From: a virus | Direction: 5' to 3' (one strand) | DNA length: 39,849 nucleotides | Virus record (IMG/VR): IMGVR_UViG_3300008110_000140 | Location: 1 to 39,849 of that record | Shown here: one piece after another, positions 1 to 39,849 of the stretch | Layout: every line of letters starts with the position of its first letter | How positions within the stretch are numbered: the first letter of the stretch is position 1 | Program-made: the position numbers and the translations under genes | The notes under the pieces: model-generated | The model's input: only the letters and a program-made list of their open reading frames with translations | Told to the model about the DNA's origin: nothing | Database searches by the model: none

Positions 1-435
1 TTCGCCTTGGCGGTGGTAGAGGGCCATGAGCTCGGGATCCGTGAAGGGCCGCCCGAGACCATCCGCCCGGGTTTCCGCCAGCCACGGCGAAATCAGCAGA
101 TTAAAGTAGACGTCAAAGAGCCGGTCTTGCTCGCGACCCAGCGCCTCCTTGACGGCCTTGGCGGCCTTTTTAGCGGGCACAACCGAGCGCCAAGAGCGCC
201 CCGCCTTCCTTAAAAACCACGGGTCCCAGCGGCGCATAAACTGATAGCGGCCAGAGGCCGAGGTCTGCGAGTTTCTGGCGGAGGGATCACCACGGGATTC
301 AATAAAGGCGAGGCTGCGCCGCGCCTGCAGATACACCCGGCTTTGATCGGCACGACGCGGCAGCCGGTCGATGGCCGAGCGGTCGACGGCCCACGCGGAT
401 CCCGACAGGAGCCACAAAATCATGAGCCAATACAT
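1..435 (-). CDS. Lytic transglycosylase/lysozyme-like protein with signal peptide (3' end outside window)
   Basis: An open frame of 145 codons runs off the left edge without a stop. It starts with ATG at 435-433, preceded by GGAGG seven bases upstream, and lies just after the stop of the preceding gene. Residues 1-17 look like a Sec signal peptide: a hydrophobic stretch, then SAWA and VDRS. The segment IESRGDPSARNSQTSASGRY followed by QFM matches the E-S-x-x-P-x-A...G-x-x-Q-x-M region of SLT/lysozyme-fold transglycosylases, with the Glu as the expected catalytic acid. The family cleaves the MurNAc-GlcNAc bond of peptidoglycan. It sits downstream of the amidase in the lysis operon, so a second wall hydrolase for host lysis is likely. 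The mature C-terminus cannot be seen. Exact subfamily is uncertain. Confidence 0.7.
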   Translation of the reverse strand, partial: MYWLMILWLLSGSAWAVDRSAIDRLPRRADQSRVYLQARRSLAFIESRGDPSARNSQTSASGRYQFMRRWDPWFLRKAGRSWRSVVPAKKAAKAVKEALGREQDRLFDVYFNLLISPWLAETRADGLGRPFTDPELMALYHRQGE

Positions 436-447
436 CAGGACCTCCGC

Positions 448-657
448 TCAGATTTGGTGGAACGTGTAGACCAGCATGCCGCGCTTAAAATCGGCCGTGA
501 CGTCGTTGAAGGTGAGGCGGATCTTCTCGCCGGTGCGTGGGTGGGTGATCAGTGGGGGCACGTCCTTGAGCTGATCGGCCACCGTCCGAGGTGCCGCGAT
601 GGTGATCGGGTGCCCCACCCGAAAATGAAACAGCAAAAGCACCGTGGTCTCAGCCAA
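448..657 (-). CDS. Small hypothetical protein of the lysis module
   Basis: A 69-residue frame with TTG as the first possible start (657-655), overlapping the amidase stop by 8 bases. GAGG lies seven bases upstream. A GTG at 642 is an alternative start. It contains a short N-terminal hydrophobic run (VLLLFHFRV) and then a mixed sequence predicted to be beta-rich, with no recognisable motif. It sits between the amidase and the transglycosylase-like gene, so a role in lysis is possible by position only. The overlap with the upstream gene and the SD directly after its own stop support it being a real member of the operon. Confidence 0.5.
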   Translation of the reverse strand: MAETTVLLLFHFRVGHPITIAAPRTVADQLKDVPPLITHPRTGEKIRLTFNDVTADFKRGMLVYTFHQI

Positions 658-1234
658 ACTCGGCCCTCACTTCGCGCATCGTTTTTGACAGCACGCCCCC
701 AGGATCCGGCTTGCGTCCTTTGGGAAGGGCGCACTCGTCATGCCCACAGATCATCTTGGGATCGATCCCGCGCTCGACGACCCAACCAAGAAATCGGCGC
801 AAGGCAGCTTCTTGGGGGGCGGTGGCTATGTCCCACCACTCCTCCCCCTTGGCGACGTTTCCTGGGCGCTTTGCGGCCTCGTGGGGGCCTACCTGGGAGC
901 CGTTCCAAGCGAGGAGCTTTCCCTCCTTGGCGCTGAGCAGGCCCCAGCTGACCAGGGCCACGGCGAGAAAGTGGCGATTGGGCGAAGCCTTTTGCCAAGA
1001 CGCCTCACCAGCATGGTTTACGGCCAGATTGAGGTGAGTTGTCTGGCAGACAGCACCATCCCGCCCGATGATAAGGTGATATCCCAAGCCGCCGGCCTTA
1101 AGAGCGGCCATGGCCCGCTCGGCATTGCGGTCTGCCAGGTAATGCACCACCACACCACGGGGAACCATCTTGCCTGTGCCCATAGCCAGCGGGGTGACGA
1201 GCTTTTGCGCATACGGGTAGACCTCGGGGATCAT
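650..1234 (-). CDS. N-acetylmuramoyl-L-alanine amidase (Amidase_2/PGRP fold), endolysin
   Basis: A 194-residue protein with the T7-lysozyme/PGRP pattern. H31 in VVVHYLAD is the first zinc ligand, Y52 (GYHLIIGRDG) corresponds to the catalytic Tyr, and H165 in ICGHDE is the second ligand. K175 and D177 in KPDPGG correspond to the catalytic Lys and the third ligand. The enzyme cleaves the amide bond between N-acetylmuramic acid and L-Ala of the peptide stem. No signal peptide or separate wall-binding domain is seen; the length is near that of single-domain phage amidases. The ATG start overlaps the upstream stop by 4 bases. It therefore needs a holin or pinholin for release, and the upstream small membrane protein is the candidate. 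Confidence 0.9.
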   Translation of the reverse strand: MIPEVYPYAQKLVTPLAMGTGKMVPRGVVVHYLADRNAERAMAALKAGGLGYHLIIGRDGAVCQTTHLNLAVNHAGEASWQKASPNRHFLAVALVSWGLLSAKEGKLLAWNGSQVGPHEAAKRPGNVAKGEEWWDIATAPQEAALRRFLGWVVERGIDPKMICGHDECALPKGRKPDPGGVLSKTMREVRAEFG

Positions 1235-1488
1235 AGTGCACCTCCCTGCACAGCCTTAGCGATCTCTTGCAGCTTGGCCGCAATCGCCAGTAGCTCGGAC
1301 ATGTCGAGGTCACGCACCTCGCCTTCCACCTTCTCAAGGCCGTCCAAGGCTTGGCCCATGGCGAAGAGGACCGGGCGGAATTTCGGCAGGTCAAACCAGC
1401 TGACGCTGCCGTCCGAACGTGCCTCGGCGTAGCACTCGGCCACGCACTTTAAGACGTCGAGTAAGTCCATGGTCTCTTTGATATTCAA
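1231..1488 (-). CDS. Small hypothetical protein between holin-like and endolysin genes
   Basis: An 85-residue frame beginning at TTG (1488-1486), which overlaps the upstream stop as TTGA. A GGGGGGA run precedes it. ATG at 1470 (giving MDLLDVL...) is an alternative start and would yield 79 residues. The sequence is largely helical (LLDVLKCVAECYAEA; ELLAIAAKLQEIAKAVQ), lacks a signal peptide or membrane segment, and is not recognised. Its stop is coupled to the amidase start, so it is co-translated with the lysis genes. Function is unknown. Confidence 0.55.
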   Translation of the reverse strand: MNIKETMDLLDVLKCVAECYAEARSDGSVSWFDLPKFRPVLFAMGQALDGLEKVEGEVRDLDMSELLAIAAKLQEIAKAVQGGAL

Positions 1489-1700
1489 GGCAGTCCCCCC
1501 TGGTAAACGGCTTGGGTCAGGTGGCGAATGTCGGCATCGTGGGCTGTGGTGACGATGTCGAGCTGGGTGAGGCGGTCGTCAGCTATGGAAAGCTTGACGG
1601 CCAGCTCTTTGAGTTGGTCGTGTAGATCCCCGAGCATGGCCACGCCGATCGCCGCGAGGCAGGCTAAGCCCAAGTCAAAAATGCGGTCGATCGTAGACAT
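1485..1700 (-). CDS. Small membrane protein, holin-like (one TM segment plus coiled coil)
   Basis: A 71-residue protein, first gene of the leftward lysis operon, with ATG at 1700 and GGGAGGATGC directly upstream. Residues 7-24 (IFDLGLACLAAIGVAMLG) form one hydrophobic segment. Residues 26-50 form a heptad-like helix (LHDQLKELAVKLSIADDRL). This single-TM, helical-tail architecture occurs in small phage holins and in inner-membrane lysis accessory proteins. Its position immediately before the endolysin cluster supports a holin or lysis-regulator role. Sequence motifs alone do not prove it; a spanin-like or antiholin role is also possible. Confidence 0.6.
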   Translation of the reverse strand: MSTIDRIFDLGLACLAAIGVAMLGDLHDQLKELAVKLSIADDRLTQLDIVTTAHDADIRHLTQAVYQGGLP

Positions 1701-1757
1701 GCATCCTCCCGGGATTGTCCACTGTGCGGCCTTGGATCTTTTTTGCGGTGTGAGACC

Positions 1758-1786
1758 ATTATACGCCTCACGCCTTGCCTTTGCAT
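1758..1786 (-). promoter_or_regulatory. Promoter for the leftward lysis operon
   Basis: Read on the minus strand, a perfect TATAAT -10 box occupies 1763-1758. Seventeen bases upstream is ATGCAA (1786-1781), matching the -35 consensus at three of six positions. The predicted start near 1750 leaves a leader of about 50 bases before the ATG at 1700. The -10 is the best sigma70-type hexamer noticed in the window; the -35 is weak, so an activator may be needed. Confidence 0.5.
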
Positions 1787-1809
1787 GTTTTGCCGAGAAA
1801 AACCCATGG

Positions 1810-1838
1810 TTTTGCTAAACCGTTACGAGTTTTATAAG
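1810..1838 (+). promoter_or_regulatory. Candidate promoter for the CAP lipoprotein gene
   Basis: TTTTGC (1810-1815), 17 bases, then TATAAG (1833-1838) on the plus strand, about 140 bases before the CAP gene. Overlapping half-sites AAACC, GGTTT and AAACC lie at 1800-1821, over the -35. A second -10-like GCTAAAATC is at 1894-1902, closer to the gene. The 277-base interval 1701-1977 separates divergent transcription units and holds no other convincing gene. Confidence 0.3.
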
Positions 1839-1977
1839 GGAAAGAAGAGCATGGCTTTTCGCATCTACGGAAAGGCCTTGATCGGCAGAGGTTGCTAAAA
1901 TCTCGGCAAACGTACAGCGGGATCCGTACCCCTTTCGCGTTTGCGTAAACCCTGACCATAACCATTGAGGCCTGTGT

Positions 1978-2526
1978 ATGCGTTGGATTTGGACTGTTTT
2001 ATTGTGGCTTGCTGCCTGCAGCACCGAAAAAGAAACGGAAAAAAAGGTCGAGTGGATACCCGCCCAGCCGATTCCCCCGCAAGAGTGCCCGGTATGCCCG
2101 GCCTGCCCGGTGCCTCCAACTCAGCCGGTACCTCCGACTCAGCCGACACCACGGCCCACACCGACGCCGTACCCTGGAGAGGATCCGATCGTTACGGCCG
2201 TGAATAGCGCGCGCAAGCTCAAGGGCCTTGCCCCGGTTTATGAGGATTCTCGGCTGGATTGCGCCGCCCAGGCGCATGCGCGGGATATCGCCGTCACCGA
2301 CGCCTGTGGTCACGTCGGATCCGATGGCTCGCAGTTTTGGCAGCGGGCGCAGCGCTGCGGCACCCAGGCCCTGGGCGAGATTGTGGCGTGTGGCTACCCC
2401 AACGCCGTCACCGCGGTCGCGGGGTGGGACCGGAGCCCAAGCCATGCGGCCATTATGTACGGGGCTTATGCGCGGGTTGGTGTCGCCGAGGTGCGTGGCT
2501 ACTGGGTGGCGGTGTTTGGAGAATAA
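1978..2526 (+). CDS. CAP/SCP (PR-1-like) domain lipoprotein
   Basis: A 182-residue rightward gene with ATG at 1978 and GAGG seven bases upstream. Residues 1-14 are a lipoprotein signal peptide ending in the lipobox LAAC, with Cys14 as the lipidated residue and Ser15 at +2. Residues 27-67 are a Pro-rich stalk carrying CPVCPAC and PPTQP repeats. Residues 68-182 form a CAP domain: N-x-x-R-K-x-x-G-L opening, H112, E134 and H156 at the positions of the CAP His/Glu tetrad, and the ending GYWVAVFGE. C95, C110, C127 and C138 may form disulfides outside the cytoplasm. CAP proteins bind lipids or metals or act extracellularly; the role here is unknown. It is oriented against the tail and lysis operons with its own regulatory region, typical of a moron gene expressed at the host envelope. 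Confidence 0.85.
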   Translation: MRWIWTVLLWLAACSTEKETEKKVEWIPAQPIPPQECPVCPACPVPPTQPVPPTQPTPRPTPTPYPGEDPIVTAVNSARKLKGLAPVYEDSRLDCAAQAHARDIAVTDACGHVGSDGSQFWQRAQRCGTQALGEIVACGYPNAVTAVAGWDRSPSHAAIMYGAYARVGVAEVRGYWVAVFGE

Positions 2527-2554
2527 GAAAAGCCTCCCCAGAGAAGGGGAGGCT
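2525..2554 (-). terminator. Rho-independent terminator ending the leftward tail operon
   Basis: A perfect 9-bp stem (AGCCTCCCC at 2531-2539, GGGGAGGCT at 2546-2554) with a six-base loop. On the minus strand it is followed by TTTCTT (2530-2525). It sits right after the CAP stop in the 129-base gap between convergent genes, so it ends the fibre operon. It may also trim CAP transcripts, although the plus side lacks a T tract. The rest of 2555-2655 shows nothing recognisable. Confidence 0.75.
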
Positions 2555-2655
2555 AAGCGTTACTTGATTGTTGAGATACTTCCTAAATCCGAGGCGACGT
2601 CATCCATTGAGCGAAGGCGGTTGAGGCTAGAATAAGTTTCCAAGGCATGATTACC

Positions 2656-3198
2656 TCAGGCTATTCTTACTGCCGTAAATGAATAATTAACGTCTGTAAT
2701 AGACACGTTGTTATTTCTGTTTATGTTGAAATAAATGACAGTCGCAGCGTTGCTTACATTCAAATGATAAGTCGGCATCGTGGCCGAAATATAATTATCG
2801 TTATCTCTTTTTGTTAGCAAAACAGAGGATGAGATATATCCAGGCAGAGAAGAAACAGAGGTAGCGCTTACTGTATTTACAAGAAGTGAAGCAGCTGCGG
2901 CCCCTGAAGGAAGACCATAAAAACTACATGAAATTAACCAAATACCAGAACCAATCGATAAATTGGAAACCCCTACACACCCGGAAGCTGAAGACAAACT
3001 ACCATTAAACCCACTATCACGAACGACCTGCCCGACATACCCAGCCGCAATCGCTACCCCGCTCGTATCCCCCTTAATCAGAGCCCCACCGTCGAGCGTC
3101 TTTTTCCCCGCAAACGTCTGCGCGCCTGTCCCCACCAACCCCGGAGATGTGGCCGTGGCTAGGCCCGCTGTGTTGAAACTAATTGCGCTACTCGGCAT
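2656..3198 (-). CDS. Putative tail fibre tip / receptor-binding protein
   Basis: A 180-residue protein starting at ATG 3198 (MPSSAISF), preceded by GAGGTGG. A longer frame from 3234 lacks an SD and would overlap the upstream gene more. Residues 8-40 (GLATATSPGLVGTGAQTFAG, then KKTLDGG) are of the type seen in phage fibre repeats. The C-terminal two thirds is rich in Ser, Asn and beta-branched residues, as in trimeric beta-structured tips. It is the last gene before the terminator and follows the collar protein. The row 2701-2760 has only 21 G/C in 60 bases, unlike most neighbours, which suggests exchange of a host-range determinant. Assignment rests on position and composition. Confidence 0.55.
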   Translation of the reverse strand: MPSSAISFNTAGLATATSPGLVGTGAQTFAGKKTLDGGALIKGDTSGVAIAAGYVGQVVRDSGFNGSLSSASGCVGVSNLSIGSGIWLISCSFYGLPSGAAAASLLVNTVSATSVSSLPGYISSSVLLTKRDNDNYISATMPTYHLNVSNAATVIYFNINRNNNVSITDVNYSFTAVRIA

Positions 3199-3445
3199 GG
3201 GCCACCTCTTCCACGTTAGCGGTTTCTTCGACAATCACGGGCTCAGGCAAAGGCAGACCCGTCTCGGGATCGACGCCACGGAACTCGCGGTCGGCCTTGA
3301 TCACGGCCCAAGCGTGTTCGGCGACGTCGTCATCTAGCTCGACTTCTGTGTCTTCGGAAAGAACAATGGAGAAACCTTTGTCATCACAGACATGTGTTCC
3401 TTGATTGCTCCAGGCATATTCACCGGCTTTAAGTACTACTTTCAT
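3188..3445 (-). CDS. Small acidic hypothetical protein in the tail fibre operon
   Basis: An 85-residue protein, ATG at 3445 with GAGGTGAGAT immediately upstream, one gene after the collar protein. It has a beta-like N-terminus (MKVVLKAGEYAWSNQG) and an acidic stretch VELDDDVAEHAW. The C-terminal tail is rich in Glu, Pro and Val (PEPVIVEETANVEEVAHAE). There are no cysteine clusters, membrane segments or catalytic motifs. The stop lies 11 bases inside the next gene. It may be a fibre-assembly chaperone by position, but nothing in the sequence establishes that. Confidence 0.6.
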   Translation of the reverse strand: MKVVLKAGEYAWSNQGTHVCDDKGFSIVLSEDTEVELDDDVAEHAWAVIKADREFRGVDPETGLPLPEPVIVEETANVEEVAHAE

Positions 3446-3453
3446 ATCTCACC

Positions 3454-4062
3454 TCAAATCTTGATGATGTAGTTGACGTAGGCGTTGAGTGGGCGGGTTT
3501 CTGCGTCGCCTGTTATTGTCTGGGCTGCAGCCGTACCCGATAACGCTGAGGCGGTTCCAGAACCGCCGTAGTTGTCGACCCAGCGATCCGCAGCGTTGGT
3601 TGGCGTTGTATAACCCCAAACAAGGTTGCTTCTGTTTAATCCTGTGACCGAACCACTTATCGAGCTAGAGCTATTACTTAATCCATTCTTAGCTGTTGCT
3701 TGACCTTGCACAGAACCAACCAAATCTCCAGCGTTTCCACCAGAAGCAGCAGCGGTTCGAGTCGCTCGGTTAGGATCATTGGCCGATCCGTTGGCCCTTC
3801 CTCTTAAAAACCTTCCTGCATAATTAGGAAGGGCAAAGGTAGTTGTCCCGTCTCCGCTACCATGCGCCGTTTGTATAGCGGCAAAAAGGTCTGCATACGT
3901 TGTTCGGTTGATTAAAGAACCGTCGCACACAAGCCACCCAGTCGGTGCAGTCGCTCCTGCAAACGCCATGACCACGCCGCTTGGCACTAATTGCGATGCG
4001 CCGCCGGATGTGACGGAAGCGTTCAAATCAGCGACAGACGCTAATAAAGGTACCGTAGGCAT
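3454..4062 (-). CDS. Tail collar domain (phage_Collar) fibre protein
   Basis: A 202-residue protein with ATG at 4062 and GAGGTAAAAT upstream. Residues 27-95 carry the collar signature: PSGVVMAFAGATAPTGWLVC, then DGSLINRTTYADLF, FALPNYAGRFLRG. The extreme C-terminus ETRPLNAYVNYIIKI is the classic conserved end of this family, found in short tail fibres and microcyst-type adhesins. Between them lies a Ser/Asn/Gly-rich variable segment (about 100-180), likely the host-contact loop region. These proteins trimerise at the tail tip and bind surface receptors. It is adjacent to the large tail fibre and the tip gene, consistent with a host-recognition unit. Confidence 0.85.
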   Translation of the reverse strand: MPTVPLLASVADLNASVTSGGASQLVPSGVVMAFAGATAPTGWLVCDGSLINRTTYADLFAAIQTAHGSGDGTTTFALPNYAGRFLRGRANGSANDPNRATRTAAASGGNAGDLVGSVQGQATAKNGLSNSSSSISGSVTGLNRSNLVWGYTTPTNAADRWVDNYGGSGTASALSGTAAAQTITGDAETRPLNAYVNYIIKI

Positions 4063-4084
4063 ATTTTACCTCATGCTTTTAAAG

Positions 4085-6502
4085 TTAAACTAGGTAGCTA
4101 AACGAAGCAGTAATATATCGTACAGTTGCACCACCGTTTGAAGCGGCTACACAGTTGACTGCGCCAACTCCGTTCCCAACTGCATTAACGGCTATTTGAG
4201 TTGACCCTGAACCTACTAAAGTTACTACAACGGACGGGGTAGATGCGCTTGGTGTGACAATGTTACTGCACTCACATCCTACACTTGCATAAATGTTAGT
4301 AGCAGGAGCTTTTGGCAGTCCACCAACCCTCAAACCCGACGTTGGAGTACCAGTAGTATTCGTCCATTGCACAACAAAATTAACCGTCATCAGATTTCCG
4401 ATTTGAGTATAAAAACCAAAAACAGCGCCGTACGTTACAGATGTAAAGTTTGTCCCAGATGCGCCTATTGTTGGCGTCCATGTGCCTGTTTCGTAATAGG
4501 GTATAGTGCCGGCTGTTGTTGCTGTTGCCGCAGGTAATCTCGCAGCGGAAATGGTCCCGCTCGTCACCGCGCTCGCGTCAACGGACAGCGGGAAGTTGGT
4601 CCCCACCGCTGGCGCATTGAGGGCGTAGTTGATCACCGAGTTGGTGGCGTTGAAGCCTGCCAGGTTCGGCATGGTGTATTGCAGAAGACCGGCGTTGGTC
4701 ATCGACAGCGAGAAACCAGCTGGAGGCGTGTCGCCCGAGGTCTGGTAAGACACGTCGTAATTGCCATCGGCGCCCTTCACAAACTGCGCTTGCACATAGA
4801 AACGGTAGTCGGTGGTTGCGTCAATGAAGATCCAACCAGTCAACTCGCCAGCGTCATAACCCGAGACGTTTTGGATGGTCGCCGTGGTGTTATTGGCTAG
4901 GGTAAGCTGCGTCCGGGCGTTAGCGCCACCGACCACCACACCGCGCTTAAGAGCCACGTACATGCTGGTAGGAGTAGTCGCAATACCCACAGGTACGGAA
5001 ACATAACCAACCGTCGTTGGCTCGGTCAATGTAGCTCGTCCAGCCGTGGTATCGCTAAGGAAATACACAGAGCCTGGAATTAAACTGGTAAGTCCAGTGA
5101 CTTCACCGGAAAGAGTGAGCTCAAAATTGTTCGCGTCGATGACACGCGATACTACCCCGACAACTTCAGCCAAGTTAGCCGATGTCGCAATCGCTTTAAC
5201 ATAAATGTCGGTGGAGGCAACAAGCAAAACTTCGCCGACGACGAAGCCGTGGTCCGCCTGGTTTACCTTATCAACCGTTCCACCGCCCCCAATCCCAGAC
5301 CATGCGCCAGCTGCATAGCCCTCAAAAGCGGTAAGGTCAGAGTTGTAGCGGATCATACCGTTGACAGGTGTCGCAGGACGCTGGGCATTCGTACCAGATG
5401 GCAGTTTCAGGTGGCTGGTGCCGTTGAAGGTTGGCGTTCCAGTGGTGGTGATAGCGGTCGATCCACCGATGGTGCCGTCGGTGATGGCACCGCCCGACAC
5501 CTTGCCCGCCGTAGTAACCTTAGCCAGTTTGCTGTCGGCAATCGCTGCCGAGGCCGAGATTTGAGTGTTGGTGATGCCACCGTCAGCGACCTTAAGGCCG
5601 CTCGTCTGGTCGAGGGTGGAGCCGGAAAGGTTGAGGCTCACGGCGTTGGCGGAGACGCTGACGCCACCGCTGCCGGACGTCACACTGCCAACGCCAGCAA
5701 ACTGCACCCAGGACACGGCGGTCGAGCCAATGGTGCCGCCTTGGTCGGCGGTGCAGACAAAGCCACGATCAGCATTGGCCGTGCCTTGCTCGACAAAGAC
5801 AAACGCCCCCGGCACTTCCGTCCACGAGTCCATATCGGCGGCGCGTGACCAAGCGCCAGCACCGACGACATAGATGCCGTTTTGGCTAGCGGTGGTCTGG
5901 TCTTTGACCAGGACGCGGTCGCCAGCATCGACGGCCACACCGTCGATGGTCATGCTGCCAGAGAGGCCAATATTGGCCGTGGTCGCCACTTTGACGGAGG
6001 CCTTGGGATCCAAGCCTTGGGCAATCGAGTCGACGTAGCGCTTGGTCGCTGCATGCAGGTCCTGGGTGGGATCGTCACTCAAGACGAGCGTCCCGGTCAT
6101 CGTCCCACCGGAGAGGTCGAGCTTGTCGGCCATCGGCTCGTGACTGACGTAGAGATAGAAGTCAAACGGCCCACCCGAAGGCGGCGCAGTGACGTCGAGC
6201 TTAGTTTGTGCTTCGCCCGAGGTGGCAACGATCGACCAGCCAGCGGTGCCAGGATCCGCCACCTTGGTGTTGGACGAAGCGCCCTTCAAGTAAAGGTGGA
6301 CCCTGAGATCGCCAAACGGCACGCCAAGGCCGTGTTCGTAGGTGACGGTGGCGCCGTTGGCCACGCTCTCAAAAAGGTGCCAGCGGGCGGGGAGGTGGTC
6401 GGACACCCTCTCCCACAGGTTTTCGATCGCGGCATGGAGGACGCTTCCCCCCGCCGTGCCAAGGGCCGGGTGATCAAGCTTGGCTTTTCCTACTAACGTC
6501 AT
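4085..6502 (-). CDS. Large tail fibre protein
   Basis: An 805-residue protein, ATG at 6502 with GAGGGTTAAACA before it. Residues 30-125 form a virion-attachment-like domain ending in ADKLDLSGGTMTGTL. Residues 138-270 contain the widespread fibre module LHAATKRYVDSIAQGLDPKA ... VAVDAGDRVLVKDQTTASQN ... GAFVFVEQGTANADRGFV ... SWVQF. The middle (280-420) has the repeat style TNTQISASAAIADSKL and TPVNGMIRYNSDLTAFEGYA typical of trimeric fibre shafts. The end (about 680-805) is a Ser/Thr/Asn-rich beta tip. Composition falls from 40 G/C in 60 (5701-5760) to 23 in 60 (4081-4140) within this one gene, so the tip may have been exchanged. Role: adsorption. Confidence 0.88.
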   Translation of the reverse strand: MTLVGKAKLDHPALGTAGGSVLHAAIENLWERVSDHLPARWHLFESVANGATVTYEHGLGVPFGDLRVHLYLKGASSNTKVADPGTAGWSIVATSGEAQTKLDVTAPPSGGPFDFYLYVSHEPMADKLDLSGGTMTGTLVLSDDPTQDLHAATKRYVDSIAQGLDPKASVKVATTANIGLSGSMTIDGVAVDAGDRVLVKDQTTASQNGIYVVGAGAWSRAADMDSWTEVPGAFVFVEQGTANADRGFVCTADQGGTIGSTAVSWVQFAGVGSVTSGSGGVSVSANAVSLNLSGSTLDQTSGLKVADGGITNTQISASAAIADSKLAKVTTAGKVSGGAITDGTIGGSTAITTTGTPTFNGTSHLKLPSGTNAQRPATPVNGMIRYNSDLTAFEGYAAGAWSGIGGGGTVDKVNQADHGFVVGEVLLVASTDIYVKAIATSANLAEVVGVVSRVIDANNFELTLSGEVTGLTSLIPGSVYFLSDTTAGRATLTEPTTVGYVSVPVGIATTPTSMYVALKRGVVVGGANARTQLTLANNTTATIQNVSGYDAGELTGWIFIDATTDYRFYVQAQFVKGADGNYDVSYQTSGDTPPAGFSLSMTNAGLLQYTMPNLAGFNATNSVINYALNAPAVGTNFPLSVDASAVTSGTISAARLPAATATTAGTIPYYETGTWTPTIGASGTNFTSVTYGAVFGFYTQIGNLMTVNFVVQWTNTTGTPTSGLRVGGLPKAPATNIYASVGCECSNIVTPSASTPSVVVTLVGSGSTQIAVNAVGNGVGAVNCVAASNGGATVRYITASFSYLV

Positions 6503-6512
6503 TGTTTAACCC

Positions 6513-6902
6513 TCATTTTCCGAATGTTGCGTAGTGAAACTTTTTATCGTTTTCGTCGCGTGGCCGACAAAACACCTGACCGTCTGTCATCACCGAGGTC
6601 TCTAAGTTGCGCGTTACCATCATCAGGCCAACAATCCGCTGCAGCCCTGCGGGAATTCCGTAAGCCGCCGAGATCCACTTGAAGTTGACGTAATCGTGTC
6701 CGTCACATTCGACAGCTGTTCGCACCTCGTCCGTCATTACGTCTTGAATTTCAATCGACGCCCTGACAAGGCCTTCTGCCATGCGAAATGCGGCCATGTC
6801 TTCACGGCGCGAAGCTGCGCGCGACCACTGCCCATAGCGTGCAGCACGTCCAGCAAAGTCAAACCGCCAGCGCAGGCGGAACTTGTCGGGGTTGATGTGC
6901 AT
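6513..6902 (-). CDS. Hypothetical tail-tip protein
   Basis: A 129-residue protein starting at ATG 6902, 6 bases after the preceding stop. It is a mixed alpha/beta sequence with basic, aromatic N-terminus (RLRWRFDFAGRAARYGQWSR), a central helix and the segment CDGHDYVNFKWISAAYGIPA. No family was recognised. The gene lies between an unknown tail protein and the large fibre, so it could be part of the tail tip or a fibre adaptor; that is position-based inference only. Confidence 0.65.
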   Translation of the reverse strand: MHINPDKFRLRWRFDFAGRAARYGQWSRAASRREDMAAFRMAEGLVRASIEIQDVMTDEVRTAVECDGHDYVNFKWISAAYGIPAGLQRIVGLMMVTRNLETSVMTDGQVFCRPRDENDKKFHYATFGK

Positions 6903-6908
6903 GGCGAT

Positions 6909-7595
6909 CTAGGCGGTGTAGCTGAAAAGGGTCACAAACGACCACTGCAGGATGCCGCCGATGGCTGCGGTCGACGGCAGGCAGTAGCGTAGCCGCACCT
7001 CGGCGCGGTTGCCGAGCACAGCGTCGGACGACTTGCCGATTTTGCCCTCTTCCGGCGCCGATGGTTCCACCTTGGTCAAGTTGTTATAGTAAAACGCCGC
7101 GTCGGGGTGGAGGCTGATGGGGTTATTCTGCACGCCCATCTGGACAAGGTTGTAGGTCTTGCCAAAGATGCGCTTTTGGCCGGTGGTCTCGCGCGCGGGA
7201 GCAAACTGGTTGGTCGACGAAACCGAATAGCTCATGTCCATGTGCAGGCCTGAGGAGAGGCCGTCGGAGTTTGTGGCGTAGCCGCCAGCGTCGTCTCGGC
7301 CTTGGTCGCGCAAATCTTCAAAGTCTGTAGTCGGAGACCCGGAAGGTGGGCCGCCGTAGGTACCCGTGAAAGGGGCAATATAAAAACTGACGTTGGTGAT
7401 TGGATCGACATCGGAGTCGTGTTTTAAAAATAGGCTTTTGGCACCCGCGTTGCTTCCCTGCTCGCCCACCAACGGGGCATACGAGCCGTTGGCGGCTTGC
7501 GTGAGGTCGGCGCCGAAAGAGCCTCCAGAAAGCGCATCGGCGATGTTGTCGGGGGCAGCGGGCGTCGAGCTAATAGTGAGCGTGACTAAAGCCAT
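6909..7595 (-). CDS. Putative tail structural protein
   Basis: A 228-residue protein with ATG at 7595, between the tail hub and the fibre genes. It is rich in Gly, Ser, Asn and Tyr with alternating hydrophobic stretches, consistent with a beta-sandwich virion protein (SLFLKHDSDVDPITNVSFYI; ILQWSFVTLFSYTA). It contains a Gly/Pro/Asp-rich loop region (about 78-115). There is no catalytic motif or signal peptide. Its neighbours make it a candidate tail-tip or fibre-attachment component. Family not recognised. Confidence 0.7.
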   Translation of the reverse strand: MALVTLTISSTPAAPDNIADALSGGSFGADLTQAANGSYAPLVGEQGSNAGAKSLFLKHDSDVDPITNVSFYIAPFTGTYGGPPSGSPTTDFEDLRDQGRDDAGGYATNSDGLSSGLHMDMSYSVSSTNQFAPARETTGQKRIFGKTYNLVQMGVQNNPISLHPDAAFYYNNLTKVEPSAPEEGKIGKSSDAVLGNRAEVRLRYCLPSTAAIGGILQWSFVTLFSYTA

Positions 7596-7599
7596 GGTT

Positions 7600-9348
7600 T
7601 TAGGTCTCCTCAGTGATCACGGCCTGATGGCCGCCAACCGTCCCAGCCAAGCCGGGCGTGTAGTTCGGGAAAGGACAGAGGGCCAAGATCCACGACTTGA
7701 GCGGGAGCTTGAAGCCAACGGGGTCGTAGCCGATTTCTCTGATCATCACCGGAACGGTGTCGAAGACGGAGGAACCAATCGAGATGTTGAGAGAGATTAT
7801 ATCGCCGATATCTCTAAGAGCCGACCTCCACGTGACAGAAAAAGTTCCGATTTCGAGGAGGCTGGACGAGATTTTCAGGATTTCGCGCACTTGCAGCGTT
7901 ACTGTAGCTTGATCGTAGAGGTTGGGAAAGGTCACCTGCTTGGAGATCGCTTTCCCGAGTTGCGTAACGCTCGCCGGATTGACAAGCACGGCCGTCTGTT
8001 GGGCGTTCTCGTTGCGGCTTGGTAGAAAGTTAAAAGTGCCGCGTGCCCGGTTAAAGGTGTCTTTCTCCGGCACCGAGAGGTCAAAGCTGTCTTTGACGAT
8101 GTCCCAATTCTGCAATGTGAAGTTGCTGGCGACCTGCCAGTCTTCAAAGTGCAGGCTGTGGATCTTGATCTTTTGCGCGCGCGAGACAAAGGCCTCAAGG
8201 CGCACCTGTTCGAGCAGCGACAGAGCATACTGGATGGCGGTTTTTTGCTCGGTCTCGTAGATGCGGCTTTTAAAATTTTTAATGGCGCTCTGCGGGTAGG
8301 ATGGGTTGTTCTTGTCGCGGTAGGTCTGCCAGTTGGCATCAAAGGCGTCGTCTGTCAGGCCGCCGTAGGTTTTGAGGATGTCGCGGGCTTGCCAGATAAT
8401 ATTGTCGCTGTAGGCGCCGAGATCCTTGCCCTTGCAGCGCACAAAAAAGCTGTCCCCCTGGCTGTACTTATATCCTTCCGGCGCCTCGCCACCGGGCACC
8501 CAGGCAACTGACGTCTGCTGGGCAATGGTAAAGCGGTTATGGTCGGAGCCGACAGCGGTAATCTCCGAGCTCGGCACGAGAAGATACTCGTCGCCCTTTT
8601 TAAAGTAGACGTTTTCAAGATCAAGCGCGGTCAGCGGCAACGTGGTGACGATCACGTCCACCGGGTTTCTAGCGCCATCGACCACATCGGGATCCGCGCC
8701 GTTGACGACCATGGCCGGGATGGCGGCTGGATCCGGTCCGAGGTTGGTCGTCCAGTCGCCATAGATCACCGGTGCCAGCTTGCCTACCATGTCCTCCCCG
8801 AGATGGGGAAAGACCGACTTGCTCAGCACACCCTTGGGAAAGCTGACGTTCATAGCGTCGAAGCGGTCCCGGGCAATCAGCGTCACCGACTTGACCGAGC
8901 GCTTCATGCCGCCGACGTCGGTGATCGTGCCGCTAAAAATCGGGAAGTAGGTCAGGCCGTTTTCCCCGAGGCCAATCTTGACGGTCAGCGGGCGGTTGAT
9001 CCACGGCGCATACTGCGCCCCACCGGGCAGGTATTTATTATAGCGGCCGTCGACGTTGGAAAGCTCGAGCGTCACGGTTGAAAACTGAATGTCAGGCACC
9101 AGCCAATCCCCGACCGTCCTTTGAATCACCGGGATATTCGTGCGGGCCTCGTAAAACCGCCCCCGCACCTCGCCCTCTTCTACCCACAGCACGTACTTGT
9201 TTCGGTCGGAGACGCGGATGACCTCGCTACCGAGGTCAATCTCACAGATGACTTCCAGACGGCAATCAAGGTTGTCGTGCGCAGCATCAAGCAGCGCCTG
9301 GTTTAGCGTCGTGGCGGTGAGGTAGGGACGGCGGTCTTTCGAGCTCAT
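7600..9348 (-). CDS. Tail hub / tail-associated baseplate protein
   Basis: A 582-residue protein whose ATG (9348) overlaps the stop of the previous gene as ATGA. Residues 90-175 carry a hub-like stretch: FSTVTLELSNVDGRYNKYLP, RPLTVKIGLGENGLTYFPIF, SGTITDVGG, VTLIARDRFDAMNVSF. This pattern of a first beta domain followed by 'IFSGTI' and 'D' segments recurs in siphovirus Tal/hub proteins. Residues 330-460 include a helix-rich section, and the C-terminal part again is beta (LGKAISKQVTFPNLYDQATV). Being directly downstream of the tape measure and Dit-position protein, it likely forms the central hub closing the tail tube and attaching fibres. Exact orthology is not certain. Confidence 0.75.
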   Translation of the reverse strand: MSSKDRRPYLTATTLNQALLDAAHDNLDCRLEVICEIDLGSEVIRVSDRNKYVLWVEEGEVRGRFYEARTNIPVIQRTVGDWLVPDIQFSTVTLELSNVDGRYNKYLPGGAQYAPWINRPLTVKIGLGENGLTYFPIFSGTITDVGGMKRSVKSVTLIARDRFDAMNVSFPKGVLSKSVFPHLGEDMVGKLAPVIYGDWTTNLGPDPAAIPAMVVNGADPDVVDGARNPVDVIVTTLPLTALDLENVYFKKGDEYLLVPSSEITAVGSDHNRFTIAQQTSVAWVPGGEAPEGYKYSQGDSFFVRCKGKDLGAYSDNIIWQARDILKTYGGLTDDAFDANWQTYRDKNNPSYPQSAIKNFKSRIYETEQKTAIQYALSLLEQVRLEAFVSRAQKIKIHSLHFEDWQVASNFTLQNWDIVKDSFDLSVPEKDTFNRARGTFNFLPSRNENAQQTAVLVNPASVTQLGKAISKQVTFPNLYDQATVTLQVREILKISSSLLEIGTFSVTWRSALRDIGDIISLNISIGSSVFDTVPVMIREIGYDPVGFKLPLKSWILALCPFPNYTPGLAGTVGGHQAVITEET

Positions 9349-10751
9349 AGCGACTCATCGACCTCCAGGGAAAAACTCACGTAATCGGCGTCGTCGCCTT
9401 GCGAGTTGTGCTGCTCGGACGGTAGCGCGGCCAGCTTGCCAAACACAGCAAAGCGCTCCGGCGTGCGTGGCGTCGGGATCCATAGGGCCTTGAGCGAGGT
9501 CCGGCAAGTGCCAAAGATCTGCTGCAATAGAGCGTAGTTTTCGCGGTTATAGTCGAGGCTCCTAAACTCCAGACCTAGGCTATAGCGTAGGGCGCGGTCG
9601 TTGGAGACCGACGTAAAGCCCTCGGTCTGCACCTTGTCGGCAAAGTGCTTGGGCGTGCGGATAATCGTGTCGACGCAGTTCTCTCCTTGGAAGATGAAAG
9701 CCGAGCCAAAGACGATGGTGCCAACTTGCAGGAAGCCGTCGCGGTTTCGGTTATCGTTAAAGGTAAAACGCCAGTATTTATAAGCTTGAAGTGGTAGGCT
9801 GGGCGCTACCCAAAACATGTTGGGCGTGGCGTTTGGCGTGATGACAAAAGTCAACGGGTTAGAAAACGACGCTCCCACCGACGCATCGACTTGCACCGAG
9901 CCGGAAGCGCTGAGGTTGTGGTTGAGGATGGCCAGCGTATCGACATAGACGCCAGAATCCACTTGGGTATTGCAGACAAGCTGGATATTGGTGGTCTCCT
10001 GACTGCGGAACACCTGCTCGACGATGTCGGTGTTGAGGTTGTTCGGGCTAAAGTCCCCGGCTGCTTGGGTGCCGTTTTTCAGTTCCCAGTTGGAGCCAGT
10101 CGATCCCCGGCTTGGAAAGTCGGCGAGGATGCGGATGTTGTAGGTGTTATAAAGCACCTTACGCACCTGCATGGGCAGGATCTTGCCGGTGAGGCGTTGC
10201 ACCTGCATGCGGGTGTCGTGCGGCTTGGTAATCTGGCGCTCAACTTCCATCTGCCAAGAGGCGGGGCGATCCAAAATACGGCGGTCGACCTGAGCCCCTA
10301 CCTCGAAGCGCTCAATGGCCCGTCGCTCGACTTGCATGCCGAGTGCGGCGCAGACAAAGTCAGTGAGGTAGGGGGCGGTCAGGTAGTAGCGGGTGGCGTA
10401 GCCCTCGTGGGCGCAGGAGCCTTGCTTGAGCGTGCCAGAACTGGCCTCCATGCCAAGGCCGAACGCGGTGGCTACCTGCCTATCAACCTGAGCGTCGAGG
10501 CTTTTGTCGGCGCCTTCTAGGGCGCGAGAGACCTGGGAGGCAAGCGGCGCCTCGCCCAACACCTGGCGCTCCACCTGGCTGGCTAGCGTTTGCGGCTGAT
10601 CGATGCGGCGCTCGGTCTCAGCCCCTAGGGTCACCACGTCGCCAAGCTGGCGGTCCACCTGCATCGCGAGATCGGCCCCCGCCGACCCTTCGAAGTAGTT
10701 CGTCGTCAGGTAGGGGGCAATCAGATAAATCTCGGTATAGCTGACGTTCAT
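9345..10751 (-). CDS. Dit-position tail protein with duplicated 14-residue repeat cassette
   Basis: A 468-residue protein directly after the tape measure (4-base overlap). Residues 7-16 (EIYLIAPYLT) and 121-130 (RYYLTAPYLT) are two copies of one motif. Each is followed by a run of repeats with core [MSA]-[QE]-[VT]-x-R at 30, 44, 58, 72 and 87, and at 139, 153, 168, 182 and 194, a period close to 14 residues. Residues 200-468 form the conserved-looking part: YNTYNIRILADFPSRGSTGS, LVCNTQVDSGVYVDTLAILN, YWRFTFNDNRNRDGFLQVGT, resembling discoidin-like (F5/8-type) beta domains in tail proteins. A distal-tail or tail-tip ring role is inferred from gene order. The repeats have no role I recognise. 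Confidence 0.72.
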   Translation of the reverse strand: MNVSYTEIYLIAPYLTTNYFEGSAGADLAMQVDRQLGDVVTLGAETERRIDQPQTLASQVERQVLGEAPLASQVSRALEGADKSLDAQVDRQVATAFGLGMEASSGTLKQGSCAHEGYATRYYLTAPYLTDFVCAALGMQVERRAIERFEVGAQVDRRILDRPASWQMEVERQITKPHDTRMQVQRLTGKILPMQVRKVLYNTYNIRILADFPSRGSTGSNWELKNGTQAAGDFSPNNLNTDIVEQVFRSQETTNIQLVCNTQVDSGVYVDTLAILNHNLSASGSVQVDASVGASFSNPLTFVITPNATPNMFWVAPSLPLQAYKYWRFTFNDNRNRDGFLQVGTIVFGSAFIFQGENCVDTIIRTPKHFADKVQTEGFTSVSNDRALRYSLGLEFRSLDYNRENYALLQQIFGTCRTSLKALWIPTPRTPERFAVFGKLAALPSEQHNSQGDDADYVSFSLEVDESL

Positions 10752-13700
10752 GCGCGAACTCCGCCGGCGTAGACGACGGCTCTGCCGTCAAGCGATCCTC
10801 GGCGCAGCTCCTCGCGGATGGCTGGCATCAGGCGCTGTTTGATAAAGGTTTCGTCGACCTTGTCTTTCGACTCGATCTTGAGGTTGAAAGTAAAGTGCTG
10901 GGTGACGTCGCCACCGGGAGCCTGGCCCCGGTTGAGGGCCCGCAAGGTGGGCAGACCAAGGGCCTCGACGGCCGGACGACGCATGACGAATTCGCCAGCG
11001 GTGAGCATGGCCGGGACGTTGTCCGTGCCACCGGGGCCTTGCACCAGGCCGCCTTGGGCAAACCTGGGGATTTTGCCAATTTCGATAGGTATGAGGTCAA
11101 TTTCGCCCCAAATATTCCATTTTCCTCCACCGGCCCATTTGGGTACGCCAATCGAGAGGGCTGGGATTTTGAAATTATTGAGGACGCCGATCAGGCCGTT
11201 AAAGATATCGACATAGGGATTGATGACGGCAGCAAAGGCATTTTTGAGAACCGCGCCGGCTGCGTCGAACGCCTCGCCAATGGCCTTGGTGATGCCGCTG
11301 GTATCAAATTTAAACAGCGACGAAAACATTTTGCCGAAACCGGAAAACAGGCCGGAGATGCTTTTACCAATCGAGCCAATGCCATTGGTGATGGAACTAA
11401 TAATCGTTTGGCCAATGTCACCCAGCCGACCAAAAACACCCTCAAAGGCCGACCAAATCTTGGAAAAAATCTGCGGCACGGCGGAAAATACGGCGGTGGC
11501 GGCGCGCCAGATGCCGGCAAAAATCTCTGGGATCGCCGAAAACAACTCACCCCCGGCCTTCCAAATGCCGGAAAAGATCGCACCCACGCCATCAAACAGG
11601 GCTTTGAGTCCCTCGCCAATGCCGGAAAAGACCGACATCACCACCTCGAGAATCCCGTTCCAAACCGCCTGAAGGCCGCTTAGGATCGGCATGATGACGC
11701 TGTCGTAAATCCACTGCCATACCGCTTGTAGACCGTTGACTATCGGCATAATCACGCTGTCGTAGATCCACTGCCACACGGCACGCAGGCCGTTGAGGAG
11801 TGGCATGATGACGCTGTCGTAAAGCCATAGCCACACCTGCCGCAGCCCCATCACTAGCGGCATGATCACCTTGTCGTAAATCCATATCCAGACCTGGCGC
11901 AGCCCCATCACCAGCGGCATGATTATCCTGTCGTAAATCCACAGCCAGACGTCTCGCAGCCAGCCGATAGTTTTATTCCAGGCCTCCGTGAGCCAGTTGG
12001 CGGACTTTTTGCCAGCCTGCTCAATGCTCGCCGTAGGGTTCTTGATGACGGCGGCTTTTGACGCCTCTTCCATGGCGTTCACGGAGAAGAGCTTGTTGGT
12101 GTCCTTTGTCAACTGGGCGATAGTTTTAGCGGCTTGTTTGCCATCAACTTTAATGTCTGGGGCCTTAAAGCCTTTTGAGCCATTGAAAACGCTCATCAAT
12201 CCCTTGAAGAGACCTTTAATAAGACCAATCCAGAAATTGAGGCTGGCCTTGATAAAGGCCGCAAAGACCCGCGGTAAGGCCTGAACTATCTTGACTAAAA
12301 TGACCGGCACCACTGCCGCCAAATGCTCGGTGATTTTGGGTATCTGCTCGATCAAAGTGATAAGAAAATCAGGTATTTTTTCTGCAATGGAGACAAGCAA
12401 GGCGGGGACTTTTTGCATGGCGTCTTGCACGGCGGACGGAAATTCGTCGATAAATTTTTGTAACATCGCATCAAGATTGGTCAGCGCCGAGACAAGCTTA
12501 AGCGGGAAAAGCAAAAGCCCTTCAATCGCGGAGGTGATGCCGTCGATAAAGTCCAGAATCATCTGCGGCAGATTCATGATCACTTTGACCAGCATCGAAA
12601 TCATGTTGCCCATAGAACTGACGACAGACCCTAGTTGAGAGCCAATGTTCATCACCGATTCGGGGATCATGTTGGCCGCTGCCGACGAGACGGATTCGAC
12701 GGCCTGGCCACCATATTCCGTCGCCTTGGAGACCATGGAGCTGATCAACCCAGGCTGTGCTTGTTTGGCGGCGCTGGGTGGGCCTACAAAATTGGGGTTT
12801 TGTTCCGGCGATTTTCCGGCATCCCGCGTCTTGCTTATGAATTGATCCAGCAGTTTGATCGAGTTTTGCAGGATATTTTCTAGACCATTAAACATGGTGG
12901 AGAACGATACTTCGGACAGGTCTCGGATCATCGCATAGTAGCTTTTGAAATCCTGGAAGAAGTCGCCAAACAGCGTATAAGACCGGCTGGCCATGTCAAT
13001 CTGGCGATTCATCACATCATCGGCCAGGCTCTTTTGTCGGTCGTACTGGGCGCTGACTTCCTGGGTGAGAAGACCTTGGATCGCTGCCTCTCGGCGTTTA
13101 TTTTCAATCGCGATCAGCGTCTCTTTGTTCTGGTTACGGATAGCCTCAAGGCCCAAGGCGTTCATGTCGGCATAGGATGCCGCCATCTTGCGGGTCTCAT
13201 CGGTCGCAGCCCGTAGGAACTCAGCCCGCTTGCGTTCAACGGCGGCGCTGCCATTGTTGATGGCGATCTGCTTGCCGATTTCAAGGAGCTGTAGGGCTTC
13301 TTTTTTGATTTCGGATTGGGCTTTAAAGGTCTTCTTGAGGGACTCGAGCTCGCGCACACGGTCCGCTACCTTGGCGTTGATGGCGTCGATCTCGTTGCGG
13401 GAGGCGGCTAAATTGTCCTTTTGGATCTCGGTGATCTTGTCTTGGATCGACTGGATTTTCTCAAAGCTTTGGACCTTTTCCTCATCAATAGCCGCTGCTT
13501 TGGCGGATTTAAGCGCTCGGATGGTCTGATTGATGACAATCTGATCTTCCAGCCGCAGCTGGCCAATCTTTTTAAGGCCCTTTTCTTCTTCCTGAATGGC
13601 CTGGATTTTTTCTTTAAACTCGGCGTTGATCGCCGGGATGTTTTGGCCTGAGCGTTTGAGCTGCTCAATTTCCATCGAACGTCTTTGCTCATCGATCGCT

Positions 13701-16700
13701 TTGATGGTGTCGGCACGCTTTTTCTCTAGCTCGATTTCTTGCATGAGTCGGTTGATTCGCGCCTCAGCTAATGCCTTAGCTTTTTCATTGTTATCTTTTG
13801 GCATCGATGAAGCTTTTGTTAAAGCTTCTTGGGCCTCAATAATGCTGATATTTGCACGGTCGTAGTCATCGCCAAGCACCTTAAGTCGTTCACGTTGGAC
13901 ATTGAAGGACTTGACAATACGGTCCGTCATTTGTTCAAGTTTGGTAGCAGTATTCTGCGATGATTTTCCTATTTTTTCGATGCCATCACTCATGGCGTTC
14001 GAAGGTCCCGTCGCAGCAAAAGCTTTACCGCCAAAATCTAGTAGACGGTTTGTCGCCTCCTGAAGGTTTTTGCTGGTATCACCTAGCTCATCACTGAGCT
14101 GTTCCATCATTAGTCCATAAGCCTCGGCGTCCTCATTGTCAGCGAAGATGGAGCGTATTTTTACAAACGCCATCGCGACAAGATTAACGGAACCAAGTAG
14201 ACCACCAATCATTACCTCCGCTAAGGCAACGATCTTGTCAAAAAGATTGTCAAGAATTTTCCCAAACGTTTGCCAAATAGAGGTGTTTTTTGCAATTTTG
14301 TCAGTTGCACCATCAATATCTTGCGTTGTCTTAGAAAAAATCCTTTGAAGAAAGAGGCTCTTATCTGAAAGTTTATCTACGGCATTAATAATTGCAGAAA
14401 TAGCTGTGACAACAGCGACCGATTTCCAAAATATGGGGCTCGAAAGAATGGCTGTCGTGACCATCATGATCGTTCGCCCTACGGCCAACAGCGCATTTCC
14501 TAAGGCCGTAAGGCTGGCGATCACCAGTCCTTTCGTGAAGTTTGCCAAATTAACAAGAACGCTAGACAAGCCCGTGATGGCTATCACTTGTTGATTCACC
14601 GCGGTATTCGTCAGGGTAAATGCAGTGGTCAATAAGGCCTGAAGACCAGCGCTTACTTTGATCAGTGTATTTAGCTGGGCAATGGCCGTTGCTAATATGC
14701 CAATAGTAAAACCCCATTTTACCGTCAAACCGACAACAATCAGAGCAGCTCCAGAGTAAGCCACAATGTTTGCAATCGCATTTTTTATGGGCTGAGATAT
14801 CCCCTCAATCGCCTTTAAAAGGCTTACCTGGATAGACGTAAAAAACTTGTAGACTGGGATACTGCTTTTTGCAAAAGCAGCAGAAATCTCCTCTTGAGAA
14901 ACTTTGATTCGTCTTGAAACTGCGATGAGGGACTCACCCGTACTGGCAAAGGATTCCTGCGCTTTTTGGGCTTGTGAATTTATGGCAATAAGGCGCGCGG
15001 TGACTTTTTCTTGATCTGACATAGCGTCAACAGTTTTGCCGATAGTATCGGAATATTCGCCGGTATTGATGGCAGCATCATTCAGATGGATGCCAAGTTC
15101 CTCAGCAGCTCTACCGTTGCCTAAAAGGGCAAGTCTAACGGCTTCGGTCGTCTTAAATAATTCTTCCTGGCCCAAAGAAAATACAGAGATATTTTTAGCT
15201 AATTTTATTTGCTGATCGGTCGTCAAGCTTAGCTCTTGCCCAAGTTTGGCAATGGCAGAAGCAAAAGCTTGGGAGTCTGATTCTGTTACAGAAGAGTTTT
15301 TCTGAATCTCAACAAGCGCTTTGTTCCATACAGAAATATTCTTTTGCGCATCTTCAAATGAACCCGAAAGCCTAGTGATCGCTCTTGTGAATTTGACCGT
15401 CGCCTCTTCGTCTTCGGCGGCTAACTGAATACCAGCATCAAAAAAGGTAAAGAGCTTAATACCTGCATTTGTGACAAAATCGCCTATGGCTGCGGTTGCG
15501 GCTTTCGTCACAGAAAGTACACCGCCAATAGATACGGCTAACGCTAAGGCGGCTCCACCGGCAAACTTTCCAGCAGCACTATCGGATTGTAGTAATGCAA
15601 GTCCGAGGCTAGCAAACCCTCCTGCCGACGCAGCGACAGTATTGGAAATTGCATTCATGTTTTTTAGGAATGGAATTTGAGTATTCTGAACCTCAGTCAA
15701 AATACTGACTATATTTTTAGCGTCTTTTCCAAAGCCGCTGAACGTTTTTCCGAAAAGATTAATAACGGTACCAGTTAAACGAAATGTACCGGATAATTCC
15801 CCAATATACGGCAAAAAGCCTTTGATAGACTGCCCGGCTCTGGCTATTATCCCAGCCATATTCGCCATACCAGAAGATATGCCATCGATCTTTTGAACCA
15901 GAGGCGCAAAAGCCAGAGCAAGTCCTTTTGCAAAAGCAAGCATGATGCTTGAATCGCGCTCTTTAAAGGACATGGAGAATATTTTTAATCGGCCACTTAT
16001 GTTTGCGATATCAATGCCAAATCTTTGAATAAAAAGACCAGCATCCAGCAAACCTTTTCCCAATGACTGGGTAAATCCAATAAAAAATTTACGCGCCTGA
16101 TCGATGCTGTCTATTGTTTGGAAAAATCCAAGGCCAGCCTTGGCTAAAGCTGGCCCCAATTTTATTAAAGAAAGAGCCGTAGTTCCGACGGCAATACCAA
16201 ACGCCAGGAGTGAACCAATGGCGATTCTTACGTATTTGTCAAAGGGATTAAATGCAAATGATGCAAAATTTAGAACGGCAAAAATATCGTTATCAAATAT
16301 TTTTTTGTAAAATTGAACGTATTTTATCGTAAATAAAGCTAAACTGATGCCTGTCTTATACAGAGCTTGCCCGAATGTATTCATGCCGCGTGATGTCGAT
16401 ATTACAAAATACGCCATCTTGTTCGCGGATGTATTAATGAATCCTTCGAGATTTTTAACAGCTACGCCAAACCTAGCTATGGATGTTCCAGCAAAATCGA
16501 GAGCGTCAGAGATGCCGTCTAGTAAGGGCGTTATCAATCCAATAGATTGATAAAATAGTTTGACTATTTTTGGATCACCCATCTTGGATAAATTGTAGGT
16601 ATAAAGTCGTATAGAAACGGCAAAGTTGGACAATGATATGCTGTACTTGTGCAAAATTACGGCAATATCAGCAAACCCTGAACTGACGATCTTGATGCTC

Positions 16701-17023
16701 TTTCTTAAGAAGCTTTCGCTACCAAGTGTCTCCGTGACTCTGTTGCCGAGCCATTGAACCGACTCGCCGGCAACTTCAAGCGTTTCAGCAAAGGCCTTAG
16801 TCGCGGCCACTAGTTCGAACAAAGATTTTGCTGTTGTTGCTAATTCGGCGAGGTTGTTTTTAACAAAATCAAGAGTGCTACGGATTTTCTCAAATTTTGC
16901 ATTTGATTCCTCAGTAGCTTCAGATATGCGGCCAAAACTCTCGTCAATATCCTTAGACCATTTGTTGAAATCGGAAGTATCAACCTCAACGGATATTGCC
17001 AGTGTTTCCTTTGTAACCGCCAC
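10748..17023 (-). CDS. Tail tape measure protein
   Basis: A 2,091-residue protein, by far the largest in the window, starting at GTG 17023 with AAGAGGTCAGCT upstream. It sits directly after the tail-assembly chaperone pair, the invariant position of tape measures. The N-terminal half alternates long helices with hydrophobic membrane-like segments (for instance around residues 750-860). Residues 1040-1370 are coiled coil. Five Trp-rich 19-residue repeats follow, and the C-terminus carries the conserved style GGLVQGPGGTDNVPAMLTAG EFVMRRPAVEALG. At about 1.5 angstrom per residue it would span roughly 310 nm (established rule, my arithmetic). Its 5' half is notably A+T-rich: 14 G/C of 60 at 16261-16320. 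It sets tail length and probably enters the host envelope during DNA injection. Confidence 0.95.
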   Translation of the reverse strand: MAVTKETLAISVEVDTSDFNKWSKDIDESFGRISEATEESNAKFEKIRSTLDFVKNNLAELATTAKSLFELVAATKAFAETLEVAGESVQWLGNRVTETLGSESFLRKSIKIVSSGFADIAVILHKYSISLSNFAVSIRLYTYNLSKMGDPKIVKLFYQSIGLITPLLDGISDALDFAGTSIARFGVAVKNLEGFINTSANKMAYFVISTSRGMNTFGQALYKTGISLALFTIKYVQFYKKIFDNDIFAVLNFASFAFNPFDKYVRIAIGSLLAFGIAVGTTALSLIKLGPALAKAGLGFFQTIDSIDQARKFFIGFTQSLGKGLLDAGLFIQRFGIDIANISGRLKIFSMSFKERDSSIMLAFAKGLALAFAPLVQKIDGISSGMANMAGIIARAGQSIKGFLPYIGELSGTFRLTGTVINLFGKTFSGFGKDAKNIVSILTEVQNTQIPFLKNMNAISNTVAASAGGFASLGLALLQSDSAAGKFAGGAALALAVSIGGVLSVTKAATAAIGDFVTNAGIKLFTFFDAGIQLAAEDEEATVKFTRAITRLSGSFEDAQKNISVWNKALVEIQKNSSVTESDSQAFASAIAKLGQELSLTTDQQIKLAKNISVFSLGQEELFKTTEAVRLALLGNGRAAEELGIHLNDAAINTGEYSDTIGKTVDAMSDQEKVTARLIAINSQAQKAQESFASTGESLIAVSRRIKVSQEEISAAFAKSSIPVYKFFTSIQVSLLKAIEGISQPIKNAIANIVAYSGAALIVVGLTVKWGFTIGILATAIAQLNTLIKVSAGLQALLTTAFTLTNTAVNQQVIAITGLSSVLVNLANFTKGLVIASLTALGNALLAVGRTIMMVTTAILSSPIFWKSVAVVTAISAIINAVDKLSDKSLFLQRIFSKTTQDIDGATDKIAKNTSIWQTFGKILDNLFDKIVALAEVMIGGLLGSVNLVAMAFVKIRSIFADNEDAEAYGLMMEQLSDELGDTSKNLQEATNRLLDFGGKAFAATGPSNAMSDGIEKIGKSSQNTATKLEQMTDRIVKSFNVQRERLKVLGDDYDRANISIIEAQEALTKASSMPKDNNEKAKALAEARINRLMQEIELEKKRADTIKAIDEQRRSMEIEQLKRSGQNIPAINAEFKEKIQAIQEEEKGLKKIGQLRLEDQIVINQTIRALKSAKAAAIDEEKVQSFEKIQSIQDKITEIQKDNLAASRNEIDAINAKVADRVRELESLKKTFKAQSEIKKEALQLLEIGKQIAINNGSAAVERKRAEFLRAATDETRKMAASYADMNALGLEAIRNQNKETLIAIENKRREAAIQGLLTQEVSAQYDRQKSLADDVMNRQIDMASRSYTLFGDFFQDFKSYYAMIRDLSEVSFSTMFNGLENILQNSIKLLDQFISKTRDAGKSPEQNPNFVGPPSAAKQAQPGLISSMVSKATEYGGQAVESVSSAAANMIPESVMNIGSQLGSVVSSMGNMISMLVKVIMNLPQMILDFIDGITSAIEGLLLFPLKLVSALTNLDAMLQKFIDEFPSAVQDAMQKVPALLVSIAEKIPDFLITLIEQIPKITEHLAAVVPVILVKIVQALPRVFAAFIKASLNFWIGLIKGLFKGLMSVFNGSKGFKAPDIKVDGKQAAKTIAQLTKDTNKLFSVNAMEEASKAAVIKNPTASIEQAGKKSANWLTEAWNKTIGWLRDVWLWIYDRIIMPLVMGLRQVWIWIYDKVIMPLVMGLRQVWLWLYDSVIMPLLNGLRAVWQWIYDSVIMPIVNGLQAVWQWIYDSVIMPILSGLQAVWNGILEVVMSVFSGIGEGLKALFDGVGAIFSGIWKAGGELFSAIPEIFAGIWRAATAVFSAVPQIFSKIWSAFEGVFGRLGDIGQTIISSITNGIGSIGKSISGLFSGFGKMFSSLFKFDTSGITKAIGEAFDAAGAVLKNAFAAVINPYVDIFNGLIGVLNNFKIPALSIGVPKWAGGGKWNIWGEIDLIPIEIGKIPRFAQGGLVQGPGGTDNVPAMLTAGEFVMRRPAVEALGLPTLRALNRGQAPGGDVTQHFTFNLKIESKDKVDETFIKQRLMPAIREELRRGSLDGRAVVYAGGVRA
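11666..11950 (-). repeat. Five tandem 57-bp repeats (19-residue Trp-rich unit) in the tape measure gene
   Basis: Five in-frame copies of VW-x-W-[IL]-YD-x-[VI]-IMP-[LI]-x-x-GL-[RQ]-x, each exactly 19 residues. The DNA units are similar but not identical, so the repeat is maintained at protein level. A looser repeat of the style IF-[AS]-x-IW follows toward the C-terminus. Confidence 0.95.
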
Positions 17024-17033
17024 AGCTGACCTC

Positions 17034-17456
17034 TTAACTTTTCTTGGTTGGTGTTACCTTGTTGCCGTCTCCGAGGATCATTTTGGCTCGGCTGACAAAT
17101 TTGTGATGGTCGTAAAATGGTAAGAACCAAGCCAATAACTCAATCCAGTAGTCCGCCTGATCGGCAAGAGAGCCTTTATCCAACATTGCGCCAGTCTGAG
17201 CCGAGATCATCAAAAGACGATAAAGGCTTACTGCCTCAGGATCCCACGTGGCCTTTCCTGGACAGAAGCCAAAATTGGAGCCGCCTTTTTCTATATTGAT
17301 AGGAAAGATGGCCGCATCGTCCGGCCCAAAATCATCACGGTCTTCTCGGCAACGCCTGATCTTTTGAACCCTCTCGGTGCAGGTCGCGCAATCGAACGAC
17401 CTGCCGTTTGATTTCAATTTTGCGTGATCGGCGAAACTGAGCTCAGCAAGAGCCAT
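17034..17456 (-). CDS. Tail assembly chaperone, downstream (T-domain) ORF, expressed by -1 frameshift
   Basis: A 140-residue frame whose ATG overlaps the previous stop as TAATG. It contains a CATC motif (about residues 23-26) and a later Cys, then a helical C-terminal part (YWIELLAWFLPFYDHHKFVS). In long-tailed phages this slot holds the second half of the chaperone that wraps the tape measure and recruits tail tube subunits. It is made as an extension of the first ORF by ribosomal frameshifting. The slippery site just upstream is in exactly the right frame. The ATG could also allow independent initiation, although no strong SD is visible. Not present in mature virions in the lambda model. 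Confidence 0.8.
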   Translation of the reverse strand: MALAELSFADHAKLKSNGRSFDCATCTERVQKIRRCREDRDDFGPDDAAIFPINIEKGGSNFGFCPGKATWDPEAVSLYRLLMISAQTGAMLDKGSLADQADYWIELLAWFLPFYDHHKFVSRAKMILGDGNKVTPTKKS

Positions 17457-17914
17457 TACTTTTTTTTAACTGCTTCCTGATTCGGTTTAGCGTTGATGGC
17501 TTGACGCGTCCGGTAAAGGTCCATCGCAAGGCCGCTAGCGCCAAGGGCCGCCATCAAGTCCTCACTGGCCCCGCCGTCGCCGTCGGCTTTGAATTCTAGC
17601 CGCTCTTCTGGTGGCAGATGCGGTGGGTTTTCAATGCCAACGATCGAGCAACGCACCTCCTCCAGCATGAAGGAGCTACGGACCTCCATCTCACCTTTTT
17701 TGAAGGCAAACTGCTTGTCTTGCACACCGCTGGCTAAGCGGTAGGGCAGTACTTTCCTTAAAACGAAACGCGTCGGCTCCTCTTTCAGCTCGAGCAAGCT
17801 TTCGTCTAGCGTTTCAAGGTAGCGATCATACTGATCAGGCTCACAGCCAATGGCTGAATCGAGCCGCAGGACTACTTTATAGGTCTCGTTACGGGATGGT
17901 AGCTTTAACGCCAT
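17456..17914 (-). CDS. Tail assembly chaperone, upstream (G-like) ORF
   Basis: A 152-residue acidic protein (ATG 17914) between the tail tube gene and the tape measure. It has the N-terminus KLPSRNETYKVVLRLDSAIG and a helical mid-region, and ends in EAVKKK at the slippery site. Lambda gpG-type proteins occupy this place and are produced in excess over their frameshifted fusion; the ratio is critical for tail assembly. Reading through the -1 site would give a fusion of 293 residues (152, one Val, then 140). Sequence similarity to known G proteins was not tested, so the assignment rests on order, size and the frameshift signal. Confidence 0.82.
   Translation of the reverse strand: MALKLPSRNETYKVVLRLDSAIGCEPDQYDRYLETLDESLLELKEEPTRFVLRKVLPYRLASGVQDKQFAFKKGEMEVRSSFMLEEVRCSIVGIENPPHLPPEERLEFKADGDGGASEDLMAALGASGLAMDLYRTRQAINAKPNQEAVKKK
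17459..17465 (-). other. Programmed -1 ribosomal frameshift site (A AAA AAG)
   Basis: On the minus strand the codons GTT AAA AAA AAG TAA contain the heptamer A AAA AAG in the zero frame, one codon before the TAA stop. A -1 slip places the ribosome in GTA ATG GCT, the frame of the downstream ORF. This matches the X XXY YYZ rule for tail-chaperone frameshifts. Confidence 0.9.
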
Positions 17915-17937
17915 GGCAACTCTCCAAAGAACAAACG

Positions 17938-17964
17938 GATAGGGGCGTTAGCACGCACCCTATC
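17938..17964 (-). terminator. Hairpin terminator between tail tube and chaperone genes
   Basis: A 27-base hairpin: GATAGGG, one bulged T, GCGT, loop GCTA, ACGC, CCCTATC, giving an 11-bp stem. It is followed on the minus strand by the T-rich CGTTTGTTCTTT. It lies in the 68-base gap after the tail tube stop. A partial terminator here would keep tube protein expression above that of the chaperone and tape measure. Confidence 0.65.
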
Positions 17965-17982
17965 GGCTGTGAAAAAATAGAA

Positions 17983-19209
17983 CTACTTGAATTCAATGCT
18001 GATTTCGTCGGCCGAATCGTAGGTTGTTTGGAGCGCTGGGCCTTCAAAGCTGATCACCACCGAGCCGGTTTCCGGCGTGTCAAACGACGGAATGGAGAAC
18101 GACACTTTGGGACAGCTAATGGCCAGGTGGCGGCCAGCGGCATCGCCGAGGATCAGGCTGAAATTTTGCGCTTCAAAGTCTTGCACGCGGTTGAAGAGAC
18201 GAATCACCTCGGCATTGACGTTGGTGTCGACTTTCACCTGGTTGGTGACTTTGCCACCGGGGACAAACAGCGTGCCACCAAGGCCGGCGCTACCGAACTC
18301 GGAGTTGCGTAGCTCGTGGCTGTTGGTGACGGTGATGGTCGCCCCACGGAAGCTGGAAATATTGACGCCAGCCAAGGACATCGAGCCAACCAGGCCGGTG
18401 ACGGGGTTGTTGATCCCCACCGGTGCCGCTGGTTCGTAATAACAGAGGTAGACGGGGCTTTCTGAGCCGTCAGCATCCATCAGGGGGGCGCCGGACAGCG
18501 TCACCTGATCGCCACTGATGGCGGTGACGTAACGCCCAGATCCAGCCGGCGTGTCGCTCGAGCGGGTAAGGCCGTCGGCTTTGACAAGCATGACGGCGGC
18601 GCCGACGCGGAAGCTTTTGCCTTCGCCAGCCTGAAGGGTGACGACGTTGGAGCTGTTGTCGACGGTCGATTTACCAATGCCGACCATAAAGGCGTCTCTG
18701 GCGTTGCCAGTCCACTCGGCTGTGGCCTCGCCGTCACCGGGGAAGTTGAGCGTACAGCCTTCGATAAACGCACCGCGAGACTGACGGCACCAAAAATCCC
18801 CGACCTCATAGAGGGAGAAGGTGACGTCGGGAGCCTTGGCGGTGGTGTATTTGAGGTTCGGGCTGGTTTCCTCTTTGCCGAAACAGCTTTCAAAGAACAA
18901 GCGGATAGGAGAATCGACCTCAGCCGCCGAGGCTGCGCCTAGCGACTCATCGATATTGAAGTAGGTGGAGATGGAAAAGCTCGTCTCTTTTTTCTTTTTG
19001 ATCTGGCTTTGGTGGTGCCGTCCTGTCCGGTGGGCCGAAGGCTCTAGTGCTTGGCTAAAGCTGATCTGACCTGCAGTGGTGTACATAAAATCACTGTTGC
19101 CAGGTAGAACAAGATGCCCCCGGTTACCCTCAACCTTGGCATAAAACCGTTGGTTGAGGCCGATTGAGTCGTTGCCAGAGTTGTAAATATCGGCGTAATT
19201 CTTTGCCAC
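17983..19209 (-). CDS. Major tail (tube) protein
   Basis: A 408-residue protein with GTG start at 19209 (GGAGCTAG upstream). It follows the tail terminator and precedes the chaperone pair, the expected slot for the tube subunit. It is beta-rich with tail-tube-like segments (SFSISTYFNIDESLG; ATAEWTGNARDAFMVGIGKS; GSMSLAGVNISSFRGATITV; VVISFEGPALQTTYD). Residues about 178-258 look like an inserted beta domain with the form VVTLQAGEGKSFRVGAAVML ... RYVTAISGDQVTLSGAPL, which is extra relative to a roughly 200-300 residue tube core. Hexamers stack to form the tail tube. No sheath gene is adjacent, so a flexible siphovirus tail is expected. Family not confirmed. Confidence 0.8.
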   Translation of the reverse strand: MAKNYADIYNSGNDSIGLNQRFYAKVEGNRGHLVLPGNSDFMYTTAGQISFSQALEPSAHRTGRHHQSQIKKKKETSFSISTYFNIDESLGAASAAEVDSPIRLFFESCFGKEETSPNLKYTTAKAPDVTFSLYEVGDFWCRQSRGAFIEGCTLNFPGDGEATAEWTGNARDAFMVGIGKSTVDNSSNVVTLQAGEGKSFRVGAAVMLVKADGLTRSSDTPAGSGRYVTAISGDQVTLSGAPLMDADGSESPVYLCYYEPAAPVGINNPVTGLVGSMSLAGVNISSFRGATITVTNSHELRNSEFGSAGLGGTLFVPGGKVTNQVKVDTNVNAEVIRLFNRVQDFEAQNFSLILGDAAGRHLAISCPKVSFSIPSFDTPETGSVVISFEGPALQTTYDSADEISIEFK

Positions 19210-19222
19210 GGCGATCTAGCTC

Positions 19223-19669
19223 CTATGCTTCGCTTACGAGGGGTTCGTAGTAGAGGGCTTCGAGATCAAGGCGGACAAAGAAGTAGGGATCGAGAAGGTG
19301 AAGGTCCGTTTGGGACCCCATGTATCTTAAGTGAATCATTCCAGGAATGCCAAGGTTTGGCTTTTCCCAAAGTACACGCTCGACTTCATATTGAAGATTC
19401 CACAGGTCGCGTTGACTGACGGGCTGATCTTCGGTGCCACGCATGACCAGTTCCAAGGCGATAGACCATGTTTTTTTGGCCCGCCTGGACTCGTGCTCGA
19501 TGCGTTCCGCAATATCGATCAGCTGCACGGCTGGGCAGTCGACACTCATAAAGTCGTCCGAGCGCAGCCGCACGCGGTCAAACTCGACGGTTTTAAGGGA
19601 GGGAAGGCCCTCGAGACGCTCAACCAGCGCCGAGGCTATGCGGTCTTTCATCGACTGGGTGTAGCTCAT
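19223..19669 (-). CDS. Tail terminator / tail completion protein
   Basis: A 148-residue protein whose ATG (19669) overlaps the preceding stop as ATGA. An N-terminal helix (YTQSMKDRIASALVERLEG) leads into an alpha/beta body with conserved-style segments AVQLIDIAERIEHESRRAKK and WSIALELVMRG. It lies between the neck protein and the tube, the usual place of gpU/gp10-like terminators that cap the tail tube and join it to the head. Identification is by order, size and fold-like pattern rather than a signature motif. Confidence 0.7.
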   Translation of the reverse strand: MSYTQSMKDRIASALVERLEGLPSLKTVEFDRVRLRSDDFMSVDCPAVQLIDIAERIEHESRRAKKTWSIALELVMRGTEDQPVSQRDLWNLQYEVERVLWEKPNLGIPGMIHLRYMGSQTDLHLLDPYFFVRLDLEALYYEPLVSEA

Positions 19670-20205
19670 CGGGTCAAAAGCTCGTAGCGGATGGCGTTAA
19701 TGATTGCCCCGGTCCTACCGACAATCGGTCCCCGGGCGCCACCTTCAGGAAACGGCGGCTTTTTCACGTTCATGATCATTTGCGTTTCGAGCATCATGCC
19801 GATACGGGTCATGGCTTCGGCCATGGAGATCGGCTCTGGCCCCACCGTTTGGCGCAGAATGGTCAGAATATCGGCTCGGCGTTGGGTCAGGGCCGGCGTG
19901 ACAAAAGGCCGCGCCCGAAGCCTAGCGGTGCGCTCGTTGCCGTCGCCTTGGATCTCCAGCACGCCCTTGGAGCGTCCGAGCAAAGGGCGGTCCTCAGGCC
20001 GAGCCTTAGCCCGCTCCTGATCGTATTTACGGAAGAGGTTGGCCATGAGCCAGCGGTACATCTTGGCGGAGGGCTTGGTGCCGTACTCGTGAAAGGCGGC
20101 ATAGCGCACCCCACGCACACCGACCTGGACCCCCGTCACGCCACCTTTGCGGAGATGTTCGAGGCGCCTCTGAAAGCGCTCAGCCAAGATCGTCGGCGTC
20201 GTCAT
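19666..20205 (-). CDS. Head-tail joining protein (HK97 gp10 / Mu gpG-like)
   Basis: A 179-residue basic protein, ATG at 20205, coupled by ATGA overlap with its upstream gene. The pattern VGVRGVRYAAFHEYGTKPSA (a 'HEYGT' type motif) and RLRARPFVTPALTQRRADIL ('RPF...PA') is the hallmark of the HK97 gp10/minor-tail and Mu G-like virion morphogenesis families. These proteins complete the neck after DNA packaging. A long helix and an ENVKKPPFPE-like strand region (residues 145-155) follow. Located between the gp6-like connector and tail terminator, in the normal order. Confidence 0.8.
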   Translation of the reverse strand: MTTPTILAERFQRRLEHLRKGGVTGVQVGVRGVRYAAFHEYGTKPSAKMYRWLMANLFRKYDQERAKARPEDRPLLGRSKGVLEIQGDGNERTARLRARPFVTPALTQRRADILTILRQTVGPEPISMAEAMTRIGMMLETQMIMNVKKPPFPEGGARGPIVGRTGAIINAIRYELLTR

Positions 20206-20822
20206 AGGTTCACCAACGGCCGGTCAAGCAGCGGCGCTTCTGTGCGTTTATGATCAAGGATGATCTCCTGAATCATAGTCGGCATCTCGGCCAGGATCCC
20301 CACCGACTCATCGCCCTTACTTTTCGAGGTGCGACCCATGTCGCCACGCTCACGGTGGCGGTAGAACCACTCGACAAGCCACAGACACGCCAGCTCCAGC
20401 TCCGCCAGGACACCAGCATGGGCGTTGGCGTTATAGCCGGCAGTGTACTCGACCTTGATATTGTGGAAGCCGTTGGGAAAGAAGTCGGACTTGAGAATCA
20501 GGCTATGCCCCTCGTCACCGATCACGTAGCTCGACGGGCTCTTGGCTGTCTCAGGCCCAAACAGGCTTTGATCATCAAAATAAAGGCCCGTAACGTTCGT
20601 TACCGGCCACTGTTTCAACATCAAGATATTCGTGCGCCGCCCCGAGCGAAGTTCAACGTGCAGGCGTTCCTTGAGAGCGCGGTCAGTCATGGTCTCAAGC
20701 CGCTGTGTTGCGGCATTGATCAGCAGCTCAAGCCGCGCATTTTGCGACGTATCACTAGCCGGAATGGACAGATGACTACGGGCGGTTGCCAAGCTTGTCA
20801 GAGCTTCGGTGATAAGCGGCAT
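20202..20822 (-). CDS. Head-tail connector protein (HK97 gp6-like adaptor)
   Basis: A 206-residue protein starting at ATG 20822. It shows the adaptor pattern: N-terminal helices (NARLELLINAATQRLETMTD), then RALKERLHVELRSGRRTNIL, then LKQWPVTNVTGLYFDD (W-P-V motif) and IKVEYTAGYN before a helical C-terminal part. The motif order 'A-T-x-R-x-E-x-x-T-x-R', 'W-P-V' and 'Y-x-A-G-Y' is characteristic of gp6-like connectors, which form a ring beneath the portal. It overlaps the neck gene downstream by 4 bases. Confidence 0.85.
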   Translation of the reverse strand: MPLITEALTSLATARSHLSIPASDTSQNARLELLINAATQRLETMTDRALKERLHVELRSGRRTNILMLKQWPVTNVTGLYFDDQSLFGPETAKSPSSYVIGDEGHSLILKSDFFPNGFHNIKVEYTAGYNANAHAGVLAELELACLWLVEWFYRHRERGDMGRTSKSKGDESVGILAEMPTMIQEIILDHKRTEAPLLDRPLVNL

Positions 20823-20825
20823 ACG

Positions 20826-21032
20826 TCACCCCTTGAGCTTGGACGTGCGCGCTTTGGCCTCGGCTTTGGGCGCCTCACAGACGGCAAGATATTGAGGGTA
20901 AAGGGCGAGCAGAGCATGGCCAAGCTCGTCGGAAACCTCGAGCTCTTCGCCACTTTCGACCGATTGGCAAATAAATTCCGGTTTTTTGCAAAGGAGCACA
21001 AGCCCTTGTGAGGCTTTGACGTATAAGCGCAT
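20826..21032 (-). CDS. Small hypothetical protein before the connector gene
   Basis: A 68-residue protein, ATG at 21032 with AAGGAG nine bases upstream, ending 3 bases before the connector start. Composition is mixed: a beta-like start with two cysteines (LVLLCKKPEFICQSVESG), a helical middle (ELGHALLALYPQYLAV) and a basic tail. It may be a small head-assembly protein, similar in size and place to many unassigned genes between capsid and gp6. No motif recognised. Confidence 0.65.
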   Translation of the reverse strand: MRLYVKASQGLVLLCKKPEFICQSVESGEELEVSDELGHALLALYPQYLAVCEAPKAEAKARTSKLKG

Positions 21033-21118
21033 AATAAAAACTCCTTGGACTTTGTGCTACTAGCCTAACGGCCACGGCGCAAAGTCGCAAGGAGCGAAGC
21101 CCTTGGGCTACAAGGGTT

Positions 21119-23668
21119 TCAAGATATCGTAAAGTCTAGCGCGGTGGGGTTTTCGAGGTCCGTGCGCTCGATCTTCAGGCTTGTGCCACCGGCGTTGCGC
21201 AGGTAAAGCGCCTTCATCACGTATTCATCCCCGCTGTCGGCGGTGGCCTTGAAGCGCCCCGTCATGGAGTTAGCGCCCCGGAAGCGCACGCCGACGATGC
21301 GGTCCGTATCGCCGTAGGGGATGGCGTCATTGACGTAGACCGCTTGCACCCGGGCCCACTGGGACTGCTCGCTGAAGGTCGGGTGGTTTTGCACCTTGGG
21401 GATGGACGAGAGGGTGGCCCGGCTGAGGCTCAGCGTGGCTTTTTGCCCGGAGTAGATCGCGGCCGGTACGGTGATGAGCGGCGTGGTGTCGGGCACGGCA
21501 AGGGTAAAGGTGACGCTGATAGACCCGCCCGAGTTGGTGGCCGTCACCGTGTAATTTATCGCACCAGCCACGGCCGTCGGCGTCCCGGAGATCACGCCGG
21601 TCAGCGCATTGAGGGCTAGGCCGGCTGGCAGGGCAGGGCTCACACTGTAGCTCACCACGTCGCCACCGGAGATGCTGGGCACTTTGGGGCTCACGGGCAG
21701 GTTGCGCGTGAAGCCGTAAGGGGTCGACGCATACGAGAGGCCAAACGGCGCCACGTCGTTGACGGTGACAGAGACATTGGTGGTGGTGGAGCCGCCCGAG
21801 TTGGAGGCCGTTACCGTAAAATTGCTTGCCCCCACAAGGCTAGAAGGTGTGCCCGAGATGGCCCCGGTGCTCGGGTCGAAGCTCAAGCCGCTCGGCAGGC
21901 TGGGGGCCACGCTGTAAGTCACGACAGGGCCACCACTGACGGAAGGGTTGGCCGTGACCATCGCGCTGCCTTTGGTCAGCACCAACGGGCTCGCCGCATA
22001 GCTCAAGGAGCTGGGTGCTACGTCATTCACGGTCACTAGCAGCACAGCGGTCGTGGATCCACCCGTATTGGTAGCCGTCACCGTATAGTTGGCAGCAGAC
22101 GCCAGGGCCGTGGGAGTACCCGAGATGACGCCCGTCGCAGTGTTAAAAGACAATCCTGCCGGGAGAGCGGGGCTCACGCTGTAGCTCACCACCACGCCAC
22201 CGGAGACGCTGGGCGTGTTGGTGGTGATCGCCATACCCTTTGTGTAAATAGGCGAGCCATAAGCGTAGGTGAGAGACGACGGGGCCAAATCGATGACCCG
22301 GATGGATAGCACCGTAGTGGTCGAACCTCCGGAGTTGACGGCTGTGACCGTGTAGCTAGCCGCCGTCGACAGTGCTGTAGGCGTACCGGTGATATATCCC
22401 GTGGTTGGATGGAGAGAAAGCCCCTCTGGCAGCTGTGGACTGACGCTGTAGCTGACAATAAGACCGCCGACTGCGCTCGGTATATTGGGGGTTATGGGCA
22501 AACCCTTGCTATATACCGGCAACTGCTGCTGGTATCCTAGCCCCGATGGCGCGATGTCGTTGACGGTGATGGCCAGCGAGGCCGTGGTGAATCCGCCACT
22601 ATTGGTGGCGGTGACAGTGTAGTTTTTCAGCTCGGAAAGGACAACCGGGTTGCCCGAGATAACGCCGGTAGCAGTGTTAAAGTCAATGCCGATCGGCAAC
22701 GCTGGCGTGATGCTGTAGGAGACGACGGCGCCACCGGAGGAGGTTGGCGAGTTGGCGGTGATGTCTTTCCATTTTGTATAAACCGGGCTCGAATCGGTAT
22801 AGACAAGGGACGACGGCGCCACGTCGTTCACGGTGATCGATAGCGATGCGGTAGTAGAGCCTCCCGAGTTGGTTGCCGTCACCGTATAGCTGGCGGCGGT
22901 GGCAAGAGCCGTGGGTGTGCCCGAGATCACGCCCGTCGACGTATTGAGGGCGAGGCCCACCGGCAGGGCTGGCGAGACGCTGTAGGAGACGACAGAGCCG
23001 CCGGACGACGTGGGGCTATTGGCGTTGATCGCCGTGCCCTTGGTATAGGTGGCGGTCCCATAAGTGTAAGCCAGAGCGCTTGGTGCGACGTCGTTGACCG
23101 TGATCGAGACTGTCGCCGTGGTCGATCCGCCAGTATTGCTGGCCGTCACCGTGTAGCTTCCTTGGGTCGCCAACACGCTAGGCGTGCCCGAGATGACGCC
23201 CGTCGTGGTATTCAGCGAAAGACCAGAGGGTAGGGCTGGGCTCACGCTGTAGGAGACCACCGCGCCACCTGAGGAGCTCGGCGAGTTGGCGGTGATGGCG
23301 CTGCCCTTGGTGTAAGTCTGGCTGGCGTAGGTGTAACTGAGAGACGACGGCGCCACGTCGTTCACGGTGAAGGTGAGGCCCTTGGTGGTGGATCCCCCCG
23401 CATTGGCTGCCGTGACCGTATAAACGGCTTGCGTTGCCAGGGCGGTCGGGTTTCCGGTGATCACACCCGTCGAGGTGTTGAACGATAGGCCCGATGGCAG
23501 GCTTGGGCTCACGCTCCAGGACGTCACCGTTTCGCCCTGATAGCTTGGCGAGTTGGTGGCAATCGCCGTGCCTTTGGTGAAGGTCGCTGTCTCCACCGTA
23601 TAAGCAAGGCTCGAAGGAGCCACGACTTGCAGGTAGGCCTGGGTCATGTATGCGGCCATTAAGTACAT
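21119..23668 (-). CDS. Ig-like (He_PIG) repeat protein, putative capsid decoration or fibre protein
   Basis: An 849-residue protein. I chose ATG 23668 (MYLMAAY) because GGAG lies eight bases upstream; earlier in-frame starts lack an SD. Residues 19-730 consist of eight tandem units of about 89 residues. Each has the pattern [VIL]-AP-x-x-L-x-Y ... KG ... P ... GG-x-V-[VT]-[ST]-[YW]-S-[VI]-[ST]-P-x-LP-x-G-[LI] ... TG-[VAY]-I-[ST]-G-[TN]-P ... YTVTA-x-N-[STA]-GG-[SF]. This is the putative Ig-fold He_PIG family. The last about 120 residues form a separate beta domain (SQWARVQAVYVNDAIPYGDT; VRFRGANSMTGRFKATADSG). The gene sits in the head region, where Ig-domain proteins often project from capsids and bind carbohydrates. 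A tail role cannot be excluded. Confidence 0.8.
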   Translation of the reverse strand: MYLMAAYMTQAYLQVVAPSSLAYTVETATFTKGTAIATNSPSYQGETVTSWSVSPSLPSGLSFNTSTGVITGNPTALATQAVYTVTAANAGGSTTKGLTFTVNDVAPSSLSYTYASQTYTKGSAITANSPSSSGGAVVSYSVSPALPSGLSLNTTTGVISGTPSVLATQGSYTVTASNTGGSTTATVSITVNDVAPSALAYTYGTATYTKGTAINANSPTSSGGSVVSYSVSPALPVGLALNTSTGVISGTPTALATAASYTVTATNSGGSTTASLSITVNDVAPSSLVYTDSSPVYTKWKDITANSPTSSGGAVVSYSITPALPIGIDFNTATGVISGNPVVLSELKNYTVTATNSGGFTTASLAITVNDIAPSGLGYQQQLPVYSKGLPITPNIPSAVGGLIVSYSVSPQLPEGLSLHPTTGYITGTPTALSTAASYTVTAVNSGGSTTTVLSIRVIDLAPSSLTYAYGSPIYTKGMAITTNTPSVSGGVVVSYSVSPALPAGLSFNTATGVISGTPTALASAANYTVTATNTGGSTTAVLLVTVNDVAPSSLSYAASPLVLTKGSAMVTANPSVSGGPVVTYSVAPSLPSGLSFDPSTGAISGTPSSLVGASNFTVTASNSGGSTTTNVSVTVNDVAPFGLSYASTPYGFTRNLPVSPKVPSISGGDVVSYSVSPALPAGLALNALTGVISGTPTAVAGAINYTVTATNSGGSISVTFTLAVPDTTPLITVPAAIYSGQKATLSLSRATLSSIPKVQNHPTFSEQSQWARVQAVYVNDAIPYGDTDRIVGVRFRGANSMTGRFKATADSGDEYVMKALYLRNAGGTSLKIERTDLENPTALDFTIS
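21500..23620 (-). repeat. Eight tandem repeats of about 267 bp encoding Ig-like domains
   Basis: Approximate limits. Each unit encodes about 89 residues from [VIL]AP to the -V-x-D linker. Units 2, 3 and 6 are the most alike; unit 5 and unit 8 are the most diverged. Such arrays expand and contract by recombination. Confidence 0.85.
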
Positions 23669-23739
23669 GCGTTTTGCTCCACAAAAAATGGCAGGGGGCA
23701 CGATGGCCCACCTGCCCGGGTTGTTAGACGTTCAGAGGC

Positions 23740-25668
23740 TTAGGGGACGTATTGAAACTGGACGTAGAGGATGTCTCCAGCTTCCAAGCCGGTGGTGCCA
23801 CCGCTCGCGAAGTCGCCTGCGAAGGAGAGGCGGGTTTTGCCACCCACGACGGAGACGGTGTAGTCGTCGCCTTCGTGCATGTAACCGCCAGCTCCGCCGT
23901 TGATAAAGACCAGGGTGGACTTCTCTTTTGCGAGGTAAGCAAGGTCGACGTACTGGTTGGAGATGTCGCCAGACACCAGCACCTTTTTCTCCTTGTGGAA
24001 AGTGCCGCTGTTGAGGCTGGAAACGGCCGACTGCAGGTCGGTGATTTCGGAGTCGTGGGTGTCGAGCTGATCTTGGAGGTCTTGGTCGGCAGCTTCGCGG
24101 GCCGCCACTTCGTCGGCGATTTCGCCATCAACGTAGGAGGTCAGATCCGAAACGGCTTTTGAAATCGAGCCGACGCCTGTCCCCTCGATGACATCCAGGC
24201 GAGCATCTAGCGCGTCGTCCCCGGCGATCCTGGCCGTTTCTTCGGCGTCAACCAAGCCCTCGGCGAAGGACTTAGCCTCGGCCACGCCGGCCGCGATCGA
24301 GCCCACGCCCGATCCCTCGATGACGTCGAGACGGCCATCGAGCAGGTCGTCTGCGGCTTCACGTAGGCCAGCCTCGACAGCAATGGCTGCGTCGCGATCA
24401 AGGACCTCTTGGGCGATCTCAGCATCAACGTAGTCGAAGCTCTGTTTTTTGGCCCAGAGCACGCTGCCCACGGTCGTTTCCGACGCCTCGAGTGTATCAA
24501 GGCGGCTGTCCAGCCCGGAGATTTGCCCGGCGATGGTGTTGGCAAAGTCAGCGTCGTTGCCAAGAGCGTCAGCCAGCTCCTTGAGGGTGTCGAGCAGAGC
24601 CGGGGCGCCATTCACCAAGTTGGAGACAGCCGTATCAACGTAAGAGATCGCGTCCGCGTAAGCCTTAGCCAAACTTCCCGGTGTTGAGCTGTCGGCCTCA
24701 AGGGTATCGAGACGAGCATCGAGGGCGTCGTCGGCGGAGGCACGGGCTTGGCTTTCGACCAGGATCGCGGCATCGCGGTCCAGAACCTCTTGAGCGATCG
24801 CATCATCGGTATAGCTCTCGCTTTGCGAAACGGCCCAAAGCACGCTTCCCGTGACTTGTGCGCCGGACTCGATGACGTCCAGGCGGGCATCAAGAGCGTC
24901 ATCGGCAGATTCGCGAGCAGATTGCTCAGAATCAACGAGATTTTGGGCAAAATCCTTCGCGTCTTTCTCGGCTTTGGCCACGCTTCCTTCGACGGAATCC
25001 GCGCCCTCAAGAACTATCAGGCGAGCGTCTAGGGCGTCGTCGCCTTGTTGGCGGAGATCCGCCTCATTCTCAACGGCGCCTTCACGGTCAACAATCTCCT
25101 GATCGATTTGATCTTGGAGGCTTTGCTGAGCGATGGAGATCGCGCTGTCGCGGTCGATGACCTCTTGGGCCACCTTTTGATCGGTGTAGGAGTAGCTTTG
25201 CGCCTTGCTCCAGAGCACCGAGCCCTCGACCAATTCGCCGGATTCCAAGGTATCCAGACGGCCATCGAGCGCGGCAATCTGGTTGCCGATGGTGACGGCA
25301 AAGTTCTCGTCAGAGCCAAGTGCATCGGCCAGCTCTTTCAAGGTGTCAAGAAGCGCCGGGGCACCGTTCACCAGGCTGGAGATCGCGGCATCGGTGTAGC
25401 TGTTGGCGCTAGAGAGAGCGTCGGCTGCCTCTTGGGCGGCCTTGCTATCAACGTAGCCCTTGCGGGATACCTGCTCGCTTACGGTCGGGTCCACCGACAG
25501 GACGGGCAGGATCATGAACTCAGGGATGTCTGAGCTGTTTACTTTGAGGAAGCTGACCGTACCGTTGCCCGAGGCATTGACGGCGCGCAAGGCTTCGTCG
25601 TTGAGGAGTTTAATCTTGGATCCGTCGACGGAATCCGGGCGCAGAAACTTCTTTGCTAAGCGACTCAT
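23740..25668 (-). CDS. Coiled-coil repeat fibre protein (head-region fibre)
   Basis: A 642-residue protein with ATG 25668. Seven degenerate copies of LD-x-RL-[DI]-x-[LI]-E ... GS occur (for example DDALDARLDVIE followed by GSVLW or GSIAK). Two long near-copies also occur, each with SLVNGAPALLDTLKELADAL-type sequence and AQEV-[IL]-DRD-[SA]-AI (around residues 95-185 and 335-425). The LVNGAPALLDTLKELADALG motif occurs widely in phage fibre proteins. Composition is acidic and helical, as expected for a trimeric coiled-coil shaft. The final about 85 residues are a beta domain (GDDYTVSVVGGKTRLSFAGD; GLEAGDILYVQFQY) like the two domains in the next-door 198-residue protein. Head-located fibre is inferred from gene order. 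Confidence 0.75.
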   Translation of the reverse strand: MSRLAKKFLRPDSVDGSKIKLLNDEALRAVNASGNGTVSFLKVNSSDIPEFMILPVLSVDPTVSEQVSRKGYVDSKAAQEAADALSSANSYTDAAISSLVNGAPALLDTLKELADALGSDENFAVTIGNQIAALDGRLDTLESGELVEGSVLWSKAQSYSYTDQKVAQEVIDRDSAISIAQQSLQDQIDQEIVDREGAVENEADLRQQGDDALDARLIVLEGADSVEGSVAKAEKDAKDFAQNLVDSEQSARESADDALDARLDVIESGAQVTGSVLWAVSQSESYTDDAIAQEVLDRDAAILVESQARASADDALDARLDTLEADSSTPGSLAKAYADAISYVDTAVSNLVNGAPALLDTLKELADALGNDADFANTIAGQISGLDSRLDTLEASETTVGSVLWAKKQSFDYVDAEIAQEVLDRDAAIAVEAGLREAADDLLDGRLDVIEGSGVGSIAAGVAEAKSFAEGLVDAEETARIAGDDALDARLDVIEGTGVGSISKAVSDLTSYVDGEIADEVAAREAADQDLQDQLDTHDSEITDLQSAVSSLNSGTFHKEKKVLVSGDISNQYVDLAYLAKEKSTLVFINGGAGGYMHEGDDYTVSVVGGKTRLSFAGDFASGGTTGLEAGDILYVQFQYVP

Positions 25669-25753
25669 GCAAGTGCCCCCAAAAATGCTGACGCCAAGAC
25701 AACGCGCCTTGGCCCATGGTCCTGTTTGCTTTTTTTGGAATGTGTGGGGATTT

Positions 25754-26350
25754 TTAGCCTAGGAAAGAGATGCGAATAGTATCTCCCGCTTCGAGCAGAT
25801 CTTCAAGTTCTGAGCCGCTCCAAGAGACATTTACGCCGTCGCAGATAAAGTCTATGCCGTTTATCTGGTAGACGCCACCGATGACATCCAGCGCCACTTG
25901 GTTGGGATAAAAGGCCCGCGTTGGCAGGGTGATAGCGGCCGCCTCGATGTCGCTTTGCGAAAGCTCGAAATAGAGAATGCGAAACTCGGGGATGGTCGAA
26001 TAGATGAGGCGCAGAATCTCGCCCTCTTCGAGGAGTCCGGCAAGATCCCCCTGCGACCAATCGACGACGTTGCCGGAAACCGTAAAGTCGTGGCCAATCC
26101 GTTGCGGCACACCGTCCAGCACGTCGAGCCCAACTTGGTCCGTGTTCGAGGGCTGCGTCTGGAGGTAAAGGCGATTATTTTGCGCCTCCTCAGCCGTGAG
26201 CTCCCTGTACTCAACCCGCACCGGGCCAGCGTTGGACTGGGCGAGGAGCTCGGTGATCGCCTCGTAAACGTTCGTAGCGGAAGAGCCGTAAGCCGAGCCG
26301 TTGATCGGGAGCGTTTCCGCCGTCTGCGTGCGTGTGTAAAAGATATCCAC
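25754..26350 (-). CDS. Beta-module duplicated virion protein
   Basis: A 198-residue protein starting at GTG 26350, 4 bases after the preceding stop. Residues about 47-118 and 125-197 are two copies of one module: E-L-[TS] ... LDV-[LI]-[DG]-GV-x-Q-x-x-G-x-DF ... V-x-W-S ... DLL[EE]-x-G-[DE]-x-[IL]-R. A third, more diverged copy closes the neighbouring coiled-coil protein. Residues 20-42 form a helix (SATNVYEAITELLAQS) that could mount the modules. The shared module suggests these neighbours assemble into one appendage, perhaps a head fibre. Function not established. Confidence 0.65.
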   Translation of the reverse strand: MDIFYTRTQTAETLPINGSAYGSSATNVYEAITELLAQSNAGPVRVEYRELTAEEAQNNRLYLQTQPSNTDQVGLDVLDGVPQRIGHDFTVSGNVVDWSQGDLAGLLEEGEILRLIYSTIPEFRILYFELSQSDIEAAAITLPTRAFYPNQVALDVIGGVYQINGIDFICDGVNVSWSGSELEDLLEAGDTIRISFLG

Positions 26351-26354
26351 GGCG

Positions 26355-27011
26355 TCACTGTCCTATCAGCAAGATGACCTCGTAGGCCGTGGCATTGGTG
26401 AGACCATCGACAAAGATCTGGCGCAGCTCTCCCCTGGGCATAATAGCGAAGATCTCGCCCGGGCTGAGCGTCAGCCAATTGGCTTGGCCATCAAGCGAGA
26501 CTTTCAGGCGGTGCGCCGAAGCCTGATCGGTCACGGCACGCACGGAGAGCTGTTGGATGACTTTATCAGGGGACGGCGGAAAAGCGGCCACCTCGCCCGG
26601 GGTCATCGTGCCGGTGTACACCAGCGTCTCACCGCTATTCGTGGCGGTGATCGGCACGTACTCATCTTTGAGGGTCAGCCACTGCCCCCAGGTCACACGC
26701 CCACCGCTGACCACCGTGCGGATGCGGGGCCGGTTGTGAAAACGCGTCACCGAGGTTTTTGAGGCTCTCAGCGGCGCGGTGATGACCTCATGCCCACCAA
26801 GCGGTACAACGTCCTGGGCCAGGTCACTCATGCCCTGGTCCTCAAAGCTCACCGAAATGGAAGCCCCAGGATCCAGTGCCTCGACGAACAGCGTCGAGAC
26901 CAGGGCGTTACCCTCCGCCCATAGCGGCTGCACGTAGGTCCCTGGCCCTCGCGTTGCGAGCTCGGTGATCGCTACGGTTTCGTTGCGCCGCAGTTTGAAA
27001 AGGTCCGCCAT
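26355..27011 (-). CDS. Putative head structural/decoration protein
   Basis: A 218-residue protein (ATG 27011), first gene after the major capsid gene. It is beta-rich with two halves: an N-terminal domain (VSTLFVEALDPGASISVSFE, EDQGM) and a C-terminal domain ending RLKVSLDGQANWLTLSPGEI ... TAYEVILLIG. A head-decoration or appendage-base role is inferred from position and the beta-sandwich-like pattern. No catalytic motif, signal peptide or coiled coil is visible. Confidence 0.6.
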   Translation of the reverse strand: MADLFKLRRNETVAITELATRGPGTYVQPLWAEGNALVSTLFVEALDPGASISVSFEDQGMSDLAQDVVPLGGHEVITAPLRASKTSVTRFHNRPRIRTVVSGGRVTWGQWLTLKDEYVPITATNSGETLVYTGTMTPGEVAAFPPSPDKVIQQLSVRAVTDQASAHRLKVSLDGQANWLTLSPGEIFAIMPRGELRQIFVDGLTNATAYEVILLIGQ

Positions 27012-27042
27012 CGTACCGCATACCTAGCCAAGGGATGAAGGA

Positions 27043-27061
27043 GGGGGCCTCGCGGCCCACC
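27043..27061 (-). terminator. G+C-rich hairpin after the capsid gene
   Basis: GGGGGCC and GGCCC(A)CC enclose the loop TCGC (GCGA on the minus strand, a GNRA-type tetraloop). It lies in the 60-base gap between the capsid stop and the next gene. No T tract follows, so it may be an mRNA-stabilising or attenuating hairpin rather than a full terminator. Confidence 0.4.
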
Positions 27062-27071
27062 CCCGTGACGA

Positions 27072-28460
27072 TTAGAGAGCGACGTTGTAGCCGTAGCATA
27101 CCGAGACTTCGGCGGCGCTTTGCGCGTGGCCTTGGAAGTCGAGGCGCTGATACGCGGCCATGAGATAGCGGTCATAATTCGGCAAGTCTTGGACGATACG
27201 CAGGCTAGGAGCGCGGCGCATACCGACGTACCAACGCTTGGCGTTGACGAGCAGGATCCCACCCTTAGACGTGGTCGTGCCGTCGTAGACGCCCGAGGCG
27301 TTGAGGTCTTCGCGCATCATGCCGCTGACCACGACGGGAATGCCCATGATAGAACCCGCTTGACCCACCGCCATCGTGGCGCGTGGGCCAGCCTTATCGA
27401 GAGTGAGCATGGATGGCAAGGCAAGAAGCTGGTTATAGACGGCTGGGCCGACAATCCAGATCAGGTCTTGGGGGTTGACGCCAAACTTTTTCAGCTTGGT
27501 CTTGATCGCGAACAGCGCGGTCTCAGACAGGGCGCCGGCGACGTTGTGGGTGCCACCAGCAGCCGCGTTGGCGAGGGCTTGGCGGCGCAGACCGTTCCAA
27601 GCTTTCTCACACACCACAGCCGAGGCGGCTTGGGTGTCGGCGTCGATATGAGTGCCGTCTAAGTCCCCGTTAATTATACAACTTTCGATAGCTCGTGTAT
27701 GGCTCTGGGCGAGCTCGAACCTGGCGATTTGGAGCAGGTCCGGGGCCAGGTCTTCCGTAATTTCTTCTGGTAACACATGATGTGATTCGAATTTTTTGGC
27801 GCGGAAGGTCAAGGTTGTGCCTGAAAATTCGCGGGCTTGCGCGGCTGCGTTCTCGCTCGAAAGTTGCGCTTTGAGCACGTCTTTGATGACGGGCAAGTCA
27901 TAGACGGGCGACGGCATAGTGACTTGCTTAAAGCGCCGCTGAAGGTCGTAGTCCAGCTCGAATTCCTCGATATATTGAGAGGATACGATTTGGGGAATGA
28001 AGGAATCCAGTGCCGAAGAAGAAAACGCCTTGAGGCGTGGGGCCAGCTCTTCGCGGCCGTAGCGGGTATCCAGCAGAGACTTGACGCGCCCGGCGATGAT
28101 CTCCCCGTCCGAGCTAACCCGGTCGAGGCCGTCACCGTAGAACATCTGCGCCGTCATGCGGGCGATGTCGACGGATTCTTTAAGACGGACCACGGTCTGC
28201 TTGAGGCGTGGGTCGACTTTCTCAAAGCGCTCGGCAGCGGTGTTGATGGTCAAAAGCTTTTTGACATCGTTAGCACCGAATGCAGCCAGGGCGCGGGCTT
28301 CGTCGGAGTCGGAGCGGTTGCCGACGACGAAGGAGCTAGCGTTGGCCAGGGCCTTGGCTTTTTCCTCTTCCAGCGCCTTGGTTTTGGTCTCGAGCTCAGC
28401 AATCTTCGCCTGCAGTACTTTGGCGTCTTCAATCGCAGACGCCACTTGAGCCTTGTCCAT
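27072..28460 (-). CDS. Major capsid protein (HK97 fold)
   Basis: A 462-residue protein, ATG 28460 with GAGGAGAGACAG upstream. Residues 1-45 are a highly charged coiled coil (AKIAELETKTKALEEEKAKA), the delta/scaffold-like arm usually removed by the prohead protease. The core has HK97 family marks: DSFIPQIVSSQYIEEFELDY, DLPVIKDVLKAQLSSENAAA, REFSGTTLTFRAKKFESHHV, LPEEITEDL, HTRAIESCIINGD (the 'E-x-x-x-I-x-G-D' helix), then a C-terminal domain ending KRWYVGMRRAPSLRIVQDLP, with LDFQGH. It forms the icosahedral shell. Directly downstream of the protease, as usual. Whether subunits cross-link covalently cannot be told. Confidence 0.93.
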   Translation of the reverse strand: MDKAQVASAIEDAKVLQAKIAELETKTKALEEEKAKALANASSFVVGNRSDSDEARALAAFGANDVKKLLTINTAAERFEKVDPRLKQTVVRLKESVDIARMTAQMFYGDGLDRVSSDGEIIAGRVKSLLDTRYGREELAPRLKAFSSSALDSFIPQIVSSQYIEEFELDYDLQRRFKQVTMPSPVYDLPVIKDVLKAQLSSENAAAQAREFSGTTLTFRAKKFESHHVLPEEITEDLAPDLLQIARFELAQSHTRAIESCIINGDLDGTHIDADTQAASAVVCEKAWNGLRRQALANAAAGGTHNVAGALSETALFAIKTKLKKFGVNPQDLIWIVGPAVYNQLLALPSMLTLDKAGPRATMAVGQAGSIMGIPVVVSGMMREDLNASGVYDGTTTSKGGILLVNAKRWYVGMRRAPSLRIVQDLPNYDRYLMAAYQRLDFQGHAQSAAEVSVCYGYNVAL

Positions 28461-28523
28461 CTGTCTCTCCTCAAACGGTTATCAACGTCGGCGGCGTCAT
28501 GCCCCGATACGCGTTGGCTGGAC

Positions 28524-28619
28524 CGAGATGTGGTTGGACAGAGAAAGGAAGCGTCGAGATAGTTGGCCGATTGGGCCGCGAGATAGGCTTGAGACGAGAG
28601 AAAAGAGGCGTCGAGATAG
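28524..28619 (-). repeat. Imperfect tandem duplication (about 57 bp) upstream of the capsid gene
   Basis: A 23-base core at 28540-28562 recurs at 28597-28619 with 21 of 23 bases identical. Both copies read AGAGAAA at the left and GCGTCGAGATAG at the right on the plus strand. Each is preceded by CGAGAT (28524 and 28579). The pair fills the 169-base untranslated gap between protease stop and capsid start. No gene was found in that gap. Confidence 0.8.
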
Positions 28620-28629
28620 GGGTTCAGGC

Positions 28630-29892
28630 TTACGCCTGGAGTCGGTCGATACGGCGGCGAATGTCCGCCATCGTCGCATAGTATTCGTCGAGCAGTTTCT
28701 GCTCGGCTTGGGATTCGGGTAGGGCCGCTGCTTGCGGCTCGGCCACCGGCACCGGCGCGGCCTTGGGCGGCTGGGCTTCGGCGACAGCGAGCAGCGCTTG
28801 GCGCAGGCCTTGGAACTCACCGACGATCTGGCTGAGCAGGATGTTGGTCTGGCGGGCTTGCAGCAGCTCCTCGGGTAGATCAAGGCTGGGCTGCTCAGCG
28901 AGCGGGGCAGTCGGCAGCTCTTTAGCCTCCAGATGGGCCGCTTTGGCCTCTCCTGCGTCGCTTGCGTCTCCGTCGGTGTCTTCCCCCTCGGACTGGTCTT
29001 CGGCTTCGTCCTTGGCCGGATTGCAGACGCCGACGCGGGCCACGACGCCTTGCGGCAGTTTGAGCTCGGACAGGGCCAAGAAGTTGTCTTGCGGCTTGAG
29101 TGTCACCAGCCATCCCGCTTCGGCCTCGGCAACGTCGCCCTCCTCCATGCCCGCTTGCGCGAGGTAGGCGGACACCGCCTCCTGATCGGCAAAGCTCGCC
29201 TTGGGCAGCATCAGCGCTTGCCACTCGAGCTCGAGATCTGCACCAAGAGCCTTCGGCTCGTCGGCAGGTTCAGCCGGATCGGATGGATCCACCTCAGCTT
29301 CGCCGTCCTCTGCCTGAGCCTTTTCCGCCACGCTCTCAGGGCTTGCAAGCGCTGCAGCAGGAGCGTCATCGCTCTCCCCCTTCATGAGACGCGGGGCCAG
29401 CTCAAGGGCCTTGGTCCTCACGGCGTCGAGCTCGTAGGCTTTGACAAGAGAGAATAAAGAGTCTTGGTTCATCGGCAAACTTACGACCGAGCATTCAAAC
29501 AGTTCGGCAGCCCTGATCTCGTTGTGGCCGTCGACGCTTTTGGCTTCGTCGATCGAGTCAAAACCGACCGAGAAGGCATTGAGCACGCCCTCGGCGATCA
29601 GGTCGCGGATCTTCGAGATCTCGGGATCGGCTGATCCGGAGATTCTGGCTTTGATGTAGAGCCCCTCGTCCCGCGCTTCGACAGCAATCGCCCGACCAAT
29701 CGGCTTATTTTTGTCATGGTTGAACAAGATGATCGAATTTTTCTTAAAATTTTCCAGCTGCCAAGCGCTCTTGGGGATCAAGTCGTTGCCCCGGTCGACA
29801 ACGGCTTTATTGGCCCAACCTTCGATCGTCAGGCCTTTACTCGACATGGCACTCTTAAACGTGCCAAGCATGGCTTTTTGATGGTTGCTCAT
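28630..29892 (-). CDS. Prohead protease (HK97/S78 family) with C-terminal scaffold
   Basis: A 420-residue protein; ATG 29892 overlaps the portal stop as ATGA. The protease domain (1-140) shows the S78 pattern: LTIEGWANKAVVDRGNDLIP, ILFNHDKNKPIGRA with catalytic H59, then VLNAFSVGFDS with nucleophile S108, and AELFECSVVSLPMN with E133. About residues 225-300 is a separate compact segment (WQALMLPKASFADQEAVSAY ... GWLVTLKP). It is flanked by acidic and Pro/Ala-rich linkers, and the last about 100 residues are helical (LLQARQTNILLSQIVGEFQG), typical of a scaffold. It would shape the procapsid, cleave capsid arms and self-digest. Confidence 0.9.
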   Translation of the reverse strand: MSNHQKAMLGTFKSAMSSKGLTIEGWANKAVVDRGNDLIPKSAWQLENFKKNSIILFNHDKNKPIGRAIAVEARDEGLYIKARISGSADPEISKIRDLIAEGVLNAFSVGFDSIDEAKSVDGHNEIRAAELFECSVVSLPMNQDSLFSLVKAYELDAVRTKALELAPRLMKGESDDAPAAALASPESVAEKAQAEDGEAEVDPSDPAEPADEPKALGADLELEWQALMLPKASFADQEAVSAYLAQAGMEEGDVAEAEAGWLVTLKPQDNFLALSELKLPQGVVARVGVCNPAKDEAEDQSEGEDTDGDASDAGEAKAAHLEAKELPTAPLAEQPSLDLPEELLQARQTNILLSQIVGEFQGLRQALLAVAEAQPPKAAPVPVAEPQAAALPESQAEQKLLDEYYATMADIRRRIDRLQA

Positions 29893-32285
29893 GGTGTCTC
29901 CTGCGAGGTGTGAGCGTTTTCCAGTTCGATACCAAGGGCCTCAGCATCCTCGGCAGCAAAAGCAATCACCCGGCAGCGGCATTGGATGACGTCGCCGGCA
30001 TCGCCCCGGGGGTCCCGTGGGTACATCAGGCCTTTGCCGTTGCCGGTATCGAACAACCGATCATAGGGGATGGCTTTGCCTGTTTGCAGGTGGAAATGGT
30101 CATAGGGGCTGTCCGGGTAAAGCCCAGCGGGGTTGCCGCGCACGCGTTCATCCCCAGCGTTGATCCACATCTTGTAAAGCTTACCGACCACCTTGGCAGC
30201 ATCCTGCATGGCGGCTGCTTGGCCGACCGATGCCGCGTGTAGGGTCTCGGTGCGGGCGATGACCATGGCGCGGCGCTCAATATCCGGGATCCCCCGGATC
30301 GGCTCATCCGCAGGCCCCGACGTGCCGGCAATGCGCCGGGCAATGTCGGCGATGGAAAGCTTATCGCGTACACCGCGCTCGATCACGTCCATGATGGCAT
30401 CGGAGGTGGTCTCCTTCATGCGTACAAAGCCGGTCAGCCCCCGCTCCTCGAGGAGAAGGCGGCGCGTCTTCGAGTAGCGCTGGCGGAGGACGTCGAGCCT
30501 TTCTTGATCCTGCTGGTTAAACTGGACGGCAAGCGTCGTCTCATAGCCTGCATTGACCTCGGCCGTTAGGTCGTCGACATAGCCGTCGAGGTACTGCTTT
30601 TCCAGCTTATCAAGAGCACCTTCCAACTCCCGGCGAAAGGCCTTGGGGTTGATCGTCTTGTCTTTGCAGTGCCAGGCTTTTTCTTGCGGCCCGGTGAGCA
30701 GCGTGACCGCCGTATCGAGCTGGGCCGCGAGCAGCTTTAAGGCGCGGCCTAACATCTTCTCATAGCTTTGGCTGAAGGCGTCTTGCAGCCGGCTATCCGT
30801 CTCCTCAAACCAGCGGCCCAGGCTTTTTTGCACAAGCTCGAAACGCTCTTTATTTTTGGCGAGCATTTCAGAACGAGAAAGGGGCGCTGGGCCAAGCAGC
30901 CGGGCAGCGAGTTCCGCCGACAGCCCGAGCTCGGCCGTCAGCCGGGCCTCGGCATCGGCGCGGGTGATCAGACCCTTTTCGACGTCGGCGATAAGACTCA
31001 AGGTCGTGTCGGATGGGGGAAGACGCGGCATGTCAAACGCCGGCAACTCAGGCCGCGCGGTGCCGCGCACACTGTCGCCCTGGGCCACGGGGTCGAGATC
31101 GTAGAGCTTGGCTCTAACTTCGTTGAGCGTGTGGGTGGCGAGCAGCTTCTCTGCCAGCGTGGCCTTCTGATCGGCGTCTTCTTGCAAGACGTCGACATCG
31201 CTGAGATCGAATTCTAGGAAGTAGCCGGGGCCAAGGTCTTTGGCAAAAAACCGCGTGAGACTACCCGCGACCCGGCGCATGATCGAGCGCAGCTGGCCCG
31301 ACCAAAAATTTTTCAGCGCGATCTTATACTCTTCGCTGCCGAGGCTGCCGGTCTCAGCGATCGAGAGCTCGTGCTTGGGGATCTGCAAGAGGTTGATGAT
31401 CACCTCTCGGTTGGCGCGCACGTATTCGATAAGTTGCTGGTCGGCGAGCGAATGGGCGACCGTCTGCGCCGTCACACCCTTGGGTAAGATCATGGTTTTG
31501 CGCTGGTTGGCGCGGCCGGTGTAGGCGTTTTCAAACGAGCGTAAAAGGCGCAGTGCCTGCTTTTCGTTGGCCACGTCCGCCATTTCCAAAACCAAACCAG
31601 GTTGGGCGCCTTTTTTGTAAAAGTTATTGAGGTACTCGCCGGTAAATTTATTAAACGCCACGGCCCTTAAGCCAGCCACAAACGGCGACAGGCCAATCAG
31701 GCGGCTCGACGGGTTGGGGCGGCGAATGTGGCAAATTTCTTCCACTGGAAAGCGCATCACCCGGCGGCTCATTTGCGCCTCGTCGCTATGCAGAGCGACG
31801 ATATAGCCTTTCACCGTGCCGTCTCTGGCCATGTCGAGGCGGGTGGCTTCGCTCGGCAAAAGAATGAGCTGGTCGGCTTGCTTGGCGCGCCACAGCATGG
31901 CGTTGCCCATCAAGCATTCGTCGACGATCAGGCTATACATCCAGGTATGATAGTCCTGCTCGGGGTTGGGTGTTTCCAGCAGGGCTTGCAGCGGATGGCC
32001 TTCGGCTGGGGTGACGACCTTCTTACCGTCAACCGCTTCCTCGTGCATGACCCGCAGCCACTGGCTCGCGATCTTTGAGGCGATGCGGTCGACCAGGATA
32101 TAAACCCAGTCCTCTGTAAAGAAGAGACGCTTGAGCGTCAGCGGGTCGATGATTTGAAAGGTATCGCGCGTGGTCGCAAGGGGCGTATCGCTGACAAGAT
32201 CTTGGGCGAGACTCCACTCTTTGGTTTCCGCCGGCTCAAGCATGAGTTCGGCATAGCTTAGGTCTGCGTCATCGCTCGTCATCAT
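29889..32285 (-). CDS. Portal protein fused to a MuF-type head morphogenesis domain
   Basis: A 798-residue protein, about twice the length of an HK97 portal. ATG at 32285 (or 32282) overlaps the TerL stop. Residues 1-400 are portal-like: DWVYILVDRIASKIASQWLR, HPLQALLETPNPEQDYHTWM, DECLMGNAMLWR, NKFTGEYLNNFYKKGAQPGL, SIAETGSLGSEEYKIALKNF. Residues about 470-600 are helical linkers. Residues 677-798 match the Mu gpF-like minor head domain: IARTETLHAASVGQAAAMQ, a WINAGDERVR segment, GDAGDVIQCRCRVIAF with the C-x-C-R motif at 769-772. In most phages these are two genes. The portal ring is the packaging vertex; MuF domains sit inside the head and some are ejected. Confidence 0.9.
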   Translation of the reverse strand: MMTSDDADLSYAELMLEPAETKEWSLAQDLVSDTPLATTRDTFQIIDPLTLKRLFFTEDWVYILVDRIASKIASQWLRVMHEEAVDGKKVVTPAEGHPLQALLETPNPEQDYHTWMYSLIVDECLMGNAMLWRAKQADQLILLPSEATRLDMARDGTVKGYIVALHSDEAQMSRRVMRFPVEEICHIRRPNPSSRLIGLSPFVAGLRAVAFNKFTGEYLNNFYKKGAQPGLVLEMADVANEKQALRLLRSFENAYTGRANQRKTMILPKGVTAQTVAHSLADQQLIEYVRANREVIINLLQIPKHELSIAETGSLGSEEYKIALKNFWSGQLRSIMRRVAGSLTRFFAKDLGPGYFLEFDLSDVDVLQEDADQKATLAEKLLATHTLNEVRAKLYDLDPVAQGDSVRGTARPELPAFDMPRLPPSDTTLSLIADVEKGLITRADAEARLTAELGLSAELAARLLGPAPLSRSEMLAKNKERFELVQKSLGRWFEETDSRLQDAFSQSYEKMLGRALKLLAAQLDTAVTLLTGPQEKAWHCKDKTINPKAFRRELEGALDKLEKQYLDGYVDDLTAEVNAGYETTLAVQFNQQDQERLDVLRQRYSKTRRLLLEERGLTGFVRMKETTSDAIMDVIERGVRDKLSIADIARRIAGTSGPADEPIRGIPDIERRAMVIARTETLHAASVGQAAAMQDAAKVVGKLYKMWINAGDERVRGNPAGLYPDSPYDHFHLQTGKAIPYDRLFDTGNGKGLMYPRDPRGDAGDVIQCRCRVIAFAAEDAEALGIELENAHTSQETP

Positions 32286-33630
32286 CCGCTATACCCCGAT
32301 AAAAGCCTTCCAGCGGGCTTAACGCAGGCGGCTCTAGATCTTCCAAAAACGATAGCTGGTTTTGGCTATCAGCGTACTCGTTTAAAGCGGCGCCGGCAAG
32401 CAGGAGAGCACACACGGTGTCGTCGTGACCCCCGCCAGCGGCGGCGTAGCGGAGGGTGCCGACGGCAGACACCTGCACCTCAAAGGCTTCCAGCTCCTGC
32501 AGGAGCGTCGGCCAGGCGGGGACTAAGATTGCGCGTTGCTCGAACATCGTGATGAGGCGCGCCACCATCTCCGCTTTACTGTTATTCGTAAAGGTGATGC
32601 CGCGATAATTAAGGTCGGTGTAAGCCAGCTGATCATCGATTGCTTGCCCCACCCCCGTCTTGTCGTGAAAGACCGCCTCGCAGGCAGCGAAGCGCCCAGC
32701 AAAATGCACCAGCCGGCGGATGGCCTCGGTGTAGGGCAGCTGGTGGAAACGGCGCACCCCCACCACCTTGCGGCTTTCTAAATCGATGGCGACGAAGGCG
32801 CAGTAATCCACAGTTTTTGCCCAGTCGACGCCGATCACAACATGGGCCTCGTTGGCCTGCGGCGCCAGCCAGTGCTGATCATCTCCCCAGAGGTCCAGCT
32901 CCTCGCCAAAAACGCATTGCCGGTAGGAAGTGAAAACGGAACCTTCGTCTTCAAAGCTCGCTTCGTAATACTGTCTAAACAACCTTGCTGGCAGCGTCCG
33001 GCGAGCGCTCTCAATCGACTCCCTTGGCACAAAGGGATTGTCAGCCGTCGGCGCGGTAATGCAGATCTGCCGGGGCGGGCGGCCCTCGTGGCGAGCTCTG
33101 GCCATCTCCTCCTTTGCCTCGCAAAATTTGCGATGGAACCAGTTTTTTCCGAGAGGAGTCGAGATAAAAAGCATCGTCCCGCGCGTGACGGTGACGGTAG
33201 TTTTCGCCGAAGCGTAAGCATCCTCCTTCATCTTGGCCGCCTCATCAAAGACGTAGCCCGAGATGGCCGCCCCCTCGAGCGCTACCGGTTTTTGCGCATG
33301 ATAAAACTGGATCATGCTGTCCTGGCTCTCAAGGCCGATCTTGAGGCCAGAGTTGTTCAGCGAGACATGCGGCGGGGGTGGCAGGATACGGCGGCAATAG
33401 TCATAGCCCAGCCGACTTTGCTCGTAGATCGGCGCCACCCAGCGCATTGTCGCCCGGGGTTTGGCGACCAGGGCGTTGATGATGGCCGTAGCGGCGGCGA
33501 TGGTTTTGCCCCACTTGGTGCCGTTGGCGATATAAATCTCTTCGATCCCAGGATGCAGGAAAGCCTGCATAATCAGCGCCTGTTTGGCGCTATGCGGCTT
33601 GGGTGGGTCGATGATAAAGGTGCGCGTCAC
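32269..33630 (-). CDS. terL: Terminase large subunit (packaging ATPase-nuclease)
   Basis: A 453-residue protein. The only start near an in-frame TAG is GTG 33630. ATPase: Walker A NGTKWGKT (36-43), Walker B SGYVFDE with D129/E130, coupling motif FISTPLG (S157-T158-P159). Nuclease domain (RNase H-like): D269 in VIGVDWAKT, D323 in VFHDKTG, and D403/D404 in GGGHDDTV, giving the expected acidic triad. It pumps DNA into proheads and cuts concatemers. The Trp in the P-loop and absence of an Arg before the GK pair are variants within the terminase family. It is separated from the small-subunit candidate by a rightward island. Confidence 0.95.
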   Translation of the reverse strand: MTRTFIIDPPKPHSAKQALIMQAFLHPGIEEIYIANGTKWGKTIAAATAIINALVAKPRATMRWVAPIYEQSRLGYDYCRRILPPPPHVSLNNSGLKIGLESQDSMIQFYHAQKPVALEGAAISGYVFDEAAKMKEDAYASAKTTVTVTRGTMLFISTPLGKNWFHRKFCEAKEEMARARHEGRPPRQICITAPTADNPFVPRESIESARRTLPARLFRQYYEASFEDEGSVFTSYRQCVFGEELDLWGDDQHWLAPQANEAHVVIGVDWAKTVDYCAFVAIDLESRKVVGVRRFHQLPYTEAIRRLVHFAGRFAACEAVFHDKTGVGQAIDDQLAYTDLNYRGITFTNNSKAEMVARLITMFEQRAILVPAWPTLLQELEAFEVQVSAVGTLRYAAAGGGHDDTVCALLLAGAALNEYADSQNQLSFLEDLEPPALSPLEGFYRGIADDDER

Positions 33631-33647
33631 AGGCTACCGTCGGCATG

Positions 33648-33962
33648 TTATTCTTGGAAATAGTTCCAATTATCACACAAAAGACGGTAGATAGGCTCCT
33701 CAAGTTTGTAGACGAGCTCGTGCGGGATCGAGATCTGATACTCGAATTCCAGGGCGTGCAGGAGCTCGTGGATCAGCGTCTTGGCTTGCTCGCGCTTGCC
33801 AATGCCGAGACGGACACAAATCTCTTTATCGTCGTCATTGCAGAGGCCGACCGTTTCTTTACCCGCTGACCGTTTATCGTCGATCTTGCGGACAAAACGG
33901 ATATCCCACACCGTCTCACCGACGACCACAGTGCGCGGGATATCCTTGAGGCGCCACGTCAT
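33648..33962 (-). CDS. HExxH putative zinc metallopeptidase
   Basis: A 104-residue protein. I chose ATG 33962 (MTWRLKD), which overlaps the metallophosphoesterase stop as TGATG; the longer frame to 34034 lies inside that gene. Residues 63-74 contain LIHELLHALEFE, a zincin HExxH motif with H65, E66 and H69. The following HELVYKLEEPIYRLL may supply a third ligand. A family of about 100-residue phage proteins with this motif and a following 'HELV...LE' helix is widespread in phage genomes, but the substrate is unknown. No signal peptide. It lies directly upstream of terL, 17 bases away. Confidence 0.7.
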   Translation of the reverse strand: MTWRLKDIPRTVVVGETVWDIRFVRKIDDKRSAGKETVGLCNDDDKEICVRLGIGKREQAKTLIHELLHALEFEYQISIPHELVYKLEEPIYRLLCDNWNYFQE

Positions 33963-34657
33963 CACGGCATCCTTTCGTAAGGGATGAGGATCGGTGTCAG
34001 CCCACCATCGACGACCACGCCAACACCCAGCCACGGCTTAAATTTGGCCGTCTTGCCGTAGGCAAAGGCATAGGCTCGGGTGTCAATCAAACACCCGACG
34101 TTCATCCCCCAGCGCTTTTTGTTTTCCGTCACGACATGGGCTATCCCGGCATTGGCATGCAGATGGCCGAAGACCACATTGACGCCCTTATCCAGCGCCG
34201 CCTGCCGGTAGGCTCCCGCCCCACTGTAGCCGCAGCCGTGAAAGAGATGCACCTTGGCCCGGGCCATAGAGATCGTCCAGTGATCGCGCCACTGCCAGCC
34301 GGAAGGGGCGCCGAGGATATCGCGGTACGTTTTGAGCAGGGTGCTGGGGATCCCGGCATGGGATGCCTTGCGTGCCCAGCGTTGGCCGTGGTTCGATACC
34401 GCCAGCTTCATTTCTGGAAAAGCCGCGTACCACTTCGCCAGGCGGCGCCGAGCCGCTTCCAGCTCGGAGTTGGGCGTATGGCGGGCGTCGGGGTCTTTTT
34501 CCCACATGCCGCCAAAGTAGCTATCGACCTCGTCACCGACGTTGAAGATCGCCGATTTGGGAATTTTAAATTCCCGCGCCACGGCTTGGACAAAGCGCAG
34601 GCTACCCGGTGCCTCGAAGGGGATCTGCAGATCGCTGATAAAAAGCGCTTTCCGCAT
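33962..34657 (-). CDS. Calcineurin-like metallophosphoesterase
   Basis: A 231-residue protein, ATG 34657. It has MPPE signature blocks: FISDLQIPF with D9, NVGDEVD with D42, SNHGQRW with N89-H90, HLFHGCG with H140, and FGHLHANA with H165/H167. The usual first-block His is replaced by Gln (D-L-Q), a variant common in phage members. Such enzymes hydrolyse phosphoesters; the substrate in phages may be DNA, cyclic nucleotides or protein. It is the first gene of the leftward block reading to terL, portal and capsid, so its start region controls that operon. Confidence 0.85.
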   Translation of the reverse strand: MRKALFISDLQIPFEAPGSLRFVQAVAREFKIPKSAIFNVGDEVDSYFGGMWEKDPDARHTPNSELEAARRRLAKWYAAFPEMKLAVSNHGQRWARKASHAGIPSTLLKTYRDILGAPSGWQWRDHWTISMARAKVHLFHGCGYSGAGAYRQAALDKGVNVVFGHLHANAGIAHVVTENKKRWGMNVGCLIDTRAYAFAYGKTAKFKPWLGVGVVVDGGLTPILIPYERMP

Positions 34658-34716
34658 CGTCGTTCCCCTTCGTGGCGGCGTTGCGTTTTGGCGGCACTTT
34701 CTTGTTTTGCGTAAGG

Positions 34717-34754
34717 CTATTTTATCACACTTTTTGCGAAAAATAGGCTAAAAT
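34717..34754. promoter_or_regulatory. Divergent promoter/operator region
   Basis: An inverted repeat of CTATTTT (34717-34723) and AAAATAG (34740-34746). Its left arm is part of a leftward -10-like TAAAAT (read minus, at 34724-34719). A rightward -10-like TAAAAT is at 34749-34754. The two face apart between the leftward metallophosphoesterase operon and the rightward island. No good -35 boxes were found, so the promoter call is tentative. Confidence 0.35.
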
Positions 34755-34787
34755 CGCCTCGCTTTATTCATGAAATACCTCTTCATG

Positions 34788-34840
34788 GACCATCCTTCTG
34801 GTCTCGGAAGGCTCTGCCGTTGGCGGGGCCTTTCTTTTTT
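34788..34840 (+). terminator. Leader hairpin and rho-independent terminator before the rightward island
   Basis: First hairpin: GACCA (34788-34792) with TGGTC (34799-34803). Second: a 9-bp stem AAGGCTCTG (34808-34816) with CGGGGCCTT (34824-34832, with G-U pairs), followed by TTTCTTTTTT (34831-34840). It is a strong rightward terminator 35 bases or more after a rightward -10-like box and 90 bases before the first island gene. It may be an attenuator, or the 3' end of a small RNA of about 80 bases. The interval 34841-34929 contains no gene. Confidence 0.65.
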
Positions 34841-34929
34841 CCGATAAAAAAGGTTTCCGTTTTTCGCGAACCCCTAGCGTCAGCGCTTGCCTGCATGCTC
34901 TGATTAAACAAACGGCGGAGGATCAGGCG

Positions 34930-35148
34930 ATGAGCAGTGGGGGTGTGGTCGGCGAAATCGAGACGTTACAAGTGCGCTCGGGGGATGTCATCATCCTACG
35001 GCCCCGTGAGCCACTGTCCGATGCCCGCATTGCCCAGGTCTACGATCAGCTGAAAAGCTGGCTGGATTTTCGCCGGATCAAAGTCCACGTCGCCCTCATG
35101 CCCCACGACTGTGACTTGATCCTCCTGCGCGAGGACCGGGCGCCATGA
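34930..35148 (+). CDS. Hypothetical protein, first gene of rightward island
   Basis: A 72-residue protein, ATG 34930 with GGAGG eight bases upstream. Pattern: VGEIETLQVRSGDVIILRPR (beta), then EPLSDARIAQVYDQLKSWLD (helix), then VHVALMPHDCDLILLRED (beta). The helix between beta strands resembles small alpha/beta proteins, but no family is recognised. Its stop overlaps the next ATG (ATGA), so the island is one operon. Transcription runs against all flanking genes. Confidence 0.65.
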   Translation: MSSGGVVGEIETLQVRSGDVIILRPREPLSDARIAQVYDQLKSWLDFRRIKVHVALMPHDCDLILLREDRAP

Positions 35149-35327
35149 TCGACTTTATCCCGTGCATCTGTGATGCCGATGCCGAACTGGATTTTGATGG
35201 CGGCTGGCGCTTTGTTTGCCATGAGTGTGGGCTGTCGTCCAAGCCTGTCTTTACAGCCCGGGCGGCCCGCAAAGAGTTTCGTCTTCTGCTTGCCTCGCTC
35301 GAACAAGACGACGACGATGACGGCTAA
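35145..35327 (+). CDS. Small zinc-ribbon-like protein
   Basis: A 60-residue protein, ATG 35145, ATGA-coupled to the preceding gene. It has two Cys pairs: C7-x-C9 near the start (PCICDADAEL) and FVCHECGLSS (C-x-x-C). Then TARAARKEFRLLLASLEQ forms a helix, and the tail is DDDDDG. This is the arrangement of small one-ribbon proteins related in style to Lar/phage zinc-finger proteins, where a helix with 'AW/EF' follows the second knuckle. A nucleic-acid-binding or restriction-alleviation role is speculative. Confidence 0.55.
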   Translation: MIDFIPCICDADAELDFDGGWRFVCHECGLSSKPVFTARAARKEFRLLLASLEQDDDDDG

Positions 35328-35369
35328 CTTGCCCAACCGCTATGCCGCACACGTCTAAGGATGCCTGCT

Positions 35370-35750
35370 ATGCAGCTGATGAAAACCCCGCGTTCCGCCA
35401 TGTATCTGGCCTTTGTCCGATCGCAGCTTTGCGCCGTGACGCAGACCGACCACGGGGTTGTGGCCCACCATGTGCGCATGCCACCCCACGGAGGCGGGGT
35501 GGGACTTAAACCGTCCGACTACCGGACTGTACCGCTCAACCAAATGCGCCATCTCGAACTGCACCAGGTTGGCGAAAAAACATTCTGGAAGCGGGCCGGG
35601 GTGGTCCCTGAGATGGTCATGGCCGAGCTCCTGCACCTTTGGATCATGAAGCGCTACGGCATTGAGCTGCCGATGATCGAAGACCCCGACCAGGCCTGCG
35701 CTTATGTCGATGCGCTTGAGCGTTTTATCGTTTCAAGCGGCGCGGCATAA
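35370..35750 (+). CDS. HNH-like nuclease family protein (DUF968/Ref-like)
   Basis: A 126-residue protein. I prefer ATG 35370 over 35361 because TAAGG is nine bases before it but touches the first ATG. The core is VAHHVRMPPHGGGVGLKPSD, YRTVPLNQMRHLELH, KTFWKRAGV. It matches the H-H ... G-x-K-x-x-D ... x-V-P-L ... x-H-x-x-x-H pattern of DUF968 and Ref-type nuclease-like proteins, with H33/H34, H61 and H65. One Cys of the usual C-x-x-C pair is missing (SQLCAVT), so metal binding may be altered. These proteins are linked to recombination and DNA processing in phages. Last gene of the island, ending beside the palindrome pair. Confidence 0.65.
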   Translation: MQLMKTPRSAMYLAFVRSQLCAVTQTDHGVVAHHVRMPPHGGGVGLKPSDYRTVPLNQMRHLELHQVGEKTFWKRAGVVPEMVMAELLHLWIMKRYGIELPMIEDPDQACAYVDALERFIVSSGAA

Positions 35751-35762
35751 ACAGGAAAAAAA

Positions 35763-35798
35763 TTTGTGCCACAAACAATTAGCGGTTTGTGCCACAAA
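35763..35798. promoter_or_regulatory. Pair of identical 13-bp palindromes
   Basis: TTTGTGCCACAAA occurs at 35763-35775 and 35786-35798, centres 23 bases apart. Each is perfectly palindromic about its central C. They lie in the 52-base gap between convergent gene ends (nuclease and small terminase). This resembles a protein dimer binding site in tandem rather than a terminator, as no T tract follows. Confidence 0.7.
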
Positions 35799-35802
35799 CA
35801 TA

Positions 35803-36285
35803 CTACTGTTTATCGACCAGCTCCGCTTCCAGCACGTTCTGGACGAGACTGCCGTCGGCTTCGACGGTCGTCCTATAGATTACCGACGGCTTGGTCTCGA
35901 TCACCAGGTTACGCTGGTTATGGTATGTGGCAAGGGTCAGCTTGCAGGCCTCCAGCGCAATCTTTTCGTCTTCGTGGCTAATCAAGGCGCCAATCTTGCG
36001 GTGGGCACGGCGTACGTTCTGCTCTAAGAGCTCCATGGCCGAGCCGGTGAGGCGGTCATAGACTTCACGGAAGGCGGGCTTTTTCATGCGCCGCGCCACC
36101 GTCGACGGCGTCATGCCGCAGGCCTTGCCGAGCTCCGTCAGGTTCAAGGTTGGCCACTTAGAGAGGAGCTTAAGAATCTGCTTATCGACAACGTCCAGAT
36201 CACGGGCGTGAGCATAGGCGTCCAGCTTGGCCAGCAAGATGCGGTCCGCTGGATCAACCTCAAGCGTCAGCTCATCGGATGCCAT
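35803..36285 (-). CDS. Probable terminase small subunit (HTH)
   Basis: A 160-residue protein, ATG 36285, overlapping the upstream gene by 14 bases. Residues 33-72 (QILKLLSKWPTLNLTELGKA, CGMTPSTVARRMKKPAFREV) form a helix-turn-helix with the second helix STVARRM. A helical segment follows (YDRLTGSAMELLEQNVRRAH RKIGALI), then a beta C-terminal tail (VIYRTTVEADGSL). This domain order is typical of small terminase subunits that recognise the packaging site. Transcription is leftward like terL, although the rightward island lies between. A plain regulatory HTH protein is the alternative. Confidence 0.7.
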   Translation of the reverse strand: MASDELTLEVDPADRILLAKLDAYAHARDLDVVDKQILKLLSKWPTLNLTELGKACGMTPSTVARRMKKPAFREVYDRLTGSAMELLEQNVRRAHRKIGALISHEDEKIALEACKLTLATYHNQRNLVIETKPSVIYRTTVEADGSLVQNVLEAELVDKQ

Positions 36286-36538
36286 AGATCAGCACCGGGC
36301 TTTCTTCGCCGTCGAAGGCGCGGTAGGTGGCACTCTGCCAGTCGCCATAGACGACAAAGCGGGTCTTGTCGTGCGGCACCCGCGAGGCAAAGAGCGTCAC
36401 CGAGTAGGGCAGGGCCGCCCCCTCGACCACCCGGCGACGGCCGAGCCGGTCGTGGAAGGCAAAGGTCAAGACGCTGCCCGTCTTGTGGATGTCAATCTCT
36501 TGAGGCGGGTGCCAAGGGATCCCGATGAGATAGCGCAC
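36272..36538 (-). CDS. Hypothetical protein
   Basis: An 88-residue protein starting with GTG 36538 (VRYLIGIPW), preceded by GGGGAGG eight bases upstream and 4 bases after the previous stop. A longer ATG frame from 36637 overlaps the upstream gene and lacks support. Sequence: beta-rich, with HKTGSVLTFAFHDRLGRRRV, VEGAALPYSV, RFVVYGDWQSATYRAFDGEE. The family is not recognised. It may be a small nucleic-acid-related protein by neighbourhood only. It shares the same tight operon spacing as the genes on either side. Confidence 0.6.
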   Translation of the reverse strand: MRYLIGIPWHPPQEIDIHKTGSVLTFAFHDRLGRRRVVEGAALPYSVTLFASRVPHDKTRFVVYGDWQSATYRAFDGEESPVLIYGIR

Positions 36539-36542
36539 GCGG

Positions 36543-36785
36543 TCATCCTCCCCAGCCGTCCGTATCAATCCAGACAATGTCGGAACATCCCGGATGGCTA
36601 TCCATATGAATGGCGCGGAATTCTTCCAGGCTGGCATAAACCGTCAGGGTCGTTTTGGGAGCTCGCCACTCGACGACGACGCGCCCGGTCGGGTAGACGC
36701 AGCCCCACAGGACAACACCAGTGCCAGAGATGCCGCTCTCGTCAATGTCGCGGCGCAGACAAAAACGGCTGATCAAGCCTGACAT
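36543..36785 (-). CDS. Small conserved-type phage protein (DxSGxSGTGVV family)
   Basis: An 80-residue protein, ATG 36785 preceded by GGGGGG. Contains DIDESGISGTGVVLWGCVYP and TGRVVVEWRAPKTTLTVYAS LEEFRAIH. This resembles a small family I have seen in many phages with the pattern D-x-[ST]-G-x-SGTG-x-V-x-x-G ... W ... S-x-x-x-Y-x-S-x-[ED]-x-x-x-x-IH. Its function is not known. The family is usually encoded among early or replication-side genes, consistent with its place near SSB. Confidence 0.65.
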   Translation of the reverse strand: MSGLISRFCLRRDIDESGISGTGVVLWGCVYPTGRVVVEWRAPKTTLTVYASLEEFRAIHMDSHPGCSDIVWIDTDGWGG

Positions 36786-36788
36786 CTT

Positions 36789-36908
36789 TCACCCCCCACT
36801 ACGGGCGACCACCAAGGCAATGGCGACAGCCACGGCGTACGCCATGATCACCGGCGGCTCCATCGGCGCACGCTGCAGTGTGTCGATGGCGGCCTCAAAA
36901 ACCATCAT
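36789..36908 (-). CDS. Tiny membrane ORF between SSB and the next gene
   Basis: A 39-residue frame starting with ATGATG at 36908, overlapping the SSB 3' end by 14 bases and ending 3 bases before the next ATG. Residues about 18-36 (PPVIMAYAVAVAIALVVA) form one membrane segment. The region upstream has only a weak SD-like GGGGCGG. The exact fit between its neighbours and the hydrophobic run argue for a real small gene, but it is short enough to be chance. Confidence 0.4.
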   Translation of the reverse strand: MMVFEAAIDTLQRAPMEPPVIMAYAVAVAIALVVARSGG

Positions 36909-37260
36909 CCGCCCCGCTCGCAGCGGCGTCGTACGCGACAGGGTCGAGGAACTTAATTTGTTCCGCCGAGACTTTGGTCACCTTGAGGGAACGGCCCTCC
37001 TTCTCGTAGCTCTCCGTCCTCAGTCGACCCTCAACAAAAACCGTCGAGCCTTTGCGGAGGTAGCGTTTGCAGGAGACCGCTGTTTGTCCCCAGACGGTGA
37101 CCTTGTGGTGCTCCCAGAGAACCTTGTCCTCGCCACCTTCGCCTTTGGCAGGGGCGCGGTCCATCGTTGTGACGCTGAGGTTGGCCACTGGCACACCAGC
37201 CCGCGTTTCGCGCAGCTCAGGTTCAAACGACAGCTTTCCCATAAGCATGACCTTATTCAT
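36895..37260 (-). CDS. ssb: Single-stranded DNA-binding protein
   Basis: A 121-residue OB-fold protein, ATG 37260. Motifs: NKVMLMGKLSFEPELRET, ANLSVTTMDRAP, EHHKVTVWGQTAVSCKRYLR, KGSTVFVEGRLRTESYE, which is the standard bacterial/phage SSB core. The C-terminus GADDGF resembles the acidic tip that recruits replication proteins, but without the long Gly/Gln linker, so it is shorter than a typical bacterial SSB. It protects unwound DNA during phage replication and recombination. It lies near the helicase and VRR-NUC genes, and has its own candidate promoter and a 14-bp palindrome in the leader. Confidence 0.93.
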   Translation of the reverse strand: MNKVMLMGKLSFEPELRETRAGVPVANLSVTTMDRAPAKGEGGEDKVLWEHHKVTVWGQTAVSCKRYLRKGSTVFVEGRLRTESYEKEGRSLKVTKVSAEQIKFLDPVAYDAAASGADDGF

Positions 37261-37271
37261 GCAAGACCCCG

Positions 37272-37285
37272 AAAATCATGATTTT
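37272..37285. promoter_or_regulatory. Perfect 14-bp palindrome in the SSB leader
   Basis: AAAATCATGATTTT lies 12 bases upstream of the SSB start, between the candidate promoter and the gene. A perfect palindrome at this point is an operator candidate. A related TTATTCATGAAATA-type element, sharing the TCATGA centre, occurs near 34767. Confidence 0.5.
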
Positions 37286-37306
37286 TTTGGATGGCTAATT
37301 CTAGCT

Positions 37307-37335
37307 ATTTTACGCTCTCATAAAAGCCAGCGCAA
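37307..37335 (-). promoter_or_regulatory. Candidate promoter for SSB and downstream genes
   Basis: Minus strand: TTGCGC (37335-37330), 17-base spacer, TAAAAT (37312-37307). Predicted start near 37300, leaving about 40 bases to the SSB ATG. The 216-base interval 37261-37476 holds no convincing gene; a 32-codon GTG frame and a rightward frame within it lack support. Confidence 0.45.
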
Positions 37336-37476
37336 GCTCTGCTTGCCTTGGGCGCCAAGGCGTGCAAAGAAATGGGCCGCGGTGCTTGCCGCGCGGTTTC
37401 ACGTTCACCCTTTTTTTGTCGATGCGTCGGCCGAAAACGGTGGCGATATGATCATCACCCGACGAGGCAAGCGCCG

Positions 37477-37659
37477 CTAGTTTTTGCCAAACCTGGCAAA
37501 CACCACATTATCGGGGCGCCGCTTGGTCCAGGTTTCGTAGACGATCCACAGACCAAACAGCGGCGAGGTGGCAACAAAGGCGACGTAGAAGAGGCCGCAG
37601 GCTATGGCTTGGCCAAACCGGTAGGCTAGGCGCCTGGCGGTCGATTCGTGCATGCTCAT
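37477..37659 (-). CDS. Small membrane protein
   Basis: A 60-residue protein, ATG 37659 overlapping the VRR-NUC stop as ATGA and preceded by GGGAG. I reject the longer frame to 37728, which lies inside VRR-NUC. Residues 18-40 (QAIACGLFYVAFVATSPLFG, LWI) form one membrane segment, flanked by Arg-rich ends (TARRLAYR; TKRRPDN). Nothing more can be assigned. It could be a membrane anchor or a host-interaction protein. Confidence 0.6.
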   Translation of the reverse strand: MSMHESTARRLAYRFGQAIACGLFYVAFVATSPLFGLWIVYETWTKRRPDNVVFARFGKN

Positions 37660-38024
37660 TGGATCTCTCCCAGCTCGCGAAAGAACGCCTCGAGGTCGCC
37701 AACGTAGCGCACCACCCTCACAGCACACCCAGCATGGCGGAGCTTAGTCAGCCACTCCTCTTGGCTTTTGCTTAGACGCCCCTTGGTGCTTTTAAACTCC
37801 ACAGCCCACATCCTCCCTGGCTGCGTGCGCGAGCAGACGCCGGCAATGTCAGGAAAGCCCCGCAGTGGGTTTTGCGCATAGACGCGGCCGCCAGCCTTAA
37901 GCACCGGCCCCAGCGCCATCCGCCAGGCAAGAATGCCGCGCACTTTCAGCCATGCCAGGGCATTTCGTTGCAGCAGCGCCTCCGGCGAAACGAAACGCTT
38001 GACCGCCAAGCCTTTGCGAGCCAT
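37656..38024 (-). CDS. VRR-NUC domain nuclease (PD-(D/E)xK)
   Basis: A 122-residue protein, ATG 38024 with GGAGGGCAT upstream. The core is NPLRGFPDIAGVCSRTQPGR MWAVEFKSTKGRLSKSQEEW, giving the VRR-NUC pattern: D in GFPDI, E-x-K in VEFKSTKG, and Q in LSKSQEEW, then RHAGCAVRVVR. Single-domain VRR-NUC proteins of about 100-150 residues are common in phages and cleave branched or flap DNA; the precise reaction here is not established. It lies in the replication block with SSB and the helicase. Confidence 0.88.
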   Translation of the reverse strand: MARKGLAVKRFVSPEALLQRNALAWLKVRGILAWRMALGPVLKAGGRVYAQNPLRGFPDIAGVCSRTQPGRMWAVEFKSTKGRLSKSQEEWLTKLRHAGCAVRVVRYVGDLEAFFRELGEIQ

Positions 38025-38193
38025 ATGCCCTCCAGTGCGTCAAATCTGCCTTTGGTTGCGTTTCGCTGACCATAGCATGACACTGCGCAAACTTTCCACA
38101 AGCCACTCTGGGGGCGCCTTTTTGTGGCTCTGAGGCATATTTTTTTAGCGCAGGGCAGATGAGCGTTGGCGGGCTTCCCCCCGGGTGCCCCGC
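38025..38193 (-). other. Intergenic region with hairpins upstream of VRR-NUC
   Basis: 169 bases. A hairpin at 38162-38201 overlaps the 3' end of the degenerate RecA-like gene: AGCG and CGCT outside, GGCGGG and CCCGCC inside. A second possible stem is AGCCAC (38101-38106) with GTGGCT (38124-38129). Neither has a clear minus-strand T tract. An extended-10-like TGCTATGGT (minus strand) lies near 38083-38075 with no matching -35. No gene seen. Confidence 0.35.
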
Positions 38194-38913
38194 CTAGCGC
38201 TTGTGGGCTGATCCCCCAGACGGCCTGAGCCCGAGCGAGAGATTGACGTCGCCGAGCGGGATGACGGCATCATGCAACCCACCTTTAAGCACACGCAGAG
38301 CCCGCAGGTTGGCATCAATCGCGTCCCTTTGCTCGACCAGGCTGAGCACGACGTCGGCCATCTGACGAATGACCTCGACAGTATTCCCCGGCGCGCCTTC
38401 GGTGGTCGTCGCCACGCACGGCACATTTCTCTCGGCCAGCAGCACCTTGACCCGCGCCAGCCAGTCGGTGAGAAGATCGTCGTCCAGGAGCAGCGGCTCC
38501 CCGCCGTTGGTGAGCTCCTCAAGGCGGCTCAGCACCACCAGGCCAGTGTCCGGCGTCACCGTCTCGCGAAGGTAGCGCTCAACCGATTGCACCGTCGGCT
38601 GATCGGGGGTGAACTGGCGGAGCGTCTGGTTGTGGAAGCGCCAGCGCGTTTTCTCGGCCGGGACCGAGGCCTTTTTAGCCGGCTGCTTGGTCCCGAGAAG
38701 AGCGGCCTCCACCCGTGCCGGAAAGTCTTCCGGGTGATGTTCGGTCGAGACCACAACCACATCCTTTTCGGAGCGCAGCGTCGCGGCGGCTAGGTGGGCC
38801 GCCAGCTGGCTTTTTTCGTCGCTGTGCTGGCCGACAATGACGGTCAGTTTACCGTCTGGTAGGCCACCGTTTAAAGTTTTGTCGAGACTTTGTAATGCAG
38901 TCGAGATAGGCAC
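38194..38913 (-). CDS. DnaB/RecA-like fold protein with degenerate Walker A and B motifs
   Basis: A 239-residue protein, GTG 38913 with a perfect AAGGAGG seven bases upstream. The N-terminal layout (STALQSLDKTLNGGLPDGKL, then TVIVGQHSDEKSQLAAHLAA, VVVVSTEHH) follows the DnaB C-terminal/KaiC pattern: LD-x-x-L-x-GG, P-loop, then the E-x-x helix. The P-loop GQHSDEKS (28-35) has Glu33 where the second Gly of GxxxxGK[ST] should be. The Walker B strand LVVLSRLEE has Ser129 in place of Asp. Catalytic ATPase activity is therefore doubtful. It directly follows the real DnaB-type helicase and probably arose by duplication. A helicase-loading or regulatory partner is inferred. Confidence 0.72.
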   Translation of the reverse strand: MPISTALQSLDKTLNGGLPDGKLTVIVGQHSDEKSQLAAHLAAATLRSEKDVVVVSTEHHPEDFPARVEAALLGTKQPAKKASVPAEKTRWRFHNQTLRQFTPDQPTVQSVERYLRETVTPDTGLVVLSRLEELTNGGEPLLLDDDLLTDWLARVKVLLAERNVPCVATTTEGAPGNTVEVIRQMADVVLSLVEQRDAIDANLRALRVLKGGLHDAVIPLGDVNLSLGLRPSGGSAHKR

Positions 38914-38928
38914 GAAAACCTCCTTAGA

Positions 38929-39015
38929 CTAGTCGGCCGTGCTGTGCAAACGGCGCACCATATCGCGGGTGAACCGTCGGGTTGTTGAAAAAAGAGTAAA
39001 TGCGAGCTCTGTCAT
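38929..39015 (-). CDS. Tiny ORF between helicase and its degenerate paralog
   Basis: 28 residues, ATG 39015 overlapping the helicase stop as ATGA and ending 15 bases before the next GTG. Basic and helical (STTRRFTRDMVRRLHSTAD). Tight coupling supports translation; it may be a small peptide or just a ribosome-passing segment. No function can be assigned. Confidence 0.3.
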   Translation of the reverse strand: MTELAFTLFSTTRRFTRDMVRRLHSTAD

Positions 39016-39849
39016 AGCGTTTCGTCCGGGATGCCTATGTCGGTGATTTTGCCAAAGTGCATATCGTTGCGCATTCTTAGCGCCCGGCGCTCGCCCTCGC
39101 GGTTTTTTGCAATCAGCAGCTCAATCGGCGGCGCCATGTCGCTGCGCTCGGGTGCGAGGCGGTGCAAAAACATGATGTTGTCGCCGTGACGCTCCAGGTA
39201 GCCGCACTCCGCCAGGTCTTTGAGACGCGGGCGACAGTCGTCAGCGGCGCGGTTGATCTGCGCCAAAACCAACACAGCCGTCTCCTTGTGCTTGCCGACC
39301 AGCGTTTTAAACATGTTGGAGACGTCGCCATACTCGCGGTGCAGGTTCTCCTGATTGCGGGCGGTGCGAAAATCCTGCAGGTAGTCGATAACAATCAGGT
39401 CCAGGCCAACGCGGTGGTGGGTCGCCTGAGCGTAGGCCACGGCTTTTTCGGCCGAGCTTTGCGAGCGGTCCCAGATCTCGAGAAAATTGATTTCCTGCGC
39501 CTTGCCGACCGTGTCGAGAAACTTGGTGGTATCGCGCTCGGTCCACTGCTTGTCGCGGAATTTACCCAGGTCAAAATCGCCGAGGGCGCCCATCGCTTTG
39601 CGGATGATGCGGCGGGCTGACATCTCGTTTGAGATGTAAAGCACCTTGGCGCCACTTTGCGCCGCAGCGAGAGCCATTTGCAGGCTGACCGACGTCTTGC
39701 CGACCGAGGGCCGGGCGGCAAGGAGGTTGTAAGTCCCCCGCTCAAAGCCGCCACCCAGGTAGGTGTCCAGACGGTCGATGCCGGTGGTGATAAAGTCGCG
39801 ATTTTCCTTAGAGGTGAGAAACACCTCGATCTCGTCGGAGAGCACCCGG
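39012..39849 (-). CDS. Replicative DNA helicase, DnaB-like C-terminal ATPase domain (5' end outside window)
   Basis: The reading frame is open to the right edge, so the N-terminus is missing; the first possible start inside the window, GTG 39845, is probably internal. The visible part is a DnaB C-terminal domain: TGIDRLDTYLGGG, Walker A ARPSVGKTS, ISNEMSA with the conserved Glu, Walker B DLIVIDYLQDF, then LVLAQINRAADD (motif H3-like), and ECGYLERHGDNIMFLHR with IAKNREGE. It unwinds DNA 5'-3' as a hexamer in phage replication. It is followed by a near-paralog whose motifs are broken. A DnaB N-terminal domain cannot be judged. Confidence 0.92.
   Translation of the reverse strand, partial: RVLSDEIEVFLTSKENRDFITTGIDRLDTYLGGGFERGTYNLLAARPSVGKTSVSLQMALAAAQSGAKVLYISNEMSARRIIRKAMGALGDFDLGKFRDKQWTERDTTKFLDTVGKAQEINFLEIWDRSQSSAEKAVAYAQATHHRVGLDLIVIDYLQDFRTARNQENLHREYGDVSNMFKTLVGKHKETAVLVLAQINRAADDCRPRLKDLAECGYLERHGDNIMFLHRLAPERSDMAPPIELLIAKNREGERRALRMRNDMHFGKITDIGIPDETL

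Follow-up and report, generated by a model that had tools for sequence, protein, structure and literature searches.

A RecA-fold protein with degenerate Walker motifs encoded beside the replicative helicase of a tailed phage

A gene encoding a RecA-fold protein, in which the P-loop glycine and the Walker B aspartate have both been replaced, was identified next to the replicative helicase of a tailed phage. The phage is represented by a 39,849-base IMG/VR record (the window, i.e., the whole stretch of DNA analysed), which carries terminase, portal, head, tape-measure and tail genes. The protein, P0001, retains the fold and most likely lacks ATP hydrolysis; we put it at about an even chance that it serves the DNA replication and recombination module of the phage as a structural accessory, without hydrolysing ATP. 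The gene and its catalytic positions are as follows:

38194-38913, minus strand: P0001, a 239-aa RecA-fold protein with degenerate Walker A and Walker B motifs and a GTG start
38919-38925, minus strand: perfect Shine-Dalgarno sequence, AAGGAGG, 5 nt ahead of the GTG start
38809-38832, minus strand: P-loop equivalent GQHSDEKS (residues 28-35), Gly replaced by Glu33, Lys34 and Ser35 kept
38740-38742, minus strand: E58 in VVVSTEH, retained where the catalytic Glu follows beta-2
38527-38541, minus strand: Walker B equivalent LVVLS (residues 125-129), Asp replaced by Ser129; strand E123-129 in the model

P0001 is an intact, well-coding and real gene with a strong Shine-Dalgarno sequence, and its strand and coordinates were exactly those of the open reading frame (ORF) in the initial annotation. 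Its codon score in frame was 0.23, within the range of neighbouring genes, while all other frames were negative; G-C content by codon position (0.71/0.43/0.75) also resembled that of the neighbours. Sequencing error was judged an unlikely source of the substitutions, because the change from Asp to Ser (AGC) takes two base changes and because two separate motifs are affected. An assembly chimera at this locus was ruled out, since the order of helicase, VRR-NUC, single-strand DNA-binding protein (SSB) and terminase is also found in related phages, whose helicases group with this one.

The catalytic columns of P0001 were compared with those of 58 further RecA-like ORFs, all distinct, from the loci retrieved. 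The column of E33 (codon 38815-38817) was Gly in all 54 ORFs that were readable there, and that of S129 (codon 38527-38529) was Asp in all 51 readable ORFs; P0001 was the sole exception at both positions among the ORFs compared. At the column of K34, Lys was present in each of the 54 readable ORFs of the 58. Of the signatures of an active ATPase, the Walker A pattern GxxxxGK[ST] and the Walker B Asp are missing from P0001, while the catalytic Glu (E58) is present, and the hydrophobic core and helices are kept although the two catalytic positions conserved most strongly are lost. The initial annotation had named both substitutions correctly; its description of both Walker motifs as destroyed holds for the Gly and the Asp and is slightly too strong for a protein that keeps K34, S35 and E58. 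It had also named active Walker residues elsewhere in the protein as grounds for rejecting its reading, and none were seen in the sequence. The alignment further suggests that the sensor Gln is replaced by Thr, and the K-x-R arginine finger seems to have been lost, with LKGG where DnaB has AKNRNG; the placement of both is less certain. A Glu in the P-loop abolishes ATP binding, so that binding, as well as hydrolysis, has probably been lost from P0001. The residues that were kept (K34, S35 and E58) could mean that some nucleotide binding persists or that the loss is recent.

Several lines of evidence placed P0001 within the RecA fold. Pfam matches to AAA_25 (E 2e-7, 31 bits) and KaiC (E 3.5e-7, 30 bits) were above curated cut-offs, and a match to DnaB_C (E 2e-4) was under its cut-off. 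Against a DnaB-domain profile made without P0001 the protein scored 54.3 bits, where the best of 2000 shuffles reached 7.0; the C-terminal half alone was borderline (4.8 bits versus 4.1 for the best shuffle), its sequence support being weak. The RecA fold is not due to chance. A single-sequence AlphaFold2 model was poor and uninformative (pLDDT 44), while the model built with an alignment reached pLDDT 82.8 and pTM 0.83, that alignment consisting of 24 distant RecA-like rows from the fetched loci, many of them DnaB domains, which biases the model towards their fold. All fold elements were predicted, including the P-loop strand and helix, beta-2 with its Glu, the Walker B strand and the later strands, in this model whose alignment included distant relatives. 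Nearly 1000 PDB chains aligned to it at Z >= 8 (best Z 21.6), and by Foldseek and VIA-align RecA, DnaB, T7 gp4, RadA, RAD51D and KaiC were tied at Z ~20-21.6. Profile matches, AlphaFold2 with alignment and structure search therefore agreed that a RecA/DnaB-type fold is retained, as first proposed; structure prediction and search, which the initial annotation had suggested as a check, placed P0001 inside the RecA fold and not outside it.

The proposal that P0001 is a paralog of the neighbouring helicase was not supported. Pairwise BLASTP between the two proteins was insignificant, the KaiC, AAA_25 and ArlH families scored above DnaB, and AU tests on a tree of 26 rows, with RecA, RadA, KaiC, UvsX, Sak4, gp41 and DnaB, rejected a sister relation of P0001 to the local helicase (p = 0.004) and likewise to the lineage this helicase belongs to (p = 0.005). 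A tree of 47 rows, which includes overlapping rows, agreed against P0001 being a duplicate of the adjacent DnaB (p = 0.03). On the 26-row tree, kinship with Sak4 of HK620 and phi11, whose rows sat on very long branches, gave p = 0.17 and a wider grouping with DnaB and gp41 gave p = 0.22, neither being rejected. Dead proteins evolve fast, and long-branch effects on the placement of P0001 are therefore possible, such that rejection of the sister relation is not absolute. P0001 does share its fold with the RecA domain of the DnaB-type phage helicase (Z 21.6, 3.0 A over 213 residues), and their genes adjoin; however, P0001 begins at the RecA core, without the N-terminal domain and linker, its LKGG stands in place of AKNRNG, its catalytic residues are lost, and the tree is against descent from the local helicase. 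Its best profile matches were single-domain ATPases of the KaiC, AAA_25 and ArlH families (ArlH over residues 8-192), which resemble it in being core only and 230-245 aa long. These families carry the Walker A Gly, whereas P0001 has Glu33 and Ser129 and scores far under the NCBIfam family cut-offs. Judged by its sequence, P0001 is a core-only RecA-superfamily protein whose branch was not settled by the trees, and not a duplicate of the local helicase. The observation behind the initial annotation was real and correctly seen, while its helicase-paralog reading was over-interpreted.

The neighbouring features of P0001 are as follows:

39012-39848, minus strand: RecA domain of a DnaB-type replicative helicase, catalytic residues kept; the 5' end (N-terminal part) is cut by the contig end
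38929-39015, minus strand: 28-aa ORF (MTELAFTLFSTTRRFTRDMVRRLHSTAD) that overlaps the stop codon of the helicase through ATGA and runs to a point just ahead of the P0001 Shine-Dalgarno sequence
37656-38024, minus strand: VRR-NUC nuclease, the next gene downstream of P0001, conserved in related phages
36895-37260, minus strand: SSB, with an acidic C-terminal tip ending DDGF

The helicase is real, as initially annotated, and has its catalytic residues. P0001 is the next large gene, and the 98 bp gap between them is filled by the 28-aa ORF; this, together with the overlap at the helicase stop, suggests that helicase and P0001 lie in one transcription unit and would be co-transcribed. A role for the short ORF in translational coupling, or as a leader peptide, is possible. 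Searches with the terminase and phosphoesterase identified related phages, of which three had the helicase (G001, G002 and G003, ~49-50 kb each). Given their length and the truncation of the helicase, roughly 10 kb of the present genome may be absent from the contig.

In G001 and G002, small ORFs lie between DnaB and a following VRR-NUC; in G003 the order is DnaB, a 93-aa ORF, SSB, and a VRR-NUC-like ORF is found at another place. P0001 was absent from all three in a BLAST-level search, both at the same place and anywhere in the record. P0001 is therefore specific to its lineage, in a slot of variable content flanked by DnaB and VRR-NUC, and is no core part of the replisome. Upstream of the helicase, G001 and G003 encode ERF annealing proteins and G002 has a weak RecT-like match under the cut-off, and recombination in this phage group is therefore independent of P0001; the corresponding part of the P0001 genome lies beyond the contig. 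Elsewhere in IMG/VR (contigs L084, L085, L086, L092-L095 and L098), a UvsX-like RecA-fold ORF was found just upstream of a gp41-type helicase, which is the gene order of T4. Because other phages pair a recombinase with a helicase in this way, a RecA-fold protein in such a position is unremarkable, and what stands out in P0001 is the dead active site.

Other features of the region were also observed. In locus L002 (4977-5527), the slot of P0001 is occupied by a tandem pair of similar ORFs (92 and 91 aa; MNIIDAIKSG and MNIIEAIKSG), and ORFs resembling this pair occur in G002 (L053, 468-719) and G003 (L104, 1222-1479). A small membrane-protein-like ORF (37477-37728, minus strand) lies between VRR-NUC and SSB, its C-terminus (RRPDNVVFARFGKN) resembling L003 131-469 (HRADNVVFANFKKSR). 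A 121-aa ORF (36272-36637, minus strand) had no family match, and similar ORFs occupy the same place in L003 (1275-1568) and L004 (445-732). Close upstream of the terminase is a metallophosphoesterase (33962-34657, minus strand; phrog_221) that is 70-75% identical among the nearest phages and has relatives in 40 IMG/VR loci.

No close relatives of P0001 were found in IMG/VR, GTDB genomes (85,000 bacterial and archaeal), GenBank phages, plasmids or 20 related virus records, in scans resting on short conserved peptides or BLAST-level similarity, which distant relatives can escape. The best GenBank phage matches were of 22-24% to T4-type gp41, and those IMG/VR matches that were inspected were ordinary DnaB-type helicases with intact P-loops. 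A terminase search for the phage host among bacterial genomes gave no match. In agreement with the initial annotation, which knew of no such phage system, the literature searched held no described phage pair of a helicase and a dead RecA-fold protein.

Further parallels were found among eukaryotic recombination mediators and phage RecA cores. Psy3/Csm2 of the Shu complex are Walker-poor Rad51-fold mediators (PMC4518479), and RIP-1 is a RAD51-fold mediator with no or little Walker sequence (PMC6957567). P0001 shares with them a RecA/Rad51 fold and the absence or near absence of Walker motifs, the mediator action being theirs; they differ in being eukaryotic and heteromeric, and the likeness is one of fold and motif loss. 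RadB and core proteins of mycobacteriophages begin at the RecA core without a DnaB-type N-domain and linker, like P0001, and one of the latter, D29 Gp65, is reported as a nuclease (PMC4523182). Lactococcal GP46 is likewise a phage-encoded RecA core and is a helicase, but it keeps all of its catalytic residues (PMC8965321).

The preferred reading, that P0001 is a structural accessory, is supported by its operon neighbours (helicase, VRR-NUC and SSB). For its partner and role on DNA, analogy with Psy3/Csm2, RIP-1 and the core-only phage RecA proteins most likely points to the following. P0001, having lost ATP hydrolysis and probably ATP binding, would be expressed from the transcription unit of the DnaB helicase; its RecA core would dock onto a RecA-fold protein (the phage helicase, host RecA or RadA) or onto SSB-coated ssDNA, and would then cap, stabilise or remodel the target complex in the manner of Walker-poor RAD51-fold mediators. 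Against this, the searched databases held no relative with the same defects, and selection on the dead state therefore cannot be shown. A more specific form, in which P0001 is a catalytically dead phage mediator comparable to Psy3/Csm2 or RIP-1, docking on the DnaB ring or on a recombinase filament and regulating it without ATP, is put forward tentatively and is rather improbable as it stands.

The replication and recombination neighbourhood fits a recombination accessory as well as it fits the loader, brake or primase recruiter that the initial annotation had suggested. A dedicated helicase partner, one that loads, opens or brakes the adjacent DnaB ring by binding to its RecA domains, would account for the position of P0001 as next large gene behind the short ORF that overlaps the helicase stop, and for its best VIA-align matches, which were DnaB domains (Z 21-21.6, tied with RadA, RAD51D and RecA), albeit for a model with many DnaB domains in its alignment. 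Yet P0001 has no linker helix, which joins DnaB subunits, only ~20% identity is left, and it does not derive from the local helicase. A loader or brake is not favoured because the related phages keep DnaB without P0001, and we regard such a partnership as possible but on the unlikely side.

That P0001 is a degenerate annealing protein of the Sak4/RadB kind, which acts together with the phage SSB and has lost its need for ATP, is a doubtful alternative. Core-only recombinases of this kind, found in phages and archaea, are close to P0001 in layout and length (226 aa for HK620 Sak4), an SSB gene is likewise nearby in the P0001 cluster, and the Sak4 clade was not rejected by the AU test. Sak4 of HK620 binds SSB-coated ssDNA, but requires ATP for both DNA binding and annealing (PMC5928155), has Walker A and B motifs, and showed no specific sequence similarity to P0001, i.e., none better than general RecA-fold similarity; moreover, the ERF and RecT-like genes of the relatives lie upstream of the helicase, in the part beyond this contig. 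P0001 is not assigned to the Sak4 or GP46 groups, because both keep their Walker motifs.

Gene decay, in which a recently acquired KaiC/RecA-type ATPase is heading for loss, would be consistent with a singleton absent from related phages that still has K34, S35 and E58 in place; it is less likely given the intact frame, neighbour-like codon use, perfect ribosome-binding site and complete set of predicted fold elements, and was considered improbable. Least probable, and very unlikely, is an accessory decoy against the host (a poison subunit of host RecA, RadA or DnaB, or a counter-defence protein), which would suit a slot of varying content, but P0001 at ~20% identity is too divergent for easy co-assembly by a conserved interface, and a defence library gave no convincing match for it.

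Phages are already known to encode core-only RecA proteins, and P0001, with its dead active site, is a variant of this kind. In eukaryotic recombination, RecA folds without enzymatic activity are known to regulate active ones, and no description of such a fold in a phage replication operon was found in the literature searched. As a singleton, P0001 is a lead, and its interest stays modest unless relatives or a partner emerge. Should P0001 bind the helicase or a recombinase, it would offer a small system in which to test how a RecA fold changes from motor to scaffold.
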